Of a stretch of 64,000 bases of DNA, positions 1-64,000 are shown piece after piece. The DNA is from Pontiella agarivorans (GTDB lineage: Bacteria; Verrucomicrobiota; Kiritimatiellia; Kiritimatiellales; Pontiellaceae), in assembly GCF_034531395.1 (NCBI RefSeq), contig NZ_JARVCO010000010.1, positions 372,001-436,000 of the forward strand, in the 5' to 3' direction. The translations under genes were made by a program, and so were the position numbers. How positions within the stretch are numbered: the first letter of the stretch is position 1; every line of letters begins with the position of its first letter. The notes below the pieces were generated by a model, which saw only the letters and a program-made list of their open reading frames with translations, made no database searches and was not told the origin of the DNA.

Positions 1-1
1 A

Positions 2-274
2 TGCCTGCTGGTTGATTTTGCCCGCAAAAAAAATGTCCGTGTTATGGTGCGCGGTTTGCGGGCATTTTCCGATTTTGAATATGAATTTCAGATGGCACTG
101 ATGAACCGGAAACTCGATTCTGAAATCGAGACGATTTTTCTGATGCCGAAACAGGACTATTCCTACGTCAGCTCCAGCAATGTCCGCACCGTGGCATCGC
201 TCGGCGGGGACATCACGCAGTTTGTTCCGTCACCGGTTCAGGAAGCGCTTAAAAAGCGTTTCCTGAAGAAGTAA
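2..274 (+). CDS. coaD: Phosphopantetheine adenylyltransferase, C-terminal part
   Basis: Only the last 90 codons are present; the gene begins left of the window. CoaD transfers AMP from ATP to 4'-phosphopantetheine, the penultimate step of coenzyme A synthesis in the cytoplasm. The residues MVRGLRAFSDFEYEFQMALM followed by NRKL, and the later segment YSYVSSSNVRTVASLGGD, are the well-conserved C-terminal half of the family, including the serine-rich ISSS-type motif that contacts ATP. The protein ends in a short basic tail, as is usual. The neighbour on its right is convergent, two bases beyond the stop, with no clear terminator between them. Confidence 0.93.
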   Translation, partial: CLLVDFARKKNVRVMVRGLRAFSDFEYEFQMALMNRKLDSEIETIFLMPKQDYSYVSSSNVRTVASLGGDITQFVPSPVQEALKKRFLKK

Positions 275-276
275 GT

Positions 277-724
277 TTACCAGGTATACACTAAAGAGGC
301 GTAGAAGAACCGGCCCGGCTCATTGACGATTGCCGGAGTGGAAGCCGCCCCGCTGATGACATCCCATTCATAGGAATTCGCCTTTGTGTAGGCCCGGTCG
401 AACACATTATCCACACCGGCGTTCAAGGTGTACGATTTGAATCTGAATCCTGCGCGAAGGTTCATGATGTCCCATGCGGAAAGTTCCTGTTCCCCGGCAT
501 CGGTATCAATGTTTTCAGCAGCGGCGGAATGGACCCATTCAATGGTTCCGAACAGCCCGGTTGCTTCCTTGTTCCATAGATTATCTTTATCATAATTGAG
601 GGCCAGTTTTCCTTTCAGAGGAGCGACCTGACCGAGATCCTTGTCGGTATTGTTATCGGGGAAGCTGTCTTTGCGGCCTATCTGGCAGGCGAGTCCGCCA
701 TCCACAGAAAATCCGTAAATGAGA
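277..724 (-). pseudogene. TonB-dependent receptor, C-terminal remnant
   Basis: About 150 residues matching the last strands of a TonB-dependent outer-membrane receptor remain: a segment like IYGFSVDGG, then [20 protein letters not shown], and a terminal aromatic residue in SLVYTW. The plug, TonB box and most of the barrel are missing. Upstream the frame runs into the out-of-frame sequence of the His-rich gene at 725-931, so the receptor has lost its start and is surely inactive. Its position at the end of a zinc-type uptake operon suggests that the intact receptor once took up a metal complex; that is inference. Confidence 0.8.
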
Positions 725-931
725 TCAACGCGGGGTTTGGTTTCCGGACTCTGGAAAATCGGTCTCGGAATGTTCGCAGCAGTGGTGGCGGCAACCCTGC
801 TGATGACTATGGGACGCGGCAGCGCCGATGGCGTGCAGCGGCATATGGCCATAGGGCAACAGAACCAGCAGAAAAATATAAAGTCCTGCAAGGGAGGTGC
901 GTGTCAATTGCCTGTATATGCTTATAATCAC
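725..931 (-). pseudogene. Truncated His/Cys-rich exported protein
   Basis: A 68-codon frame starts at a GTG (931) and ends at a TGA at the junction with the receptor remnant. Its first half, with an N-terminal hydrophobic segment ending in [10 protein letters not shown] and then a His/Cys-rich stretch, parallels the protein at 5197-5532, which has LPWLHMPLHA at the same place. The two look like paralogues. This copy stops early, apparently because a deletion fused it to the end of a TonB receptor. Whether the short product is still made is unknown. Confidence 0.6.
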
Positions 932-943
932 TATTGGATAGTG
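929..943. promoter_or_regulatory. 15-base palindrome between merC-like gene and His-rich remnant
   Basis: CACTATTGGATAGTG is an inverted repeat (CACTAT, three-base centre, ATAGTG) in the short gap between the two genes. It could be a small hairpin or a protein site. No T-run follows, so it is not a standard terminator. Confidence 0.3.
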
Positions 944-962
944 GGATTATTCCCCGTACCAA

Positions 963-1409
963 TCAATGACAACATCCGGTTTTTCGGCAGAGCCTGAAGT
1001 TCCGCACATGGGCGGAGGCCAGGAACAGACCGCCGATGGTATTGATCCAGGCGATCGGCGGTACTCCATCGGTTACGGCGCGCGAACAGCTGCTGCAGGA
1101 GGCGCAAGAACTGTGGGTTGCATATTCGATAGCCGTTACGGCAATCATGATGCCGAGTCCGGTGAGACTGAGGGCGGCCGTCCATTTGTCTTTGTGTTTC
1201 CGGCAGCCCATAAAAATGGAAATGCTGGTGGTCGGAAGCACCAGCAGGAGCATCCAGAGGTGGAAGTGTTCGTGTGCAAACAGGCTGGCGGCAACAATGG
1301 GCAGCACGGCGAGAACGACGGGCATCAGCAGGCAGTGAATACCGCAGAGAACCGCCATACCGATGGCGAGCTGGTCAAGAAAGGTGGATACTTTTGGAGT
1401 AGTAGTCAT
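963..1409 (-). CDS. MerC-family membrane protein
   Basis: This is a small inner-membrane protein of about 148 residues with four probable membrane segments. The first carries the CGIHCLLMP motif (CxxHC), the metal-binding signature of the MerC mercury transport family. A Cys-rich loop (SCASCSSCS) lies between segments 3 and 4. MerC proteins move Hg2+, but many chromosomal members lie next to zinc genes and their substrate is unknown. It follows znuB by 20 bases on the same strand, so a role in zinc or other soft-metal handling is inferred. ATG 1409 is preferred; an in-frame TTG lies at 1418. Confidence 0.75.
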   Translation of the reverse strand: MTTTPKVSTFLDQLAIGMAVLCGIHCLLMPVVLAVLPIVAASLFAHEHFHLWMLLLVLPTTSISIFMGCRKHKDKWTAALSLTGLGIMIAVTAIEYATHSSCASCSSCSRAVTDGVPPIAWINTIGGLFLASAHVRNFRLCRKTGCCH

Positions 1410-1429
1410 CGTATTCAATCTATGGGAGT

Positions 1430-2266
1430 TCAGTTTTGGTGTTCAATCGGGAGCAGACGTCGATACACGCCCGATATAATGGAAACAAGAACAAATAAGA
1501 AACAACTGGCCATGCAGATGGTCTGGTTGGTGGGCAGGTCAAAATTGAACGAAACCACCATGCCGGTAAACGTTGCCAGCATGGCCAGCGCCGGAGCAAT
1601 CAGCAGTACATGTGCAATTCGTTTGCTTGCCACCAGCGCCGCGGCGGGGCTGACCACCAGATAGCAGAAAATAAGCAGGGCACCCGCAATCTGCGAAGCG
1701 GCGGAAATAACCATGCCGAGCATCAGGAAATAGAGCGATTCCCAGATCCAGGTTTTAATGCCCAGAACCTTCGCGCCTTCCCGGTCCATAAAGCTGTACA
1801 GAGTCGGTCTCAGAATACAGATAAACAGAAGAAGTGCGGGGGTCAGAATCCCGAACAGGATCTTCAGTTCCTTGGCGGAGGCCAGAATCAGGTCGCCGTA
1901 CAGTACCGCATTGATTTCCATCAGACCGGGCCCGCTTTTGGAAACCAGCAGAATGGTCAATGCCGTCGCCGCAATGAAGATGATACCCATCAGCGTATCG
2001 CGCGGAATCCGCTGATTTTCAAACGGGATGGCAAACAGACTGACCGCTCCGAGAACCAGCGCAAACGAACCTGCAATCGGCGGAATCCCCAGCAGGAACG
2101 AGGCAGCAACACCGCAGGCGGCCACTTCGGAAAGGGTAATGCCGATAAAAACAGCACGTTTCAGAATCACGAATACCCCGAGCAGTGCGCAGACGGCGGA
2201 AATCAGCAGTCCGGCGGTCAGCGCCTCGGGAAACTGGCAGTAGAGGCAGGACATGGCATCATGCAT
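1430..2266 (-). CDS. znuB: Zinc/manganese-type ABC transporter permease
   Basis: This is an ABC-3 family permease of 278 residues with about eight hydrophobic segments. It belongs to the group that brings Zn2+ or Mn2+ through the inner membrane. Typical sequence includes the N-terminal GLLISAVCALLGVFVILKR and the later GALLIFCYLVVSPAAAL. The start chosen is ATG 2266, which overlaps the end of znuC by 8 bases and has CGGAGG upstream. A longer in-frame start at 2359 would overlap znuC much more. It acts with znuC and znuA. Metal specificity cannot be read from the permease, but the His-rich neighbours favour zinc. Confidence 0.9.
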   Translation of the reverse strand: MHDAMSCLYCQFPEALTAGLLISAVCALLGVFVILKRAVFIGITLSEVAACGVAASFLLGIPPIAGSFALVLGAVSLFAIPFENQRIPRDTLMGIIFIAATALTILLVSKSGPGLMEINAVLYGDLILASAKELKILFGILTPALLLFICILRPTLYSFMDREGAKVLGIKTWIWESLYFLMLGMVISAASQIAGALLIFCYLVVSPAAALVASKRIAHVLLIAPALAMLATFTGMVVSFNFDLPTNQTICMASCFLFVLVSIISGVYRRLLPIEHQN

Positions 2267-2933
2267 CGGCCGCACCTCCGTTGAGTTTGACGATTTCAGC
2301 CCGTCCCCGTCCAACCCGGCAGATGGTGTCGGTGAGGGTTCCGGCCAGTTCCAGATCATGATGGACCATGAGTACGGTTTTACCGTCGTTCTGATTCAGC
2401 TTCATCAGATGTTCCAGCACATCGTGTTCCGACTGCTCGTCCAGTTCAGAGGTCGGTTCATCCATAATGATAATGTCCGGCTGCCGGACCAGCGCGCGGG
2501 CAATGAGCACCTTCTGTTTCATGCCGCCGGAAAGTTCGCGGAACGTTTTCTGCATATGTTCCGCCATACCGAGTTCTTCGAGGGCATGGACCACTGCTTG
2601 CTTTTGCCGGGAGGTCAGCGGCCGGAACAGCCGGCGTTCTGCAGAGAGCCCCATCTCCACAATCTGCCGCACAGAGATGGGGTACAACGGGTCAATGACC
2701 CGGTGCTGCGGAACATAACCTGCCGGGGTCTGCCGGAACGGCGTGTCAATTTTGCCGCGCCGGATCGGAACAAGGCCGAGCATGGCACGAAGCAAGGAGG
2801 TCTTGCCCGATCCGTTGGGGCCGGTGAACGGCAGGAAAATGCCGCGCGGAATCTGAAGATTCACGCTATGCAGCACTTCCTGTCGTCCATAGGCAATACA
2901 GACGTCCGAGCAGGTTATGATCGGGTCATTCAC
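2259..2933 (-). CDS. znuC: Zinc/manganese-type ABC transporter ATP-binding protein
   Basis: This 224-residue ATPase drives the metal importer. Walker A reads GPNGSGKTSLL, the signature is LSGGMKQK, and Walker B IIIMDEPTSELDE is followed by the H-loop VHHD. The start is a GTG whose first bases overlap the stop of znuA (GTGA, 4 bases), a sign of translational coupling. The order substrate-binding protein, ATPase, permease is the standard one for this family. Confidence 0.92.
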   Translation of the reverse strand: MNDPIITCSDVCIAYGRQEVLHSVNLQIPRGIFLPFTGPNGSGKTSLLRAMLGLVPIRRGKIDTPFRQTPAGYVPQHRVIDPLYPISVRQIVEMGLSAERRLFRPLTSRQKQAVVHALEELGMAEHMQKTFRELSGGMKQKVLIARALVRQPDIIIMDEPTSELDEQSEHDVLEHLMKLNQNDGKTVLMVHHDLELAGTLTDTICRVGRGRAEIVKLNGGAADA

Positions 2934-3835
2934 TCAGGCTGCTCCGTAAGACGCTTCACGATCAGATCGATCAGCGCAATATAGTCATCCGCCTCCGGAT
3001 CACTGCCGGTGAAGATAGGCGCCGTCACAACATGTGCACCGGTCTTTCCGGCCACTTTTTCGGCCGCCTTGGTGCTGTACCACGGTTCCTGCAGGATGAT
3101 TTCAATATCATCGGCTTCCACCGTCTGAATAACGCGGGTCAGGTGCGCCGGGCTCGGCGGAACGCCGGGTTTGGGTTCCAGCTCGATGGCAATGTCGATG
3201 CCGAACCGCTCGCAGAAATAGATCCAGCTCTTATGGTAGGTCACAATGGACTTCCCTTTCATCGGTTCAAGTTTCTGCTTCCATCCGGTCATCTTTTCTT
3301 CGATTTTATCTGAAAAGGCCGCCGCATTTTTACGGTAGGTATCGGCATTTTCCGGATCGAGCAACGCGAGGCGTCCCGCAATATCGGCGGCCACATGCTT
3401 TGCATTCTCCGGATCGGTCAGATAGTGCGGGTTTCCTGCAGCATGGACATCACCCATGGCCCGGGTCAGCATGCCGGCATCCGGGATTTCCAGCTTATGG
3501 ATGTGTTTCGATGCATCGAGATGACCCAGTTGGCCCGGCCGGATATCCCGGTTGCGGGAGCCGTTGATCACCGGCATTTCCCAGCCGATTTCCAGTTCCA
3601 TGCCGGTACGGATCCACAGGTCCGCATTGCGGGCCATTATGATGTATTTCGGGCGCGCCTGCAGATGGTGCGGATCCTGATTGCCTGTGGCAATCGATTG
3701 CACCTTGATCAGGTCACCGCCGATGGTTTCGGCAATCGATCCCAGGTCGGATGTGGTGGTCACCACGTTCAGCTTGCCGAAACTGATCGCCGAAGCGGTC
3801 AGGGCGAGAAAAAGTATGCCTGTTTTTTTTAACAT
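2930..3835 (-). CDS. znuA: Metal-binding periplasmic protein of the ZnuA/TroA family
   Basis: This 301-residue substrate-binding protein has an N-terminal signal peptide ending near ASAISFGK. The VVTTTSDLGSIAETIGGD start and the DPHHLQARPKYI segment supply family-typical His ligands, and further conserved His and acidic positions follow (NPHYLTDPENA, SIVTYHKSW). The long acidic/His loop seen in many ZnuA proteins is absent, so manganese remains possible. ATG 3835 has a good AGGAG. The gene starts 10 bases after the porin stop, placing it in the same operon. Confidence 0.88.
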   Translation of the reverse strand: MLKKTGILFLALTASAISFGKLNVVTTTSDLGSIAETIGGDLIKVQSIATGNQDPHHLQARPKYIIMARNADLWIRTGMELEIGWEMPVINGSRNRDIRPGQLGHLDASKHIHKLEIPDAGMLTRAMGDVHAAGNPHYLTDPENAKHVAADIAGRLALLDPENADTYRKNAAAFSDKIEEKMTGWKQKLEPMKGKSIVTYHKSWIYFCERFGIDIAIELEPKPGVPPSPAHLTRVIQTVEADDIEIILQEPWYSTKAAEKVAGKTGAHVVTAPIFTGSDPEADDYIALIDLIVKRLTEQPE

Positions 3836-3844
3836 GATGATCTC

Positions 3845-5137
3845 CTAGAAGCTGTGAGCGCCGTGGGCACCGAGTGAGAAGGTCAGCTGTACAAAAGCTT
3901 CCCAGACGTTTTCCGTACCTTCATCGCCGAGATCATAGTCGCCGTTGTTCACCTGGAAACGGATCTGCGAAAATTCCGAAGGCCGGAAATCAACCATGGC
4001 CGAAGCCCGCCAGCTGTCGCCGAATTCCTCTTTGGCTTCACCCGGTTCCTGTTCTTCATTGGTTAAACCGACCTGATCCCAGCGCAGACCGGCGCGCCAG
4101 CGCGGAAGAAAACCATAGGTGCCCTGAATATAGTAGCCGTCCTGGGCACCGGTAAGTGCGCTGCCGATTGGAGCTCCGGCATCCGTGGAATCTTTCAGGT
4201 CCAGATCCTTGTCGCGATAGAAATATTCCGCCTGCACCACCGCATCGCCCTGTCCATAGGCTTTTCCGGAATTGTACTTATAGACGATGTCGCCCCCGAA
4301 AAACATGTTGTCGCCATCGTAGGCATATTCATCCGGTAGAGCCCCTTCTTCATGAACTTCCTGATGACTGCCGCTGGCGCCAAAGAGGCCGAACTGCAGT
4401 TCGCTGTTGTCGAACTGGAACGGAGCCAGTTTCACCCAGCCGACGCCGAGGCGCGGGCCGTCGTTTTCCGGCAGGTCAACGTTTTCGCCTTCTGCCTGAA
4501 CATACATATTTTCATTGTCGCCCTGGAAAATCTCCGCACCGAACAGGAGATAGACCGGAGTCGGAGCGAGCCAGCTCACCTGTACCCCTTTGTCGTTCAG
4601 GCCGTGAGAGCCCAGCGTCAGCTCATAGATCAGCGGCTGATCGGTGAAGTCCCACTGGTGGGCATGCTGGGCATTAATATAGCCGAAGTTACTGAAAAAC
4701 TTACCCGCTTTGGCCTGAAGCCCCCACGGCAGCCCGGTGGTTTCTGCCCAGGCTTCTTCGATTTCCGCCCCTTCTTCGGAAACAGCGGCAATGGCCTGTG
4801 CCCGGAAGTAATTATCGACTTCGGCATAGAAGCTCAGCTCAAGATGCCGCAGGTTGAATCCGTTTTCATAACCGTGGTCGTGATCGTGTTCATCCTCGCC
4901 GTGAGCATGCCCTCCGAATCCGGCGACTTCCTCCTTCATATGGGAAAGGCCTTCTGCGGAGTCTTCATTATAGTAGAACATGTCGATGGTCGCCGAGACG
5001 GCCGGATTGAAGGCACGCAGCGCGCCCGTTGAGTCATTAAAAGTGATTCCGGTTGCTTCCGCCGTGTCCTGGGCGGAAGCATTGAAAATAAGTAAAGTTC
5101 CCGCCACAACCATGGCGGAAGAGTTGAGATAATTCAT
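3845..5137 (-). CDS. His-rich outer-membrane porin-like protein
   Basis: A 430-residue exported protein starts at ATG 5137 (ACGGAG upstream) with a signal peptide cleaved after ASA. Alternating hydrophobic strands and a C-terminal VQLTFSLGAHGAHSF suggest an outer-membrane beta barrel. Residues about 88-104 form a His/acid loop (HAHGEDEHDHDHGYENG) likely to bind metal, and a second His cluster lies at the C-terminus. It sits directly upstream of znuA, so it may let zinc cross the outer membrane. The family could not be named precisely; uncharacterised porins beside zinc ABC genes are known. Confidence 0.7.
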   Translation of the reverse strand: MNYLNSSAMVVAGTLLIFNASAQDTAEATGITFNDSTGALRAFNPAVSATIDMFYYNEDSAEGLSHMKEEVAGFGGHAHGEDEHDHDHGYENGFNLRHLELSFYAEVDNYFRAQAIAAVSEEGAEIEEAWAETTGLPWGLQAKAGKFFSNFGYINAQHAHQWDFTDQPLIYELTLGSHGLNDKGVQVSWLAPTPVYLLFGAEIFQGDNENMYVQAEGENVDLPENDGPRLGVGWVKLAPFQFDNSELQFGLFGASGSHQEVHEEGALPDEYAYDGDNMFFGGDIVYKYNSGKAYGQGDAVVQAEYFYRDKDLDLKDSTDAGAPIGSALTGAQDGYYIQGTYGFLPRWRAGLRWDQVGLTNEEQEPGEAKEEFGDSWRASAMVDFRPSEFSQIRFQVNNGDYDLGDEGTENVWEAFVQLTFSLGAHGAHSF

Positions 5138-5196
5138 GGGTTCTCCGTGTATTAAATTTAGACTGTAAACCTGCCGGGGCAGGGGAATAGCAAAGA

Positions 5197-5532
5197 CTAA
5201 ACCGTCATACACGGAGGGGCGCGCGCCTGATGCGGCTGCCGGGGTTGCTGATTGGTGAACGTATATTCAATCGCGAAGGACTCTATTAAAACAAAAAGCG
5301 GCTTCGGGATCGTGAAAATCGAGGGGAGCTCAACCGGGACGACGACCAGATGGCAGAGTCCGCAGTCATGGTGTTCGTGGGAATCATCCGCCGGAGTTTC
5401 CGAATGCGAGCAGCCCGAGCTGCAGGCGGATTCCAGAACATCATGATGGGCATGCAACGGCATATGCAGCCATGGCAGTAAAACCATGAGCAGCAGATAA
5501 GTCGTACTTAAAATGAGACGAATGTGGTTCAC
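5197..5532 (-). CDS. Small His/Cys-rich exported or membrane-anchored protein
   Basis: About 111 residues: an N-terminal hydrophobic segment ending in LLPWLHMPLHA, then His and Cys clusters (HHDVLESACSSGCSH, DDSHEHHDCGLCH), then a second hydrophobic stretch. The composition suggests binding of Zn2+ or another soft metal in the periplasm. It is the first gene of the zinc operon. GTG 5532 is preferred because an operator-like palindrome covers 5538-5557; an in-frame TTG lies at 5544. A truncated relative lies at 725-931. No named family was recognised. Confidence 0.6.
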   Translation of the reverse strand: MNHIRLILSTTYLLLMVLLPWLHMPLHAHHDVLESACSSGCSHSETPADDSHEHHDCGLCHLVVVPVELPSIFTIPKPLFVLIESFAIEYTFTNQQPRQPHQARAPPCMTV

Positions 5533-5537
5533 GGCGC

Positions 5538-5557
5538 GAAACAAACATGATTGTTTC
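5538..5557. promoter_or_regulatory. Zur/Fur-like operator palindrome
   Basis: GAAACAAACATGATTGTTTC is a 20-base inverted repeat with one mismatched pair, at the 5' end of the metal-uptake operon. TTGACC on the minus strand at about 5573-5568 could be a -35 box. Size, AT-rich arms and place fit a Fur-superfamily site such as Zur. No regulator gene of that family is in the window. Confidence 0.55.
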
Positions 5558-5675
5558 AGTCAGGTCAAGCCGTTGGAGTACAAAAACGGTCTGGTTTTAC
5601 GGCTCGTTTTTTCCGTAAAATCCCGGTTGCTTTCCCGAAATGAAGTGTGTAGCTTTCCCGACTTATTCCACGTGA

Positions 5676-5767
5676 GGAGAGGTGTCTGAGTGGTTTAAAG
5701 AGCACGCTTGGAAAGCGTGTGTGCGCTTTACGGTGCACCGGGAGTTCGAATCTCCCCCTCTCCGCCA
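5676..5767 (+). tRNA. tRNA-Ser (anticodon GGA), CCA encoded
   Basis: The acceptor strands GGAGAGG and CCTCTCC pair, with discriminator G and an encoded CCA at 5765-5767. The anticodon stem CACGC/GCGTG closes the loop TTGGAAA, giving GGA for serine. A long variable arm and the T-loop TTCGAAT are present, as expected for a class II tRNA. Confidence 0.97.
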
Positions 5768-5773
5768 TTTTCC

Positions 5774-5807
5774 AGACCATCGGCCCGTGCCGACGGTCTT
5801 TTTTTTT
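5774..5807 (+). terminator. Rho-independent terminator after tRNA-Ser
   Basis: A stem AGACCATCGGC/GCCGACGGTCT (one G-T pair) with a 4-base loop is followed by a run of nine or more T. Confidence 0.9.
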
Positions 5808-5873
5808 GTACCTATGATTGAGGCCTGCTGCTGGTTCCGGTACATCTTACCTAACACAACAAGGAGATTCACG

Positions 5874-6308
5874 ATGTCCGTAATGAAGTCGCTGCAAGCA
5901 GAAATAAGCCGGCTGGCCCGGAAAGAGATTAAAAAAGAGCTCGAACCGGTGAAGCGGGTCTGTGCAGCTCAGCGCGGGTATATTGCCGATCTGAGGCGTG
6001 AGATTGCCGCGTTGGAAAAGGAAGTTTCCCGATTACGCAAAATGACGGGTGCGCCTGAGCCGGTCAAGGTTGAGGAGTCGGAAAAGGGGTTCTGGATTTC
6101 CGGAAAAGGCGTGGTTTCGCTCCGTAAGAAACTCGCTTTAACTCAGGCAGAGCTGGCGCAGCTCGCCGGGGTAAGTGCCCAGTCGGTGGTGAAGTGGGAA
6201 AAGTATGAGGGCAAAATTCCGCTGCGGAAAAAAGAAACTGCGGTTCGACTGCAGGGGATTCGCGGAATGAGCAAAACCAAAGCCCGGGCTGAGCTGGAAA
6301 GGGAATAG
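5874..6308 (+). CDS. Small HTH (XRE-type) protein with N-terminal coiled coil
   Basis: A 144-residue protein starts at ATG 5874 after AAGGAG. Residues about 5-60 are heptad-like and charged, suggesting a coiled coil. Residues about 83-125 form a Cro/C1-type helix-turn-helix (LRKKLALTQAELAQLAGVSA, then VVKWEK). It is likely a DNA-binding regulator. Similar proteins with a basic coiled coil and a C-terminal HTH occur alone in many bacteria and their targets are not known. A longer in-frame ORF reaching back into tRNA-Ser is not the real gene. Confidence 0.8.
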   Translation: MSVMKSLQAEISRLARKEIKKELEPVKRVCAAQRGYIADLRREIAALEKEVSRLRKMTGAPEPVKVEESEKGFWISGKGVVSLRKKLALTQAELAQLAGVSAQSVVKWEKYEGKIPLRKKETAVRLQGIRGMSKTKARAELERE

Positions 6309-6449
6309 CCCGGTTCAGATTGCGGGCGAATTCGTCCGGCGGAGCGCGGTAAACGCATACCGTTAATATGCGCCGCGCATAATTTCTGTACTTTTTGGGT
6401 TGCAAGGTGCGCCTTAAAAATACATCTTCTGCGCCTTCGTTCCATGAAC
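6309..6449 (+). other. Non-coding stretch leading into tRNA-like RNA
   Basis: There is no supported gene here. It contains the 5' arm (TTCTGCGCC, 6427-6435) of a 9-bp hairpin whose other arm (GGCGCAGAA) is at 6458-6466, so the transcript of the tRNA-like element may start in this stretch. Confidence 0.4.
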
Positions 6450-6547
6450 GGAGATGCGGCGCAGAAATCAGCATCGGTGCATACCGGACAAATGCTGCCT
6501 TTCGGGGCCGGCGAAAGCGGGTGGTTCGACTCCCCCCATCTCGACCA
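6450..6547 (+). ncRNA. tRNA-like RNA with T-arm, acceptor end and CCA, identity unknown
   Basis: GGAGATG (6450-6456) can pair with CATCTCG (6537-6543) except at the outermost base, followed by A and an encoded CCA (6545-6547). Just before it is a T-arm, GGTGG-TTCGACT-CCCCC, with one internal T-C mismatch. Between lie two clear hairpins: CAGCAT(CGGT-GCAT-ACCG)ATGCTG at 6469-6497 and CTTTCG/CGAAAG at 6499-6517. No normal D-arm or anticodon arm with U33 could be fitted, and no tmRNA 5' half or tag ORF was found. Candidates are a degenerate tRNA or tmRNA or a new tRNA-like RNA. It lies 63 bases before tRNA-Gly. Confidence 0.45.
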
Positions 6548-6550
6548 GCG

Positions 6551-6565
6551 TTCCAAGGATTGGAA
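6551..6565. repeat. TTCCAA-GGA-TTGGAA palindrome
   Basis: Perfect 6+3+6 inverted repeat, four bases after the CCA end of the tRNA-like RNA. It belongs to the recurrent TTCCAAnnnTTGGAA family of this window. Confidence 0.6.
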
Positions 6566-6609
6566 CTGCGATACCGAAACCCGGGAAGGGACGGTGCGGA
6601 ACGAAATAT

Positions 6610-6684
6610 GCGAGCGTAGCTCAGTGGTAGAGCCCCACCTTGCCAAGGTGACTGTCGTGAGTTCGAATCTCATCGCTCGCTCCA
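6610..6684 (+). tRNA. tRNA-Gly (anticodon GCC), CCA encoded
   Basis: Acceptor strands GCGAGCG/CGCTCGC with discriminator T and encoded CCA. The D-arm contains AGCTCAGTGGTAGAGC. The anticodon loop TTGCCAA gives GCC, and the T-loop is TTCGAAT. All arms pair. Confidence 0.97.
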
Positions 6685-6688
6685 TTTT

Positions 6689-6723
6689 AAAACCCGGTTC
6701 GAAGCTTCGGACCGGGTTTTTTT
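6689..6723 (+). terminator. Rho-independent terminator after tRNA-Gly
   Basis: AAACCCGGT and ACCGGGTTT form a strong stem around CGAAGCTTCG-type loop sequence, followed by a T-run. Confidence 0.9.
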
Positions 6724-6728
6724 ATGCC

Positions 6729-6770
6729 CTTAAATCATGATTATAATGATCAATAATAAAATGATTTAAG
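6729..6770. promoter_or_regulatory. Long inverted repeat with promoter-like core upstream of autotransporter
   Basis: CTTAAATCAT (6729-6738) and ATGATTTAAG (6761-6770) are perfect 10-base inverted arms around 22 AT-rich bases. TATAAT (6742-6747) inside is a possible -10 box. The likely role is promoter and operator for the sORF and autotransporter that follow; the regulator is unknown. Confidence 0.45.
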
Positions 6771-6881
6771 CAAGATAAAATAATACTTGCATGAACAGCG
6801 GGTGAGCGTAACCTATCGGATGCTGATAGGAGATCTGTTCAGCAAAACAGGTTTAAGTTCTTAATCAGCACGGGAGGATTT

Positions 6882-7025
6882 ATGAGCAGTGCCCTCTATT
6901 CCAGAGACTGCAAATCCGCAAGCCGATCGGCTTCCGCTTTTCCGGGGCTGGATTTCTCAGTCCTCTATTACATACCGCCTTGGGGAGAATTTATTATGCA
7001 GCTTAACCGGCGCATGACGCGCTGA
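6882..7025 (+). CDS. Possible 47-residue leader peptide
   Basis: ATG 6882 is preceded by GGGAGG at good distance and opens a 48-codon frame ending in TGA at 7023-7025, 35 bases before the autotransporter start. The peptide is rich in Ser, Arg and Tyr and shows no known motif. It could be a translated leader coupled to the large gene, or chance. The rest of 6775-6881 contains only a small hairpin (CCTATC/GATAGG near 6811-6831). Confidence 0.35.
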   Translation: MSSALYSRDCKSASRSASAFPGLDFSVLYYIPPWGEFIMQLNRRMTR

Positions 7026-7060
7026 GTCTGCCGTGCCTGCGCCATTTCGGGAGAAGAGAA

Positions 7061-10000
7061 ATGAAAGCACATGACGCACATCCGGCAATCCGTTTATTTG
7101 TATTAACTGCGGTTCTTCCACTCGTGTTTATTCCAGTCCTTCAGGCGGTTCCGGACGAACCGATCATCACCAACGGTATAGCTTATTTCGAAGGGAACCA
7201 GTCCTGTGGCATGGTCTGGACCGCATCGACAGCCGTTCCATCCATTGTTGTCAGCAACCTGACCGCCGATATCACTCCGTCTAACGGTACGACGGGCATT
7301 ATACTAGACGACAACAAGGAGTCTGTTGCGTTGTCGATGATGTATCACAGCAACGACTATATTATCCGCACCGAGGGAAATTCAGCCATGGGCATCATGG
7401 CGGACAGCGGTGCTCCTCAGGGAACGGATCGGGGAACTGCGTCTGGAGGAAATGATGGAGTCTCAGGCGGCACGGGTGGTAGCGCTGACAAGGTGTCTGC
7501 ATTCATCATAGGAGCGATTCAAACTGCCGGAACGAATTCTCTCGGAGTTCTGGGCATGAGTACAGGGGGTCGAGGTGGCAAAGGAGGTAATGGAGGTGAG
7601 GGGTTCTTGGATGATGGCGCGGGCGGCAACGGCGGCACCGGCGGGAATGGAGGTTCTGTCATCATTACCGGACAGATTGCCGTTGCAACATCAGGGAGCA
7701 TTTCTCATGGAATCATGGGCCTGAGTCAGGGGGGGGATGGTGGAAGCGGCGGGCATGGATATGAAGACGCTGGAGGTAAAGGCGGAACCGGGGGTGTGGG
7801 CGGCATGGTTTCAATTATTGGGGGTGGCCTCATAGAGACCTCAGGTGATGGTGCAAGTGGAATCTACGCACGCAGTGCCGGCGGCCAAGGAGGGAAAGGT
7901 GAACAGGGTCATGGGAATGCCGATGGCGGGAATGGCGGATATGGCGGTCATGCGGGTTCCGTGGTAGTTACCAGCACATGGAATATTGCCACATCCGGTG
8001 CCGGTTCCAGCGGTATTATGGCTATAAGCTCAGGAGGGGCTGGAGGTCGCGGTGAATCCAATGGAAGTGATGTTGGGTATCACGCTGGTCGCGGCGGAAC
8101 CGGAGGGAACGCCGGATCTGTTTGGGTAACCGGCAGTGGCACTATTGAAACAAGAGGAACCCACTCAAGCGGTATCAATGCGCTTAGCGCAGGGGGCTCG
8201 GGAGGAAGGGGAAGTGCTGGATTTCAATCCGGTGATGGAGGAAGAGGGGGTGCGGGAGGTGCCGGTGGCACGGTCACCGTAAACGGAAGTTGGACCATTG
8301 ATACAGTTTCATCCGGTTCGCATGGAATATCAGCTGGCAGTTTGGGCGGCGATGGAAATGACGGAGGGAATGGTAAGTCCGATTCGGCAGATGATGGCAA
8401 TGGGGGTTCTGGAGGTACTGGTGCCAATGCGGGGGATGCAGCGGTTTCAGGAAATACTGAAATAAGAACCCAGGGCGATGGTGCTTTCGGTGTTTTAGTG
8501 AAGAGCGTTGGTGGTCGTGGAGGAAATGCCGGAGAAGCATATGAAGACTCTGGCGGCCGAGGCGGAAACGGAGGACAGGGCGGTTCTTCTTTTTTCAGCG
8601 GTTCCGGCAGTATCGAAACTGCGGGTAATGGGGCCTATGGTATTTATGCATTGAGTTCCGGCGGACTGGGCGGACGTGGCGGTGAAGGCCATGGGAATGC
8701 CCATGGCGGAGATGGAGGCCATGGAGGTAGTGCAGGTAACGTAGTGATGACCAGTAACTGCCATATTGCGACAGCTGGATCTAACTCTACTTGCATACTT
8801 GCCGAGAGCATAGGAGGAGCCGGAGGGAGTGGGCATAGCAACGGAAAGGATGTGGGATATCATTCGGGTGATGGAGGGAGCGGGGGTAATGCCGGTTCAA
8901 TTGATTTAACAGGGTTTGGATATCTGGAAACCGAGGGAACTAATGGTGCCGGTATCCTTGCGAAAAGCAAAGGGGGTGCGGGAGCGAAGGGTGCCGGTGG
9001 CTTTCAATCGGGTAATGGCGGAACAGGCGGTTCCGGAGGTGCTGGAGCAGAAGTTCGAATGAACGGGAATTGGAATGTCACAACATGGGCCGTTGCATCA
9101 CATGGCATTTCCGCAAGCAGTCTGGGAGGCCAGGGGGGTGATGGAGGAGGGAGTGATAAAGATTGGCTGGATGATGGCAAGGGGGCAGATGGCGGCCTTG
9201 GAGGCAATAGCGGTAATGTAAGTGTTTCAGGAAAAATTTCCATCGCCACCTCGGGAGAGGGAGCCTATGGGTTGCTTGCATTGAGCGAGGCGGGAAACGG
9301 TGGTAATGGAGGGACGACATACGATAATAAAGACGTTGGAGGAAAAGGCCGCGTAGGTGGTGATAGTGGAATGGTCACGATTACGGGGAGCGGACGCGTT
9401 GCGACCTCGGGTCACAACTCTAAAGGCCTTATAGCTGTGAGCCGGGCGGGCCGTGGCGGCGACGGGGGGGATGGGAAAGACTGGGCGGACGGTGGCAACG
9501 GGGCCGCCGGCGGGGATGCGGATGCTGTTTTAGTTGATGGCAACTGGCTCATCTCAACCCGGGGCACAAATTCGGCAGGAATCAGCGCTAATAGCTTTGG
9601 GGGTTCCGGCGGCACGGCGGGAGCGGGGGGATGGGATCTGTTTGCTGATGATGGAGCCGGGGGCGGCTCGGGCGACGGAGCCAACGTCGCAGTTTTTTTC
9701 AAGGGTGAGATTGAGACTCAGGGGAAGGATTCACATGGAATCTTCGCGCAAAGCATTGGTGGTTTTGGAGGTAATGCACCTGAGGAACCGGATGAAATTA
9801 TTCTGATTTCTTTGCCGGCTTTTTCAGGGTCTGGAGGAAGTGCCGGCGGTGGAGGAAATGTTAACATTGAAAACTATGGAAAGATTCTGACCTATGGTAC
9901 CGGATCCCATGCCCTTTTTGCTCAAAGTATTGGGGGGGGGGGCGGTTCCGGAATCGCGGAGGAGTTCGAGTTTTTTTGGGGTGCAATTACGATTCATCAA

Positions 10001-13000
10001 GATGCTCCACAGGGAGGCAATGGCGGGAGGATTGCCATATCAAATGGCGGGGTGCTCCAGACGACCAACCATAATTCCCGGGGTATTTTCGCCCAGAGTG
10101 TCGGGGGAGGGGGAGGCAATGTTACTGATTCCTTCTCACTGTTTTCCAATCTGGGAGGTACAGGAGGTGCAGGGGGCGATGGTGGAACCGTATCTGTTAC
10201 CAACTTTGGTCGTATTGCTACAGCTGGAAACAATTCCGAAGCTGTTTTTGCCCAGAGCATAGGCGGAGGCGGCGGTACTGGCGGAGGAAGTGCCGCAGTG
10301 GGGTGGTGGGGGAGTTTGGCGATTGGCGGTACAGGTGGAAAAGGCGGGGATGCCTCCACCGTAGATATCCAGAATATTCTGGATGGCGTTATTTCAACGA
10401 CGGGCGAAGGTTCTTTTGGAATTTTTGCCCAAAGTGTCGGAGGCGGCGGCGGACAAGGCGGATATGCAACATCGGTTTCTGCCGGGAACGGAGGATCTCT
10501 GGCGGTAGCTATTGGAGGTCGAGGCGGAGAGGGTGGAGATGGCGGGGCTGTAAATGTAGATAATGCAGCTTCAGTTATGACGTATGGTAATAATGCCCAT
10601 GCCATTATTGCGCAGAGCGGCGGGGGGGGCGGAGGATCAGGAGGTCAAAGCATTGCCGCAAGCGTGAGCGATAAGGTCGCGGGTTCATGGAGCATGGGAG
10701 GTGCCGGAGAAAAAGGAGGCGATGCGGGAACAGTAACCGTCAATTCTTCTGGATCGGTTATTACGGATGGGACTCATTCCTATGGGATTCTGGCCCAAAG
10801 CGTTGGTGGCGGAGGTGGAGACGGAGGAACCAGTATTGCCGGCAGTGGCGCGGTTAATGGGGCTGTGGCAGTTTCGATTGGCGGGCTTGGCGGGCCTGGC
10901 GGTTTTGGCGGAAACGTATACGTTACAAACAGCGGAGAGATCATCACCCGATCCAGCAAGAAGGGCGAAGTTTCCAACTTCAGCTCCAACCTTGGCCCGG
11001 ACGAAGTTGAATCGCCGATGGGATCGGCCGGTATTTTTGCCCAGAGCATCGGTGGTGGTGGTGGAAACGGCGGAATGGCCTTTTCAGGAACAATTTCCGG
11101 AGGGGGTAAGTCCATAGGATTATCAACTGCTTTCGGGGGAAAGGGCGGAACCGGGAACTCTGCGGGGGATGTGATGCTTCTGAACGCCGGATGCATTGAA
11201 ACGTCCGGGATCAATTCGCCGGCAATTATGGCTCAAAGTATTGGAGGAGGAGGCGGTAACGGTGGTTCCGCCTATTCCTTCGGTCTTACTGTACCCATTA
11301 CCGACAAAGCATTTAACCTTGGCATATCCTCTGCCGTAGGAGGTCAAGGTGGTGAAGGAGGTATTGGAGGCAGGGTAAATGTGATGAATGACGGAGAAAT
11401 GACAACGCGAGGAGATGATTCACAGGGAATTTTTGCCCAGAGTATTGGAGGTGGGGGAGGCAATGGGGGTTCGAGCCTCGCTTTATCCTTGGGGCTCAAC
11501 TTTACCGCCGCAGGCAAACAGTTGTTGTTAACCCGTTCACTCGGAGGAGAAGGGGGTGAAGGAAACTATGGAGGATCCGTTTCCGTAGATAACAATGGGA
11601 ATATCCTCACCTTGGGGGATATGTCGGACGGTATTCTTGCTCAGAGCATTGGCGGGGGGGGCGGTAACGGAGGAGATGCTCAGGCTATCTCGCTGAATCT
11701 GGGATGGCAGAGCATAAGTCCAGTCGGATCACCCACATCTATTTTGAAAGGCGACTGGATGGTTGGCGGGGATGGAGGCAGCGGCAGCCATGGAGGGGTT
11801 GTAGCCGTCACAAACCGTGAATCTGTTCAGACAGAAGGTATAAAGTCCCGAGCCATCTTTGCCCAGAGCATCGGCGGGGGTGGCGGGGATGGAGGAAATG
11901 GCATAAGAAGCCTGGGCCCCATACTGGATGCTGCTAAATTCATTCTGGACACGACGCCTTACTGGCAAAACTTGTCATTTGTAGTCGGGGGCAATGGCGG
12001 TAGCAGCGGGAATGCGGGTGCGGTCAATGTTTGGAATTCGGGTGATCTGGTCACCAGCAATTATGCTTCGCCCGCCATCCTGGCACAAAGTGTTGGAGGT
12101 GGGGGTGGTATCGCTCAGGATTTTTATAAGGTGGAATCAACCGGATCCGGTGGAAGTGCAGAGGCCGGTGCTTTAGGTAAAGTAGGCATCGGAGGAGCAG
12201 GCGGGTCTGCAGGAGACGGGGATCGCGTGGATGTTTTCAATAGCGGAGATATTCACACGGGAGATGACGAATCCCATGGTATTTTCGCCCAGAGTGTGGG
12301 CGGAGGTGGCGGAATCGCCGGAAATGTGAGCCGTGTTATTGATGACGATATGTGGCTGGTCGGAGGTCTCGATGTCGGGCTGGGACTGGACTGGGCTCGA
12401 GACGGCGGGTGCGGAGGAAACGGCGGTAACGTGACGATTACCAACTTGGGCCATATTGAAACTCATGGGATTCGTTCCTTTGGTATCTTTGCACAAAGCG
12501 TCGGTGGGGGCGGGGGGCTCGCCGGCGGAAAATCACTATTGGCTGACGGAATCTCATATATAACCGATTTTTTCAGTGGAAGCGTCGGTGGCTATGGTGA
12601 CAGTGGATATGTCCGAGTCATGAACTCTGGTGATGTCATCACCTATGGAGAAGCATCCGATGCGATCTTTGTACAGAGTGTCGGTGGCACGAATGAAAAC
12701 GGCAAGGCGAAGGGCCAAGGAGAAATCGTTCAGATTGAATTGATGGGCAGTGCGATGGCATTCGGAACCAATGCAAACGGTGTATTTGCCCAAAGCACGG
12801 GTGTTAATGGCGGAACGAATATCACAATAAGCATATCCGACGGTGTGGTTCAGGGCGGCTACGGAACCGGCACTGGAGTGCATATATCGGGAGGCTTGTC
12901 TAATACGCTGGCAAATTATGGCGTGATCTACACGATGAACGGGGCAACGGGTACTGCAGTAAAGGGTGAGGCATTTGATGAATCGATTTTCAATGCAGGT

Positions 13001-14590
13001 GAAATCATCGGTTCGGTGGATCTCGGCGGCGGGAAGAATAATTTTTATAACAGGGAATCGGGCACGTTCAATTCAGGTTCTGTTATAAACCTTGGTGCCG
13101 GCAACTTATTGGTCAATGCGGGCACCCTATCCCCTGCCGGCGTGACCACCTTGCTGACGGGCGACTATATGCAAACGACTTCCGGCGTACTGCGCTTCGA
13201 TGTAAATGGAAGTGCAGGAAGCGACCAACTGGTGGTGGATGGAACCGCTACGCTGGATGGAACCATTTGGATCGTTAATGGGGGAGGGGTATTTACGAAT
13301 GGCATGATGTTCGATGTGCTCATTTCATCGAATGATCTTGTGGATACATTCAGCCACACAAACCTGCCTCCGGCCAAACCGTTATTGTTTTTCGGATTGG
13401 AACAGGAGTCAGACCGCATCAGGGTTACCTCCACGGTAGATCGTTTTAAATCGGTGGCAAAGAACCCCCTCGAAAAAAGAATGGGCCGGCTCCTCGATGC
13501 GCTGATTCCAACCGCACCGGGTGACTTGCTGGATGTTATGGCCGCATTCCAGAAAGCGGATTCCGCGCAATACCAAAGGGCCTTCGAAAGTCTGAGTCCT
13601 GCGGCGCACGGATCGTCATCGCAAGCCGCGATCTCTTCTGCAAGACAGGCTTCGGGCGGAGTGCGCAGCCGCATGAGCCGTGTGAGCCGCGGACCCGGCG
13701 CGCAACCAACCGGCGTGAACGGGCCGGATATTGGTGATCTGCGAACGGCTGATGGACGGCCGACCGGGTTCTGGATGGGGGCCATCGGCGTGCTGGGCGA
13801 TCAGTCGGAGAAAGATGGCTATTCCGGTTATGAGTTCACTACCGGCGGCTTTGAACTCGGATACGATCGGATCTTCGAGAGTAAAACCATTCTCGGTGTA
13901 AGCATCGGCTATGCAAATACCGGCGTTGACCTCGATAACGATGGAGGCGATTCAACGATCCGGTCGATCGGCGGAACGGTCTATGGTGCACGGCAGGCGG
14001 ATGCGTGGTATTTCGAAGGGATACTCGGCTATGGAAATCAGCGGTTTGACAGCGACCGTAATGTGACGGTTGGCACCATGAACGAGGTTGCGAGAAGCGA
14101 GCATGACGGCGATCTGTTTTCGCTTGCGGGCAAGGTTCGTTATGATATCGACCGGGAAAAATGGACGTTTTCACCTTTGGTATCGCTGTACTGGTTCCAT
14201 CTTGATGAGGACGGATTCTCCGAAACCGGTGCACCCGGAGCCAACCTGATGGTTAATTCGCGTAGTAGCGATGCGCTGCTGTCCGAATTGGGCGCACGGG
14301 CGATGCTCACGATTCTATCCGGGGAGCGCGAGTGGAAGCCGTTCCTGAAGCTGTCCTGGTTGCACGATTTCGATATCGGCGATCAATCGCTGACCGCAGC
14401 TTTTGAAGGCGCTCCGAATGCGCCGTTCTCGATTGAAGGCCCGGAGCCGGACAACGATGGACTGTTGATTGGCACAGGCTTCTATTTCATGGGAGCGGAC
14501 CGGTTCAGCGCGGGTCTCGGTTATGAAGCTGAGCTGCGCAAGAGCTTCAATGCCCAATATCTCTGGGGTGAGCTGCGGTTTGCGTTCTGA
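7061..14590 (+). CDS. Giant glycine-rich autotransporter (type Va)
   Basis: This 2509-residue protein has a signal peptide ending near VLQA (about residue 30). The passenger carries tens of Gly-rich repeats of about 50-70 residues. Up to about residue 890 they follow a pattern like SxGIxAxSxGGxGGxG; from there to about 1880 they contain GIFAQSIGGGGGNGG-type cores. Near residues 2030-2070 lies a passenger-end segment (DYMQTTSGVLRFDVNG). The last 274 residues (from about 2236) form the autotransporter beta barrel, ending in LRFAF with a terminal aromatic. Passengers of this type usually act as surface adhesins or biofilm matrix proteins. ATG 7061 has GGGAGAAG upstream. Confidence 0.92.
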   Translation: MKAHDAHPAIRLFVLTAVLPLVFIPVLQAVPDEPIITNGIAYFEGNQSCGMVWTASTAVPSIVVSNLTADITPSNGTTGIILDDNKESVALSMMYHSNDYIIRTEGNSAMGIMADSGAPQGTDRGTASGGNDGVSGGTGGSADKVSAFIIGAIQTAGTNSLGVLGMSTGGRGGKGGNGGEGFLDDGAGGNGGTGGNGGSVIITGQIAVATSGSISHGIMGLSQGGDGGSGGHGYEDAGGKGGTGGVGGMVSIIGGGLIETSGDGASGIYARSAGGQGGKGEQGHGNADGGNGGYGGHAGSVVVTSTWNIATSGAGSSGIMAISSGGAGGRGESNGSDVGYHAGRGGTGGNAGSVWVTGSGTIETRGTHSSGINALSAGGSGGRGSAGFQSGDGGRGGAGGAGGTVTVNGSWTIDTVSSGSHGISAGSLGGDGNDGGNGKSDSADDGNGGSGGTGANAGDAAVSGNTEIRTQGDGAFGVLVKSVGGRGGNAGEAYEDSGGRGGNGGQGGSSFFSGSGSIETAGNGAYGIYALSSGGLGGRGGEGHGNAHGGDGGHGGSAGNVVMTSNCHIATAGSNSTCILAESIGGAGGSGHSNGKDVGYHSGDGGSGGNAGSIDLTGFGYLETEGTNGAGILAKSKGGAGAKGAGGFQSGNGGTGGSGGAGAEVRMNGNWNVTTWAVASHGISASSLGGQGGDGGGSDKDWLDDGKGADGGLGGNSGNVSVSGKISIATSGEGAYGLLALSEAGNGGNGGTTYDNKDVGGKGRVGGDSGMVTITGSGRVATSGHNSKGLIAVSRAGRGGDGGDGKDWADGGNGAAGGDADAVLVDGNWLISTRGTNSAGISANSFGGSGGTAGAGGWDLFADDGAGGGSGDGANVAVFFKGEIETQGKDSHGIFAQSIGGFGGNAPEEPDEIILISLPAFSGSGGSAGGGGNVNIENYGKILTYGTGSHALFAQSIGGGGGSGIAEEFEFFWGAITIHQDAPQGGNGGRIAISNGGVLQTTNHNSRGIFAQSVGGGGGNVTDSFSLFSNLGGTGGAGGDGGTVSVTNFGRIATAGNNSEAVFAQSIGGGGGTGGGSAAVGWWGSLAIGGTGGKGGDASTVDIQNILDGVISTTGEGSFGIFAQSVGGGGGQGGYATSVSAGNGGSLAVAIGGRGGEGGDGGAVNVDNAASVMTYGNNAHAIIAQSGGGGGGSGGQSIAASVSDKVAGSWSMGGAGEKGGDAGTVTVNSSGSVITDGTHSYGILAQSVGGGGGDGGTSIAGSGAVNGAVAVSIGGLGGPGGFGGNVYVTNSGEIITRSSKKGEVSNFSSNLGPDEVESPMGSAGIFAQSIGGGGGNGGMAFSGTISGGGKSIGLSTAFGGKGGTGNSAGDVMLLNAGCIETSGINSPAIMAQSIGGGGGNGGSAYSFGLTVPITDKAFNLGISSAVGGQGGEGGIGGRVNVMNDGEMTTRGDDSQGIFAQSIGGGGGNGGSSLALSLGLNFTAAGKQLLLTRSLGGEGGEGNYGGSVSVDNNGNILTLGDMSDGILAQSIGGGGGNGGDAQAISLNLGWQSISPVGSPTSILKGDWMVGGDGGSGSHGGVVAVTNRESVQTEGIKSRAIFAQSIGGGGGDGGNGIRSLGPILDAAKFILDTTPYWQNLSFVVGGNGGSSGNAGAVNVWNSGDLVTSNYASPAILAQSVGGGGGIAQDFYKVESTGSGGSAEAGALGKVGIGGAGGSAGDGDRVDVFNSGDIHTGDDESHGIFAQSVGGGGGIAGNVSRVIDDDMWLVGGLDVGLGLDWARDGGCGGNGGNVTITNLGHIETHGIRSFGIFAQSVGGGGGLAGGKSLLADGISYITDFFSGSVGGYGDSGYVRVMNSGDVITYGEASDAIFVQSVGGTNENGKAKGQGEIVQIELMGSAMAFGTNANGVFAQSTGVNGGTNITISISDGVVQGGYGTGTGVHISGGLSNTLANYGVIYTMNGATGTAVKGEAFDESIFNAGEIIGSVDLGGGKNNFYNRESGTFNSGSVINLGAGNLLVNAGTLSPAGVTTLLTGDYMQTTSGVLRFDVNGSAGSDQLVVDGTATLDGTIWIVNGGGVFTNGMMFDVLISSNDLVDTFSHTNLPPAKPLLFFGLEQESDRIRVTSTVDRFKSVAKNPLEKRMGRLLDALIPTAPGDLLDVMAAFQKADSAQYQRAFESLSPAAHGSSSQAAISSARQASGGVRSRMSRVSRGPGAQPTGVNGPDIGDLRTADGRPTGFWMGAIGVLGDQSEKDGYSGYEFTTGGFELGYDRIFESKTILGVSIGYANTGVDLDNDGGDSTIRSIGGTVYGARQADAWYFEGILGYGNQRFDSDRNVTVGTMNEVARSEHDGDLFSLAGKVRYDIDREKWTFSPLVSLYWFHLDEDGFSETGAPGANLMVNSRSSDALLSELGARAMLTILSGEREWKPFLKLSWLHDFDIGDQSLTAAFEGAPNAPFSIEGPEPDNDGLLIGTGFYFMGADRFSAGLGYEAELRKSFNAQYLWGELRFAF
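7740..9300 (+). repeat. Two tandem 780-bp higher-order repeats in the autotransporter
   Basis: Marker words recur at exactly 780 bases: YEDxGG (7758 and 8538), GHGNAxGG (7909 and 8689), DVGYHxGxGG (8069 and 8849), GFQSGxGG (8218 and 8998) and DDGxG (8391 and 9171). Each 260-residue block holds five units averaging 52 residues in the same order. A partial, rearranged third block follows (near 9318-9660). The DNA has diverged while length and order have not. Confidence 0.75.
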
Positions 14591-14596
14591 AAAAAG

Positions 14597-14611
14597 TTCC
14601 AATGGCTGGAA
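14597..14611. repeat. TTCCAA-TGG-CTGGAA palindrome
   Basis: Imperfect member of the TTCCAAnnnTTGGAA family between the autotransporter stop and the ABC-F start. Confidence 0.5.
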
Positions 14612-14657
14612 GTTGCAGGCGGAAGCCTGTAGGTTTTTCAGCCTTTGGAATTTTTAT

Positions 14658-16574
14658 ATGATCGATTTTATACAGGTGAGTAAACAGTTCGGTACGCAGG
14701 ATGTGCTGAAAAACGTGACGTTCCGGATTAATGCCGGGGAGCGGATCGGCATTGTCGGCCCGAACGGGGCGGGCAAATCGACCATCTTCAGCCTGATCAA
14801 TCATGAGATCGAAGCGGATGCCGGCGATATTGTACTGCCGAAGCATTGCCGGATCGGCCATCTCAAGCAGCAGCTGAATCCGCATGAAGTTGAACTGAGT
14901 CTGATCGATTATACGGAAGACTCGATTCCGGAGCTGAAAACCATTCCCGAAAAAATCCAGACCTTGGAAGAACAGCTGCAGCATTTCCAGGGGTTGGAAA
15001 AAGAGCGCGCGTTAAAGCAGGTCGGCGAACTTCAGCATACCTATGAGCATCTGGGCGGTTATGAAATGCGGGCCCGGGCCGAGGCGGCGCTGAGCGGACT
15101 GGGTTTTCATGTGGATGAATTCGAAAAACCGTTTACGTCGTTTTCGGGCGGCTGGCAGATGCGGGCCGAGCTGGCACGTACTTTGATTGCCAATCCGGAC
15201 CTGCTGATGCTCGACGAACCGTCGAACTTTCTCGATCTGCCGGCGGTGGAGTGGCTGCAGAAATTTCTGCGCGGGTATGAAGGTACGATGCTGCTGATTT
15301 CGCACGACCGCTATCTGCTGCGTTCGCTGGCGACGGTGACGCTGGAAATTGCGGGCGGTCAGGCCACGCGGTATCAGGGCGGTTATGATTATTATCTGAC
15401 GGAGCGGGAAGATCGAATCCGACATCAGCTTGCGGCCAAGGAAAACCAGGATCGCGAGATTGAGCAGATGGAAAGTTTCATCAAACGGTTTCGCGCCAAG
15501 TCGTCCAAGGCGGCACAGGTGCAGAGCCGGATTAAACAGCTGGAGAAAATGGAACGGATTGAGGCGCCGGCGACGGTGGCCAATACCTCGAAAATCCGTC
15601 TGGCGGATCCGCCGCATTCAGGGCACGAAATTATCCGCCTGGAAAAGGGCGGGTTTTCCTATGACGGCCGGCGCTGGATTTTCCAATCGCTGGATCTGAA
15701 TATCAACCGCGGCGAAAAAATTGCGCTGGTCGGTTATAACGGAATGGGCAAAACGACGCTGTTGCGGACGCTGGCCGATGCGCTGGATTTATCGGAGGGG
15801 AAGCGGGTGCTGGGCCATAAAGTGGTGGTCGGCTATCAATCGCAGGATTTTGCCGAAACCATGAATCCGGAAAAATCGGTGTATCACATTGTGAAAGATG
15901 AGCATCCGGTGGCGATGGAATCCGAGGTGCGGAATCTGCTCGGTGGATTCGGATTCAGCGGGGATACGATTGATAAAAAGGTTTCGGTGCTCAGCGGCGG
16001 CGAAAAAATCCGTCTGGCCTTTGCGCGGCTCTTTATTGATCCGCCGAATTTTCTGCTGCTCGATGAGCCGACAACGCATCTCGATGTGCAGGGGCGTGAA
16101 GCGCTGGAGCAGGCGCTGAAAAATTATAAGGGTGCGTTGTGTGTCGTTTCGCATGACGTGACCTTTGTGCGCAATATTGCTGAACAGATTATTGCGATTG
16201 ATGATTCCGGCGTTTCCCGTTTTCCGGGTAATTATGATTATTATCAGGAGAAGGTGGAGCAGCGTGCGGCAAACGTTTCGCCGCCCGCAGCAGGCGGGAC
16301 GGTGTCTTCACCGGCCGGGACCTCGTCGAAGCCGGCGGTTAAAGGCAAAGATGCCCGCAAGGCCCGCGCCGCACAGCGCGAGGCGGAAAAGGCGCTGAGT
16401 AAGATCGAGCGAAAGATCGAAAAACTCACGGCGGAGCAGACGGCGCTGACCGATGAAATGATGGCACGGCGCGATGCCGACTTTGCCTCTATAAACGCCC
16501 GTCTGGCGGAAATCCAAGGCGAAATCCAATCTCTGGAAGCCGAGTGGGAAGCCACCGCTGAAGCATTAGGCTGA
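14658..16574 (+). CDS. ABC-F family ATPase (Uup/YheS type)
   Basis: A 638-residue soluble protein with two ABC domains and no membrane part. Domain 1 has Walker A GPNGAGKST, signature FSGGWQMR and Walker B LLMLDEPSNFLDL. A charged linker (about 240-320) is followed by domain 2 with GYNGMGKTT, LSGGEKIR and FLLLDEPTTHLDV. The C-terminal 80 residues, rich in Lys, Ala and Glu, look like a coiled coil. ABC-F proteins bind ribosomes and modulate stalled translation or antibiotic binding. ATG 14658 starts at the usual first strand (MIDFIQVSKQFG); a longer in-frame ORF into the autotransporter end is not supported. Confidence 0.9.
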   Translation: MIDFIQVSKQFGTQDVLKNVTFRINAGERIGIVGPNGAGKSTIFSLINHEIEADAGDIVLPKHCRIGHLKQQLNPHEVELSLIDYTEDSIPELKTIPEKIQTLEEQLQHFQGLEKERALKQVGELQHTYEHLGGYEMRARAEAALSGLGFHVDEFEKPFTSFSGGWQMRAELARTLIANPDLLMLDEPSNFLDLPAVEWLQKFLRGYEGTMLLISHDRYLLRSLATVTLEIAGGQATRYQGGYDYYLTEREDRIRHQLAAKENQDREIEQMESFIKRFRAKSSKAAQVQSRIKQLEKMERIEAPATVANTSKIRLADPPHSGHEIIRLEKGGFSYDGRRWIFQSLDLNINRGEKIALVGYNGMGKTTLLRTLADALDLSEGKRVLGHKVVVGYQSQDFAETMNPEKSVYHIVKDEHPVAMESEVRNLLGGFGFSGDTIDKKVSVLSGGEKIRLAFARLFIDPPNFLLLDEPTTHLDVQGREALEQALKNYKGALCVVSHDVTFVRNIAEQIIAIDDSGVSRFPGNYDYYQEKVEQRAANVSPPAAGGTVSSPAGTSSKPAVKGKDARKARAAQREAEKALSKIERKIEKLTAEQTALTDEMMARRDADFASINARLAEIQGEIQSLEAEWEATAEALG

Positions 16575-16606
16575 GCGCTATTCTCTCTTCTTTAACGATC
16601 TGATAC

Positions 16607-16770
16607 CACTTGCTGAAACATACGGGTATATATTTATCACCCGTTCCGCTGGAGGGCTCGGAGAACGCAGAATCCTTCCGCCGTGTTCCTCTGGGTCCGC
16701 CGTGGTGAACCTTCGGAGATTCTGGACTGCGAGGTTTATACCGAGAAATAATCAAACAGAGTATGAGCTT
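16607..16770 (+). repeat. Dispersed ~165-bp intergenic repeat, copy 1
   Basis: Shares a long, gapped match with 36007-36172 and, inverted, with 29805-29977. Common parts are AAACATACGGGTATA near one end, the CACGGAG/CACAGAG-type middle with CCGCCGTGGTGAA, and GAGGTTTATACCGAGAA near the other end. The ends resemble inverted repeats (GGTATA / TATACC), so it may be a MITE-like element. It fills most of the gap between abcF and tetR. Confidence 0.65.
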
Positions 16771-16805
16771 CATTTCCCCCTGATTTAGTCAAATGAGTAA
16801 AAATC

Positions 16806-16867
16806 GAATTTAATCGATTGACTAAATTAATCGCCCGACTAAATTAGGTCGCACGATTAAATTAATC
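16806..16867. promoter_or_regulatory. Operator-like array upstream of tetR
   Basis: GACTAAATTA (16820), GACTAAATTA (16837) and GATTAAATTA (16855) repeat at 17-18 bases, each part of a loose palindrome of the form CGAYTAAATTARTCG. An inverted relative (TCGAATTTAATCGA) lies at 16805-16818. The array ends 11 bases before the tetR start, fitting autoregulation by several TetR dimers. Confidence 0.5.
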
Positions 16868-16878
16868 AAAGGGCAGTT

Positions 16879-17523
16879 ATGAGTGGTTATTCAGTAGCGG
16901 AATCAACGAAAGAGCGTTTGATTTGTGCGGCAGGACAACTTGCGGCGCAGCATGGGATAGACAATGTATCGACCCGGGCCATTGCTGAACTTTCGGGCGA
17001 GAATATCGGCAGTATCCATTACCATTTTGGGGGCAGGGACGGACTGATGGAGGAGATGGTCCGTTGGGCTATCGAAGCTTGTCGTCATCATATTGAACTT
17101 GAAGTGCTTGGGGATCTTCCGGCGCATCCGACACCGGAAGAACTCTCGAAAGCGGTGCGTCAGATCGTGGTACGGGAGATGGATGATCTGTTCCGTTCAA
17201 ACCGCCCGCTTTGGCATTCGCAGGTCATCTATCAGCTGATGCAGCGCGATGATGAACTGTATCACATATTCCGGCGAAATGTGATGGAACCGAATCTGGA
17301 TGGTCTCTTTCGCTTTTTCAGGGTGGTTGATCCGACGCTGACGGACGAACAGGCGTTTGCCCATGTGACGGTGCTGAAGATGCCGATTTTTGCCCATGCA
17401 AATTACCGCAAAGCAATGCTGGATCATCTGGGCACCGAGGATTTCAGGGAATCCTATTTCCAGACCCTGGAAGATTTGCTGGTGAAACAGACGCAGTTGC
17501 TGCTGGGGCTTCCGGAAGACTGA
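16879..17523 (+). CDS. TetR-family regulator of the first RND operon
   Basis: A 214-residue protein. The N-terminal helix-turn-helix reads ARAIAELSG with IGSIHYHFGGRDGLMEE at residues about 33-57, typical of TetR. The rest would be the ligand-binding and dimer domain; it matches the CecR/YbiH-like layout with a C-terminal family domain. It is the first gene of a co-directional group with membrane fusion protein, RND pump and TolC, so it probably represses that operon. The repeated AT-rich sites just upstream are its likely target. Confidence 0.85.
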   Translation: MSGYSVAESTKERLICAAGQLAAQHGIDNVSTRAIAELSGENIGSIHYHFGGRDGLMEEMVRWAIEACRHHIELEVLGDLPAHPTPEELSKAVRQIVVREMDDLFRSNRPLWHSQVIYQLMQRDDELYHIFRRNVMEPNLDGLFRFFRVVDPTLTDEQAFAHVTVLKMPIFAHANYRKAMLDHLGTEDFRESYFQTLEDLLVKQTQLLLGLPED

Positions 17524-17544
17524 TTTGTAAAGGAGTGTTTGGAA

Positions 17545-18699
17545 ATGAAACTGAATAAAAAACTGATTACGGGAATCGGCGGTGTTGTCCTGCTGCTTAT
17601 TTTGGTGGTGCTCATTGGTGTGGCTTCGGCAGAACGGAAAATGGCGGAAAAACATGCGGTTGAGGTGAAGTTGGCCGAAGAGAATGCACCGCGTCCGGTC
17701 CGCTGTGAAAAAGTTAAGGCGGAACCGCTGAGCCGCGGCCATTCCTACCCGGGGGTGGTGAAAGCCTCCGAAGAAACGGCGCTCTCGTTCCGTGTCGGCG
17801 GCCCGCTGACGGAAGTGAATGTGGTACTCGGCGAACCGGTGAAAAAGGGCGACTTGCTGCTGCAGATCGACCCGCGTGATTTCGAAGACCGCATTCAGTC
17901 GCTTGAGGCACAGCTGGCCGGCGCGGCGGCGCGGCTTGCAAATGCACGACAGGATTATCGGCGTGTGACGCAGCTTTTCGAAGAAAATGTGGTGGCGCAG
18001 GCGGATTATGACCGTGCCGAAAGTGCCAATGATTCCGCGGAAGCTGCGGTGAAAAATATCGAGGCGCAGCTGCAGATTGCGCGGCATGCGCTGGAGGATA
18101 CTTCGCTGCGGGCACCGTACGACGGCACCGTGACGGCTCAGCGGGTTGAAAACCATGAGATGATCAGTCCCGGTGCTGTTGTGCTGCAGTATCACGCCAT
18201 TGATAAGATCGAGATTGTGGTCAATATCCCGGAGAATGAGATGGGTGGGATTCCGCTGAACCGCACGGATTCTTATGTCGAGGTTTCCTTTCCGGCGTTG
18301 CGATCGCAGACTTTTTCGGCGCGGCTCAAGGAATGGAGTACGCTGGCCGATCCGCTCACTCGCACCTATGCAGTAACCTTTGAACTCAATGTTCCGGAGG
18401 GGGTCGTAATTCTGCCGGGGATGACGGCCAATGTCGCGTTCTCGAAGCCAGAAGAGCAGGCGCTGGTGCTGACCGTTCCGGTTTCGGCTTTGGTGGCCGG
18501 CCCCGACGGTGGTTCATCGGTCTGGGTGTACGATGAAGAGCAGGAAACTGCGGCACTGCGCTCGGTGCAGGTCGGTGTGCTCAGCGGCGACCGCCGCGTG
18601 GTGATTGCTGAAGGGATTGCTGAAGGCGAGCACGTGGTCGTGAGCGGAAGCCGTCTCATCCACGAAAACCAGGCGCTGAAAACCGCATCCGTTCACTAA
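17545..18699 (+). CDS. RND efflux membrane fusion protein 1
   Basis: A 384-residue periplasmic adaptor of the HlyD/AcrA type, with an N-terminal membrane anchor (residues about 7-28), a lipoyl half-motif near GDLLLQIDPRD, an alpha-helical hairpin (about 110-170), the second lipoyl half with APYDGTVTAQRVENHEMI, then beta-barrel and membrane-proximal domains. No lipobox is seen, so it is anchored by the helix. ATG 17545 is preferred, with AAGGAG at 17530. It links the inner-membrane pump to TolC. Confidence 0.9.
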   Translation: MKLNKKLITGIGGVVLLLILVVLIGVASAERKMAEKHAVEVKLAEENAPRPVRCEKVKAEPLSRGHSYPGVVKASEETALSFRVGGPLTEVNVVLGEPVKKGDLLLQIDPRDFEDRIQSLEAQLAGAAARLANARQDYRRVTQLFEENVVAQADYDRAESANDSAEAAVKNIEAQLQIARHALEDTSLRAPYDGTVTAQRVENHEMISPGAVVLQYHAIDKIEIVVNIPENEMGGIPLNRTDSYVEVSFPALRSQTFSARLKEWSTLADPLTRTYAVTFELNVPEGVVILPGMTANVAFSKPEEQALVLTVPVSALVAGPDGGSSVWVYDEEQETAALRSVQVGVLSGDRRVVIAEGIAEGEHVVVSGSRLIHENQALKTASVH

Positions 18700-18779
18700 T
18701 TCAATTTTTCCGCGGAGCGCGCTGACGCGCCGCTTTGCAACCTTTCAGCCTGCGTGGTGAAAGACCGAGGACCCAGAAC

Positions 18780-21700
18780 ATGAATCCAGCAGCATTTGCT
18801 TTAAGAAAACGAACGGTCATGGTCGTGATGACCATCCTGCTCATCGGTGCGGGCCTGCTTTCCTATCAGAAGCTCGGCCGGCTTGAAAATCCGGATTTTA
18901 CCATCAAGACCGCTTTGGTTGTTACCACCTATCCGGGGGCCAGCCCGGCGGAAGTGGAAGAGGAAGTCACCGACCCGGTCGAGGAGGCGATCCAGTCGAT
19001 GAGCCAGCTCAAGGAGGTTTATTCAACCTCTATGGAAGGCATATCCATTGTTTATGTCGATGTGCAGGACACTTATAAGAGTGCAGAGCTGCCGCAGATT
19101 TGGGACGAGCTGCGCAAAAAAATCAGCGATATGCAGGGCGAGCTGCCGCCGGGAGCCGGGCCTTCGGTGGTTAACGATGATTTCGGCGATGTCTATGGTG
19201 TTTTCTTTGCGCTGACCGGCGAGGATTATTCCTATGCTGAGCTCAAGGCGTACGCGGAAGATCTGAAAACTGAACTGTTGCGCTGCGACGATGTGGCCAA
19301 GATTGCCTTCTGGGGGCTGCAGCAGGAAGTGATTTATGTCGAGTTCGAGCGTTCCCGGCTGTCTGAACTGGGACTGTCGCCGAGCATAATTGCCGGAACG
19401 CTGCAGTCGCAGAATGCGGTGCAACCGAGCGGCAAGGTTGAAATTGACGGCAATTATATCCGTATTACGCCCACCGGCGATCTGGCCAGTGAGCAGGTGA
19501 TTGCCGATCTTTATATCGGCGGCGGAAACCAGCTGGTGCGCCTGGGCGATATCGCAAAGGTTTCGCGCGGCTATTATGAACCGGCATTTAATAAGATGAC
19601 GTTTAACGGCAAGCCCGCCATTGCTCTGGGGGTTTCTACGGTGGCCGGCGGCAATGTCGTTACCATGGGGGAATCGATCAAGGAAAAACTGGCCGAGCTG
19701 GAACGTACCATGCCGCCGGGTATGGAGCTCGATTCCATCTATTACCAGAGCGAAATGGTTACGAAATCGGTGGGTGGTTTTGTGCTCAATCTGGTGGAAG
19801 CGGTGGTGATTGTGGTTGTGCTGCTGATGTTCTTTATGGGCTGGCAGAGCGGTCTGCTGATCGGCGCGGTACTGCTGCTCAATATCTGCGGAACACTGCT
19901 TGGTATGGAAATCATGGAAATCACCTTGCAGAAGATTTCGCTCGGTGCCCTGATTCTCGCGCTCGGTATGCTGGTGGATAACGCCATTGTGGTGGCCGAC
20001 GGCATTCTCATTCGGGTGGAGCGCGGTGAAAGCCGCGAAGAAGCCGCCAAAGAGGTGGTACGCGATACGCAGTGGCCGTTGCTCGGCGCCACGTTTATTT
20101 CCATTCTGGCATTCAGTGCCGTTGGTTTTGCACCGGGTAATGTCGGCGAATTCTGCCGGTCGCTGTTTGATGTGATGCTGATTTCTCTGCTGTTCAGCTG
20201 GGTGCTGGCGGTCACGATTACGCCGCTGTTCTGTGTATGGTTCCTCAAGATTCCCGACACGCACGGTGAAGATCCGTACGACAAGCCGATGTTCCGGCGC
20301 TACCGGAAGCTGCTGCATCTGACGGTTCATCACCGTCCGATCACCCTCGGGGTTACTACGGTGCTGCTGATTGCGGCCGTTATGGGATTCAAGAAGGTTC
20401 CGCAGTCCTTTTTTCCGGGGTCTCCGACGCCCTATTTTTACGTGAACTACTGGATGCCGGCCGGCACGCACATTGACCGTACGGCGGAAGACCTGAAAAA
20501 AATCGACGAATATATCCGCTCGCTGGACGGGGTGAAGCAGACCAGCGCTTTCGCGGGCGAGGGTACGCTGCGCTTCATGCTTTCGTACAACTACGAGACG
20601 GCTGACCCGAGTTATGGCATGATTCTGGTTGAGACCGAGGACTATCATGACATTGCGGATATGATCGAAGAGATCGATGCCTATCTCTCCGCGAACTACC
20701 CGCAGGCCGAACCCTACTGCAGCAAAATTCCCAACGGACCGCCGCTGGCGTTCTATGTGGAAACACGCTTCTTCGGGCCGGATAAAACGGTACTCGAAGA
20801 CCTCGGAAAACAGGCGCTCGCCATTATGCAGGCGGAAGAGACGGCCAAGGATGCCCGGCTTGACTGGCGGCAGCCGGTGCAGGTGCTGCGGCCGCAGTAT
20901 TCCGAAGCGCAGGCGCGCCGTGTGGGAGTAACCCGTTCCGATCTGGCACAGTCGCTGGCACTCAATTTCAACGGTACTGCGGCGGGGCTTTACCGCGAGG
21001 GCAACGAACTGATTCCCATTATGTTCCGTCCGCCGGATGCAGAGCGGGTCGGTGTGGATAATTTTGACGATGTCCAGGTATGGAGTTCGGCCAATCAGAC
21101 CTTCATTCCGGTGGGGCAGGTGGTGACCGGTGTGGAGACCGAATGGGAGTGGCCCTACATCATGCGCCGCGACCGCCGCAATTCGATCACGGCCCGCTGC
21201 AACCCGGTATACGGTTTGCCGGATACCCTGCGTCTGAAACTTGCGGAACAGATTGAGGGCATCGAACTGCCGCCGGGCTACCGGTTTGAATGGGCCGGCG
21301 AATTCAAGGAATCGGGCGAAGCCCGGGCTCCGCTGGGAAAAACCTTTCCGATCTGTCTGCTCGGCATGTTCGTGATTCTGATCTGGCTGTTCAACTCCGT
21401 GCGCCGGCCGATCATCATTTTTATGACGGTTCCGCTCTCGATTATTGGGGTTGCGTCGGCGTTGCTGCTCACCGGCATTCCGTTCGGTTTTATGTCCATC
21501 CTTGGCTTCCTTGGTTTGTCGGGCATGCTGATCAAAAATGCGGTGGTTCTAATCGATGAAATTGAACTGCAGCTGACCCGGGGTATCGAGCCGTATAAGG
21601 CCGTTCTCGATTCGTCGGTCAGTCGTATGCGGCCGGTGATTATGGCGGCCGGAACCACGATTCTCGGGATGGCGCCGCTGCTGTCCGACGCACTTTACTC

Positions 21701-21818
21701 GGGCATGGCGGTTACCATTATGGGCGGTCTCTTTGCCGCCACCTTCCTGACCCTGATCGTGGTCCCGGTGGCTTACACCATTGTCTACCGAATCAAAGCT
21801 GATCCAGAACACCTTTAG
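18780..21818 (+). CDS. RND efflux permease 1
   Basis: A 1012-residue pump of the AcrB/AcrD/AcrF superfamily, with an N-terminal membrane helix, two large periplasmic loops and two groups of membrane helices. The proton-relay motif reads LALGMLVDNAIVVADG: the first Asp is kept, and Asn stands where AcrB has the second Asp (D408). Such DN variants are found in a distinct RND branch. It sits between its fusion protein and TolC. ATG 18780 has GAGGA upstream; an in-frame ORF from 18735 lacks a good site. Substrate is unknown; drugs, bile-type compounds or lipids are all possible. Confidence 0.9.
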   Translation: MNPAAFALRKRTVMVVMTILLIGAGLLSYQKLGRLENPDFTIKTALVVTTYPGASPAEVEEEVTDPVEEAIQSMSQLKEVYSTSMEGISIVYVDVQDTYKSAELPQIWDELRKKISDMQGELPPGAGPSVVNDDFGDVYGVFFALTGEDYSYAELKAYAEDLKTELLRCDDVAKIAFWGLQQEVIYVEFERSRLSELGLSPSIIAGTLQSQNAVQPSGKVEIDGNYIRITPTGDLASEQVIADLYIGGGNQLVRLGDIAKVSRGYYEPAFNKMTFNGKPAIALGVSTVAGGNVVTMGESIKEKLAELERTMPPGMELDSIYYQSEMVTKSVGGFVLNLVEAVVIVVVLLMFFMGWQSGLLIGAVLLLNICGTLLGMEIMEITLQKISLGALILALGMLVDNAIVVADGILIRVERGESREEAAKEVVRDTQWPLLGATFISILAFSAVGFAPGNVGEFCRSLFDVMLISLLFSWVLAVTITPLFCVWFLKIPDTHGEDPYDKPMFRRYRKLLHLTVHHRPITLGVTTVLLIAAVMGFKKVPQSFFPGSPTPYFYVNYWMPAGTHIDRTAEDLKKIDEYIRSLDGVKQTSAFAGEGTLRFMLSYNYETADPSYGMILVETEDYHDIADMIEEIDAYLSANYPQAEPYCSKIPNGPPLAFYVETRFFGPDKTVLEDLGKQALAIMQAEETAKDARLDWRQPVQVLRPQYSEAQARRVGVTRSDLAQSLALNFNGTAAGLYREGNELIPIMFRPPDAERVGVDNFDDVQVWSSANQTFIPVGQVVTGVETEWEWPYIMRRDRRNSITARCNPVYGLPDTLRLKLAEQIEGIELPPGYRFEWAGEFKESGEARAPLGKTFPICLLGMFVILIWLFNSVRRPIIIFMTVPLSIIGVASALLLTGIPFGFMSILGFLGLSGMLIKNAVVLIDEIELQLTRGIEPYKAVLDSSVSRMRPVIMAAGTTILGMAPLLSDALYSGMAVTIMGGLFAATFLTLIVVPVAYTIVYRIKADPEHL

Positions 21819-21829
21819 GAGTTGCTGTT

Positions 21830-23140
21830 ATGAAAAAATGGATTTTATTTGCCTTGCTTTTTCCCATGCTCGGAACCGCTCAGACCAACGGATTGAGTCT
21901 GGCGGAAGTACGCCAGAATGTGCTGAAAGGCAATCCGTCGGTGCGCGAGGCCGTGCAGCGTATTGCCGCCGCTGAAGCGGTTCAGAAACAGGCCCGTTCG
22001 GCATATCTGCCAACGGTGACGCTGAGCGCCTCTTATGGTCATGTGGATGCCAGTCTGCATCCGGACAGTGATCCGGAGACGCGCTACGGTGACAGTTTTA
22101 TGCAGGGCACCGGCGGACTGCAGGCCAACTGGCTGCTGTTTGACGGATTCGCTCGCGAAGCCCGTTCGCTGGCCGCGAAATACGGCGTGCAGCAGTCGCA
22201 TGAATTTGCCGCCGAAACGCGCCGTCTGCTCATTCAGTCCGCCACGGTGGCCTATCGCCAGGCGCAGCTGGCCCGGGAGAATGTGGCGATCGCGGAGCGC
22301 GATCTTGCGTTTAATCGGAATCTTGAAGCGGACGCAAAAAAACGGTTTGACGCCGGTGCGCTGCCGGAATCGGACGTACATAATTTTTCGATTCGGGCCC
22401 TGCAGGCGGAAACGTCGGAGTTGCGTGCGGAGCTGAACTATAATACCGCCTGTGCCATGCTGGCCGAGCTGATGGCGCTTCCGGAAGCCCGGTTGCCGCA
22501 GGCCCTGCAACCGGTCCCGATCAACTTTGATGAAACGGGATCCATTCCGGAGCTCGAAAGTGAGTTCAGGTATGCGTTGACCCACCGGCCGGATTATCAG
22601 GCACTGACTTCCGGACAGTTTGCGCTGGTTCAGCAGACGCGCGCCGCAAAAGGTGAAATGATGCCCAAAGTCTTTCTGAGCGGGGAAATGAATTATGCCG
22701 ATCGCAGCGGTTATGCCGATGCAGGGGATCATGGAAACTATGATTCATTTGCCGGTGTGACGGCTTCGTGGGATCTTTTTGCAGGCGGCCGAAAAACAGC
22801 CGTCGTAAAGCAGGCGCAGGCGGATTTACGTGCACTTGAAGAGCAGCAGGAGTCGTTGAGTCTGTCGATCCGGTCCTCGCTCCAGCAGCGGATTGACGAG
22901 GCGGAGGTGAGCAAGGCGATTTTCCGGCGTTCGGAAAAAATTCATGCCCTTTCGGTGCAGGTACGCGACAGTGTTGAAAAATCGTACAAAGCAGGAATGG
23001 AATCCATTACCCGTCTCAACGAAGCGCAGACCGATCTGGTCCGGGCACGGGGTTCGTATACCACAGCATATATTGCCTATCAGCTGGTGTTGAATCAGCT
23101 CGATATTGAAACCGGGCGTATTCTGTCGGAGCTTGAATAG
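21830..23140 (+). CDS. TolC-family outer-membrane channel
   Basis: A 436-residue exported protein with a signal peptide (cleavage after GTAQ) and two repeated outer-membrane efflux (OEP) halves with long coiled-coil helices (for example VREAVQRIAAAEAVQKQARS and a matching helix near residue 320). ATG 21830 has AGGAG 10 bases before it and lies 11 bases after the RND stop. It forms the exit duct for pump 1 and may serve pump 2, which has no channel gene. Confidence 0.9.
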   Translation: MKKWILFALLFPMLGTAQTNGLSLAEVRQNVLKGNPSVREAVQRIAAAEAVQKQARSAYLPTVTLSASYGHVDASLHPDSDPETRYGDSFMQGTGGLQANWLLFDGFAREARSLAAKYGVQQSHEFAAETRRLLIQSATVAYRQAQLARENVAIAERDLAFNRNLEADAKKRFDAGALPESDVHNFSIRALQAETSELRAELNYNTACAMLAELMALPEARLPQALQPVPINFDETGSIPELESEFRYALTHRPDYQALTSGQFALVQQTRAAKGEMMPKVFLSGEMNYADRSGYADAGDHGNYDSFAGVTASWDLFAGGRKTAVVKQAQADLRALEEQQESLSLSIRSSLQQRIDEAEVSKAIFRRSEKIHALSVQVRDSVEKSYKAGMESITRLNEAQTDLVRARGSYTTAYIAYQLVLNQLDIETGRILSELE

Positions 23141-23151
23141 GAGAAAAAAAC

Positions 23152-23844
23152 ATGAAACCGGAATCCAGATTCAGAGTCGATATTCTCGCCGGTACCACCC
23201 TGTGTGTGGTGTGTGTGGTTATTTCAGCTTTAACGATTCAATATGATGCGGGGGCGGCTGGGTCAAAATTCAGCGAAAACTCAGCCACCGAAAAAATGCA
23301 ACTGGTTTATCTGTTCAGCACGACGTCGGCTTTTGGGCTGACGGCTTGGCGCAAGGAGGAATGGCGTGGAATGGCCACGCTTATGGCGGGAGGAACTCTT
23401 GTGATGACGATTCGTGAAATGGACGGCGTATTCGATCAGATCCGTCACGGTGCATGGTTTCCTGTTGCGGTTGCAACGGGTCTGATTACCTGTGGGCTGG
23501 CGGGGCGGTGGCGCATGCAGCTGCAGGATCATCTCGATGAGTTTCTGCATATGCCGGCGTTCGGGGCTTTTCTTTCGGCCTGTCTTTGTCTCTTTATATT
23601 TTCGAGGCTGTTCGGAATGAAGGAGGTATGGGAGTCCCTTTTCGAGGTTCAGGAGCTTGAGCCGATGCAACGGTGGGTGAAGAATGCGGTGGAAGAGGGC
23701 AGTGAGCTGTTCGGTTATACACTGCTCTTCCTCTCTTCGTATGGTTTCAGTCGTTATACGGCACAGTTTGCGGGGGCAAAATTTATTTATCGGCAGACAG
23801 CAGAAAAGCCGGGTTTGGCCGGAGAGAGGGTGCATGCATCATGA
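23152..23844 (+). CDS. Inner-membrane protein of unknown function
   Basis: A 230-residue protein with about six hydrophobic segments, starting 11 bases after tolC with a strong AGGAG. No family was recognised. Notable are conserved-looking charged residues within the membrane region (IREMDGVFDQIRHG) and an HLDEFLHMP loop. It overlaps the next gene by 4 bases, so it is part of the efflux operon and may work with the lipid A enzyme two genes on. Confidence 0.7.
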   Translation: MKPESRFRVDILAGTTLCVVCVVISALTIQYDAGAAGSKFSENSATEKMQLVYLFSTTSAFGLTAWRKEEWRGMATLMAGGTLVMTIREMDGVFDQIRHGAWFPVAVATGLITCGLAGRWRMQLQDHLDEFLHMPAFGAFLSACLCLFIFSRLFGMKEVWESLFEVQELEPMQRWVKNAVEEGSELFGYTLLFLSSYGFSRYTAQFAGAKFIYRQTAEKPGLAGERVHAS

Positions 23845-24107
23845 ACCTTAGACAACGTTCTCTGCTGTATGGGATATCCACATTGACTGTCCTGCTGGCT
23901 TTGCTTTTTCTGGGCGGCCTCATCTGGTCGATGGTTCCAATGTTTGGAAAAACACTGCCGCACCATCTCGCGGAATACGCGGGCGTATCGTTTAAGTGGT
24001 CGGCCCTGCTGATTTCCTCGCTACTTGGTGTGGTCTATGTCGGCTGGATTGCCGCGAGCGCTGTGGTGCACGCCATCGTCACGGAAAAAGGACGGACTGG
24101 CGGGTGA
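23841..24107 (+). CDS. Small two-helix membrane protein
   Basis: 88 residues with two hydrophobic helices (about 12-33 and 53-76). The start overlaps the stop of the previous gene (ATGA), and its own stop overlaps the next start in the same way, so the three are translationally coupled. No family recognised. Confidence 0.65.
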   Translation: MNLRQRSLLYGISTLTVLLALLFLGGLIWSMVPMFGKTLPHHLAEYAGVSFKWSALLISSLLGVVYVGWIAASAVVHAIVTEKGRTGG

Positions 24108-24637
24108 TGCGCCGGGGGGGTCAATTCGGGGCCATGCTGCTGTGCTGCGCGATGGCCGATGCGGGCGGACTGTATATCGGTGCAGGGGCCGGGCCGCAGG
24201 GTGGAACGCTCACCGAGCCGGATCAGTACAATGCGGTTGTTGATGTCGGGTACATCTTTTATTCCGGAGACTGGAATCGGGTGGAGTTTGATCTCGGCGC
24301 CGGCCTGACCTGGCTGGGCAGCAACGAGCACAAAGATGCGGTTTATGCTTTTTCCCTGGTTCCCGGTCTGCGGTTCTATTTCTGGAACGGTGAAACTTTC
24401 CGGTTTTATGTTATGGCCGCTGCAGGCCCCACCTACCTGACGGAGAGCTATCTCGGGAACATGGAGCTGGGCGGCTATTTTGCATTTAATGATTTTGTGG
24501 GGGTCGGCATCCGTTTTGGTGAGGAGGATGAATGGAGCGCAACGCTCGGATGGCGCCATATTTCCAATGCCGGGCTGTTCCGGCCCAACCGCGGCTTTGA
24601 TATGCCGGCTTATCTGCTGATCGGTAAAACACTCTGA
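24107..24637 (+). CDS. pagL: PagL-like lipid A 3-O-deacylase
   Basis: A 176-residue exported outer-membrane beta-barrel protein with an N-terminal signal peptide. The C-terminal WRHISNAGLFRPNRGFD matches the PagL active-site region: His and Ser spaced HxS, then SNAG and N-x-G. In PagL the triad is His126, Ser128 and Glu140; at the place of the Glu this protein has Asp. PagL removes the 3-linked acyl chain of lipid A. ATG 24107 overlaps the preceding stop by 4 bases, putting a lipid A enzyme in an efflux operon. Confidence 0.75.
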   Translation: MRRGGQFGAMLLCCAMADAGGLYIGAGAGPQGGTLTEPDQYNAVVDVGYIFYSGDWNRVEFDLGAGLTWLGSNEHKDAVYAFSLVPGLRFYFWNGETFRFYVMAAAGPTYLTESYLGNMELGGYFAFNDFVGVGIRFGEEDEWSATLGWRHISNAGLFRPNRGFDMPAYLLIGKTL

Positions 24638-24706
24638 GATCCGGACGGTGGAACTGTGCTCATCAAAGGCTCATCCCTATTCGTTAAATTTACAGACTAA
24701 TTCTTG

Positions 24707-24732
24707 TTTACCTACTTGTCGGTATGTATAAA
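24707..24732. promoter_or_regulatory. AcrR-like operator upstream of the second tetR
   Basis: TACCTAC-TTGTCG-GTATGTA forms an inverted repeat (six of seven pairs) 28 bases before the regulator start, like operators bound by AcrR/TtgR-type TetR proteins. TTTA...TAAA extends the arms. Confidence 0.5.
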
Positions 24733-24759
24733 CGCCGGCCTTGATGATGAGGATATCGC

Positions 24760-25365
24760 ATGGCGCGGAGGACAAAAGAAGACGCGGCGCAGACCCGGAT
24801 CGATATTCTGGAAGCGGCGCTCAACGTTTTTTCGGAGAACGGGTATTCACGGACCACATTCGTAGATATTGCGGCGGAAATCGGGTTGTCCAAAGGGGCG
24901 GTCTACTGGCATTTCAAAACCAAGACGGATCTGCTGGCTTCCATGATTATCTATGCGGAGGAGCATTTATGCGAAGGCCGCCCGGAACTTCCGGATTCCG
25001 TTGATCAAATGCGTCAGCATGTAAAGGAATATGCCGAACGGTTTGTGCACGATGAACGGGCGTGGAAGTTTGAGTTTTTCTGTTCGTGTCAGATTGAATG
25101 GTCAACCGAGCTGATGGAAGAGGTGCATGAAAAACTGAAAACGCTGCGCGAAGATCCCCTGCAGCGACTCATTGAAAAACTGGGTCATCTTCAGCGTATC
25201 GGCGTCATGAAAAAAGAAAAAAATCCGGAGGCGCTCGCCATGTGTTTCGGCTCGGTGTGGGTGGGCGCGGTGCATCTGGCCATGTACGGGGATTTCGACC
25301 GGGAAAAATTTATTGAAGTGCTGATGGACGGGTTCGATCTGGTGATCGGCAGTCAGGCGGCCTGA
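24760..25365 (+). CDS. TetR/AcrR-family regulator of the second RND operon
   Basis: A 201-residue regulator. The N-terminal HTH has the classic AcrR wording: ILEAALNVFSENGYSRTTF, IAAEIGLSKGAVYWHFKTK. The C-terminal part would bind the pump substrate or inducer. It precedes a fusion protein and RND permease on the same strand and likely represses itself and them through the palindrome just upstream. The start has GAGGA. Confidence 0.9.
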   Translation: MARRTKEDAAQTRIDILEAALNVFSENGYSRTTFVDIAAEIGLSKGAVYWHFKTKTDLLASMIIYAEEHLCEGRPELPDSVDQMRQHVKEYAERFVHDERAWKFEFFCSCQIEWSTELMEEVHEKLKTLREDPLQRLIEKLGHLQRIGVMKKEKNPEALAMCFGSVWVGAVHLAMYGDFDREKFIEVLMDGFDLVIGSQAA

Positions 25366-25386
25366 TTTTAAGATTAAGGAGAAGGT

Positions 25387-26538
25387 ATGTTGAAACAGAT
25401 CATAGCTATTGTCGTATTCCTTGTGACGCTTGCCGTGGGGATCGGAATCGGGATTTTTGCCGGCAAGATGATGTCGATGGATATGTCGGCCATGATGGGC
25501 GGCCCCGGCGAAATGCCGCCGCCGGCGGTCAAGGCGGTTGAACTTCAGGATGTTCCGGTTGACGTGCGGGAGGAATACATTGCCTCCGTCGAACCGGTCC
25601 AGCAGGTCATGGTGAAGACCGAGGTTGCGGGCTATATCGATGAAGTCCACTTTACGGAAGGCTCGATGGTGAAAGCCGGCGACCTGCTTTTTACCGTCGA
25701 CCAGAAACGGTATCTGTCGATGGTGGATGCGCGCGAGGCCGATCTGGCCAGTGCGAAGGCCGAACTCAACCGCGCGGAACGTTATTTTGAGCGGATTGAA
25801 AAAGCCGGCAGCAGTGTGTCGCAATCCGATAAAGATCAGGCGGAAGCCTTGAAACTGCAGGCAATGGCCAACCTGAAACAAGCCGAAGCCAATCTGACCG
25901 TGTCCAAACTGGACCTGGAATATTCAGAAATCCGCGCACCGATCGACGGGCGCATCGGCGCGGCACTGGTGACCAAAGGCAACTATATTGATCCTATGAC
26001 GGGCGAAACGCTGGCCACCATCGTGCAGCTGGATCCCATCCGCGTGGTCTTTTCCGTGACCGATCGCGCCTACCTGCGCTATCGCGAGAATGTGGTGAAC
26101 GGTGCCGACAGTGAGCTGGCTGCGCATATTCGTCTGCCGACCGGAACGGAACTTCCAATGATTGGAAAAAAGGATTTCGATGATAACACGATGAATGAAC
26201 GTACCGGTACGATGACGGTGCGTTATCTGTTCGATAATCCCGACGAGCTGCTGGTGGCCGGCGGGTACGTTACCATTTTGATCGGTCGGTCGGATCGGCC
26301 GATGGGTATACGTATTCCGCAGCAGGCGGTTCTGGTGGATCAGGAGGGTTCCTATGTGCTCACCGCGACGGAAGACGGCGTCATCGGCGTTGCGCGGGTG
26401 ACCCTGGGTGAACCGGTTGAAGACGATTATGTGATTACTTCCGGACTGAAAGCCGGCGACCGCGTGGTGGTGGACGGGGTACAGAAAGTACAGCCGGGCA
26501 TGACGGCGGCGGTAACGCTGATGGAGGCTGCGCAATGA
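25387..26538 (+). CDS. RND efflux membrane fusion protein 2
   Basis: A 383-residue adaptor of the AcrA/MexA/MdtA type. It has an N-terminal helix, a Met-rich spacer ([19 protein letters not shown]), first lipoyl half ([19 protein letters not shown]), helical hairpin (about 110-165), second lipoyl half ([10 protein letters not shown]), then barrel domains. The Met-rich spacer could bind copper but may simply be a linker. AGGAG precedes the start; the stop overlaps the RND start by 4 bases. A TTCCAATGATTGGAA palindrome lies inside at 26153-26167. Confidence 0.9.
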
Positions 26539-29500
26539 TTTCCCGGGTATTCATCGAACGCCCGCGGTTGGCGGGTGTGATTTCCATTGTTCTGATGCTG
26601 GCGGGGATTCTTTCGATTTCGTCGCTGCCCATTGCCCAGTATCCGCAGGTGACGCCGCCGCAGATTGTGGTCCGCGCCACTTATCCGGGGGCCAGTGCCG
26701 AAGTGCTGGCCGCCACGGTGGCCGCACCCATTGAGGATGCGGTAAACGGCGTGCAGGACATGATCTATATGTCCTCGTCTTCCGACAATGCGGGCATGTA
26801 CACCCTCACCGTCACCTTTGAAGTCGGGACCGATCAGGATATGGCCCAGGTCAAAGTCCAGAACCGCGTGGCCCAGGCGGAGCCGCTGCTGCCGACGGAA
26901 GTCGTGCAGCAGGGGGTGACCGTCGAGACGGAATCGGCTGACTTTCTCGGTTTCATTGTGGTGCGCTCACCGGACGGCAGCCGCGATGATCTGTTTCTGA
27001 GTGACTATGCCTATAAATTTATTCAGCCGGGACTGGAGCGCATCCGGGGCGTGAGCCGGGCGCAGGTCTGGGGGCCGAAATACAGCATGCGTGTCTGGAT
27101 GGATGCCGACCGGCTGACCGCGCTGGGCATCAGCCCGGACGAAGTGACGGCGGCGATCCGGGGGCAGAATATTCAGGCGTCCATCGGTTCCATCGGCACC
27201 TCGCCCGATGATGGAACCGCGAAAATCTCCTACACGCTGAATACGGAAGGACGGCTGAACGATCCGGCGGACTTTGAAAACATTGTGATCCGTACCGAAA
27301 AAAACGGCGCGGTCGTTTATCTGAAGGATGTAGCCACCGTAGAGAAAGGAGCGGACAGCTATCTGTTTGCCTCCAAATACAACGGGCGCAATGCCGTGGC
27401 GCTCGGCCTGACCCGTACGCCGGGCTCGAACGCACTGGATACCATGTATGATGTGCAGGCCGAGCTGGAACGCCTGCGCAGCACGGCACCGGACGGTCTT
27501 GAAATGATTCTGCCCTACGATGCCACCGAATTTGTCCGGACCAGTATTCGCGAAATTGTGATCACGCTGCTGCTGACCTTCTTCCTTGTGGTGGTGGTCT
27601 GCTATGTCTTCCTGCAGGATTGGCGTGCCACGCTGATTCCGGCCATCACCATTCCGGTTTCGCTGTGTGCCACCTTCCTGGTGCTGGCGGTGCTCGGATA
27701 CAGCATTAATACGCTGACGCTGTTCGGGCTCGTTCTGGCCATCGGGCTGGTGGTGGATGATGCCATTGTGGTGGTGGAACGGGTGCTGGAGCTTATGGAG
27801 AGCGAAGGGCTGGATCATAAAACGGCCACCCTTAAGGCCATGGAGCAGGTAAGCGGGGCGGTGATTGCCACCACGCTGGTACTGCTGTCCATCTTCGTGC
27901 CGATCGGTTTTATGTCGGGCATTACCGGAAAAATTTATCAGCAGTTTGCGGTGGCGATTTCCGCCGCCGTGTTTTTCTCCACCGTCAATGCGCTGACGCT
28001 CAGTCCGGCGCTTTGCGCCGTGATGCTGAATGTAATCAAACCGAAAAAGCACGGGCCGTTGCGCTGGTTCAATACCGGCCTGAGCCGGGCGCGCAACATC
28101 TATGTGTCCGGCAGCCGCAGTCTGGCGCGACGGATGATTATCACCGGATTTATCCTGCTGAGTGTCTTCGGGGTTTCCTACGGACTGTACAGCATGAGTC
28201 CGGCCTCGTTCCTGTCCGACGAAGATGCCGGTATTATCTTCGGTATGGCGCAGCTGCCTGAGGGGGCGACGCGGGCCCGTACGGAAGCGCTGCTCGAAGA
28301 GGTGCTTTCCCCGATTCAGGAAGAAAAGGGGATCAGCTATATTATTCAGGTGACCGGTTTCAGTATGATGGGCGGCTCCGGCGAAAACGTGGCTTTCTTC
28401 ATGTTCGGTCTCGATAACTGGTCCAAACGCATGGAGCCCGAGCTTCATGTACTGGCCCTGCAGGAAAAACTGCAGGCCCGCCTTGCGGTCGTGCCCGGTG
28501 CCCAGCTCAATCTGTTTGTACCGCCGGCCATTATGGGGCTGGGAAACAGCGGGGGACTGGATATCCGGCTGCAGGCCACGCAGGACGACGATCCGCAGAA
28601 ACTGCAGGCGGTGCTCAACAGTTTCCTGATGGAAGTGAATATGGCCCCGGAAATCATGTTCGGTTTCAGTGCCTATTCCGCCAATACGCCGCATATTCAT
28701 CTGAAGGTCGACCGCGTGAAAGCCGCGCTGATGGATGTGGAAGTCAGCGCCGTTTTCAGTGCGCTGCAGACCTATCTCGGCTCCATGTATGTCAACGACG
28801 TCAACTTCGACGGGCAGGTGAACCGCACCATCGTTCAGGCCGACTGGCCGTTTCGTAAAGACGTGGATTCGCTCGACCGCATTCATGTGAAAAGCCGGAC
28901 CGGCGATATGGTGCCGCTCGGCAGCCTCGTCCAGCTCGATACGACACTCGCACCCCGCAACGTTGAGCGATATAACAAATTCACTTCCGCCACCATCAAC
29001 GCATTTGCCATGCCCTTTGTCAGCAGCGGTGCCGCGATGGATGCCGTGGAAAAAATCAGTAAAAAGGTGCTTCCGGCCGGCTATGATTTTGAGTGGTCGA
29101 ATCTCAGTTATCATGAGGCCCGCGCCTCCGGCAGCACCAATGTGCTGCTGCTGATGGCCGTTATTTTTGGCTACCTCTTCCTCGTGGCGCAGTACGAAAG
29201 CTGGACCACGCCGCTGCCCGTGATCCTCTCCACCGTGGTTGCGGTTGCCGGTGCGCTGCTGGGACTGTTTCTGATGAAAATGCCGCTGAGTATCTATGCC
29301 CAGCTCGGCCTCATTCTGCTGATCGGCCTCGCCAGTAAAAATGCCATTCTGATTGTCGAGTTTTCAAAAACCCGTCGCGAAGAGGGCCTCTCCATTCTGG
29401 AGGCGGCGGCCGACGGCGCAGGACAGCGCTACCGCGCTGTGCTGATGACCGCCTTCACCTTCATTCTCGGGGTGCTGCCCATGATGTTTGCCGACGGAGC

Positions 29501-29669
29501 CGGATCGGCCAGCCGCCGGGCCATCGGGGCGACGGTGTTCAGCGGCATGGTGGCGGCGACGGTCTTCGGCATTGTGCTGGTTCCCGCACTCTTTGTGCTC
29601 TTCATGACCCTGCGTGAAAAAACGCATGCATTTTTTCACCGCCGGCAAAAGAGGCGGAAGACCGAATAG
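26535..29669 (+). CDS. RND efflux permease 2 (HAE1 type)
   Basis: A 1044-residue pump of the hydrophobe/amphiphile efflux family (AcrB, MexB). N-terminal [20 protein letters not shown], periplasmic porter and docking regions, and the proton-relay motif [15 protein letters not shown] with both Asp residues. C-terminal helices end in a basic tail. No tolC follows, so it probably uses the channel at 21830-23140 or one elsewhere. Regulated with its fusion protein by the TetR at 24760. Confidence 0.93.
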
Positions 29670-29804
29670 TATTCATCACGGAGCTGCAGAGACTCGGAGG
29701 GGGGATTGCGGATGGAGGGCGAGGCTCTGTCCGAGCCGCTTGCAGGAAACGGGATTAAAAAAACGCCGCGCTTCCGGGGCTCCCGTTAAGCGGGGGATAA
29801 GATA
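29670..29804. other. Intergenic remnant sequence
   Basis: No gene supported. It holds a fragment with CACGGAG/CAGAGACTCGGAGG wording related to the repeat next to it, and GC-rich sequence. A short ORF across it (29614-29805) overlaps the RND end and is not convincing. Confidence 0.4.
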
Positions 29805-29977
29805 ACCCGACTTATACCACGTTTGATTTCTTATCGGTATAAACTTTATCGTGCAGAACCTCCGAAATTTCATTACGGAGGACGCAGAGGAAGGACGCTG
29901 TGTTCTCCGTGTCCTCTAGCGGAGCGGGTGGTAAAAATATACCTGTATGTTTTAGCAAATGGTATTAGGAGCATTAA
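29805..29977 (-). repeat. Dispersed ~165-bp intergenic repeat, copy 2 (inverted)
   Basis: The reverse complement of this stretch matches copies at 16607 and 36007: GCTAAAACATACAGGTATA, ACCACCCGCTCCGCT, GAGGACACGGAGA and GTCCTTCCTCTG in the same order. Ends ATACCA...GGTATA and TATACC...GGTATAA look like imperfect terminal inverted repeats. Confidence 0.65.
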
Positions 29978-30349
29978 ATGAATTCAGAACGTTGTCCATG
30001 TGGAAGCGGCGAGTCGTACGATGCGTGCTGCGGGCGCTTTATTTCCGGCGCTGAAATAGCGCAGACCGCCGAGCAACTGATGCGCTCGCGCTATTCCGCC
30101 TACGTGAAAAAAGACGTCGACTATCTCGTCCGTACCACGCTGCCGAAATCGCGCACGCCGGATTTGGCGCAGAATATTACCGAATGGATGAATGCGGCGG
30201 AATGGATCCGCCTGCTGATCATCCGCGCCGAAGAAACCACCGTCGATTTTGTGGCGCAGTACCGGCTGAACGGATCCGAGCAGCAGCACCGCGAACACTC
30301 CGTCTTTAAACAGAAAAACGGCGAATGGTTCTACGTCGGCGAAGCCTGA
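29978..30349 (+). CDS. YchJ-family SEC-C motif protein
   Basis: A 123-residue protein with an N-terminal SEC-C zinc motif (CPCGSGESYDACCG) followed by the YchJ-type domain with MRSRYSAYVKKDVDYLVRT, a cystatin-like fold. The metal-binding motif resembles the tail of SecA. The function of YchJ proteins is not established. A start after the short spacer TTAGGAGC is well placed. The gene lies alone between repeats. Confidence 0.88.
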   Translation: MNSERCPCGSGESYDACCGRFISGAEIAQTAEQLMRSRYSAYVKKDVDYLVRTTLPKSRTPDLAQNITEWMNAAEWIRLLIIRAEETTVDFVAQYRLNGSEQQHREHSVFKQKNGEWFYVGEA

Positions 30350-30854
30350 CCCCGCCGCCGTACCGCAGGCATCTTTCCGGCCAGGCACGCTGAGTTGAAG
30401 CGGGCCGGAAAAAGAGTCGGTCCGGATTGGCACGACGTTAAGAATATTCGAATGGGCTTTCCCTCCGGGAGTGCAGACGAGCCGTCTGCGGTACAGGTTT
30501 GTATCGCAGGCCGCCGGCCTGCCAGGCACGCTGAGTTGAAGCAGACCGGAAAAAGAGTGAGTCCACTTCTCCCACCGTCTCCGGTTTTTACAGAACCTGT
30601 TTTGATAAGGAGCCGACCCTGCCGTGAGCCCGAACCCAACTGGAATCCGTCTTTATGGCGGACAACCGATCTGTTCTTGAATGGGTGATGTGCAGGGAAA
30701 AACCGCATGAAATTCTGGGACGTCATGGATCGTAGTAATCCGTGACAGCCGCCGTCCCCGAGCTTCGGGGAGATCCGGCCGCCTGAGCCCGCACGGTTGT
30801 TTGAGGGAGCCTTGCTCCACTCGTTCATACGGAAATAAAAACGGCACAAGTTGA
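30350..30854. other. Gene-free repeat-rich stretch
   Basis: No gene supported. A 35-40 base direct repeat (GCCAGGCACGCTGAGTTGAA then GC-rich, then CCGGAAAAAGAGT) occurs at about 30378-30418 and 30527-30564. A perfect hairpin GCAGGCCG/CGGCCTGC lies at about 30508-30525. Short ORFs here encode repeat-derived sequence only. Confidence 0.5.
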
Positions 30855-30952
30855 GACCAGGTTGGAATGTTCAATCGGTAGTGGTAGTTGGCAAAACACG
30901 AAGATTGGGACAGGGAACTTTTTGTCTTTACTCAGAGGGACTTAATGGTGGG
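30855..30952 (-). repeat. ~98-bp repeat A downstream of lipoprotein gene
   Basis: Similar to 34353-34452: both end TTTTTTGTCTTTACT...GGGACTTAATGGTGG-like wording and share AAAACRCRAAGATTGG. Each follows the stop of a minus-strand gene (the lipoprotein here, the HNH gene at the other), so it may be a divergent cassette end. Confidence 0.55.
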
Positions 30953-30976
30953 TGGCAAATTTTATGATACTGTCGA

Positions 30977-31585
30977 TTATTGCTCCGCTGATTCAAAATA
31001 GTTGATTGCATCTTTCAGTCCACTGATTGTCAGGAAACATAATTTTTTAACTTCATTGGTTTCGTTTCCGCTAAATTGGAGGAAACCTTCTTCATAACCC
31101 GTAAATATAACATATTGTTTGAATTTTTGACCATTTAGATAAGAAACGTCAGACCATCTATTGATGACAAACGTTGCTTGATCAATGGGAAAGGGAACTC
31201 TTGGTTGCATATCCCTTTTATCCCCTGCGTACCCAACGGAGCCATAGGGCCATTCTGATTTCACATGAACACCGACAACATTCATGCCACGACTCGCCTG
31301 AATTATTTCCCATGATACACCCTTGTAAGATGCAGTTGAAAAAACTTCATTTGTAAACGAGGAAACAGGGGTTCCTTCTTCGAAAACCTCATAGAAAAAA
31401 TTATAGATATTGCGACCTTCCCACTTTGCAAAAGTAAAATCAGCCAACTCAGGTTTCGGCTCTGCTATTTTCGTTGCTTTCTCTGTTTTGGGTTCTGATG
31501 TCTTTTCCGTTGATGTAATCGAAGTCGTTTTACAACCTGCGAGTGATAAACCTATGAAGGTCGAAATTAATATTTTTTTCATCAT
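30977..31585 (-). CDS. Putative lipoprotein, function unknown
   Basis: A 202-residue protein from ATG 31585 with AGGAAA before it. A signal peptide with lipobox LSLAGC marks it as a lipoprotein; a Thr/Ser/Lys/Glu-rich linker follows, then a compact domain with many aromatic residues (KWEGRNIYNFFYEVFEEG and FPIDQATFVINRWSDVSY). No family recognised. Base composition is more AT-rich than the flanking core genes, which suggests acquisition. It lies between repeat A and an attC-like element, consistent with a mobile cassette. Confidence 0.7.
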   Translation of the reverse strand: MMKKILISTFIGLSLAGCKTTSITSTEKTSEPKTEKATKIAEPKPELADFTFAKWEGRNIYNFFYEVFEEGTPVSSFTNEVFSTASYKGVSWEIIQASRGMNVVGVHVKSEWPYGSVGYAGDKRDMQPRVPFPIDQATFVINRWSDVSYLNGQKFKQYVIFTGYEEGFLQFSGNETNEVKKLCFLTISGLKDAINYFESAEQ

Positions 31586-31604
31586 TTGGTTTCCTTTCTC
31601 TTCT

Positions 31605-31690
31605 GCCAACGTTTGGGATGACTTTCGGTGCGCATAACGTATAGACCGAATCGACCGGCGTTGCCCCAGTAGGCTCAATGGTCTGATTGG
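31605..31690 (-). repeat. attC-like element 2
   Basis: On the minus strand it starts right after the parE-like stop: CCAATCAGACCATTGAGCCT, then ACTGGGGCAACGCC, ending with GTTATGCGCACC and AACGTTGG. Its GAGCCTAxxGxGGC-ACGCC core matches the element at 35195-35280. The outer CCAA/TTGG can pair, giving a folded cassette-site shape. Confidence 0.5.
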
Positions 31691-31694
31691 AAAA

Positions 31695-32009
31695 TTATTT
31701 ATCTTTGTTTCGTCTATCTAACAGAAATGGCTGAAGCAATCTCTCTGTACGCATGACCTGTAGAATGTATGCAATATCATCTTCGACCCGATAAAAAATT
31801 CTACATGGGGGAATTACGATTTCACGGTATGGAGTGCGGGGTAGTTCCTTGGGGCGTTTCCCTGAGTTTGGGTAGATAGTTAGCCGCTCAACTCTGTCGA
31901 AAATCTTTTGGACATAATTTGATGCTGCCGTAGGATTATCTAGGGCGATGTATTCTGCAACTTCATCTAAATCTAAGAGGGCAGGTTCTGTCCAAATTAG
32001 ATCAGCCAT
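31695..32009 (-). CDS. ParE/RelE-type toxin
   Basis: A 104-residue toxin of the RelE/ParE superfamily, with ALLDLDEVAEYIALDNPTAA, then RPKELPRTPYREIVIPPCRI and a C-terminal IAYILQVMRTERLL, all typical. It would poison gyrase (ParE) or mRNA (RelE). The start overlaps the antitoxin end by 13 bases, so the pair is co-translated antitoxin first. AT-rich relative to the core genes. Confidence 0.88.
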   Translation of the reverse strand: MADLIWTEPALLDLDEVAEYIALDNPTAASNYVQKIFDRVERLTIYPNSGKRPKELPRTPYREIVIPPCRIFYRVEDDIAYILQVMRTERLLQPFLLDRRNKDK

Positions 32010-32254
32010 TTTTTCATCTTCTTTTTGGCTTCATCCTGTGTGTAGGTTCTGCCTTCAAGAATGGCTCGTTCCCCCCTGGCGATCCCTTCAAGGATTTTCA
32101 TCCGATCCTGCATGAACTCATAGGAGTCAACATCAACAAGGTATGCTGATGGTTTTCCGTGTTCAGTAATCAAAACGGGTTCGCCGGAACTATGGAGATC
32201 GGACAGGATCTGTGTCGCTTGTCTTTTTAATGTGGTCACTAATTCTGTTTTCAT
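31997..32254 (-). CDS. Phd/YefM-type antitoxin
   Basis: An 85-residue antitoxin. The N-terminal KRQATQILSDLHSSGEPVLI, TEHGKPSAYLVDVDSYE is the Phd/YefM DNA-binding fold; the C-terminal basic helix would wrap the toxin. Two TGATACT direct repeats just upstream (32263 and 32274) are likely autoregulation sites. It forms a pair with the toxin at 31695. Confidence 0.88.
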   Translation of the reverse strand: MKTELVTTLKRQATQILSDLHSSGEPVLITEHGKPSAYLVDVDSYEFMQDRMKILEGIARGERAILEGRTYTQDEAKKKMKKWLI

Positions 32255-32262
32255 AGTCGAAA

Positions 32263-32280
32263 TGATACTTTAGTGATACT
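32263..32280. promoter_or_regulatory. Direct-repeat operator of the Phd/ParE pair
   Basis: TGATACT occurs twice with an 11-base period, ending 8 bases before the antitoxin start; fits autoregulation by the antitoxin. Confidence 0.4.
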
Positions 32281-32342
32281 CTGTGCTCAATGATTATGTT
32301 TAGGTTTCCAAACGTAATCGGATTGGCTTTTCATGATATGAA

Positions 32343-32716
32343 GCCGGCGGCGCTGTATGGAAAAGTGTCTGCGATCTGAACCGAACAGTGGAGGCTGTCC
32401 GGAAAATCCTCAAGAGGTACGAGCTGAAAAAGGAAGAGGTTATTATCTGCTATGAGGCCGGGCCGACTGGATTTGTGCTGGCGCGCCGGCTGATTAAACT
32501 CGGCTTTGAATGCGTGGTTATTGCTCCTTCATTGATTCCCTCAAAGTCCGGAGACAAAAAGAAAACCGACCGGCGCGATGCGCGGAAGCTGGCGGATTTT
32601 CTGCGGTCCGGACACCTGACCCCGGTGCATATTCCCGATCTCGACGACGAGGTGATCCGCGATGTTTGCCGGGGCCGTACCGGTGCCGCGCAGGGTCTTG
32701 CGCGCACGAGAAAATT
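32343..32716 (+). pseudogene. IS110-family transposase remnant
   Basis: About 120 codons match the N-terminal DEDD part of IS110-type transposases: YEAGPTGFVLARRLIKLGFE, the basic KKKTDRRDARKLADFLRSG and LTPVHIPDLDDEVIRDVCR. The start and the whole C-terminal Transposase_20 part are absent, and the frame ends in unrelated sequence. No intact element ends are seen. It opposes the strand of the cassette genes and marks an old insertion. Confidence 0.8.
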
Positions 32717-32798
32717 ATGAACCACGGAATACACGAAATACACGGAAAGGAAAGACAGGCGGTTCATGGGTAGGGCTGGTTCGCCGAAGCTTTCGACC
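32717..32798. other. Short repeat-like debris
   Basis: Contains ACCACGGAATACACGAAATA-type wording, loosely related to the CACGGAG motif found in the ~165-bp repeats. No gene. Confidence 0.35.
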
Positions 32799-32956
32799 CT
32801 CCAGTCATTGGAACTTTCCAACCTCTGGAAAATGTAGGCCACGTCCCCGACGTGGCGGGCGGCAGAGCGGACGCACCACTCCGGAGGCCATTCAGTACCG
32901 CACCCTCGATCGCCTGCTTTGGGGCTGATAACGAAATAATAGGACTGACACCTGCC
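32799..32956. repeat. 158-bp duplication, copy 1
   Basis: Nearly identical to 34111-34268, with two visible differences. It contains a TTCCAACCTCTGGAA-type palindrome and the hairpin GCCACGTC-CCC-GACGTGGC, and ends at GGACTGACACCTGCC. Placed 3' of the IS110 remnant. Confidence 0.85.
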
Positions 32957-33055
32957 CACGGATCGCTTCAAGCGCAACCCGGGCCTTAAATTCGGCACTA
33001 TGTTTTCGTCTCTGTTTTTTCATAACTCCTTTACCTTCTCATTTGAGGAGTCATG

Positions 33056-33185
33056 CGCCCAAACCTAACTTATCCCGTGGTCCTAAATCTTAAGTCCGTC
33101 TCTGGTGGAAAGTGGTGTGGATGTATACGCATAAACATTAAAAACTGCAGACGGTTTCAGCGTAGGCTCCAACCACTCGTTCGCC
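33056..33185 (-). repeat. attC-like element 3 (possibly rearranged)
   Basis: On the minus strand, GGCGAACGAGTGG-TTGGAGCC-TACG follows the higA stop by a few bases, matching the 5' part of the element at 35195-35280 (GCGAACCAGTGGGTGGAGCC-TATGG). The far end has GTTAGGT, which fits a GTTRRRY core, but does not pair with the near end. Confidence 0.42.
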
Positions 33186-33191
33186 GATTTT

Positions 33192-33488
33192 TTATGCAAC
33201 AGCGAGTTGGTGAACTTCTTTATGGATTTTGTCGGAAATGGTATCTTCTGCAACATCAAGATCGTAATCCATCTGGAGACCCAGCCAGAAAGATGCTGAA
33301 TTCCCAAAATAGACCGAAAGACGCAAGGCTGTATCAGCTGTTACGCTTCTTTTCCCGTGGACAATTTCATTCACTCGGCGTGGAGAAACTCCCAGATCAC
33401 GACCTAATTTATTTTGACTGATTCCCATAGGTTTAAGGAATTCTTCGTTCAGGATTTCTCCCGGATGTACTGGAGCAATTTTTTTCAT
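33192..33488 (-). CDS. higA: HigA-type antitoxin
   Basis: A 98-residue antitoxin of the HigA/VapI group: IAPVHPGEILNEEFLKPMGI, then an HTH (QNKLGRDLGVSPRRVNEIVH) and LRLSVYFGNSASFWLGLQ. It would neutralise HigB and repress the operon. The gene starts 9 bases after higB, in the toxin-first order typical of this type. Confidence 0.92.
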   Translation of the reverse strand: MKKIAPVHPGEILNEEFLKPMGISQNKLGRDLGVSPRRVNEIVHGKRSVTADTALRLSVYFGNSASFWLGLQMDYDLDVAEDTISDKIHKEVHQLAVA

Positions 33489-33497
33489 TTTATAACC

Positions 33498-33779
33498 TCA
33501 ATGATAGTCAACAATTTCAACATTGAACGCATTACCGTTTTTCCATTGGAAACAGATTCGCCACTGTTGATTAATTCTGATGCTGTGTTGTCCTTTTCTG
33601 TTTCCAGACAATGCCTCCAACTTATTTGCTGGAGGTATTCGCAAATCATCAAGATTTGAGCTTCGATTCAGCATTCTTAATTTTCTAAACGCGATTTGCT
33701 GAATATTCGTGGGCAACCTCTTTGAGTATTGCCTGAAATACACTTTTTCCGTTTCTTTGCATTTGAACGATTCAATCAT
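33498..33779 (-). CDS. higB: HigB-type toxin
   Basis: A 93-residue RelE-superfamily toxin that cleaves mRNA on the ribosome. It has the family sequence RKLRMLNRSSNLDDLRIPPA, then NKLEALSGNRKGQHSIRINQ and QWRICFQW. A perfect palindrome at 33790-33812 overlaps the likely promoter. Confidence 0.92.
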   Translation of the reverse strand: MIESFKCKETEKVYFRQYSKRLPTNIQQIAFRKLRMLNRSSNLDDLRIPPANKLEALSGNRKGQHSIRINQQWRICFQWKNGNAFNVEIVDYH

Positions 33780-33789
33780 TGGAAACTAA

Positions 33790-33812
33790 ACTATAACGCA
33801 TGGCGTTATAGT
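33790..33812. promoter_or_regulatory. HigBA operator palindrome
   Basis: ACTATAACGC-ATG-GCGTTATAGT: perfect 10-base arms around three bases, 11 bases before the higB start, with TATAGT/TATAAC as -10-like words inside. Fits binding of HigA. Confidence 0.65.
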
Positions 33813-34110
33813 GCAAGGTTGTTTTCATGCCCAGGCTGTGGATGCCTGCCCTGCTTTGTACCGCAGGCTTCCAGCCTGGAGCCCGCCCAGCGCCATTTCT
33901 ATATCCTCTTCAAAAAACTGTTGAATGGACCGGAGTGCGTTGGCCTTCTTTTCTTTCGATAAGGTGATCTTCATGTTTCTTCCGTTACGGCACGAGTTTC
34001 AGCCGCTGATCGGGCATTAATTTTATCCCTGGCTTTCCTGGACAAATGGGCAGACGAGAATCAGAGAAGGGAAACGCCATGACGAAAAAAGCGTTTTGAC
34101 CCTTTGCATT
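33813..34110. other. Gene-free stretch
   Basis: Contains TACCGCAGGCTTCCAGCCTG-type inverted wording (about 33861-33880) seen also near 30360 and 30505, and no supported ORF. Confidence 0.4.
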
Positions 34111-34268
34111 CTCCAGTCATTGGAACTTTCCAAGCTCTGGAAAATGTAGGCCACGTCCCCGACGTGGCGGGCGGCAGAGCGGACGCACCACTCCGGAGGC
34201 CATTCAGTACCGCACCCTCGATCGCCAGCTTTGGGGCTGATAACGAAATAATAGGACTGACACCTGCC
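34111..34268. repeat. 158-bp duplication, copy 2
   Basis: Second copy of 32799-32956, with TTCCAAGCTCTGGAA at 34128-34142. It runs directly into a cluster of ACACCTGCC repeats. Confidence 0.85.
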
Positions 34269-34320
34269 GACTGACACCTGCCCGACACCTGCCCGGACAC
34301 CTGCCCCTGACACCTGCCCA
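34258..34320. repeat. ACACCTGCC short-repeat cluster
   Basis: The word ACACCTGCC recurs five times in about 60 bases with short variable spacers (CGACTG, CG, CGG, CCTG). It looks like slippage at the end of the duplicated unit. Confidence 0.7.
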
Positions 34321-34352
34321 CTCGTGCCTGAATTATAAAACGGCCTGCGTTC

Positions 34353-34452
34353 AGACTGGGTTGGTTTAGTTCGATCTATAGCGAAAGTTGGGAAAACGCA
34401 AAGATTGGATTGGGGGATTTTTTGTCTTTACTTAAAAGGGCTTAATGGTGGT
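34353..34452 (-). repeat. ~98-bp repeat B downstream of HNH gene
   Basis: Partner of 30855-30952; lies directly after the HNH gene stop on the minus strand. Confidence 0.55.
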
Positions 34453-34464
34453 TCGATCATGTTT

Positions 34465-35181
34465 TTAATTCCATTCGTGAATGATAGTTTTCATTTCAGC
34501 TTTGGTATACGGGGGTGTTTTCTTGTGCAACATACGATGGCAATTTGCGCAAACAATGCATAAATCTTTAAGTCGAGTTTTGGTTGTTTTTTCAAGGTCT
34601 GACAGAGGTTTCGTGTGATGGCATTCTGCAAATCCATAACCAATGTCGCCATATTGGGCGTAAAAATCAAAACCACATATTTCACATTCCAGCTTGCCTG
34701 ATTTCTCCAGAACCTGCTTTTTCTTTTTTTGTGTAATTATGGATTTACGCTCTCGAATTCGATGCTTGCGCATCAATTTTTTTCCCTCTGAGACGGTAAA
34801 TTCTTCGGATACCTCGTTGAATTCTTCAGTGCTTTTTTTTTGGGTTTTAGCTCTGATTGCAGATGCTTCTTTCCGAAGTTGTTTTTTGGAGTCAAAAAAC
34901 TCATCCCAAATTTCTTTGTCCAATTTAGATCCTGCTGGTAGACCTTCGCCAGCGTAGTCTGGGTCAAATGGCAGGAAGTTATTCATCTTCATGCTGACAC
35001 TTCCGGGACTCCTAAACCCATCAACTCTTACTTCCGGTGCATGAATTGATAAGGTTTGGAGTTCTTTGCTTAAAGCAATGATATCGGGATGGTTTTTATT
35101 AATTTTGGATTTCTCAACTTTAAAATACAGATCGAGTGCCAGAATTACTTCATCTCGTTTCCATTTTGGATTGCGTGCCAT
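34465..35181 (-). CDS. HNH endonuclease-like protein
   Basis: A 238-residue protein. The C-terminal half is an HNH nuclease: CEICG, FAECHHTKPLS, then DLCIVCANCHRMLH, giving two CxxC zinc pairs and the catalytic His. The N-terminal 110 residues resemble the DNA-recognition part of McrA-like or restriction HNH proteins (WKRDEVILALDLYF; VDGFRSPGSVSMKMNNF). It may be a restriction or modification-dependent nuclease. It is strongly AT-rich relative to core genes and bounded by repeat B and an attC-like element. Confidence 0.85.
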   Translation of the reverse strand: MARNPKWKRDEVILALDLYFKVEKSKINKNHPDIIALSKELQTLSIHAPEVRVDGFRSPGSVSMKMNNFLPFDPDYAGEGLPAGSKLDKEIWDEFFDSKKQLRKEASAIRAKTQKKSTEEFNEVSEEFTVSEGKKLMRKHRIRERKSIITQKKKKQVLEKSGKLECEICGFDFYAQYGDIGYGFAECHHTKPLSDLEKTTKTRLKDLCIVCANCHRMLHKKTPPYTKAEMKTIIHEWN

Positions 35182-35194
35182 ATTTTCTTTCAGT

Positions 35195-35280
35195 CGAACG
35201 TTATGGGTGAGCCGCCGGTGCTCACAAACTTCACTTAATCAACAGGCGTCGGCCACCATAGGCTCCACCCACTGGTTCGC
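35195..35280 (-). repeat. attC-like element 1
   Basis: It begins at the stop of the next gene (35281). On the minus strand the outer GCGAAC pairs with GTTCG, then TGGGTG-GAGCC pairs with GGCTCACCCA, with unpaired bases between, around about 45 central bases. This bulged, imperfect fold with AACGTTCG at its 3' end is the shape of an integron attC site. Confidence 0.6.
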
Positions 35281-35631
35281 TCATTCTTCTTTTTCTTCAT
35301 CTTTCAGATAAATAATTTGATTAAGTGACATTTCTAATAGTTTCACAACTTCATCGGTGTCAGGTGTTTCTACTGTCACGGAGTGTGTTTTGTTATCCTT
35401 ATCTACTGTCTGCACAGAAACTTTTCTTTGACCTTGTTTCTTTTTCATCCAAGTAGTGATTGCTTGAACCACCAGTGTTGATAATGCTCCGGCACCGAGC
35501 ATAATTAATTCAGCGCTGAAACCTTCAGCGTTGTTAGCTAGGAGAGCGCCTCTTTCATGTGAAATGCCAGCGTCATCTAATTCTGCTTCAATCTCGGGAA
35601 AGATTTCTGGCTGTGCATGTATTAATTTCAT
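35281..35631 (-). CDS. Small protein, possibly effector-associated
   Basis: A 116-residue protein from ATG 35631. The middle (AELIMLGAGALSTLVVQAIT) is hydrophobic, followed by TTWMKKKQGQRKVSVQTVD and an acidic tail. The order of hydrophobic helix, basic stretch and then beta strands recalls the EACC1 component of bacterial conflict systems, but this is a weak visual match. The hydrophobic region could be a membrane helix. It lies at the end of the cassette-like group. Confidence 0.5.
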   Translation of the reverse strand: MKLIHAQPEIFPEIEAELDDAGISHERGALLANNAEGFSAELIMLGAGALSTLVVQAITTWMKKKQGQRKVSVQTVDKDNKTHSVTVETPDTDEVVKLLEMSLNQIIYLKDEEKEE

Positions 35632-35844
35632 ATTTTTATCTAGCGAACAGTGTGTTGAGTCGCATGTTGTTATGCACTGCATATACCGATTCTGTTTATT
35701 CCCTTATCAGCCCGTGCAGTGTGCTGTAAAACGAGTTGTGAATGTTGCGATAAACTTTATGAGTATGCGGTTTGGTTGTAAAGAAAATGAGGACTGGGTC
35801 GGGGCGGACGGGGCGGACGGGGCGGTGCGGGATTTGATCCACAT
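35632..35844. other. Gene-free stretch with possible half attC
   Basis: GCGAACAGTGTGTTGAGTCGC (split: GCGAACAGTG / TGTTGAGTCGC) at about 35642-35662 resembles one arm of the attC-like elements. GGGGCGGAC repeats three times at about 35798-35823. No gene. Confidence 0.4.
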
Positions 35845-35930
35845 TTCCAATGGTTGGAAGGTGGGGTGATCGCATCGCGTTTATGGATCCGGAAAAACGG
35901 TTGGTTTATAAACGGCGCGGCGCGTGGTCT
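35845..35930 (+). pseudogene. Duplicated 5' fragment of hrpB
   Basis: TTCCAATGGTTGGAA, then CGCATCGCGTTTATGGATCC, then GGAAAAACGG...TTTATAAACGGCGCG parallels 38852-38935, which holds the palindrome, start and first codons of hrpB (TTCCAACGGTTGGAA ... CGTCGCGTCTATGGATCC). Only about 85 bases are shared. A hairpin GAACCGCCCC/GGGGGCGGGT follows at about 35946-35978. Confidence 0.6.
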
Positions 35931-36006
35931 GATTCGCTTGAAAAAAGAACCGCCCCGTCATCGAGCGCTGAGGGGGCGGGTAAATTGACGCTGTTGGCGT
36001 CATAAA

Positions 36007-36172
36007 GGATTCATACTACTCGCTAAAACATACGGGTATATTTTACCACCCGCTCCGCTGGAGGACACGGAGAGCACCGCGTCCTTCCTCTGTGTTCCTC
36101 TGAGTCCGCCGTGGTGAAACTTCGGAGATTCCGGACTACGAGGTTTATACCGAGAAGTAATCCAACCGGGTA
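36007..36172 (+). repeat. Dispersed ~165-bp intergenic repeat, copy 3
   Basis: Closest in sequence to copy 1: GCTAAAACATACGGGTATA, ACCACCCGCTCCGCTGGAGG, CACGGAGAGCACCGCGTCC, CCGCCGTGGTGAAACTTCGG and GAGGTTTATACCGAGAAG. It abuts the end of the ArsR gene. Confidence 0.65.
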
Positions 36173-36511
36173 TCAGGCTTCTTCGAAGTCCTGTGTGGTG
36201 CAGTTGTTGCAGATGCAGTTGAGGATGGAGAGGGCGCGGGGATCGCAGATGGAATACCACATTTCTTTTCCGTGGCGGGTGGAGCAGAGCAGGCCGGCGC
36301 GGCGCATCTGGTTCAGGTGCTGCGAGACCACGGCCTGGGCAAATCCGGTTTCTGCAACAAGGGCATGAACGGGAACTTCCTGTTCGCGCTCCAGAATTTC
36401 AATAATCCGCAAGCGCTGCGGATGCGCCAGCATTTTCAACGTTTCCGCCGCCCGCTGGAGCGTCTCGACTTTCAGTTTTCCCTGCCGAATGCACGGGGTT
36501 GTTTTGCTCAT
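36173..36511 (-). CDS. ArsR-family regulator
   Basis: A 112-residue winged-helix repressor: TLKMLAHPQRLRIIEILERE, then VAETGFAQAVVSQHLNQMRR and AGLLCSTRHGKEMWYSICDP. The classic CVC metal site in helix 3 is absent, but Cys residues occur in the wing and in a C-terminal CICNNC, so it may sense thiol oxidation or a metal through these. It lies 130 bases after the osmC stop at the end of a redox operon and probably controls it. Confidence 0.85.
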   Translation of the reverse strand: MSKTTPCIRQGKLKVETLQRAAETLKMLAHPQRLRIIEILEREQEVPVHALVAETGFAQAVVSQHLNQMRRAGLLCSTRHGKEMWYSICDPRALSILNCICNNCTTQDFEEA

Positions 36512-36640
36512 TTTTCAGTTCCCGGTTTTACGTTGAAATTCGGGCGGTGCACCGTATGTACCGCCATCTGTTTAAGCGTATATCGATTTCTACAGAATCG
36601 TCCTGCCGGAATCGAGCGTTTCCGTCCGGCAGCTGCGGAA

Positions 36641-37057
36641 CTACTGGATTTCGAGGGTCAGTTCGACGGGACAGCTCAGGGTATTGGAGAGCGGGCAGGT
36701 TTTTTCCGCCTGCTGCAGGGCTTTCCGGGCGGCATCGGCCTGGGCAGCATCCTCGAGCTCCAGAGTGACGGTTACAGAAATCCGGCTGAAAACGAGGCCG
36801 GAGGGCCCTTTCTCCATGGTGCCGGCGGCGTGGCTGCTGTAAGAGCGGAAGCCGATTTTTCCCCGGTTCAGGAAAAAGAGGGCGGAGGCCATGATGCAGG
36901 ATTCAACGGCCGCGGTCATCAGATCCTCCGGCGTCCAGAATCCTTCCGGGCCGCCGAATTCCGGCGGCGTGGCTACGTCGATGGCAGGCTTGCCTTCACA
37001 ATGGGCGGTTCCCTGTTTGTCGGTTTTCCATTCAACGGATGTTTGATAGGTCCACAT
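36641..37057 (-). CDS. OsmC-family peroxidase-like protein
   Basis: A 138-residue OsmC/Ohr-fold protein with the two reactive Cys positions in AVESCIMASALFF and KTCPLSNTL. OsmC/Ohr proteins reduce organic hydroperoxides using a thiol partner, here perhaps the adjacent thioredoxin, whose stop lies 14 bases upstream of this start. It could also belong to the YhfA or thiol-stress subgroups. Confidence 0.85.
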   Translation of the reverse strand: MWTYQTSVEWKTDKQGTAHCEGKPAIDVATPPEFGGPEGFWTPEDLMTAAVESCIMASALFFLNRGKIGFRSYSSHAAGTMEKGPSGLVFSRISVTVTLELEDAAQADAARKALQQAEKTCPLSNTLSCPVELTLEIQ

Positions 37058-37071
37058 GGGATTCTCCTGGG

Positions 37072-37386
37072 TTAGTGTGCCGATTCAATGGCCTGAATCA
37101 GCTGTTCTTTCTGCTGAACGCCGACCATCTGCTGGAGCACCTGCCCATCCTTGAAGAGAATCAGAGTGGGGATGCTGCGTACGCCGTATTCCGCCGCCGT
37201 GGTCGTGTTTTCGTCCACATTGAGTTTGGCCACCGTTGCACGGTCGCCGACGGCTTCGGCCACTTCTTCGAGAATCGGAAGCTGGAATTTGCACGGCCCG
37301 CACCACGGGGCCCAGAAATCGACCAGCGTTACGCCGGATGCAATGGTTTCTTTGAAGGTTTCATCAGTCACTATGGTTGCTTTCAT
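37072..37386 (-). CDS. trxA: Thioredoxin
   Basis: A 104-residue canonical thioredoxin with the active site FWAPWCGPCK at about residues 25-34 and the cis-Pro loop RSIPTLILFKDG. It reduces disulfides of peroxiredoxin and others in the cytoplasm. Directly between DUF302 and osmC genes on the same strand. Confidence 0.95.
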   Translation of the reverse strand: MKATIVTDETFKETIASGVTLVDFWAPWCGPCKFQLPILEEVAEAVGDRATVAKLNVDENTTTAAEYGVRSIPTLILFKDGQVLQQMVGVQQKEQLIQAIESAH

Positions 37387-37404
37387 GGTATTTCCTTTCT
37401 TTGC

Positions 37405-37884
37405 TTAGAGGGTGAGAAATCGGGTGAACTGTTTTTCATCGTCAGCGACGGGCCCGCCCATCACATCGGCGACCACGCCGCCGAACATGCGTCCCATCAG
37501 GCCGGTGTTCATGGTGGAGACATAGGTTCTGCCGTCGCTCTTCTGATAAACCGCCATACTGCAGGGCATCATGACGGAAACATACATGGCGTCGTCCGTA
37601 TTGAGAATCCGGTCGGCATAATCGGCCTGGCAGATTTTAAGCAGTGTGAGTTTCGGGATGCTTTTTCCGTGCCGGGCAATGCTTTTCTGCATATCCATTT
37701 TGCGGGAAAGAATCCATCCGCTGTTGGTGACGGCCTGTTCGAGCTGTTCGATGGTTTCTGTGTAGCCCAGCGGGCTCTCTTTTTCGTGCAGCATCATTTT
37801 CGGCATCACCGAGGCCATAGTGATGCCGGTCAGTAAAATGCCGCCGATCATTCCGCCGGCGAGCGTAACCACTGTTTTTTTCAT
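37405..37884 (-). CDS. DUF302 protein with membrane anchor
   Basis: A 159-residue protein with an N-terminal hydrophobic segment (residues about 4-27, GMIGGILLTGITM) and a DUF302 domain (SPLGYTETIEQLEQAVTNSG, CQADYADRILNTDDA, MPCSMAVYQKSDGRTYVST). DUF302 proteins are common near thiol and sulfur-redox genes but their function is not established. One Cys in MPCSM is typical. Confidence 0.85.
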   Translation of the reverse strand: MKKTVVTLAGGMIGGILLTGITMASVMPKMMLHEKESPLGYTETIEQLEQAVTNSGWILSRKMDMQKSIARHGKSIPKLTLLKICQADYADRILNTDDAMYVSVMMPCSMAVYQKSDGRTYVSTMNTGLMGRMFGGVVADVMGGPVADDEKQFTRFLTL

Positions 37885-37923
37885 TTTTCTGTTTCCTTAT
37901 AATCTGTCCGGTTCATCCGGCAC

Positions 37924-37953
37924 GCCGTCCGGGCGGGGGAATGACCGGACGGC
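37924..37953. promoter_or_regulatory. Intercistronic hairpin between DUF302 and peroxiredoxin genes
   Basis: GCCGTCCGG and CCGGACGGC, perfect 9-bp stem with a 12-base loop and no T-run. May stabilise or partly terminate the highly expressed peroxiredoxin message. Confidence 0.55.
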
Positions 37954-37966
37954 CCTGCAGGATGAT

Positions 37967-38662
37967 TTATGCGAGAATATCCTCGATGGTGACATAGCTG
38001 CCGACGTTGCCGGTCATGTTCTCTATATCGGTATTCACCGGGAGCGTCTTTTTGCCTTTGCGCCAGTTGGCCGGGCAGACTTCGCCGGTGGCATAGGCAT
38101 GCTGCCACGCTTCGATCTGACGGATCAGTTCGTTGACGTTGCGGCCGACGCTGTCGGCAACGGTTTCTTCGGCCACGACCACGCCTTCAGGATCGATGAT
38201 GAAGCGGCCGCGCAGGGCCACGCCTTCCTGTTCAATCCAGACCCCGAATTTACGGGCCACGTTGCCGGTGTTGTCGGCTCCCATGGTCAGCGTCAGGTCC
38301 TTGAGCAGCGGTTCGGTTTCCGCAAAACGCTTGTGGCTGAATTTGGTGTCGCCGGAAATCGGCAGTACGTTCACACCGAGCTCATTCAGCTTGTCCTGGC
38401 TCGCATTCATCGCGGCGATTTCGGTGGGGCAGACAAAGGTGAAGTCGGCCGGGTAGAAACAGACGACGGACCATTTGCCCTTGAGGTCTTCGCTTGATAC
38501 CGTCGTGTAGGTTCCTTTTGCGGCATCGTAGGCTTCGAGTTCAAATTCCGGCATCCGCCGCATGACTAATGTTGTGCTCATTTTCTGTTCTCCTGTCGTC
38601 GGTTGGTTTTCAGTTACAGCGGGTTCTTCGTCTTCAATGATCTTTCGTTTATCGCAGGGCAT
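37967..38662 (-). CDS. 2-Cys peroxiredoxin (AhpC/Prx1 type)
   Basis: It reduces peroxides with thioredoxin. The peroxidatic Cys is in YPADFTFVCPTE and the resolving Cys in GEVCPANW near the C-terminus. Two starts have good ribosome sites: ATG 38662 (AAAGGAAC upstream), giving 231 residues with a 27-residue hydrophilic N-extension, and ATG 38581 (AGGAGA upstream), giving the usual length. Both forms could be made. First gene of the redox operon; AT-rich repeats lie upstream. Confidence 0.92.
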   Translation of the reverse strand: MPCDKRKIIEDEEPAVTENQPTTGEQKMSTTLVMRRMPEFELEAYDAAKGTYTTVSSEDLKGKWSVVCFYPADFTFVCPTEIAAMNASQDKLNELGVNVLPISGDTKFSHKRFAETEPLLKDLTLTMGADNTGNVARKFGVWIEQEGVALRGRFIIDPEGVVVAEETVADSVGRNVNELIRQIEAWQHAYATGEVCPANWRKGKKTLPVNTDIENMTGNVGSYVTIEDILA

Positions 38663-38753
38663 AATACGTTCCTTTCGTAGCGTGTTCTCCAGTGTCATCG
38701 CCGTTTTCCGGCCGAATTTTCCGGAACCTTCAGCAGGAATTTGCCGTTGGTTT

Positions 38754-38795
38754 AGATATATACATATATAGATATCAGAATATGTAAATATGAAA
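38754..38795. promoter_or_regulatory. AT-rich inverted repeats between peroxiredoxin and hrpB
   Basis: ATATATACATATAT (38756-38769) and, inverted, CATATTTACATATTC (38779-38793) share ATATxTACATAT. This fits an ArsR-type operator in the divergent promoter region. Confidence 0.45.
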
Positions 38796-38851
38796 ATACG
38801 AAAAAGTTTCCCGTCGCGATGACAGACGGGGCAGGAGAAAGGCTTGAAAAC

Positions 38852-38866
38852 TTCCAACGGTTGGAA
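38852..38866. repeat. TTCCAA-CGG-TTGGAA palindrome
   Basis: Perfect palindrome 23 bases before the hrpB start. Confidence 0.6.
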
Positions 38867-38889
38867 CATTTGGTTATAACGTCGCGTCT

Positions 38890-41421
38890 ATGGATCCGAA
38901 AAAACTGCCGATTTATGAACTGCGCGATGAATTGTCTGAAGCGCTGAAGAACGGGAACCGCATGATTATCGAGGCGCCGACGGGGTCGGGTAAATCGACC
39001 CAGGTGCCGCAGATGGTGCTGGACTGCGGGAACGCGGGGCCGGGCGAAGTGGTGGTGCTGCAGCCGCGGCGTCTGGCGGCTCGGCTGCTGGCAAAGCGCG
39101 TGGCGTCCGAGCGCGGGGAACCGCTGGGCGGCGAGGTGGGCTATCAGGTGCGGATGGAATCGGCCGTTTCCGCAAAAACGCAGATCCGCTATGTGACCGA
39201 AGGGATTCTGCTGCGCCAGTTTCTGAGTGATCCGGAGCTGCGGGGTGTTTCGACGATTGTTTTTGATGAATTTCATGAGCGGCATATTTACGGCGACATT
39301 ACGCTGGCGCGTGCGTTGCATCTGCAGGGGACGCGGCCCGATCTTAAACTTATTGTGATGTCGGCGACGCTGGATGCGGGGCCGTTGCGGGAATATCTGG
39401 CGCCGTGCACCGAGCTGAAGAGCGAAGGCCGGATGTTTCCGGTGGAGATTTCGTATGCGCGGAAACGGATCGATTTCCGGCACCATCGGGTGTGGGATGC
39501 GGCGGCGGATGCGTTTGAGCAGGCGATTGAATCGGGGGCCGAGGGCGATGTGCTGGTCTTTATGCCGGGGGCTTTTGAAATTGCGCGGACGGTCGAGGCG
39601 ATCCGGTCGAAAAAATGTGCGCGCGGTTTTGCGGTGATGCCGCTGCACGGCGAGCTGCCGCCGGCGCAGCAGGATGCGGCGGTGGGCGAATGTGCGCAGC
39701 GTAAGTGTATTGTTTCGACCAATGTGGCGGAGACGTCGATCACGATTGACGGGGTCCGGATTGTGATTGATTCGGGGCTGGCGCGTATGGCGAGGTTTGA
39801 TCCGAACCGGGGGATTGATACGCTGCTGATTGAGCGGATCAGCCGGGCGTCGGCGGACCAGAGGAGCGGGCGGGCAGGTCGTACGGCGCCGGGAACGTGC
39901 CATCGGCTGTGGACCGAGCAGGAGCATGTGGCGCGGCCGATGCAGGAGCTGCCGGAAATCCTGCGGCATGATTTGAGCGAAGTGGTGCTGACGCTGAAAG
40001 CGGGCGGCATTGATGATATTTCAACTTTTCAGTGGCTGGAACATCCGGATCCGAAATCGCTGGCGCGTACGCTGACGCTTCTGTCGGATCTGGGGGCGCT
40101 GGATTCCGCCGGTAAATTGACCGGCATTGGAAAAAAGATGGTGTCGTTTCCGATGCATCCGCGCTATGCCCGGATGCTTTTGGCGGGCGGTGAATACGGA
40201 TGTGTGCGGCAGGCGTGTCTGATTGCGGCGCTGACGCAGGGCCGGTCGATTCTGGAGCGGAACAAAGGCGGCCGGACGCGCGGCCAGCGGGATGAGCTGC
40301 TGGGCGAGGATGATGTTTCGGATTTCAAGCGGCTGATGCGCGCGTGGAGTTTTGCGGATCAGAACGGTTACCGGGTGGAGGCCTGCCGGAAACTGGGGAT
40401 TCATGCGGGCGCGGCGCGGACGGTGAAGCCGCTGTATGAGCGGTTCATGAAGATGGCAAAGCGCGCGGGGCTGGAAATCAACAGCCGTGCACCGACGGAT
40501 GAGGATTTGCAGAAGTGTATTCTGCTGGCGTTTTCGGATCAGGTGGCGAAACGGCGGGATAAGGGTACGCTGCATTGCGCGGTGGTGCACGGCCGTTCCG
40601 GGGATCTGGATCGGGAATCGGTGGTGCGCGATGCGGAGCTGCTGGTGGCGGCGGAGATTACGGAGATTGAGGGGCGTGATCTGAATGTGAAGCTGAATCT
40701 CTGCACGGCGATTGAAGAAGTGTGGCTGGAGGAGCTGTTTCCGGAGGATGTTGAGGAGATTACCGAGGCGGTGTATGACCCGCGGACGAAGCGCGTTTTT
40801 TCCAAACATTGGAAGTCGTTCCGCGGTCTGGAGCTGAAGTCGAATATGAGCCCGGAGGTGGATCCGGATCAGGCGGCGGAGATGATTGCCGAAGAGGTGA
40901 TGGCCGGACGGCTGGATCTGTATAAATGGGATGATCAGGTGGAGAAATGGATTGCGCGGGTGAACTGCCTGGCGGCGGGCTGCCCGGATTACGGGATTCC
41001 GGAGATTGATGAAGAGGCGCGTCGGGCGATGATTCAGGAGATCTGTCTGGGGGCGGTGTGTAAAAAGGATCTGAAGGCGCGGCCGGTCTGGAAAACGGTG
41101 AAGTCGTGGCTGAATCCGGCGCAGCTGGAAATCATTGAAAAACAGGCGCCGGAGCGGATTAAACTGCCGAGCGGGTTTAATGCGAAGGTGCGGTATGAGG
41201 AGGGGCAGCCGCCGGTGCTGTCGGCCACGATTCAGAAGCTGTATGGTTTAAACGAAGTTCCGACCATTGGATTCGGTCAGATTCCGGTGATGGTGGAGGC
41301 GCTGGCGCCGAACCAGCGGCCGCAGCAGAAGACGCAGGATATGCAGTCGTTCTGGAACAATGCCTATCCGCTGATTAAAAAGGAGCTCAAAGGCCGATAC
41401 CCGAAACACGAGTGGCGTTGA
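38890..41421 (+). CDS. hrpB: ATP-dependent RNA helicase HrpB
   Basis: An 843-residue DEAH-type helicase. Motif I APTGSGKSTQVPQ (about 29-41), motif II DEFHER (about 125), motif III SATLDAG, and motif VI QRSGRAGRTAPG. Downstream are the helicase-associated HA2 region (SDLGALDSAGKLTGIGKKM) and the HrpB C-terminal domain ending with NNAYPLIKKELKGRYPKHEW, which separates HrpB from HrpA. It remodels RNA; its exact role in bacteria is unclear. Confidence 0.95.
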   Translation: MDPKKLPIYELRDELSEALKNGNRMIIEAPTGSGKSTQVPQMVLDCGNAGPGEVVVLQPRRLAARLLAKRVASERGEPLGGEVGYQVRMESAVSAKTQIRYVTEGILLRQFLSDPELRGVSTIVFDEFHERHIYGDITLARALHLQGTRPDLKLIVMSATLDAGPLREYLAPCTELKSEGRMFPVEISYARKRIDFRHHRVWDAAADAFEQAIESGAEGDVLVFMPGAFEIARTVEAIRSKKCARGFAVMPLHGELPPAQQDAAVGECAQRKCIVSTNVAETSITIDGVRIVIDSGLARMARFDPNRGIDTLLIERISRASADQRSGRAGRTAPGTCHRLWTEQEHVARPMQELPEILRHDLSEVVLTLKAGGIDDISTFQWLEHPDPKSLARTLTLLSDLGALDSAGKLTGIGKKMVSFPMHPRYARMLLAGGEYGCVRQACLIAALTQGRSILERNKGGRTRGQRDELLGEDDVSDFKRLMRAWSFADQNGYRVEACRKLGIHAGAARTVKPLYERFMKMAKRAGLEINSRAPTDEDLQKCILLAFSDQVAKRRDKGTLHCAVVHGRSGDLDRESVVRDAELLVAAEITEIEGRDLNVKLNLCTAIEEVWLEELFPEDVEEITEAVYDPRTKRVFSKHWKSFRGLELKSNMSPEVDPDQAAEMIAEEVMAGRLDLYKWDDQVEKWIARVNCLAAGCPDYGIPEIDEEARRAMIQEICLGAVCKKDLKARPVWKTVKSWLNPAQLEIIEKQAPERIKLPSGFNAKVRYEEGQPPVLSATIQKLYGLNEVPTIGFGQIPVMVEALAPNQRPQQKTQDMQSFWNNAYPLIKKELKGRYPKHEWR

Positions 41422-41484
41422 TCCGGACTTTACGCCGGGGTTGTGCCTGATATTCTGTATCTTTTAATCAAACAGGAGAGCGTT

Positions 41485-41919
41485 ATGCCGAAGAAGACGG
41501 TAAGTATTGAATCGAAACTGAATGAACAATTTGTGATCGAAAGCGATGTGCGCGGTCATAAGCTGGTGATTGACCAGCCGGCGAATGCGGGCGGGTCGGA
41601 TACCGGGGTTACCCCGTTGGAAATGGTGTTTGTTTCGCTGGCGGGCTGTATCGGCACCATCGGCCGGATTGTGGCCATGCAGAAACGAATTGCGCTGCGC
41701 GGTCTGTCGATCAAGGTGGAGGGCGATCTGGATACGGATGGGCTGCTGGGCAAACCGATCGAAGGACGCATCGGTTTTGAAGGTATCACGGTTACGGTGG
41801 ATGTGGATGCCGATATGACCGATGAAGAAAAGCAGGCCTTTATTCATGAACTGGACCGGCGCTGCCCGGTTTCTGAAAATCTGTTGAATGCCACTCCGGT
41901 TGAGGTGAAGCCGGCATAA
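41485..41919 (+). CDS. OsmC-family protein (second)
   Basis: A 144-residue OsmC-fold protein from ATG 41485 (AGGAG upstream), with reactive Cys in VSLAGCIGTIGRI and RRCPVSENL, and GVTPLEMV before the first. This wording is closer to the YhfA-like subgroup than to classical Ohr. Probable thiol peroxidase. It follows hrpB by 63 bases on the same strand. Confidence 0.88.
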   Translation: MPKKTVSIESKLNEQFVIESDVRGHKLVIDQPANAGGSDTGVTPLEMVFVSLAGCIGTIGRIVAMQKRIALRGLSIKVEGDLDTDGLLGKPIEGRIGFEGITVTVDVDADMTDEEKQAFIHELDRRCPVSENLLNATPVEVKPA

Positions 41920-41926
41920 TTCAGAT

Positions 41927-41969
41927 TTCCAGAGTTTGGAAAAAGCCGTCCGACAGGGCGGCTTTTTCG
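41927..41969 (+). terminator. Terminator preceded by TTCCAGAGTTTGGAA
   Basis: The 15-base palindrome runs directly into AAAGCCGTCC-GACA-GGGCGGCTTTTT, a strong stem with T-run, ending the osmC transcript. Confidence 0.85.
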
Positions 41970-42027
41970 TGTTTTACAACCTTTCCGGAATTGTGACAAA
42001 ATCGCTCGCTTTAATGTGGAGAGAAGA

Positions 42028-43695
42028 ATGACGATTAAGGACTTTCTGAATCGCGCGGCCGAAGAGAGCGCGGATTGCATTGCCTTGAAGTTTAAAGAGG
42101 GCGGCCGGTGGCAGACGCGGTCGTTCCGGGAATTGCGGGAACGGGTCTGGCATGTGTCGGAAATGCTGGTGGAGCTCGGGATTCGCGCGGGCGATCGGGT
42201 GGCCATTTACCGGGAAAATTCACCGGAATGGTTTGAGCTCTATCACGGCATCGTCGGTATTGGTGCTGTGGCGGTTCCGGTGGATGCAAAACTGCGCGAG
42301 AGCGAGGTGCGGCATATTTTCCGCGACTGTGCGGTTTCGGTGGCCTTCTGTTCCTGTCGTATGGCGGAAAATATGCTGGAGATGAAGGAACGGATTCCGG
42401 ATCTGCAGCATTTGGTGATGCTGGACTGTACGGGAAAAAATGAGCAGCTGTGCGAAAAGCTCGATTGTAAAATGTATGAAACCCTCTTTGAAGAGGTTGA
42501 TGGAAAAGCGATGTCGGATGAGCGGGCTTTTGACCGTATGAGCCCAACGGCCGATTCGGCGGCTTCGCTCATTTACACCTCCGGAACCACGGGGCGGCAG
42601 AAGGGGGCCATTCTGACCCACCGCAATTTTATTTCCAACGTCGAAAGTATCGATCAGACCCTTCAGTTTTCGAAGGAAGATAATTTTATGCTGATCCTTC
42701 CGCTGCACCATTCCTTTGCGTTTACCACCACGGTGCTGGTGCCGATCTTCAAGCATTGTCAGGTTTCCATTGTCGAAAATCTGAAAACCATCAAAGCGAA
42801 TATGGCTGACACTTCGCCTACGATCATGCTGGCGGTTCCGCTGCTGCTCGACAAAATGCTCGCGCGCGTGATGGATGGTATACGCGCCCGGAAGGTGGCG
42901 AGACTGATGTATAAAGCCGGGCTGGCCAAAGTGATCGGTAAAAAGGTGAAAGAGGGGCTGGGCGGAAAATTGCGATTGGTTGTTTCCGGTGGAGCGCCGA
43001 TCAGTCCGGCCACGCTTGAAGGGTGGAATAAACTCGGCCTGCTGGTGGTGGAGGGATACGGCATCACGGAAACGTCGCCGGTGCTTTCGGTCAATCCGCT
43101 GGAGGCGCCAAAGGTCGGTACCGTTGGACGGCCGCTAAGCGGAGTTGAAATCCGAATCGATGAGCCCAACGCCGAGGGGATCGGCGAAATCTGCGCTAAA
43201 GGCGATAATGTGATGCAGGGATACTGGAACAATCCCGAGGAGACCGCCAAGGTGCTTCGGGATGGCTGGTATCATTCCGGCGATCTGGGGTGTTTCGATG
43301 ACGAGGGCTATCTGGTGATCAGCGGCCGTAAGAAAAGCCTGATTGTGAACCGCGAAGGTAAAAATATTTATCCTGAAGAAGTTGAGCGGCAGGTGCTGAA
43401 GAGTGAGCTGGTGCTTGAATGTCTGGCCCTGGGTTACCGGGAAGCTGAGGAAACGGGGGAGCGCGTTGGGCTGATTGTGGTGCCGAATCAGGAAATTATC
43501 GACAGCATGCATACCCGCGCGGGGGCCAACCTGACGGATGAGGATATTGAAAAACTGGTGCGCGGGGATGTGCGCGAAAAGCTTCAGGCGCTGGCGGACT
43601 ATAAACGCCCTCGAAAAATTGAAGTGCGTTTCGAAGAGTTCGAAAAAACCACCACGCAGAAAATTAAACGCTACCTGTACGACATCAGTGTGTGA
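42028..43695 (+). CDS. fadD: Long-chain acyl-CoA ligase (AMP-forming)
   Basis: A 555-residue enzyme activating fatty acids to acyl-CoA via acyl-AMP. ATP motif YTSGTTGRQKGA, gate motif EGYGITETSP, adenine motif WYHSGDLGCFDDEGYLVISG, and the catalytic Lys near the C-terminus in KTTTQKIKRY. ATG 42028 with GGAGAGAAG is chosen over GTG 42016. The fadL-like gene 49 bases on supports uptake and activation of long-chain fatty acids, or re-use of its own lipids. Other AMP-ligase substrates remain possible. Confidence 0.87.
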   Translation: MTIKDFLNRAAEESADCIALKFKEGGRWQTRSFRELRERVWHVSEMLVELGIRAGDRVAIYRENSPEWFELYHGIVGIGAVAVPVDAKLRESEVRHIFRDCAVSVAFCSCRMAENMLEMKERIPDLQHLVMLDCTGKNEQLCEKLDCKMYETLFEEVDGKAMSDERAFDRMSPTADSAASLIYTSGTTGRQKGAILTHRNFISNVESIDQTLQFSKEDNFMLILPLHHSFAFTTTVLVPIFKHCQVSIVENLKTIKANMADTSPTIMLAVPLLLDKMLARVMDGIRARKVARLMYKAGLAKVIGKKVKEGLGGKLRLVVSGGAPISPATLEGWNKLGLLVVEGYGITETSPVLSVNPLEAPKVGTVGRPLSGVEIRIDEPNAEGIGEICAKGDNVMQGYWNNPEETAKVLRDGWYHSGDLGCFDDEGYLVISGRKKSLIVNREGKNIYPEEVERQVLKSELVLECLALGYREAEETGERVGLIVVPNQEIIDSMHTRAGANLTDEDIEKLVRGDVREKLQALADYKRPRKIEVRFEEFEKTTTQKIKRYLYDISV

Positions 43696-43744
43696 GCCGA
43701 ATAGGTTTGGAATTGAAAGAGAAATACAACCCAGGAGAGAGAAC

Positions 43745-44905
43745 ATGAAAAAATGGACGTGGGGCGGAGTTGCACTGACCTTGATTATCGGCAGTGCAGC
43801 CATGGGGGCCGGGTTCCAGCTGTATACCGAAGGGTCCGCCGAAACGCTCGGTCAGGCCGGAGCCGTCAGCGGGCGGACCAATATGACCTCGCAGGCGTGG
43901 TACAACCCGTCCGCTCTCGCCGGAGCCAAACGCCCGGCTCTTATGGTGGGCAGCGCCTTTGCGTCCATTCATACGGATTTTAAGAGTGCTGTTTCGCCAG
44001 TGGCCGATGATAGCATGTCGGATGAATGGCGGATGATTCCCCATCTTTACTATGTGCAGCCGCTCAGTGATAAACTGACCGGAACGCTTTCAATTAATGC
44101 GCCTTATGGGTTGATTACCGAATGGGATGACGGGTGGACGGCTGCAACGATTGCAACCTATTCCGATCTGGAGGCGATCTACATTACACCTTCTATTGCC
44201 TGGCAGGTGACGGAGATCCTTGCGGTTTCGGCGGGATTGAACGTGGTGGACGCAAAGGCGGATCTGCAGCGAACCGGCTCGCGGGTGGAGGGGGATGATA
44301 TTCATTATGGCGGTACATTTTCCGCCCACCTTCAGCCATTGGATGATTGGGGTTTCGGATTGCGTTATCAGTCGCGGGTGAAACTGGATATTACTGGAAA
44401 GGCCAATGGGACCTTTCCGGCATCGGCGGAACTGGAACTCCCCTCAACCGTTAATTTCGGCGTGGCAAATACGACCATTAAGAATCTCACTTTGGGGCTG
44501 GATCTGGTCTGGACCGAGTGGAGTACGTACGATGAGTTGTCGATCGTAACTCCTGCGGAAGTGGTCACCGCTTCCAAGGATTGGGACGATGTCATCAGCA
44601 TCCGTCTCGGAGCAGAGTATGCGCTGGGAGAGGACTGGAAAATTCGGGGCGGGTATGTCTGGGATGAATCACCGATTCCGGATTCAACCCGTGCCCCGGA
44701 GATGCCGGGGACGGATCGTCAGATGATTACCATGGGGTTCGGTTGGCAGTTCTGGAACAGCATGACGCTGGATGCGGCGTATGCCTATCTGTGGGCGGAT
44801 AAAGGCGATATGGGAACAGACAATACGGCACTTAATCCGGGATTGGCCGGAAGCTTTGAAACGACCACCCATCTGCTGGCGGTTTCGCTGGGATATACAT
44901 TTTAG
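43745..44905 (+). CDS. FadL-family outer-membrane fatty-acid channel
   Basis: A 386-residue exported barrel; signal peptide ends near AAMGA, followed by GFQLYTEGSAETLGQAGAVS, the FadL-type plug N-terminus with an NPSALAG motif after WY. The last residue of SLGYTF is aromatic. It admits long-chain fatty acids or other hydrophobic compounds across the outer membrane. CAGGAGAG precedes the start. Likely co-transcribed with the acyl-CoA ligase. Confidence 0.9.
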   Translation: MKKWTWGGVALTLIIGSAAMGAGFQLYTEGSAETLGQAGAVSGRTNMTSQAWYNPSALAGAKRPALMVGSAFASIHTDFKSAVSPVADDSMSDEWRMIPHLYYVQPLSDKLTGTLSINAPYGLITEWDDGWTAATIATYSDLEAIYITPSIAWQVTEILAVSAGLNVVDAKADLQRTGSRVEGDDIHYGGTFSAHLQPLDDWGFGLRYQSRVKLDITGKANGTFPASAELELPSTVNFGVANTTIKNLTLGLDLVWTEWSTYDELSIVTPAEVVTASKDWDDVISIRLGAEYALGEDWKIRGGYVWDESPIPDSTRAPEMPGTDRQMITMGFGWQFWNSMTLDAAYAYLWADKGDMGTDNTALNPGLAGSFETTTHLLAVSLGYTF

Positions 44906-44908
44906 AAT

Positions 44909-44960
44909 ATCCAGAGATTGGAAAAATTTAAAGGCGTTCCCGGAAACGGGGGCGCTTTTT
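44909..44960 (+). terminator. Terminator preceded by ATCCAGAGATTGGAA
   Basis: Near-palindrome (44909-44923), then the stem GCGTTCCCG-GAAA-CGGGGGCGC (two G-T pairs) and TTTTT. Same arrangement as at 41927. Confidence 0.85.
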
Positions 44961-45025
44961 GATTTTGGAACTTTGATGCTGCTCAATGTTGACGCCGCTG
45001 ATTTATAGGACATAGTTTAAGGGTA

Positions 45026-45952
45026 ATGAATAAATCCGTTCAGATTCTATTGGCGCTGGCTCTCTTTCCGCTTGTGGTAAATGCACGCAAGGAAACGTTG
45101 GAGGAGCGTAAACAGCGTATCGTCCGAAAATATCTCAGGGAAAATGCGGCCATTACCCAGAGCGATATGGTGGTGCCTTCCGAGATGGAAGAGGATGAAC
45201 GCGTACTGGATTCTGAAAAACTCAAAGAAGTTAAGGATAATTCTCTTCAGCGTGAGGATGTCTCCGGAAAGCCTTTTATTCCGCCGCCTCCACAGCCCCG
45301 CCCGGTACCGCGTGAAAATGCAAACTGGTTGTTTGGTGATGCCGAGGAAGAGGTGACTGAATTCGACATGTATGGCAACCCGGTAGATTCCTCCGTGGAT
45401 AACGATGACAGCCTTTGGTCGTGGGACCGCGCGGAAAAAGAAAAGCCGGAGCGCCGTCGGGAAACTTATTCCAGAAGCGACGGGCGGGGGGATGGATCCG
45501 TCCGGGATTCTAAGAGTAGTGGAGCAGGGGCCTGGGGGCAGCCGGACCGGAATTCCTCAATCTTTCAGACCGACTCTGCCCTCTTTGGCCGCAGCCGGAA
45601 TATGGATCGGGGTGGAAGCGGTACCGATTTCGGTCTGCAGGGAAAAAGCAGGCGTACATACGGATCTGATCCCGAAGAGGGGCTGCTCTCGCCATTTCCT
45701 CAATACAGATCCTCCGGCGAGACGAAGTCTTCCGGCTTTGGAACTCCATCGCAACAGGCTCATCAGCCCTATAAAAGTACCTATGAGCAGGAGCGCGAAC
45801 AGCGTCAGAAACAGTGGAATGGCCTGAACCAGAATCTGGAAAAGCAGGAGGATCAGTTCAAACGGACCGATTCCTATAAGCAGTGGAAAGACCGCAATAA
45901 AAGCTACGATCCGCTATCGGATGATGCCTATCTGAATCCGCAGAAACGTTAG
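45026..45952 (+). CDS. Exported hydrophilic low-complexity protein
   Basis: A 308-residue protein with a short signal peptide (cleavage after NA, residue about 20) and then a highly charged, Pro-, Ser- and Arg-rich body with no hydrophobic core. It includes IPPPPQPRPVPRENANWLFG and ends with a Gln/Lys/Glu-rich helix (EQEREQRQKQWNGLNQNLEK) and SYDPLSDDAYLNPQKR. Likely disordered in the periplasm; the ends look more conserved than the middle. No family recognised. Its stop overlaps the stop of the convergent BamE-like gene. Confidence 0.7.
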   Translation: MNKSVQILLALALFPLVVNARKETLEERKQRIVRKYLRENAAITQSDMVVPSEMEEDERVLDSEKLKEVKDNSLQREDVSGKPFIPPPPQPRPVPRENANWLFGDAEEEVTEFDMYGNPVDSSVDNDDSLWSWDRAEKEKPERRRETYSRSDGRGDGSVRDSKSSGAGAWGQPDRNSSIFQTDSALFGRSRNMDRGGSGTDFGLQGKSRRTYGSDPEEGLLSPFPQYRSSGETKSSGFGTPSQQAHQPYKSTYEQEREQRQKQWNGLNQNLEKQEDQFKRTDSYKQWKDRNKSYDPLSDDAYLNPQKR

Positions 45953-46290
45953 TCAGTGATTTCCTTGTAGTTGATCAGCTTTCCGTCAACCATCACCACT
46001 TCATAGCGGGTTTCCGAAAGGATACGTGTGAGTTCTTCGGCCTTGCGTTCCATCGTCTCGTTCATCGCATCCGACCAACCCGAGCCGCGAGATTCTTCCT
46101 GATAGGTGTAATAAAGATATTCAGCTCCATTACGGATTTCCGTGGAATCGGGATCGCCCAGGACAGACACAACTTCATTGCGGCTCATGCCTTCCCGGAC
46201 ATCGCTGAGTTTCCAGGGTTTGAATGACGTTGCGCATCCGGCCAAAAGAACAACCGCACCTGCTGCCAAAATTGATTTCATTGTTTTCAT
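45949..46290 (-). CDS. BamE/SmpA-like lipoprotein
   Basis: A 113-residue lipoprotein; the lipobox is VLLAGC. The mature part has the SmpA/OmlA pattern LSDVREGMSRNEVVSVLGDP followed by YLYYTYQEES, seen in BamE and in other small lipoproteins with this fold. It may support outer-membrane protein assembly, but without other bam genes nearby this is uncertain. ATG 46290 is chosen; 46302 and 46281 are alternatives. Confidence 0.75.
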   Translation of the reverse strand: MKTMKSILAAGAVVLLAGCATSFKPWKLSDVREGMSRNEVVSVLGDPDSTEIRNGAEYLYYTYQEESRGSGWSDAMNETMERKAEELTRILSETRYEVVMVDGKLINYKEITD

Positions 46291-46328
46291 GCCTGAAAGC
46301 ATAGTTTCAGACCGTGAAAAAGTAAACC

Positions 46329-48308
46329 CTATGCCTCTTCAGATTTTGAGGGGGTGTCCTTGTTTTCCTTGGATTCTTCTTCGGTATTTATAACTTCACC
46401 AACAGGTTGTTCCACGGCCTCGGGAAGTTTTCCGGTTTTCATGATGGAATCCACTTCGGAAAAATCAAGAACTTCGCGTTCGATGAGGATTTCCGAAAGC
46501 GCAATCAACTGCTCTTTGTTATCCACCAGAATCTGCATACATTTGTCATAGGATTCTGTAACAATCCGCCGCACCTCTTCATCAATAAGACGGGCGGTCT
46601 GTTCGCTGAAATCGGATGAGCTTGAAATTCCTTGACCCAGGAAGACCGGCTGGTTGTTACTGCCGAGGTTCTGCGGGCCGAGTTTTTTACTCATGCCGTA
46701 TTCGCAGACCATCGCCCGGGCAACCATCGTGGAGCGCTCAATATCGTTGTGTGCGCCCGTCGTTACATCTCCGAAAATCAGTTCTTCGGCCGCACGTCCG
46801 CCCATAAAGGCTACCAGGTCGGCTTCAAGCCGTTTCTGGCTCTGTGTGTACCGGTCTTTTTCCGGCAGCTGCATGGTGGCACCGAGTGCCCGGCCGCGCG
46901 GAATGATGGTGACTTTGTGGATCGGTTCGCACTCGGGCATATGATACATGGCCACGGCATGGCCGGCTTCGTGATACGCCGTCAGCTTTTTCTCTTCCGC
47001 GTCCAGCACGTGGCTGCGACGTTCGCGACCCCACATCACTTTATCGCGCGCTTCTTCCATATCCTGCTGTTCAACAAATTCGGCACCGCGCCGCGAGGCC
47101 AGCAGGGCGGCTTCGTTGACCAGATTGGCCAGATCAGCTCCCGAGAAGCCCGGTGTGCCGCGTGCGGTTTTTCGCAGGTCGACCTGATCCGAAAGGCGTA
47201 CATTGCGGGAATGGATTTTAAGAATCTGTTCGCGGCCTTCGAGGGTCGGCGGATCAACCACGACCTGGCGGTCGAAACGGCCGGGACGCAGCAGCGCCGG
47301 GTCCAGCACATCCGGGCGGTTGGTGGCCGCAACAATAATGATGCCTTCCTGCGTATCAAAACCATCCATTTCAACCAGCAGGGCATTGAGCGTCTGCTCG
47401 CGTTCGTCGTGCCCGCCGCCGATACCGCTGAAGCGACTGCGCCCGACAGCATCGATTTCGTCGATGAAAATAATGCACGGGGCGTTCTTTTTGCCCTGTT
47501 CAAACATATCGCGCACCCGCGAAGCCCCGATACCCACAAACATTTCCACAAAGTCGGAACCGGAAATCGTGAAAAACGGAACGTCCGCCTCGCCGGCTAC
47601 CGCTTTGGCCAACAGCGTTTTGCCGGTGCCCGGCGAGCCCGACAGCAGCACACCCTTAGGCATTTTTCCGCCCAGTTTCTGGAATTGTTTCGGATCCTTC
47701 AGGAATTCAACCACTTCCTGCAGTTCTTCCTTGGCTTCGTCAACGCCGGCCACCTCTTTAAAGGTGATCTTGTTTTTGTCCTGCGTCAGCAGTTTGGCCC
47801 GGCTTTTACCAAAGCTCATGGCTCCGCGTCCGGCATTTTTCATCTGGCGGATGAAGATAAAATAAATAATGCCGAAGATCAGGATGAACGGAACAATGTT
47901 GATCAGAATCGAGGTCATCGCGGTTTTCAGCGGTTTGCTCTCAATTTCAACACCGTGGTTCTTCAGCGTTTCCTGCAGCATGGTGTCATCGCGAAAAGGG
48001 ATGTATACCTTGAATTTTGTGGTTCCGGTCTCGTTCAGATCCTTGGATTCGCCGGTGGCAAACTGGTTGCCGGAGCTGTCGTAGGAGAGAACCACTTTGG
48101 AGATACGGTCTCCTTCCACCTGCTTCATAAAGGCGGAATAAGACATCTCATTTGCGGCATCAGGAGATCGGGTGAAAAGCTGTAAAACGACCAGAAAAAC
48201 GGCGACGGCCAGAAATGATATGGCCAGTCCGCGCATGGGCATGGGCGGCGGCCCCTTCTTATTGGGTTTGTCCGACTTCGGGTCTTTCTGCTGCTGATTA
48301 TCTGACAT
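46329..48308 (-). CDS. ftsH: ATP-dependent zinc metalloprotease FtsH
   Basis: A 659-residue membrane-bound AAA+ protease. Two N-terminal membrane helices (about 26-44 and 130-148) flank a periplasmic domain. Walker [14 protein letters not shown], Walker [12 protein letters not shown], the second region [12 protein letters not shown], and the zinc site [11 protein letters not shown]. The tail is acidic and Ser/Lys-rich. It degrades unassembled membrane proteins and regulatory proteins. A Pro-rich N-terminal tail of 25 residues precedes the first helix. Confidence 0.97.
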
Positions 48309-48394
48309 ATTTACTTCTTCCTTTAAAAAACAGGCCGAAAACTAGCATCCGCCGTATATGATTGCAACGCGTACAGGAACAAACTTGGAGTCAT

Positions 48395-49687
48395 TCAGTC
48401 CACTTTTTGTTCAATCTTCAAAAGCACCGATGAAGCGTTTGGGTTTTCAACCGCCCAGCCGCGCGCTATCCGGTAGCCCGGCACCCAGATAATCTCATCC
48501 TGGCACACCACCACCGGTAGCTGTTTGCGCTGTGCCCGCGGAATTTTCAGATCGGTCAGAATATCCTGCAGCTTTCGCGACCCCTCCATACCCAGCGGAG
48601 CGATGCGGTCGCCCGGGCGGATCATTCGTACCTCAACGGGCCGTCCGCCGAGTTTTCGCGCGCTGACGGCGGCCTCGGCGCGGGCATCGCCGATTCGGCT
48701 GTTGTCTCTGGTCCATCCGTTTGCAGAGCGGGTTGAAATTTCCCACAGAATTTTCGGGGCGGGGGAACCCCGCTCTTCAAAGCGCGGTTTTCCATATTCT
48801 ATGATCACCCGCTGGCGGTCATTGAGTTCGTAAATTGCTGTTCCCGAGGTGTTTTTAAGAAGTTGGAGAATGCGGTCTATCGTTTCGAATCCGGCTTCTT
48901 CGGCCCCCTGGTTGAACAGCCAGGCCCGGATGTAACGTCTTCTCAGGGCCAGCGGCAAATGGTTGATCGGCCATTGAGCATCATTGACCGCCTCTTCCAT
49001 CCACTCATTTTCAGCACGCAGAATATCCATTGTTCGTAAAATTGTGTCCCGGATACCGGGGTTCAGCTCGCGTTCAAGCAGCGGGAGAATTCGGTGCCGC
49101 ACGCGGTTGCGCAGAAAATGCTCGTCGGCATTGCTGGCATCCTCACGCCAGGAAAATTTATTTTCTTCCAGCCATTGGACAATGTCGGAGCGCGGAACAT
49201 CGAGCATAGGGCGGAAAATCCGTAGCTGTTCCAGCGTCTGGAAAACCGGCATTCCGCACAGGCCCGCCGGCCCGGCACCGCGGGCGAGTTTCAGGATAAA
49301 GGTTTCTGCCTGATCGTCTGCATGGTGGGCAAGAACAATGACCGCATGGCCGAATTCCGCAAAAAAAGCGTGTCGCGCCTGCCGTGCCGCCATTTCGATG
49401 GATTGCCCTGTTTCAGCCGCCAGCGTCTCAACATCCACGGATTTTACAACCACAGGGAAGCCGGTATCCTTTGCGAGCTTCCGCACGAAGGCTTCATCGG
49501 CGTCTGATTCCGCACCGCGCAGCTGGTGGTTGAGGTGGGCAAGGGTGCATGGAACTTTCAGGATGCTGAAAATCCGGACCAGTGCCGTCGAATCGGCTCC
49601 GCCCGATACTCCGATCACGATATCGGCTTCGCAGGACCGTATCTGATGGGCCTCAATCTTTTTATTAATGAGCGAGGGGAGATTCAT
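48395..49687 (-). CDS. tilS: tRNA(Ile)-lysidine synthase
   Basis: A 430-residue enzyme that changes C34 of the CAU tRNA-Ile to lysidine. The PP-loop reads VIGVSGGADSTALV near the N-terminus; further family motifs are LAHLNHQLRGAESDADEAF, LAHHADDQAET and a C-terminal TilS domain with PGDRIAPLGMEGSRKLQDIL. The start ATG 49687 fits the family length but lacks a clear ribosome site. Upstream on the same strand are a strong terminator and secA. Confidence 0.93.
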   Translation of the reverse strand: MNLPSLINKKIEAHQIRSCEADIVIGVSGGADSTALVRIFSILKVPCTLAHLNHQLRGAESDADEAFVRKLAKDTGFPVVVKSVDVETLAAETGQSIEMAARQARHAFFAEFGHAVIVLAHHADDQAETFILKLARGAGPAGLCGMPVFQTLEQLRIFRPMLDVPRSDIVQWLEENKFSWREDASNADEHFLRNRVRHRILPLLERELNPGIRDTILRTMDILRAENEWMEEAVNDAQWPINHLPLALRRRYIRAWLFNQGAEEAGFETIDRILQLLKNTSGTAIYELNDRQRVIIEYGKPRFEERGSPAPKILWEISTRSANGWTRDNSRIGDARAEAAVSARKLGGRPVEVRMIRPGDRIAPLGMEGSRKLQDILTDLKIPRAQRKQLPVVVCQDEIIWVPGYRIARGWAVENPNASSVLLKIEQKVD

Positions 49688-49760
49688 AACGGGGTACTTA
49701 CAAACGCGGGCGGCGTTTGTACATTTTAAAAGGAGCGCGACCATACCTTTTTGCCGAAAA

Positions 49761-49795
49761 GAAAAAAGGTTCCCGCTTTTCTCCGGGAACCTTTA
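49761..49795 (-). terminator. Rho-independent terminator after secA
   Basis: On the minus strand, AAAGGTTCCCG and CGGGAACCTTT form a stem with an 8-base loop and a T-run; it lies just 3' of the secA stop. Confidence 0.9.
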
Positions 49796-49804
49796 TTGTT
49801 GTAC

Positions 49805-52800
49805 CTAGTCGGTTGAACCGCAGCATTTTTTGTATTTTTTGCCGCTTCCGCAGGGGCAGGGGTCGTTCCGCCCCACCTGTTTTCCGGCCACCGCCTGCTT
49901 AACCGGCTTCGGTTGCGGCGGGGCATCCATGCCGGGCGGCAGGTCCATTCCCGGCGGGGGAGCGCCCATCGGCTGCGGCGGGCGCTGCTGTGGGCGAGGG
50001 CCCTGCTGTTGCGCAGCCCCAGCAGCCTGTGCCTGTGCCGTGGCGGCAGCCAGAGCTGATGCCTGCGGGTTATGCTGCACGCGCATGTTCGACATGCTTT
50101 TGAAAAATTCCTCAATCGCTTCAACCGATGTGGCTGACCGGAAAATAGCCGTTGAAATCTCTTCGTAGATTCGGTCCATCAGGTCCATGAACAGATGATA
50201 GGCTTCGCGCTTATATTCAATCAGCGGATCGCGCTGGCCGTAGGCCTGCAGACCAATCGATTCACGCAGACTGTCCATGTTGCGGAGATATTCCTGCCAG
50301 TGTTCGTCGATGGACTGAATGATCATGTGACGTTCAAGGCGAACCAGTGATTCCGTATCCTCATGACGGGCTTTCAGGTCGTAGGCTTTTTTGACCGCGC
50401 TCAGGACCGCGTCTGTAAGGGACTCTTCGGTGATTTCGTCCGGAAGATTGTCCGTCCGCATCCCCAGCGGGAAGGTGGTGTTCACCCAGGCGATAAAGGG
50501 AGCGCAGTCTTCCTTCTTTTTAGTGACTGCTGCATCCGCGGCATGGGTGAGAATGGCCTGTTCGACAGCATGGTAAATCAGTTCGCGCGGATTTTCCGAT
50601 GTAAGCGCTTCGGAGCGGAAATCATAAATTTCCGTTCGCTGGGCATTCATTACATCGTCATATTCGAGCGTGCGCTTACGCATCATGAAATTCTGCTGTT
50701 CCACGCGGCGCTGGGCGGTTTCGATGGATTTATTGAGCCACGGGTGTTCCAGCACTTCGCCTTCTTCGATGCCGAGTTTTTCCATAATGCTGGAAATGCG
50801 GTCGGAGCCGAACAGGCGCATCAGGTTGTCTTCAAGTGAGACAAAGAACCGGGTAACGCCGGGGTCGCCCTGACGGGCTGAGCGTCCGCGCAGCTGCCGG
50901 TCGATCCGGCGGGATTCGTGGCGTTCAGATGCAATAACATAGAGACCGCACGGTTTTTCTTCGAGCAGTTTGGCCAGCGGTTTCCCGTCGACTTTGCTTT
51001 CCAGCGAAAACTCTTTGGAAAGCAGATCCTTTTTATCGAGATAAATAACCCCTTCGCCCAGCTTAATGTCGGTACCGCGACCGGCCATGTTCGTGGCAAT
51101 CGTCACCGCGCCGGGCTGACCTGCATTGGCGACAATTTCGGCTTCGCGAGCATGGTTTTTCGCATTGAGCACATTGTGCACAATATTTTCGCGCCGCAGC
51201 ATGCGGCTGAGCACTTCGGAGGTTTCAACGGCCACGGTGCCGACCAGTACCGGCTGCTTGCGGGCGTGTGCGGCTTTGATTTCCTCGATGACTGCGCGGA
51301 ATTTTTCGCGCTGTGTTTTATAGACCTGGTCATTGAGGTCCACGCGCCGCACCGGGCGGTTGGTCGGAATAACCATCACATCAAGGCCGTAGATCTGATG
51401 GAATTCATCGGCCTCGGTTTCTGCGGTGCCGGTCATTCCGGAGAGCTTGTCGTACATGCGGAAATAGTTCTGAATGGTGATGGTGGCCAGGGTCTGTGTT
51501 TCGCGTTCGATGGTTACGCCTTCTTTGGCTTCCACGGCCTGGTGAAGACCATCCGACCACCGTCGTCCGACCATCAGGCGCCCGGTATGCTCATCCACAA
51601 TATGCACCTGGCCGTCCTGTACCACGTAATCCACATCTTTTTCATAGACGCTGTACGCACGAATCAGCTGGTCAACGGCATGGACCCGTTCGTTGCGCAG
51701 GGCATAGTCTTCCTGAATCGAACGGCGTTTTTCCATGATCTCTTCCGGCGAAAGCGTGGTTTCGCCGTCGAGTTCGGCCATCATTGAAACCATATCGGGA
51801 AGGACATACATATCCGGATCATCCGGATTAAGCTCGGCACAGCCGATTTCCGTGAGATCGGCGTCGTGCCCTTTCTCATCGATGGTGAAGTAGAGTTCCT
51901 GCCGCAGTTCGCGGGCCTGTTTTTCGTTTTCCTTCTTGAGCATCTCCATCTGGATTTTTTCGAGGAGCTTGCGGTATTTTACCTCTTCGACGAGATGCAT
52001 CAGCTGCTTGTTTTTCGGCATGCCCTGATGAACCTGATAGAGTTTCAGTCCGGCTTCATAGTCCTCGTTCTGCTCCAGCAGTTCTTTGGCTTCTTTCAGC
52101 AGTTTCGTGCAGAGATCGCGCTGGCGGCGAACCAGACGGCTGGCCGCCGGCTGGAGCTCCTCATATTGAGTTGAGGAATAGGGAGCGGGGCCGGAAATAA
52201 TCAGCGGCGTCCGTGCTTCGTCGATCAGGATCGAGTCAATTTCGTCGACGATGGCAAAATTATGACCTTTCTGCTGCACCATGTCTTCGGAGCTGTAGGC
52301 CATGTTGTCGCGCAGGTAATCGAAGCCGAATTCCGAGTTTGTTCCGTAGGTAATATCGCAGAGATACTGTTCGCGGCGCTGCGGCGGGGGCATCATATTT
52401 TTCAGGCAGCCGACGGTCAGGCCCAGCCATTTATAAAGATGACCCATCCATTCCGAGTCGCGCTGGGAGTGATAATCCGAGGTGGTCACCACGTGCGCGC
52501 CTTTGCCGGAAAGTGCGTTAAGGTAAACCGGCAGGGTGGCGACGAGGGTTTTACCTTCCCCGGTTGCCATTTCGGCAATCATACCTTTATGAATGGCCAG
52601 ACCACCGATCAGCTGGACATCAAAATGAACCATATTCCACTCGATGGGATGGCCGATCACCTCCACGGTGGTTCCGCAGAGACGGCGGGAGGCATTTTTA
52701 ACGACAGCAAAAGCTTCGAGTTCAATGTCTTCAAGCGTCTCACCGTTTTTAAGGCGGTCCTTGAATTCCTGTGTTTTGGCCTGCAACTGCTCGTCGCTTA

Positions 52801-52909
52801 ACGCTTTGAATTCCTCGTCGTAAGCATTGATTTTCTCAACCAGCGGACGCATTTTTTTCAGGTCGCGTTCGTTCTTCGAGCCGAGTATCTTCTTCAAAAT
52901 CCAATTCAT
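49805..52909 (-). CDS. secA: Preprotein translocase ATPase SecA
   Basis: A 1034-residue motor for Sec export. Walker A region MATGEGKTLVATLP, motif VDEIDSILIDEARTPLIISG, the helicase motif GTVAVETSEVLS, then NMAGRGTDIKLGEGV, and the C-terminal zinc motif RNDPCPCGSGKKYKKCCG that binds SecB or ribosomes. Between about residues 245 and 380 there is a long charged insertion in the preprotein cross-linking domain, making it longer than E. coli SecA (901). A Pro/Gln/Ala-rich linker precedes the zinc motif. Confidence 0.97.
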   Translation of the reverse strand: MNWILKKILGSKNERDLKKMRPLVEKINAYDEEFKALSDEQLQAKTQEFKDRLKNGETLEDIELEAFAVVKNASRRLCGTTVEVIGHPIEWNMVHFDVQLIGGLAIHKGMIAEMATGEGKTLVATLPVYLNALSGKGAHVVTTSDYHSQRDSEWMGHLYKWLGLTVGCLKNMMPPPQRREQYLCDITYGTNSEFGFDYLRDNMAYSSEDMVQQKGHNFAIVDEIDSILIDEARTPLIISGPAPYSSTQYEELQPAASRLVRRQRDLCTKLLKEAKELLEQNEDYEAGLKLYQVHQGMPKNKQLMHLVEEVKYRKLLEKIQMEMLKKENEKQARELRQELYFTIDEKGHDADLTEIGCAELNPDDPDMYVLPDMVSMMAELDGETTLSPEEIMEKRRSIQEDYALRNERVHAVDQLIRAYSVYEKDVDYVVQDGQVHIVDEHTGRLMVGRRWSDGLHQAVEAKEGVTIERETQTLATITIQNYFRMYDKLSGMTGTAETEADEFHQIYGLDVMVIPTNRPVRRVDLNDQVYKTQREKFRAVIEEIKAAHARKQPVLVGTVAVETSEVLSRMLRRENIVHNVLNAKNHAREAEIVANAGQPGAVTIATNMAGRGTDIKLGEGVIYLDKKDLLSKEFSLESKVDGKPLAKLLEEKPCGLYVIASERHESRRIDRQLRGRSARQGDPGVTRFFVSLEDNLMRLFGSDRISSIMEKLGIEEGEVLEHPWLNKSIETAQRRVEQQNFMMRKRTLEYDDVMNAQRTEIYDFRSEALTSENPRELIYHAVEQAILTHAADAAVTKKKEDCAPFIAWVNTTFPLGMRTDNLPDEITEESLTDAVLSAVKKAYDLKARHEDTESLVRLERHMIIQSIDEHWQEYLRNMDSLRESIGLQAYGQRDPLIEYKREAYHLFMDLMDRIYEEISTAIFRSATSVEAIEEFFKSMSNMRVQHNPQASALAAATAQAQAAGAAQQQGPRPQQRPPQPMGAPPPGMDLPPGMDAPPQPKPVKQAVAGKQVGRNDPCPCGSGKKYKKCCGSTD

Positions 52910-53040
52910 GTCTGTTCCTAATTTGCAAAAAGAGCTGGAAATCTACCGCATTTGTCAGGGCGCAACAAGCAGTGAGTCAAACGAAGACTCCGCTATCCGC
53001 CGGATGAATAAGAAATTCCGGGATTGGAAAAACTTGAAAG

Positions 53041-54534
53041 ATGGCGGCGGTCAAAATAGCATTCCAACCCATGCCAGAATGTGAACCCAATCCCGTGCCG
53101 CTGGTGATTTTCGGCGTACCTTTTCATAATGTCACTTTCGAGGAAGCCATCGACTGGATCGTTGCTCGCGTACGCTCCGGCCGTCCGGCCAATATTGCCA
53201 CGGCAAATCTCGACTTTGTCACCCGTGCCTGGGCAGACCCCGAATTGCAACGTATTCTTATCGATGCAGATCTGGTGCTCGCCGACGGGTTCCCGATGGT
53301 TAAGCTTTCACCGCTGTTCGGTCCAAAGCTCAAAGATCGCGTTACCGGGTCAGATCTCACCCCAATGCTGGCTGCTCGTGCTGCTGAAGAGGGAATGAGT
53401 ATCTACGGCCTCGGTTCCGCTCCCGGGGTTGCTGAAAAAGCATTGAATATACTCAAAAAACGCCACCCCGGCCTCCAGGTTGCCGGCTGCTTTTCACCGC
53501 CGTTTACTTCATTGCTGAAGATGGATCACCGCGAAATTCTCCAGCGTCTGGAAAACGCCGCCCCCGATATTCTTTTTGTCGCCTTCGGGGCCCCGAAACA
53601 GGATAAATTTATCAGCATGCATGTGCGCAGCTGGAATATTCCCGTTTCCATTGGGGTTGGTGCGTCGCTCGACTTCATTTCCGGAAAACAGAAGAGGGCT
53701 CCGAAAATGATGCAGAAATGCTGCCTCGAATGGCTCTGGCGGGTCTGTTGCAGTCCGCGCCGCCTTTTCGCGCGCTATCTGGCCAATTTGCATTTTCTGT
53801 TGTCCGCCTCACGGCAGCTGCGAACGATCCATAAAATGCCGGATCATGAAGTTATATTCCAACCATTGGATGAGCATTCTGTTCTGTCCTTGGAACAAAG
53901 CCGGATTACCGTTGCCCGTTTTCATTCGCTGGACTCTGCGGAAAGCGCCGCCGAATTTATCAGACAGGCCGGAGAACAGAGCTTTGGCAATAATCTGCTG
54001 CTCGATCTTCATGCGGTACCCTGGCTCAGCAGTCTCGAACTTGGGGCTCTGCTGGAAATTAATAAAATCAGTCGAAGGCAGGGATTTCGTCTGATTCTTT
54101 ATGCCGCCCGGCCGAAGGTCCGGACCCTGCTGGAAACCTGCCGGCTGACAGACTATTTCTCGATTGCCTACACGCTTAAAGACGCTGAGGAAATGGCGAG
54201 AAAGCTGGTGGAACATGCCGATGGCGAGGCGCTTTACTCGGACGGACGGCTTAAACTCAAACTGCCCATCGAGCTCAGTGCGGCCTCTCTTCCTAAGTTC
54301 GAGGTGGATACGCAAGTGCTGCAGCAGAAACTTGTGCAGAAGGGCTTGCTTAAATCAATTGAAGTCGACGCCGCCCAGCTTGATTTCATCGACAGTGCCG
54401 GGCTCGGCTATCTTATCGCCCTCAAAAAACGGGCCTCAGACACCCGCATCAGTATGTCCATCAGCAACCTCGATCCCAAACTGCGCCGTACTTTCGAAAT
54501 TGCCCGCGTTGATAAAATTCTCCTGCGCGCCTGA
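53041..54534 (+). CDS. WecG/TagA-family glycosyltransferase fused to two STAS domains
   Basis: A 497-residue protein. Residues about 18-255 are a GT26 (WecG/TagA/CpsF) glycosyltransferase: TANLDFVTRAWADPEL, DADLVLADGFPMV, TGSDLTPML, FVAFGAPKQDKFI, IGVGASLDFISG and the C-terminal EWLWRVCCSPRRLFARYL. GT26 enzymes transfer a sugar such as ManNAc to a lipid carrier. Residues about 285-392 and 400-497 look like two STAS domains; the second has DFIDSAGLGYLIAL, with Ser452 where anti-sigma antagonists are phosphorylated. No polysaccharide genes are adjacent. ATG 53041 or 53071 could be the start. Confidence 0.8.
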   Translation: MAAVKIAFQPMPECEPNPVPLVIFGVPFHNVTFEEAIDWIVARVRSGRPANIATANLDFVTRAWADPELQRILIDADLVLADGFPMVKLSPLFGPKLKDRVTGSDLTPMLAARAAEEGMSIYGLGSAPGVAEKALNILKKRHPGLQVAGCFSPPFTSLLKMDHREILQRLENAAPDILFVAFGAPKQDKFISMHVRSWNIPVSIGVGASLDFISGKQKRAPKMMQKCCLEWLWRVCCSPRRLFARYLANLHFLLSASRQLRTIHKMPDHEVIFQPLDEHSVLSLEQSRITVARFHSLDSAESAAEFIRQAGEQSFGNNLLLDLHAVPWLSSLELGALLEINKISRRQGFRLILYAARPKVRTLLETCRLTDYFSIAYTLKDAEEMARKLVEHADGEALYSDGRLKLKLPIELSAASLPKFEVDTQVLQQKLVQKGLLKSIEVDAAQLDFIDSAGLGYLIALKKRASDTRISMSISNLDPKLRRTFEIARVDKILLRA

Positions 54535-54569
54535 ATTGCTCCTGAAACGGGATGACCGACCGGCACGCA

Positions 54570-55214
54570 TTAACCGCTGGCCAGTTTGTGGGCCCGCCGG
54601 GTGGTTTCGGGAAGTTTGTATTTCGTGACACATTGCATGACCAGTTTGGGGGCGGTGCTGATGCTGACGCGGTGGCCGGGCGAAATGTAGAGCGGTTTGA
54701 TGTTGGAGCGGGTGCGCAGAACAACGCCGATCTGTTCCGTTTTATCCATCAGCGGCACATAACTTCCCTTTTTTGAGGGGACTTCATCATAGCTTCCGGT
54801 GAGTCGCGATTTGCCGACCCCCACAGCAGGAAGGTCGAGCAGCAGACCGAGGTGGGCGGCGATCCCGAAACGGCGGGGATGGGCGATGCCCTGGCCGTCG
54901 CACAGCAGCAGATCGGGTTCAGCACTCAGCTTCAGCATGGCCTCCAAAACGGCCGGAACTTCCCGGAAGGAGAGCAGACCGGGAATATAAGGAAAAGAAG
55001 TCGGACGGTGTGCGACCGCCGTTTCAATCACTTCCAGGCTTTGGAAGTCCAGCACAGCAACCGCCGCAACAGTAATTGTGTTGTTTTCCCTAAATCCGAC
55101 ATCGACTCCGGCGACCGTTTTAATGTCGCCGAAATCATCCGTTAGGCTGATGTGCGATTGCAGCGATTTCTGAATGGCAATCGCTTCCTGCGGGCTGACA
55201 TCCCATGGGTGCAT
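54570..55214 (-). CDS. nfi: Endonuclease V
   Basis: A 214-residue repair enzyme that nicks DNA (or RNA) next to deoxyinosine. Conserved blocks include VAGVDVGFRENN with the first catalytic Asp, AVLDFQSLEV, YIPGLLSFREVP with the catalytic Glu, DLLLCDGQGIAHPRRFGIAA, and VGVGKSRLTG. Typical length. A TTCCAGGCTTTGGAA palindrome lies inside at 55032-55046. Confidence 0.93.
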   Translation of the reverse strand: MHPWDVSPQEAIAIQKSLQSHISLTDDFGDIKTVAGVDVGFRENNTITVAAVAVLDFQSLEVIETAVAHRPTSFPYIPGLLSFREVPAVLEAMLKLSAEPDLLLCDGQGIAHPRRFGIAAHLGLLLDLPAVGVGKSRLTGSYDEVPSKKGSYVPLMDKTEQIGVVLRTRSNIKPLYISPGHRVSISTAPKLVMQCVTKYKLPETTRRAHKLASG

Positions 55215-55297
55215 CTTATTTTACCACCCGCTTCGCTTGAGGGCACAGAGTGCACGGAGGTTTATCCTCAGTGTTCTCAGAGACCTCCGTGGTTATA
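55213..55297. repeat. Partial copy of the ~165-bp repeat family
   Basis: TTTTACCACCCGCTTCGCTT, then GAGGGCACAGAGTGCACGGA and CCTCCGTGGTTAT; matches only the middle of the full copies. It lies between nfi and hemL and overlaps the hemL stop. Confidence 0.55.
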
Positions 55298-56555
55298 ATT
55301 TACTGAATGCTTCTAAGAAGGCGTTGATGTGTTCTTCGGTATGGGCGGCGGAGACGAAGGCGACTTCGAATCCGCTCGGCGGGGTGTAAAATCCGTGATT
55401 GAGCATATGGTGGAAATAGGCCGCGTGTGCTTTCTGATCGCACGCTTTGGAGTCATCCAGATTCCGGACAGCTTCTTTGCGGAAGAACGGCGTGAACATG
55501 CCACCTCGCTGTGCGCAGTGCAGGTCGAGCTCCTTTTCTTCAGCAATGGCGTTGATGCCGTCTGCCAGTTTTTTCCCGAGTATTTCAATTTTCAGGTAGG
55601 GGGATTCATCGCGCAGCAGCTCCAGCGTTTTCATACCGGCGGCCACCGCCACCGGATTGCCGCTGAGTGTGCCGGCCTGGTAGACGGGGCCGAGCGGTGC
55701 GAGGGCCGACATAATTTCCGTGCTTCCGCCGAGTGCTCCGATCGGCATGCCGCCGCCGATGATTTTTCCAAGGGTTGTAATATCGGCTTCGATGCCGATG
55801 GTATGGCCGAAGGTCGTCGGCGCCAGACGGAAGCCGTTAATCACTTCGTCAAAAATCAGCAGCGTACCGCAGGCGGCCGTGGCTTCGCGCAGTCCTTCGA
55901 GGAATCCGGGTTCCGGTTCAACCAGCCCCATGTTACCGGCAATGGGTTCGACGATCACGGCCGCGATATTTTCCCCATCTGCTTTCAGTACGTCCTGCAC
56001 TTTTTCGAGATCGTTGTACGGAACCACATAGACTTCTTCAGTGGCGGCCGGTGAAACCCCGGCGGAAGAGGTGGTTCCGCCGGTCAGCAGGCCGGACCCG
56101 GCGGCGACGAGCAGATAGTCGGAGTGGCCGTGGTAGCATCCGTCAAACTTGATGATTTTGCGCCGCCCGGTATAACCGCGCGCCAGGCGGATGGCGCTCA
56201 TTACGGCCTCCGTGCCCGAACTGACGAGGCGGACCATATCCATTTCCGGAATCAGGGTGGTAATCAGTTCCGCAAATTCCGCTTCGGCCGCGGTATTTGC
56301 GCCGAAGGTCAGGCCGTCGGCCGCCGTCTTCGCAACCACATCAACGATTTCATCGCGGGCATGGCCCAGAATCAGCGGGCCCCATGATCCGCAGAAATCA
56401 ATCAGTTCCGTTCCGTCTTCCGTCTGTACGTTGACGCCTTTGCCCGATTTAAAATAAACCGGCGTTCCGCCGACCCCGTTAAATGCCCGGACCGGGCTGT
56501 TCACCCCGCCGGGAATCACTTTCTGCGCGCGTTCAAACCATTTTGCTGAAGTCAT
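55293..56555 (-). CDS. hemL: Glutamate-1-semialdehyde 2,1-aminomutase
   Basis: A 420-residue PLP enzyme that forms 5-aminolevulinate in the C5 haem pathway. GGVNSPVRAFNGVGGTPVYF, then FCGSWGPLILGHA, RLVSSGTEAVMSAIRLARG, FDGCYHGHSDYLL, and the PLP-Lys in TTLGKIIGGGMPIGALGG. AGGAG lies before ATG 56555. hemB follows upstream on the same strand, so the two are likely co-transcribed. Confidence 0.97.
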   Translation of the reverse strand: MTSAKWFERAQKVIPGGVNSPVRAFNGVGGTPVYFKSGKGVNVQTEDGTELIDFCGSWGPLILGHARDEIVDVVAKTAADGLTFGANTAAEAEFAELITTLIPEMDMVRLVSSGTEAVMSAIRLARGYTGRRKIIKFDGCYHGHSDYLLVAAGSGLLTGGTTSSAGVSPAATEEVYVVPYNDLEKVQDVLKADGENIAAVIVEPIAGNMGLVEPEPGFLEGLREATAACGTLLIFDEVINGFRLAPTTFGHTIGIEADITTLGKIIGGGMPIGALGGSTEIMSALAPLGPVYQAGTLSGNPVAVAAGMKTLELLRDESPYLKIEILGKKLADGINAIAEEKELDLHCAQRGGMFTPFFRKEAVRNLDDSKACDQKAHAAYFHHMLNHGFYTPPSGFEVAFVSAAHTEEHINAFLEAFSKL

Positions 56556-56565
56556 GTTTTTTCTC

Positions 56566-56637
56566 CTGTCGAAGGTCCTGAGGTCGCAGGTCGTAAGTCT
56601 CAGACTATTGACGTTGGACTTTCAGACTTTCGACGAT
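56566..56637. repeat. Short-period repeat between hemB and hemL
   Basis: A run of 7-8 base units of the form nnRGTCn, then GACTnn: AAGGTC, GAGGTC, CAGGTC, TAAGTC, CAGACT, GGACTT, CAGACT. The outer ends, GTCGAAGGTC and GACTTTCGAC, can pair. Confidence 0.55.
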
Positions 56638-56640
56638 GAA

Positions 56641-57621
56641 TTAGTCCTTAAAAAATTCGTTGTACTGGTTGGCCCAGTAGGAAATGAGAATGTCCGCACC
56701 GGCGCGGGTGAGGGCAAGGGTGGATTCCTGCACCATGGCTTTGAGGTCGCCCCAGCCGCGCTGGGCGGTGGCGTGGAGCATGGAATATTCTCCGCTCACG
56801 TTGTAGGCCGCGATGGGCAGGTCGGTGGCTTCGCGCATTCTGGCGAGGATATCGAGGTAGAAAATGGACGGTTTGATCATGAGCATGTCAGCCCCTTCCA
56901 TTTCATCGAGTTCCGATTCGCGCAGTGCGGTGCGCAGATCGCCATAAGACGCCTGATAGCCTTTGCGGTCGCCTTTGCCGGGCTGCGATTTTTCGGCATC
57001 GCGGAAGGGACCGTACATTGAGGAGGCAAATTTGGTGGAATAGCTCATAAGGATGGTATCGATCAGACCGGCCTCATCGAGTCCTTCGCGGATGGCCAGC
57101 ACCTGACCGTCCATCATGGCACTCGGGGCGACAATATCGGCGCCGGCGGCGGCCTGGGAAACGCAGATCTTTGCGAGGTTTTCTATGGCGGTGTCGTTAT
57201 CGACATCGCCGGAATCGGTCAGCGGTCCGCAGTGGCCGTGTTCGGTATAGGCGCAGACGCAGGCATCGGCCGCCACGATCAGGTCGGGAAATTCTTTTTT
57301 AACAGCTGAAATGGCACGCTGAACCGTGCCGTTTTCATTGTAGGCTTCCGAACCCTGGAAATCCTTTTCGGAATCTTCGGCCAGGCCGAACAGCAGAACG
57401 CTTCCGATTCCCGTTTCGACCAGGGGATCGAGTTCTTTTAAAAGCTGATCGATGCTGAGGCGGTATTGGCCGGGCATGGAATCGATCGCTTCGCGCTTGT
57501 CTTCACCATCGATGACAAACGTGGGCCACATAAATTTTTCCGGTCCGGGCAGGGGGGTGTTGAGCATGTTGCGGATGCCTTCGGTTTTGCGCAGGCGGCG
57601 GAGTCTTACTTCAGGGAACAT
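56641..57621 (-). CDS. hemB: Porphobilinogen synthase (delta-aminolevulinate dehydratase)
   Basis: A 326-residue enzyme that joins two 5-aminolevulinate molecules. The metal site CVCAYTEHGHCG indicates a zinc-type enzyme. Catalytic lysines are in SYSTKFASSMYGPFRDA and MLMIKPSIFYLDIL; the C-terminal PIAAYNVSGEYSML is diagnostic. ATG 57621 with GGAGAG is chosen over 57642. A TTCCAATGATTGG element lies just upstream (57637-57651). Confidence 0.97.
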   Translation of the reverse strand: MFPEVRLRRLRKTEGIRNMLNTPLPGPEKFMWPTFVIDGEDKREAIDSMPGQYRLSIDQLLKELDPLVETGIGSVLLFGLAEDSEKDFQGSEAYNENGTVQRAISAVKKEFPDLIVAADACVCAYTEHGHCGPLTDSGDVDNDTAIENLAKICVSQAAAGADIVAPSAMMDGQVLAIREGLDEAGLIDTILMSYSTKFASSMYGPFRDAEKSQPGKGDRKGYQASYGDLRTALRESELDEMEGADMLMIKPSIFYLDILARMREATDLPIAAYNVSGEYSMLHATAQRGWGDLKAMVQESTLALTRAGADILISYWANQYNEFFKD

Positions 57622-57691
57622 GTTTTCTCTCCAGATTTCCAATGATTGGTTGAGGAATGTACGTTTTTTTTTCGGGGTCTGGAAGTAAAAC

Positions 57692-58585
57692 CTACCGCAT
57701 CAGCAGCAGGCTGAGGGCCATAACGAGCATGCCGGCGACGAGACCAAAAAGGGAGTCGTGGCCTTTTCCGTAGGCGCGGCTGGTGGGCAGAAGTTCGTCG
57801 AGGCTGATGTAGACCATGATGCCGGCGACGCCGCCGAAAAGGATGCCCATGATCTGGGGCGGAATGACCCCGGAGTCTCCGCCGACGAAAAAGAGGATGG
57901 CGAAGTAGGCAATGATGGCGCCGACGGGTTCGGCGAGGCCGGAGAGGAAGGAATAGATGAAGGCTTTTTTGCGGTCGCCGGTGGCGTAGAAGATCGGGAC
58001 GGAAACGCTGATGCCTTCGGGAATGTTGTGCAGGGCGATGGCAATAGCGATCGGAATACCGAGGGTGGGATCCTCCAGTGCGGCCAAAAAGGTGGCGAGG
58101 CCTTCCGGAAAGTTGTGAATGGCAATGGCGAGCGCTGTGAAGAGGCCCATGCGCATCAGCTTGGCATTGTGTTTGGTCTGGGCTTCCTCTTCCGCAATGG
58201 TTTTCATTTTGAGCTCATCGGATGTGGGGATCGGAGCATCGGGATCGTGGAGGGGTTTAGTTTCGTATTCGGTATGGATTTCGTGCGGGTTTTCCGCATG
58301 CGGAATCAGGGCATCGATAATGCCGATCAGCGCCATGCCGCCGAAGAAGGAGGCGCAGTTGATCCAGTGTCCCATCGGGTCGCCGTAGGACTCCACGAGG
58401 GCGTCGATGCCTTTGATGAAAATTTCAACGAAGGAGACATAGAGCATGACACCGGCGGAAAATCCGGTGGCGATGGAGAGGAAGCGGTAATTGGTCCGTT
58501 GGGCCAGAAAGGCAATAGCGCTGCCGATGCCGGTGGCCATGCCGGCGAAGACCGTTAAACCGAGAGCAAACCAGACGTGATTCAT
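57692..58585 (-). CDS. ZIP-family zinc transporter (ZupT type)
   Basis: A 297-residue membrane protein with eight probable helices. The metal-path motifs are [13 protein letters not shown] and [13 protein letters not shown] in helices 4 and 5, as in ZupT. A cytoplasmic loop (about 97-135) carries His and acidic residues. It imports Zn2+ and other divalent metals. Its ATGA start overlaps the stop of the phosphatase gene by 4 bases. Confidence 0.92.
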
Positions 58586-59115
58586 TGTTCGTTCTGTTCC
58601 TTTAGTCGCGCGGAGAGCGGTGAGAAGCGGGCCATGAGTCTGCGCTGCTCATCGGTCATGTTGGTCTGCATGAACTGCCGGATATACGTGCGTGCTTCTT
58701 CGGCGTCGATGCCCATAAAATCGCGGACGATGCATCCGGTCATCACGCCGGTGCGGCCGACGCCGGCATTGCAGTGAACGGCCACATTGGCCCCGGCCCT
58801 GAGGTAGCCGACGATTTTGTCGACCACTTTGGAAAAGGCGTGCAGTTCGGGGCTGGTGTAATCGGCAATGGGAAAACGGATCGGCTCAATACCGTTGTCC
58901 TTGTAAATTTTGATGACATCCTTTTTGGCTTTTCTCGCCAGCTCCACGTCCGTCACGAGCATGACGGCAAACTGGATTTTCCGGTGTTTATAGATTTTCA
59001 GCAAGGCGTTGCCCGGGTCGTACGGGCCGAACGGCATAGGGCTGACATAGAGCCGGCCCTTCGCATCGAGCGGAATTTCTACGCAGGTTTCTTCTTTTCT
59101 GCCGAACAGGAACAT
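58582..59115 (-). CDS. Dual-specificity/tyrosine phosphatase-like protein
   Basis: A 177-residue protein with the Cys-based phosphatase loop [15 protein letters not shown] (CxxGxGRTG) and an upstream general-acid Asp candidate in [10 protein letters not shown]. The size and wording fit small dual-specificity or cyclin-dependent-kinase-inhibitor-3-like phosphatases. ATG 59115 has TTGGAGAA before it. It is coupled to the ZIP transporter by overlap; the link between them is unknown. Confidence 0.85.
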
Positions 59116-59252
59116 CCAATTCTCCAATTAGAACTGGCGAAACCCTATAATCATCCCCTGAAAAAATGAATCGGTAATTGCAGATATTCGAGATCGGCAT
59201 TTTCAATATTTGGAAATTGCATGCCTTGCGCAGCGCATACAGACTGCTGGAT

Positions 59253-59903
59253 ATGGATATTGAACTGCTGATTAAAAACTCCTCTTTTTTCAAGGGGTTG
59301 AACGGGGAGCACCGTATTGAACTCGCAAGCATCTGCTCGCTGAAGAGCCTCAGGAAGCGCGAATACCTCTTTCATGAAGGAGAGTTCGGCAAGAGCATGT
59401 TCCTGTTGATCGGCGGCAATGTGCAGTTGCACAAAAATACCGAAGACGGCCGCGAAGTGGTCATCCGCATTGTAAAACCCGGTGAAATTTTTGCGGAAGT
59501 GGTTTTGTTCGAGGCCGACTGCTTTCCGGTATCCGCCCGGGCGGTGACGCCCGTAGACGTGCTGGTTTTTCCCAGGGACGGCATTCACCGTCTGCTGGCG
59601 CAGGAGGGTTTCCGCAGCGATTTTATTGCGCAGCTCATGCTGAAGCAGCGCTACCTGACCGAGCGGATTCAGGAGCTGTCGACCAAAGACGTGGAGTACC
59701 GCTTTTTCACCTTTCTGCGCGATCAGTACGGCGAAAAGGAGCTCATCCATACGCCGCTCTCTAAAAAGGATATTGCCGCGGGCATCGGCACGACGCCCGA
59801 AAGCCTCTCCCGCCTGATCCAGCGCCTGACCGAAGATGAGATCATCGCGTGGAAGGGAAAGGAAATTAAGATTCTTTCCAATCCCTGGAAATGGCTGGGT
59901 TGA
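59253..59903 (+). CDS. Crp/Fnr-family regulator
   Basis: A 216-residue regulator. The cyclic-nucleotide-binding-like beta roll includes LFHEGEFGKSMFLLIGGNVQ and VKPGEIFAEVVLFE; the C-terminal HTH_CRP has LSKKDIAAGIGTTPESLSRL, then IQRLTEDEII. The FNR Cys cluster is absent. Size and the neighbouring ferredoxin and cupin genes recall HcpR or nitrosative-stress regulators. The in-frame ORF extends to 59178, but residues before MDIELL are not family-like. A TTCCAATCCCTGGAA palindrome lies near its 3' end (59876-59890). Confidence 0.85.
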   Translation: MDIELLIKNSSFFKGLNGEHRIELASICSLKSLRKREYLFHEGEFGKSMFLLIGGNVQLHKNTEDGREVVIRIVKPGEIFAEVVLFEADCFPVSARAVTPVDVLVFPRDGIHRLLAQEGFRSDFIAQLMLKQRYLTERIQELSTKDVEYRFFTFLRDQYGEKELIHTPLSKKDIAAGIGTTPESLSRLIQRLTEDEIIAWKGKEIKILSNPWKWLG

Positions 59904-59906
59904 GGA

Positions 59907-59975
59907 AAGTAGAATGAGCGTCCCGCTCGTTTTTCGATTTGCCTGAACGCAGGCGGGACGCATGCTCTACTTTCG
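59907..59975. terminator. Long inverted repeat between convergent genes
   Basis: AAAGTAGAATGAGCGTCCCGC and, inverted, GCGGGACGCATGCTCTACTTT (split: GCGGGACGC / ATGCTCTACTTT) form arms of about 20 bases around 25. It is probably a bidirectional terminator; it may also be a dispersed palindromic repeat. Confidence 0.6.
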
Positions 59976-59980
59976 CGGAT

Positions 59981-60313
59981 TTATTTTTCGGAACGGATCA
60001 TGGTGAGCAGCATTTTGAAGGGCTGCTCGGCGGCCTGCACATCGTGGGGGATGTTGGCGGGCATGATGATCATTTCGCCTTCTTTTACGGTGTGAAGTGT
60101 TCCGTCAATGATGAAAGCGCCTTCGCCTTCCACCACCTGCACCACGGCATCAAACGGTGCCGTGTGTTCGCTGAGACCCTGGCCTTTGTCGAAGGAGAAG
60201 AGGGTGATGTTGCCGGTCTCTTTTTTCAGGAGAATTTTGCTGATCACCGCGCCGTCGGCGTAGGAGATTTCTTTTTTAAGATCAAGTGCTCTGCCTTTGT
60301 ATTCATCGCTCAT
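59981..60313 (-). CDS. Cupin-domain protein
   Basis: A 110-residue single-domain cupin, with LSEHTAPFDAVVQVVEGEGA (motif 1) and LTVKEGEM-type motif 2 with MPANIPHDVQA. Such small cupins commonly bind a divalent metal, but no enzymatic role is known for this type; it is frequent next to HcpR and hybrid-cluster genes in anaerobes. It lies downstream of the ferredoxin gene on the same strand. Confidence 0.88.
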   Translation of the reverse strand: MSDEYKGRALDLKKEISYADGAVISKILLKKETGNITLFSFDKGQGLSEHTAPFDAVVQVVEGEGAFIIDGTLHTVKEGEMIIMPANIPHDVQAAEQPFKMLLTMIRSEK

Positions 60314-60327
60314 TTTGTCGCTTCGCT

Positions 60328-60382
60328 CCGGTTTAAGGGTTGAAAGGGGGCAGGGGATTCTTGAACCCTGCAACCCTTTAAC
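60328..60382. promoter_or_regulatory. Intercistronic hairpin between ferredoxin and cupin genes
   Basis: TTAAGGGTTG/CAACCCTTTAA with an inner GCAGGG/CCCTGC. No T-run on the coding strand; probably an mRNA processing or stability element. Confidence 0.5.
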
Positions 60383-60390
60383 CTGTGTTT

Positions 60391-61194
60391 TTACAGTTGT
60401 TTGGTACCGCGCAGTTCGCCGTCGAGGCCGATGGTGACTTCTTCCACCACCAGGTCGGCACGTCCGCTCTGGGCATGGGCCTGCTGGGTCATCATGCTCA
60501 GCCCGCCGCAACAGGGTACTTCCATACGCACCACGATAACTTTAGGAATATCGTTCTGCGCCATAATCTGCGACAGTTTTTCAACATAACCTTCCGTTTT
60601 GTCAAGCTTCGGACAGGCGACGACCAGTGAGCGGCCGCGGACATAGCGCCAGTGCACATCCGGAGATGCAACCGGCGAGCAGGTGCTCAGTACCACCAGT
60701 TCTTTGCCATCAAAAAACGGTGCTGTCGGCGGAACGAGGTGCAGCTGAATCGGCCACTGCTCCAGGTCGGATTTGATCACCTGGCCGCTGATTTCACCGG
60801 TTGCGGCTTTCGCCTTCGCTTTGGCTTCGTCCGCTTTTTTCATACGGACCTGCATTCCGGGACATCCACTCATTTTCGGGTTCTCCTGTTCAGACTGTTC
60901 TTTGGCTTCGTGTTCCGCGTTGGCTTCGTCAAATTTCTTCAGGGCTTCGTCGCCCATTTGGGCTACATGTTCGCGGGTGGCTTCAATGTCATAGGCTGCG
61001 GCCTCGCGCTCCACAATCTGCAGTGCCCCGGTAGGGCAGGTGCCGATGCAATCGCCGAAGCCGTCGCAGAAATCTTCTTTCACCATTTTGGCTTTACCGT
61101 CCACCAGCTGCAGCGCACCTTCCGCGCATCCGACAATGCATTCGCCGCATCCGTTGCAGAGGTCTTCATCGATTTCGATAATTTTACGTTTCAT
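60391..61194 (-). CDS. Ferredoxin-domain iron-sulfur protein
   Basis: A 267-residue protein. Residues about 8-60 hold two clusters: CNGCGECIVGCAEGA with four Cys, and CDGFGDCIGTCPTGA where the second Cys is Phe. A charged helical linker with SGCPGMQ follows, then a C-terminal domain with LSTCSPVASPDVHW, VACPKLDK, and VPCCGG, which adds Cys ligands. This fits a family of anaerobic ferredoxins tied to hybrid cluster proteins. It is upstream of the cupin gene; an FNR-like site lies before it. Confidence 0.88.
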   Translation of the reverse strand: MKRKIIEIDEDLCNGCGECIVGCAEGALQLVDGKAKMVKEDFCDGFGDCIGTCPTGALQIVEREAAAYDIEATREHVAQMGDEALKKFDEANAEHEAKEQSEQENPKMSGCPGMQVRMKKADEAKAKAKAATGEISGQVIKSDLEQWPIQLHLVPPTAPFFDGKELVVLSTCSPVASPDVHWRYVRGRSLVVACPKLDKTEGYVEKLSQIMAQNDIPKVIVVRMEVPCCGGLSMMTQQAHAQSGRADLVVEEVTIGLDGELRGTKQL

Positions 61195-61251
61195 GGCTCA
61201 TTCCTCGTTTAAAATTGTGTGCACAGCCTGCCGAAAAATCTCTCCACTGCC

Positions 61252-61267
61252 CTTGATGGACGTCAAG
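61252..61267. promoter_or_regulatory. FNR/HcpR-like operator
   Basis: CTTGATGGACGTCAAG is a palindrome close to the FNR box TTGATNNNNATCAA, 58 bases upstream of the ferredoxin start. A likely site for the Crp/Fnr regulator at 59253. Confidence 0.5.
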
Positions 61268-61369
61268 AAAAGGGAATTTCCGTTTTTACGGATCTATACA
61301 GATTTTTTTGAAAAACTTTGTCCGCCGGTTTTCATATTCACACGTTGGGTAAAAAGAGCTGCTTGACCG

Positions 61370-62060
61370 GAGGCCTGAAGTTTTTGAGCGCAATGCGCTG
61401 GAGCGTAAATTCGGCCAGTTGACGATGGCGGTGGATTGGCTCGAAAAAGTGCGATCAGCTGGGGGTTCCCGGCAGAGGGCGGAATTTATGAGTGCTCCAT
61501 GCAGGCTGAGCCTTCGGCGTCAGTGTCGGTTGCCGGGTATTTATCCTCATCGGTTCAGAGGAATTGAAATCAACCGTCCAATCAGGTCGGGTGCGCAGAC
61601 CTCACCTATATTTCAATAGCCAAAGGGTTCAGGTATCTGTTTGCGGTTATGGGTTGGCATTCCATAAAAATTCTTTCGAGGGAGCTGTCGAACACCCTGG
61701 ATACGGACTTCTGTCTGCGGGCTTTGGATCTGGCGGTACTCCAGTGTGGGTGTGCCGGAAATCTTCAACACGGATCAGAGCAGTCAGTTTATCTCCGCAG
61801 AATGGACCGACCGCCTGAAGTCTCTGGACATGACGATCAGCGAGGATGGAACAAGGCGCTGGGTTGACCATTCAATGATTGAACGATTCTGAAGGAGCAT
61901 TAAATATGAAGACCTCTATTTGAACTCATATGAAAACGGCTGGGATCTTGAGCAGGGAATTGATAGGTACATCAAACGTTACAACAACGCCGGTCACATC
62001 AGGCACTGGAAGAGGCCATGCCGGATGAAGTGTATAAAGAAATCGTCAAACCGGCGGCGT
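61370..62060 (+). pseudogene. Degenerate IS3-family element
   Basis: Pieces of both IS3 transposase frames remain: the end of OrfA (FERNALERKFGQLTMAVDWL), then OrfB pieces (HRFRGIEINRPN, DLTYISIAKGFRYLFAVMGW, ELSNTLDTDFCLRALDLA) and the C-terminal DLYLNSYENGWDLEQGIDRY. Several frameshifts and deletions break it, including the loss of most of the middle. No intact ends or target-site duplication were seen. Confidence 0.8.
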
Positions 62061-62217
62061 AATCTTTCCTCTCTTCTCCGGAGAAGGGAGGAAACAATGA
62101 GAACACCCGGCGTTATGCACTATAACTAAAACTGACCTCCGAGTGGTTTAAAGACTGAGTGCACTTCTCTAGTGTGTCGGTGTCGGGCGCAGATGATGTG
62201 ATGAAAGGGGGAAGAGG
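62061..62217. other. Spacer after the IS3 remnant
   Basis: No gene. It contains TTCCTCTCTTCTCCGGAGAA-type sequence that can form a small hairpin (about 62065-62091). Confidence 0.35.
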
Positions 62218-63006
62218 ATGCGTATTTTTTTTCTAAGGGTTGTACTTTTCGGGGGGATGATTTTTGCGGCTCAGGCGGATCATGTGTTCACGCTGGGGGA
62301 TCGCTCGTTCGAGGGGGCGGTGCAGCGGCTGTCCAGTTCGCAGGGCGTGGTTGAAATTGAGTTTGCCGACGGGGATAGGCAGGTTTTTGAAATTCAGTCG
62401 TTTAGTGCGGAGGATCAGGAGTATTTGCAGCAGCTGGACGATATTCAGACACTGATGCTGCAGCAGGCACAGGCTGAAAAGGCGGGTGCACCGGTTGCCG
62501 CGATTGAGTCGCAGCTGAATGCAAAAATTCTGGAACTGTCCCGTAAGGAAGATCAGCAGGCGGACTCTGGAACAGGTATTGTTCCGAGTTTGGTGCTGTC
62601 CGTATTCATTCTGTTTAGTTTCGCGATGATTTATTTTGGACATCGTTTGAAGGGAATCCGCCGCAGAATGGAAAATGAATGGCCGCATGTGCCGGCGCAG
62701 ATAACGGGGATTCACCGTTCAACGTCTACGCGGGGAGGGGAGTTTCGTCGGGAAGACACGCTTTCTGTTAAATTTGAGTATGGCGGCAGGTCCTATAAAA
62801 TTATGAGTCAGTACGTGAATCTGGCCGATAAATATATTGCCGAAGATGGAACGACCGAGGTGCTGCTCTGTACGGAGGACCCGGAAAAATCGGTGCATTA
62901 TGTGGCAAAACTACAGTATATGGCGCCGCGCGTTATTACGGGGGTGGGAGTCTTGTTCCTGTTTTGTCTGGTATTGGCCGGGCTGCTGGTTTTCTTTATG
63001 AAATAA
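62218..63006 (+). CDS. Membrane protein with DUF3592 domain
   Basis: A 262-residue protein with a signal peptide or first helix, a periplasmic part with coiled-coil character (residues about 60-115), a helix (about 121-145), then a DUF3592-type cytoplasmic or surface domain (WPHVPAQITGIHRSTSTRGG, VKFEYGGRSYKI, LCTEDPEKSVHYV) and a last helix. The function of DUF3592 is unknown. GGGGGAAGAGG lies before the start. It appears paired with the next gene. Confidence 0.8.
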   Translation: MRIFFLRVVLFGGMIFAAQADHVFTLGDRSFEGAVQRLSSSQGVVEIEFADGDRQVFEIQSFSAEDQEYLQQLDDIQTLMLQQAQAEKAGAPVAAIESQLNAKILELSRKEDQQADSGTGIVPSLVLSVFILFSFAMIYFGHRLKGIRRRMENEWPHVPAQITGIHRSTSTRGGEFRREDTLSVKFEYGGRSYKIMSQYVNLADKYIAEDGTTEVLLCTEDPEKSVHYVAKLQYMAPRVITGVGVLFLFCLVLAGLLVFFMK

Positions 63007-63072
63007 GAGCGTGGCACGTATGGAAATGTTGGTGCCGTGCAAAACGGCGCGGATTTTGCTGTTATCCTGCCA

Positions 63073-63825
63073 ATGAAAGAGAAACGGTCCATCTGGATGA
63101 GGATACTCCCTGACCTGCTGGGATTTGCGGGCGGTCTGGCTGCGGCTTATTTTCTGCAATGGGAAACCGGGGATCTGGTGTGGAGCCTGTGGTTCTGCAG
63201 TCTGATGGTCGGCTATTTGACGATTCTTGTGACGATCGGCAGCGGCATGTATATGGGGAGCCAGGTGATTCGGCATGAATCGTTCCCTCGGAAATATCGT
63301 GCTGCGGCGGTGGGCGGTGGCGCGGTGCTGGCCTTGTTTTTTATCGGATTCTTCTCTTTTCATTTTTGCGGTTTTCATGCCGGCCACTCCGCATTTCTCA
63401 GCTCATTTTTTCCCATCCCCGGCATTTCGAACCAGGGCTTTGCCGACTGTTTTATGAATCCGTTCAAACTGCTGGGCCGCGCATTTATGACTCTGCTGCC
63501 TCTGTATGGAATTTTCCTGATCCCCGCGATAATCGCTGAGCGGGAAAACCTGCTGAAACCCGTTCGGAGCGCCTACGAAACCGTGCAACGCATGCAGGTT
63601 TCCGGTGAAAACATGCTGCAGAAAAAAGGTGAAAAAACAGATGCGAAGCAGAAAGCCGGGGCGGATTTTATGTTCGGCCCTTACAGAAATGTGATTCGCA
63701 TGCACCTGCTCATCTTTTTCTTTGCCGGAGCGCATTTTATGAAGCTGGACCATTTTGCGGTCTATGCCGTGGTCTACGCGGTCTATTTTTTCCCCTGGCG
63801 GGAATTCAGGCGGAAGAGGGGCTAA
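63073..63825 (+). CDS. Multi-pass membrane protein, function unknown
   Basis: A 250-residue protein with about six hydrophobic segments and a hydrophilic loop around residues 175-205. It has no recognised family; DUF6498-like proteins have a similar layout but this is only a resemblance. ATG 63073 is chosen over GTG 63037. It follows the DUF3592 gene on the same strand and overlaps the end of the nth gene by 4 bases (convergent). Confidence 0.65.
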   Translation: MKEKRSIWMRILPDLLGFAGGLAAAYFLQWETGDLVWSLWFCSLMVGYLTILVTIGSGMYMGSQVIRHESFPRKYRAAAVGGGAVLALFFIGFFSFHFCGFHAGHSAFLSSFFPIPGISNQGFADCFMNPFKLLGRAFMTLLPLYGIFLIPAIIAERENLLKPVRSAYETVQRMQVSGENMLQKKGEKTDAKQKAGADFMFGPYRNVIRMHLLIFFFAGAHFMKLDHFAVYAVVYAVYFFPWREFRRKRG

Positions 63826-64000
63826 GCTTTATTGGCGATGAACGGTTTTTTGCGGTTGGGGTAGGTGGTGCGGCAGATTTCGCAGACGGTGCCGTCGCAG
63901 CCGCGGGCGGTGCAGTATTCGCGCCCGTAGGTGATGATCTGCAGGTGCAGTTTTTCCCAGTCTTCCGGCGGCCAGAGCTTTTTACAGTCCTCTTCGGTCT
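63822..64000 (-). CDS. nth: Endonuclease III, C-terminal part
   Basis: About 58 codons up to the stop; the gene continues beyond the window. The sequence WEKLHLQIITYGREYCTARG, then CDGTVCEICR, matches the end of endonuclease III with its 4Fe-4S Cys loop, although Cys spacing differs a little from the E. coli pattern. It is a base-excision repair glycosylase for oxidised pyrimidines. A short basic tail follows the cluster. Confidence 0.85.
   Translation of the reverse strand, partial: TEEDCKKLWPPEDWEKLHLQIITYGREYCTARGCDGTVCEICRTTYPNRKKPFIANKA

Follow-up and report, generated by a model that had tools for sequence, protein, structure and literature searches.

A tmRNA-type 3' end at the right edge of a small insertion between tRNA-Ser and tRNA-Gly genes in Pontiella agarivorans

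Between a tRNA-Ser gene and a tRNA-Gly gene of Pontiella agarivorans lies a 98-nt element (6450-6547) that ends in the manner of a tRNA, which raises the question of whether it is an RNA gene in its own right or the remnant of something else. We analyzed it within a window of 64,000 nt (contig NZ_JARVCO010000010.1, positions 372,001 to 436,000); all positions given here are those of the window, and the features of the locus are collected in Table 1. The first-pass annotation had described a 7-base acceptor with a mismatched outermost pair, a T-arm, and an encoded CCA, all of which are indeed present. Bases 6450-6456 (GGAGATG) pair with 6537-6543 (CATCTCG) at six of seven positions, with a G-G at the outermost one, the T-loop reads TTCGACT, and CCA occupies 6545-6547. 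The element therefore has the T-arm with a TTCRA loop and the CCA of a tRNA, except that the T-stem contains a U-C mismatch, which had been missed. The hairpins described at 6469-6497 and 6499-6517 and a 9-bp stem around the 5' acceptor strand can likewise all be drawn. To put a number on the signature, both strands of the window were scanned under strict criteria (T-stem of at least 4/5 pairs, T-loop TTCRA, CCA, and acceptor of at least 6/7 pairs), which returned three places, namely tRNA-Ser, tRNA-Gly, and the element, while the same scan of one strand of 60 simulated first-order Markov windows returned none. Thus, T-arm, CCA, and acceptor taken together exceed chance, and the signature is not noise. 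Taken alone, the 5' acceptor strand gives marginal evidence, weaker than that from the whole signature. When the upstream stretch is shuffled, six contiguous pairs occur in 2.6% of cases (P 0.026), whereas at least six of seven non-contiguous pairs with G-U allowed occur in 59%; a calculation from base frequencies over 26 start sites gives P about 0.008 (0.8%) for this strand.

Table 1. Features of the tRNA-Ser/tRNA-Gly locus (window coordinates)
Feature	Position	Strand	Basis
tRNA-Ser(GGA), intact, left neighbor of the insert	5676..5767	+	ARAGORN; Rfam tRNA 57.3 bits
Insert of ~780 bp, left end placed to within a few bases	5768..6547	+	not present in any of the 7 congeners measured
Hairpin and T-run resembling a terminator, immediately after tRNA-Ser	5780..5807	+	stem 5780-5793; T-run read from the sequence
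HTH gene (144-aa product, Cro/C1-type domain at residues 83-115)	5874..6308	+	Pfam HTH_3 8.9e-7
9-bp inverted repeat 6427-6435/6458-6466 with inner hairpin 6438-6442/6446-6450	6427..6466	+	folding; predicted to compete with the acceptor helix
Element body; not similar to tRNA, perhaps faintly similar to tmRNA	6450..6519	+	tRNA and tmRNA alignments
Fragment of a tmRNA-type 3' end with T-arm, 3' strand of the acceptor, and CCA	6520..6547	+	26/28 to tmRNA of G015 and G016
Ancestral tRNA-Ser/tRNA-Gly spacer, resuming right after the CCA	6548..6609	+	alignment to four congeners
tRNA-Gly(GCC), intact, right neighbor	6610..6684	+	ARAGORN; Rfam tRNA 63.9 bits

None of the standard RNA models accounts for the element as a whole. 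ARAGORN calls just the two flanking tRNAs, and neither ARAGORN nor Rfam finds a tRNA with D and anticodon arms in the element. The tmRNA family (RF00023) is the sole tRNA-clan family listed there by Rfam, where it scores 10.1 bits (threshold 47), and ARAGORN reports no tmRNA with a tag peptide; what the element shares with tmRNA is the 28 nt at its 3' end. A G-U at 3-70 is the alanine identity of tmRNA, whereas pair 3-70 of the element is A-U. A tRNA-Sec (RF01852) was rejected, as the likeness is one of length alone and no match to its model is listed at the element; in the genome itself (97% complete), neither a tRNA-Sec above threshold nor a SelB above cut-off was found. A tRNA-Sec does occur in another genome of the same order (G039, locus L099 1502-1595, 61.9 bits, anticodon TCA). 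We also rejected the idea that the element supplies a missing tRNA. The genome has 49 tRNAs above threshold, assigned by ARAGORN to all 20 amino acids, and its tmRNA gene (C10:997864-998219, some 620 kb away from the element) is an ordinary one; thus nothing is missing for the element to supply.

A clear relative was found for the 3' end alone. Among 104 distinct tRNA and tmRNA sequences from the fetched loci, the last 28 nt match the tmRNA 3' ends of two congeners (G015 and G016) at 26/28 positions and further tmRNAs at 25 and 24, while the best tRNAs are a tRNA-Ser (23/28) and a tRNA-Pro (22/28). By eye, the element is of the tmRNA type at the positions where these tmRNAs differ from tRNA-Ser (a T-loop C, an acceptor A, and the discriminator A). 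A profile built from 31 tmRNAs likewise places its best match in the window at 6521-6547 (E 0.0066), followed by the tRNA-Ser end (0.66). Within its own genome, the fragment matches the tmRNA at 23/28 and the adjacent tRNA-Ser(GGA) at 21/28. The better fit to the tmRNA of two congeners than to its own, 26 versus 23 and hence a matter of three bases, suggests that the fragment came from another species. A degenerate tmRNA-end pattern, which matches 24 of 30 genomes overall (19 of the genus and 11 of a sister family), was found in 13 of the 19 genus genomes covered (out of 28), each time at the coordinates of the tmRNA; a second match among these 19 occurs solely in the genome of the window, and it is the element. 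In the sister family there are seven extra matches in 6 of the 11 genomes, which are probably tRNAs rather than tmRNA fragments because six of the seven coincide with 76-nt matches and the remaining one has the same sequence. The reading of the element as a degenerate tRNA or tmRNA in the first-pass annotation comes close for the 3' end, a tmRNA-type fragment; the body matches no tRNA and resembles tmRNA faintly at most.

The spacing of the two tRNA genes in relatives shows that DNA has been inserted between them. In the seven congeners that carry tRNA-Ser(GGA) and tRNA-Gly(GCC) in one fetched locus, the two are separated by 12 (G003), 22 (G006), 25 (G004), 67 (G001 and G025), 71 (G009), or 72 nt (G017), compared to 842 nt in the window. 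The 62 nt following the CCA of the element reach alignment scores of 46-66 with the G025, G009, G001, and G017 spacers (shuffle 95% level 23-26.5), whereas the 62 nt following the tRNA-Ser of the window score 6.5-11 against the same spacers (their own shuffle 95% level being 13.5-16.5, P 0.10-0.43). The short spacers of G003, G004, and G006 gave no helpful match to the 62 nt behind the element. From the expanded spacing and the resumption of the spacer only after the CCA, we can conclude that ~780 bp, comprising the terminator-like site, the HTH gene, and the element, have been inserted, and that the right boundary of this insertion is the CCA of the element. This also bears upon transcription. 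The flanking tRNAs are real by ARAGORN, as had been stated, but the terminator-like site that the insert brings in immediately after tRNA-Ser weakens the conclusion once drawn from them, that the element belongs to a transcribed RNA region. A promoter scan of 5560-6760 found none, not even before tRNA-Ser, and is of no help either way.

We consider it most plausible, with a probability of roughly 0.6, that the element is an insertion scar, i.e. the right edge of acquired DNA carrying a foreign tmRNA-end fragment. A small piece of DNA was inserted between tRNA-Ser(GGA) and tRNA-Gly(GCC), probably when incoming DNA with a copy of a tmRNA end underwent recombination at the tRNA-Ser 3' terminus or close to it. 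This would have left an intact tRNA-Ser on the left and the foreign tmRNA end on the right, as with a displaced tDNA fragment. The responsible integrase may since have been lost. With mismatches in both the T-stem and the first acceptor pair, the element may have decayed or may never have been a gene, and the 70 nt upstream may pair with the 28-nt end just by chance. Several observations speak against the scar: the lack of a tyrosine integrase nearby, the poor match of the fragment to the tRNA-Ser end, the position of the crossover at the CCA end, the mildly above-chance 5' acceptor match (P 0.026 and 0.008), and the resemblance of the first 16 nt to tRNA-Ser at one fixed place.

Displaced tDNA fragments are a described signature of genomic islands in tRNA and tmRNA genes, as outlined for Islander (PMC4383910). 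The locus resembles the islands in that outline in that a tDNA at one end and a tDNA 3' fragment of like orientation at the other enclose additional DNA, and in that relatives lack the insertion. It differs from them in that no integrase was found with the insert, the insert is only 780 bp, and the fragment is tmRNA-like rather than tRNA-Ser-like; in addition, a crossover at the CCA end falls outside the usual subsites in the part of PMC4383910 that names them. A search for PF00589 found three matches in the genome, all of them away from the element. The fragment is not cognate to the adjacent tDNA, which it matches at 21/28 and, over 33 nt, at 67%. Within the same repeat family, the ordinary tRNA-Gly end matches the tRNA-Ser end at 73%, better than the fragment does, and the repeat is therefore no evidence for an attL/attR pair. 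The insert looks like the same kind of scar as that of tDNA islands, though we do not class it as such an island because there is no tyrosine integrase near it and the fragment is closest to tmRNA rather than to the adjacent tRNA-Ser. In the account of Dehalococcoides islands given in PMC3146451, direct repeats of the tmRNA (ssrA) end, 20 bp in length, are found downstream of ssrA at distances of up to 100 kb, and many of the islands have an integration module. A short copy of a tmRNA 3' end at an island edge is common to that account and to our locus, whereas the fragment described here lies ~620 kb from the tmRNA gene and behind tRNA-Ser. Read in this way, the locus illustrates how a displaced tmRNA end at a tRNA locus can mimic a new tRNA-like RNA, and why claims of a new RNA class that rest on a 28-nt T-arm/CCA block call for prior comparison with tmRNA ends and empty sites.

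The body of the element is at most faintly like tmRNA. It is possible, although considerably less probable than a scar, that the element is a decayed and internally deleted copy of a tmRNA gene that arrived with the insert, its body, corresponding to what we take to be the pseudoknot 3-4 region, having been joined to the 3' end after a loss of ~57 nt. When the last 28 nt of the tmRNAs are left out, the body aligns collinearly over its full length with the G017 tmRNA at 202-271 (score 36, compared to a shuffle 95% level of 30), with P 0.01 and 0.003 in two runs of a null drawn from real window stretches; the longer stretch 6309-6519 gives P 0.02 under this null. The best alignment starts at 190-225 in 17 of 46 tmRNA sequences, including 7 of the 8 top scorers, and the mean score over 19 close tmRNAs is 23.0, compared to 17.7 for random stretches (P 0.015). 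The listing of tmRNA as the sole tRNA-clan family, albeit well below threshold, points the same way. However, these P values come from several stretches and sets and are uncorrected for multiple tries, a second set of 15 further tmRNA stretches alone gives P 0.13, and the tmRNA with the best-fitting 3' end (L035) scores just 20-21 in the body. Furthermore, the body is reported neither by a profile HMM of the whole tmRNA nor by one of the tmRNA region to which it aligns.

A degenerate pseudogene of a class II, tRNA-Ser-like tRNA is doubtful. The first 16 nt of the element match a tRNA-Ser(GCT) at 11/16 (P 0.0045 at a fixed place, 0.12 over 50 start places), and tRNA-Ser(GCT) is also the commonest identity among the weak covariance-model matches examined below. 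Against this, the first 66 nt are no better than shuffles when aligned to 79 tRNAs (score 28, shuffle 95% level 33.5), the 3' end is nearer to tmRNA (26) than to tRNA-Ser (23), and neither ARAGORN nor the tRNA model sees a tRNA.

The element is probably not a working RNA, and a species-specific tRNA-like RNA, such as an acceptor/T-arm minihelix serving as a processing signal that separates the HTH message from tRNA-Gly, seems improbable. The joint occurrence of acceptor, T-arm, and CCA on the strand of both tRNAs would suit such a role, as would the folding predicted for transcripts running through to 6609, in which the mean acceptor probability is 0.97-0.98 when the 5' end lies at 6436, 6445, or 6450. 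Yet it drops to 0.47 with a 5' end at 6427 and to 0.01-0.14 at 6380 and 6309, while the T-stem stays at 0.36-0.40 for every 5' end tested, and both stems contain a mismatch. In a transcript from 6420, the acceptor pairs have a probability of 0.0 and the 9-bp stem 0.69-0.87; in these models, the upstream stem competes with the acceptor helix and abolishes it in transcripts that include the upstream 30 nt. The parts of the fold in the first-pass annotation can be drawn, but the energies speak against a coherent fold: the four-part arrangement has -24.3 kcal/mol compared to an optimum of -37.5 for the same 98 nt, i.e. 13 kcal/mol above the minimum, and the optimal structure has one long arm instead of the hairpin 6499-6517. 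The 98-mer folds little better than its shuffles (z -1.22; 24/200 equally good), the hairpin 6499-6517 is unremarkable (z -0.29), and the hairpin 6469-6497 has a z of -2.63, with 3/200 shuffles as good.

The relatives also speak against a working RNA. A DNA search of 58 genomes found the whole element solely in the genome of the window, with partial matches in five others, consisting of tmRNA ends (G015, G016, and G052), a tRNA-Ser end with spacer (G025), and the 21-nt stretch behind the CCA (G031). A covariance model of the single sequence scores 125.3 bits for the element itself and at most 28.9 bits elsewhere, at a tRNA-Ser; outside the genome of the window it yields 31 weak matches (E 0.04-0.94). 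Fourteen of these loci were run through ARAGORN, giving nine tRNA-Ser(GCT), two tRNA-Pro, one tRNA-Leu, one tmRNA end, and one that is neither. The match at L174 (G056, E 0.94) belongs to no tRNA or Rfam family and was taken for chance because it lacks both the T-loop and the CCA. There is also a short match between a tRNA-Pro(GGG) flank and the element. Neither the DNA search nor the covariance model, which was run with strict filters, gave a convincing homologue in the 57 related genomes, and exact-pattern scans of genome and viral contig collections, which may not include the source genome, found no copies elsewhere. We therefore rejected a conserved new RNA. The new tRNA-like RNA that had been proposed as one option is not supported: lack of stem conservation in relatives was to refute it, and no copy with conserved stems turned up in these 57 genomes. 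If the element were functional, it would represent a new RNA signal derived from a tmRNA end; that a lineage-specific RNA arose from a captured tmRNA 3' end, its minihelix forming only once the competing upstream stem is removed and acting as a processing or regulatory signal between the HTH regulator and tRNA-Gly, is very improbable.

The HTH protein of the insert has relatives in Pontiella sulfatireligans (78-79%) and other Kiritimatiellales, with matches in 34 of 97 genomes, its own included. BLAST of the insert against the fetched HTH loci recovered the HTH gene and, outside of it, only short matches, such as one of 24 nt in L040. As a marker of tRNA-linked elements the gene was set aside; tRNAs are present in 3 of the 29 loci scanned. 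In two genomes of one other family (f3), a tRNA-Ser(CGA) (L065 2184-2275 and L066 1222-1313) is followed on the same strand by an HTH homologue ~190 and 270 nt downstream, an arrangement much like the tRNA-Ser-HTH order in the window.

The tRNA-Ser/tRNA-Gly locus may be an insertion hotspot. Beyond tRNA-Gly, a 2509-aa glycine-rich gene that appears autotransporter-like by eye (7061-14590) lies before an ABC-F-like ATPase gene (ORF 14469-16574), and in G025 the same ATPase starts within about 100 nt of tRNA-Gly. Behind the CCA of the element is the palindrome TTCCAAGGATTGGAA (6551-6565). Similar sequences occupy the corresponding place in relatives, and G031 has an exact match of 21 nt; the palindrome is perhaps a widespread repeat in this order. 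On the minus strand at 1430-3835, three adjacent genes resemble, by eye, the permease, ATPase, and binding protein of a metal (zinc/manganese-type) ABC transporter.

Follow-up and report, generated by a model that had tools for sequence, protein, structure and literature searches.

The marine bacterium Pontiella agarivorans encodes a glycosyltransferase of family GT26 (WecG/TagA type) that runs on, within a single protein, into two STAS domains. The same joined protein recurs in several phyla, and its presence matches that of a partner-switch operon that also encodes an initiating sugar transferase. We interpret the fusion as a membrane-associated glycosyltransferase whose STAS domains would tie the enzyme to a partner switch that governs the synthesis of polysaccharides, a reading that we hold at about even chances.

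Architecture of the fusion protein

The fusion gene lies in the window, by which we mean the whole 64,000-nucleotide stretch analysed (C10:372001-436000), in a genome of 4.4 Mb. An earlier note, made from the sequence alone, had described it as a complete WecG/TagA-type enzyme joined to tandem STAS domains and standing alone between secA and nfi. Pfam, the AF2 model and structural matches agree with that description, and the isolated position is as stated. The Glyco_tran_WecG profile (PF03808) matches residues 76-246 as a full-length domain with 185 bits and TIGR00696 matches with 123 bits, both exceeding the curated cut-off (Pfam/NCBIfam) for GT26. STAS profiles match two stretches of the remainder with 68 bits summed, STAS_2 being strongest at residues 429-491. 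An AF2 model, for which 56 relatives were used together with the window protein, reached a pLDDT of 93.7 and a pTM of 0.91. In structure comparisons of this model, residues 19-219 match TagA with a Z score of 27, residues 276-392 match the STAS domains of SLC26A11 and of RsbR-type stressosome proteins (Z 12-13), and residues 392-497 match SpoIIAA/RsbV (Z 14.5-14.9). Both STAS folds, which the earlier note had left to structure prediction, are thus predicted with confidence. Translation probably starts at M11 (53071), giving a protein of 487 residues, because most orthologues start there and the model shows no structure for residues 1-11.

Table 1. Coordinates of the fusion gene, its parts and secA in the window, and sizes of the proteins of the C2 operon.
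Feature	Position	Strand	Remarks
GT26-STAS-STAS fusion protein	53041..54534	+	497 aa, one open frame
GT26 (WecG/TagA) domain	53095..53790	+	aa 19-250, C-terminal appendage helices included
STAS domain 1	53866..54213	+	aa 276-391; Pfam, AF2, structure match
Ser331 codon, phospho-acceptor position of STAS1	54031..54033	+	alignment of relatives
STAS domain 2	54214..54531	+	aa 392-497, nearest SpoIIAA/RsbV; Pfam, structure match
Asp451-Ser452 codons	54391..54396	+	DSAGLG, 451-456; alignment of relatives
secA, divergent neighbour of the fusion	49805..52909	-	
C2 operon, Hpt			119 aa
C2 operon, REC-SpoIIE-HATPase_c_2 (L047:5552-7189)			546 aa
C2 operon, Bac_transf			254 aa
C2 operon, STAS			113 aa
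C2 operon, hexapeptide/nucleotidyltransferase-like protein			472 aa

The GT26 part resembles TagA/TarA of Thermoanaerobacter italicus in its fold, its active-site residues and its membrane-binding C-terminal appendage. In TagA, T37, D65 and R221 are catalytic and further arginines lie in the appendage (PMC6493773). Alignment places T54, D82, R100, R234, R241 and R245 of the fusion opposite TagA T37, D65, R83, R214, R221 and R224, and none of the six varies among 57 relatives. The GT26 domain is probably an active enzyme, because the residues of the TagA active site do not vary among these relatives. Unlike TagA, which stops after the appendage, the fusion continues with its two STAS domains.

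Elsewhere in the window, a protein with a phosphatase-like motif (58582-59127, minus strand) is encoded next to, and divergently from, a CRP/FNR-type regulator (59178-59903, plus strand; Pfam cNMP_binding and HTH_Crp_2).

Candidate phosphorylation sites of the STAS domains

In the SpoIIAA family, the phosphorylated serine stands at the start of a helix, helix 2 in anti-sigma-factor antagonists of the SpoIIAA/RsbV/HsbA type. S331 of the first STAS domain and S452 of the second are each the first residue of a helix in the AF2 model, and the DSAGLG site that the earlier note had singled out in the second domain is where it had been placed. Position 331 is a serine in 50 of the 57 relatives, and an alanine, cysteine or proline in the seven rows of an Acidobacterial clade. 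Among the 41 relatives with two STAS domains, D451 is invariant; position 452 is a serine in 38, a cysteine in two and a threonine in one. One of the two cysteine carriers (L119) has the partner switch. The Acidobacterial relatives carry a single STAS domain without the serine. As judged from these alignments, phosphorylation of a STAS serine is not universal in the family, given the three substitutions at position 452 and the missing serine of the one-STAS Acidobacterial proteins. Since the latter have kept the domain without its serine, the STAS part has some role that is independent of phosphorylation.

These exceptions bear on the main rival to a switch, namely that the STAS domains form a constitutive docking or dimerization module, as MlaB does in MlaFEDB, that no phosphorylation takes place and that co-occurrence with the switch reflects a shared polysaccharide pathway. 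The Acidobacterial proteins are still encoded in polysaccharide loci, the substitutions at position 452 point the same way, and the structural matches include STAS chains of the MlaB type. Set against this is the retention of the serine at both sites in the large majorities given above, and we consider a purely structural role unlikely, though deserving of serious weight.

A small open reading frame in one genome (G003; L034:7716-8042, 108 aa) shares 53-54% identity with the second STAS domain. It lies a few genes downstream of an intact fusion and is perhaps a duplicated remnant. The backbone of a STAS tree does not resolve whether the second STAS domain originated from the STAS of the switch operon described below.

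Distribution of the fusion

Relatives were retrieved by using the alignment as query over genome contigs; a single-protein query returned none. The earlier note had proposed a search for the same fusion and for nearby partner-switch genes in relatives, and both were found, with HATPase/SpoIIE switch genes near the fusion in several of them. Within the genus, the joined protein is 60-69% identical and lies beside secA in most genomes, with the two genes almost always divergent; this conserved neighbourhood does not imply a functional link. By record labels, GT26-STAS or GT26-STAS-STAS proteins occur in Kiritimatiellota, Lentisphaerota, Verrucomicrobiota and Acidobacteria, with Rubritalea marina (Verrucomicrobia), Granulicella and Bryocella (Acidobacteria) among the named carriers. 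In the second family of Kiritimatiellales, the protein has a single STAS domain. Many of the distant relatives are encoded in polysaccharide clusters together with a flippase, Wzy, an OPX export protein and other glycosyltransferases, and the genes of these clusters often overlap.

None of the plasmid-borne GT26 matches (203 records) spans 80% of the fusion query, and the 25 matches listed all end at or before residue 277. The listed plasmid GT26 proteins stop short of the STAS part, and the fusion is therefore no general feature of GT26. A missed frameshift joining separate genes, which the earlier note had named as a way in which its description could fail, or an assembly artefact of that kind, finds one observation in its favour: in one genome (G008/L123; L041:8751-10210) the gene is read as two overlapping frames, with the break close to where the GT26 domain ends, owing either to a real frameshift or to a sequencing error. 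The identical joined frame is kept in at least 14 genomes of the genus and across several phyla, which rules out an artefact and leaves it a negligible probability.

The same P. agarivorans genome encodes a further GT26 protein on contig C2 (L024:6315-8903, at about 411-414 kb). This 862-residue protein begins with a long, seemingly membrane-spanning N-terminal region, followed by a tandem GT26 pair. Its gene belongs to a glycosyltransferase cluster that also encodes a Wzy_C protein, and similar long frames occur in several relatives.

A partner-switch operon with glycan enzymes

The earlier note had also suggested that a partner-switching system might control, or be controlled by, the fused enzyme. 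This stands in part: co-occurrence with an operon of the kind found on contig C2 and shared polysaccharide loci in several relatives support it indirectly, while the window itself has no HATPase_c_2 match and no STAS domain other than those of the fusion. The operon is located in the same genome as the fusion, on a separate contig, and encodes an Hpt protein, a REC-SpoIIE-HATPase_c_2 protein, a Bac_transf sugar transferase, a free STAS protein and a hexapeptide protein. The domain order of its switch protein, REC-PP2C-HATPase, is the layout of HsbR. All genes of an HptB-HsbR-HsbA-type system (Hpt, REC-PP2C-HATPase and STAS) are thus present in the genome, at a distance from the fusion. The operon shares these parts and this domain order with HptB-HsbR-HsbA of Pseudomonas aeruginosa (PMC6482189). 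In contrast to the Pseudomonas system, whose output is FlgM/RpoS/HsbD, it adds an initiating sugar transferase and a hexapeptide protein, and a glycosyltransferase carries a second pair of STAS domains as a fusion.

The order HsbR-like protein, Bac_transf, STAS and hexapeptide protein is found in eight Kiritimatiellales genomes and in 12 further fusion-bearing genomes, and an Hpt-like domain precedes most copies. In all eight genomes with both fusion and operon mapped, a match to the fusion's second STAS region lands on the operon STAS. The operon partners bear on the possibility that the fusion acts upstream as a sensor, such that the state of the GT26 part (lipid-linked substrate or membrane binding) lets the STAS domains titrate the kinase and glycan synthesis thereby signals to gene expression or a sigma factor. 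The earlier note had already raised this direction, and canonical SpoIIAA/RsbV-type STAS proteins act by sequestering kinases or anti-sigma factors (PMC8256260). However, the genes that recur with the switch in 20 genomes encode glycan enzymes (Bac_transf and hexapeptide proteins), and no sigma-factor gene was noticed in the switch operon on general inspection. We regard a sensor role as improbable.

Co-occurrence of fusion and switch

The joint distribution was evaluated in 115 genomes drawn evenly from the phylum, each at least 90% complete. The fusion is present in 14 of them and the switch protein in 11, and a search with the GT26 domain by itself finds 63; all 11 switch genomes fall within the 14 fusion genomes (Fisher 5e-13). 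Outside the class, three genomes with the fusion (G079, G112 and G120) have no C2-type switch. Among the 22 genomes of the class that bear a GT26 domain, the switch occurs in 11/11 with the fusion and 0/11 without it (Fisher p 2.8e-6, a value that ignores kinship, which was controlled only in part). Same-genus contrasts (g6, g9) show the same pattern: G087 has both fusion and switch and G134 neither; G159 has both and G098 neither. In the class, five genomes scored as fusion-negative have frames that are long enough (G122, G128, G134, G156 and G173); on re-reading, these frames end after the GT26 domain. The Verrucomicrobial HATPase-SpoIIE version of the switch shows no matching distribution with the fusion over the 115 genomes. 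The co-occurrence suggests that surface-polymer synthesis is switched on and off at the level of the enzyme. That the switch follows the fusion, and not GT26 generally, also speaks against a constitutive docking module.

An association between the number of STAS domains and the switch in 33 fusion genomes ([20,3;1,9], p 5e-5) was not relied on. The count omits one-STAS Kiritimatiellales genomes that have the switch, such as G026 and G028, and the tree provides only two to three independent contrasts. As one-STAS Kiritimatiellales relatives also have the switch, the second STAS domain is not strictly coupled to it.

Fusion and switch occasionally share a locus. They lie a few genes apart in L107 and L117, and in the genome of L124 both are part of one 26-kb locus with OPX, Wzy and more glycosyltransferases. 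In Rubritalea marina (L143), genes for a REC protein, a HATPase-SpoIIE protein, a hexapeptide protein with a C-terminal STAS domain (L143:5492-7027) and Bac_transf are followed by a divergent GT26-STAS gene and a further cluster gene, an arrangement that L142 resembles. In G017, the hexapeptide protein is fused to HATPase_c_2 and lies between Bac_transf and the free STAS (L226:2535-4803). Because the same parts recur in permuted arrangements, these loci argue for a working connection between the switch and the glycan enzymes.

A model for enzyme-level control

In the mechanism that we propose for partner-switch control, the GT26 part would help to build surface polysaccharides by transferring a ManNAc-like sugar, or some other hexose, onto a starter linked to undecaprenyl diphosphate. 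A phosphorelay that runs via Hpt to the C2 REC-PP2C-HATPase protein would lead to phosphorylation or dephosphorylation of STAS serines, so that the kinase/phosphatase would set the phospho-state of the fusion at S452, and perhaps S331, as well as that of the free STAS. The unphosphorylated STAS surface may then hold the HATPase domain or dock the initiating transferase. Through such contacts, chain initiation and addition of the second sugar would be assembled or released jointly.

Two other described systems come close. In Vibrio fischeri, SypA-SypE likewise links a STAS protein and a kinase/phosphatase to a polysaccharide locus; the unphosphorylated form of SypA is the active one, and its target is unknown (PMC4517449). 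Unlike SypA, a free STAS protein, the STAS domains described here are covalently part of a glycosyltransferase. The nearest precedent, and the sole joining of a glycosyltransferase with STAS that we found, is all4160 of Anabaena (Wang 2007, cited in PMC8256260). By its title, Wang 2007 deals with glycosyltransferase genes required for heterocyst envelope polysaccharide. Unlike in the fusion, the STAS domain of all4160 is N-terminal, and the passage on it in PMC8256260 describes no link to a switch.

The earlier note knew of no described fusion of this kind. We likewise found neither a GT26-STAS fusion nor a STAS/sugar-transferase operon in the open-access literature searched. The parts belong to known families; as far as this literature shows, what is new is that GT26 is fused to STAS, that this fusion is spread over several phyla and that its occurrence matches that of an HsbR-like/sugar-transferase operon.

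More broadly, we tentatively propose, with less confidence than for the fusion itself, that many PVC bacteria possess an enzyme-level switch. A phosphorelay-driven HsbR-like protein would act on STAS domains, either free or fused to a GT26 or hexapeptide glycan protein, and initiation and second-sugar addition would be gated by direct contacts and no sigma factor. A STAS domain held covalently on a defined glycosyltransferase offers a candidate target where, as for SypA, that of a STAS protein in polysaccharide control has been missing. It makes direct gating of an enzyme by partner switching testable, and a recurrent, uncharacterized operon of PVC bacteria gains a likely function.
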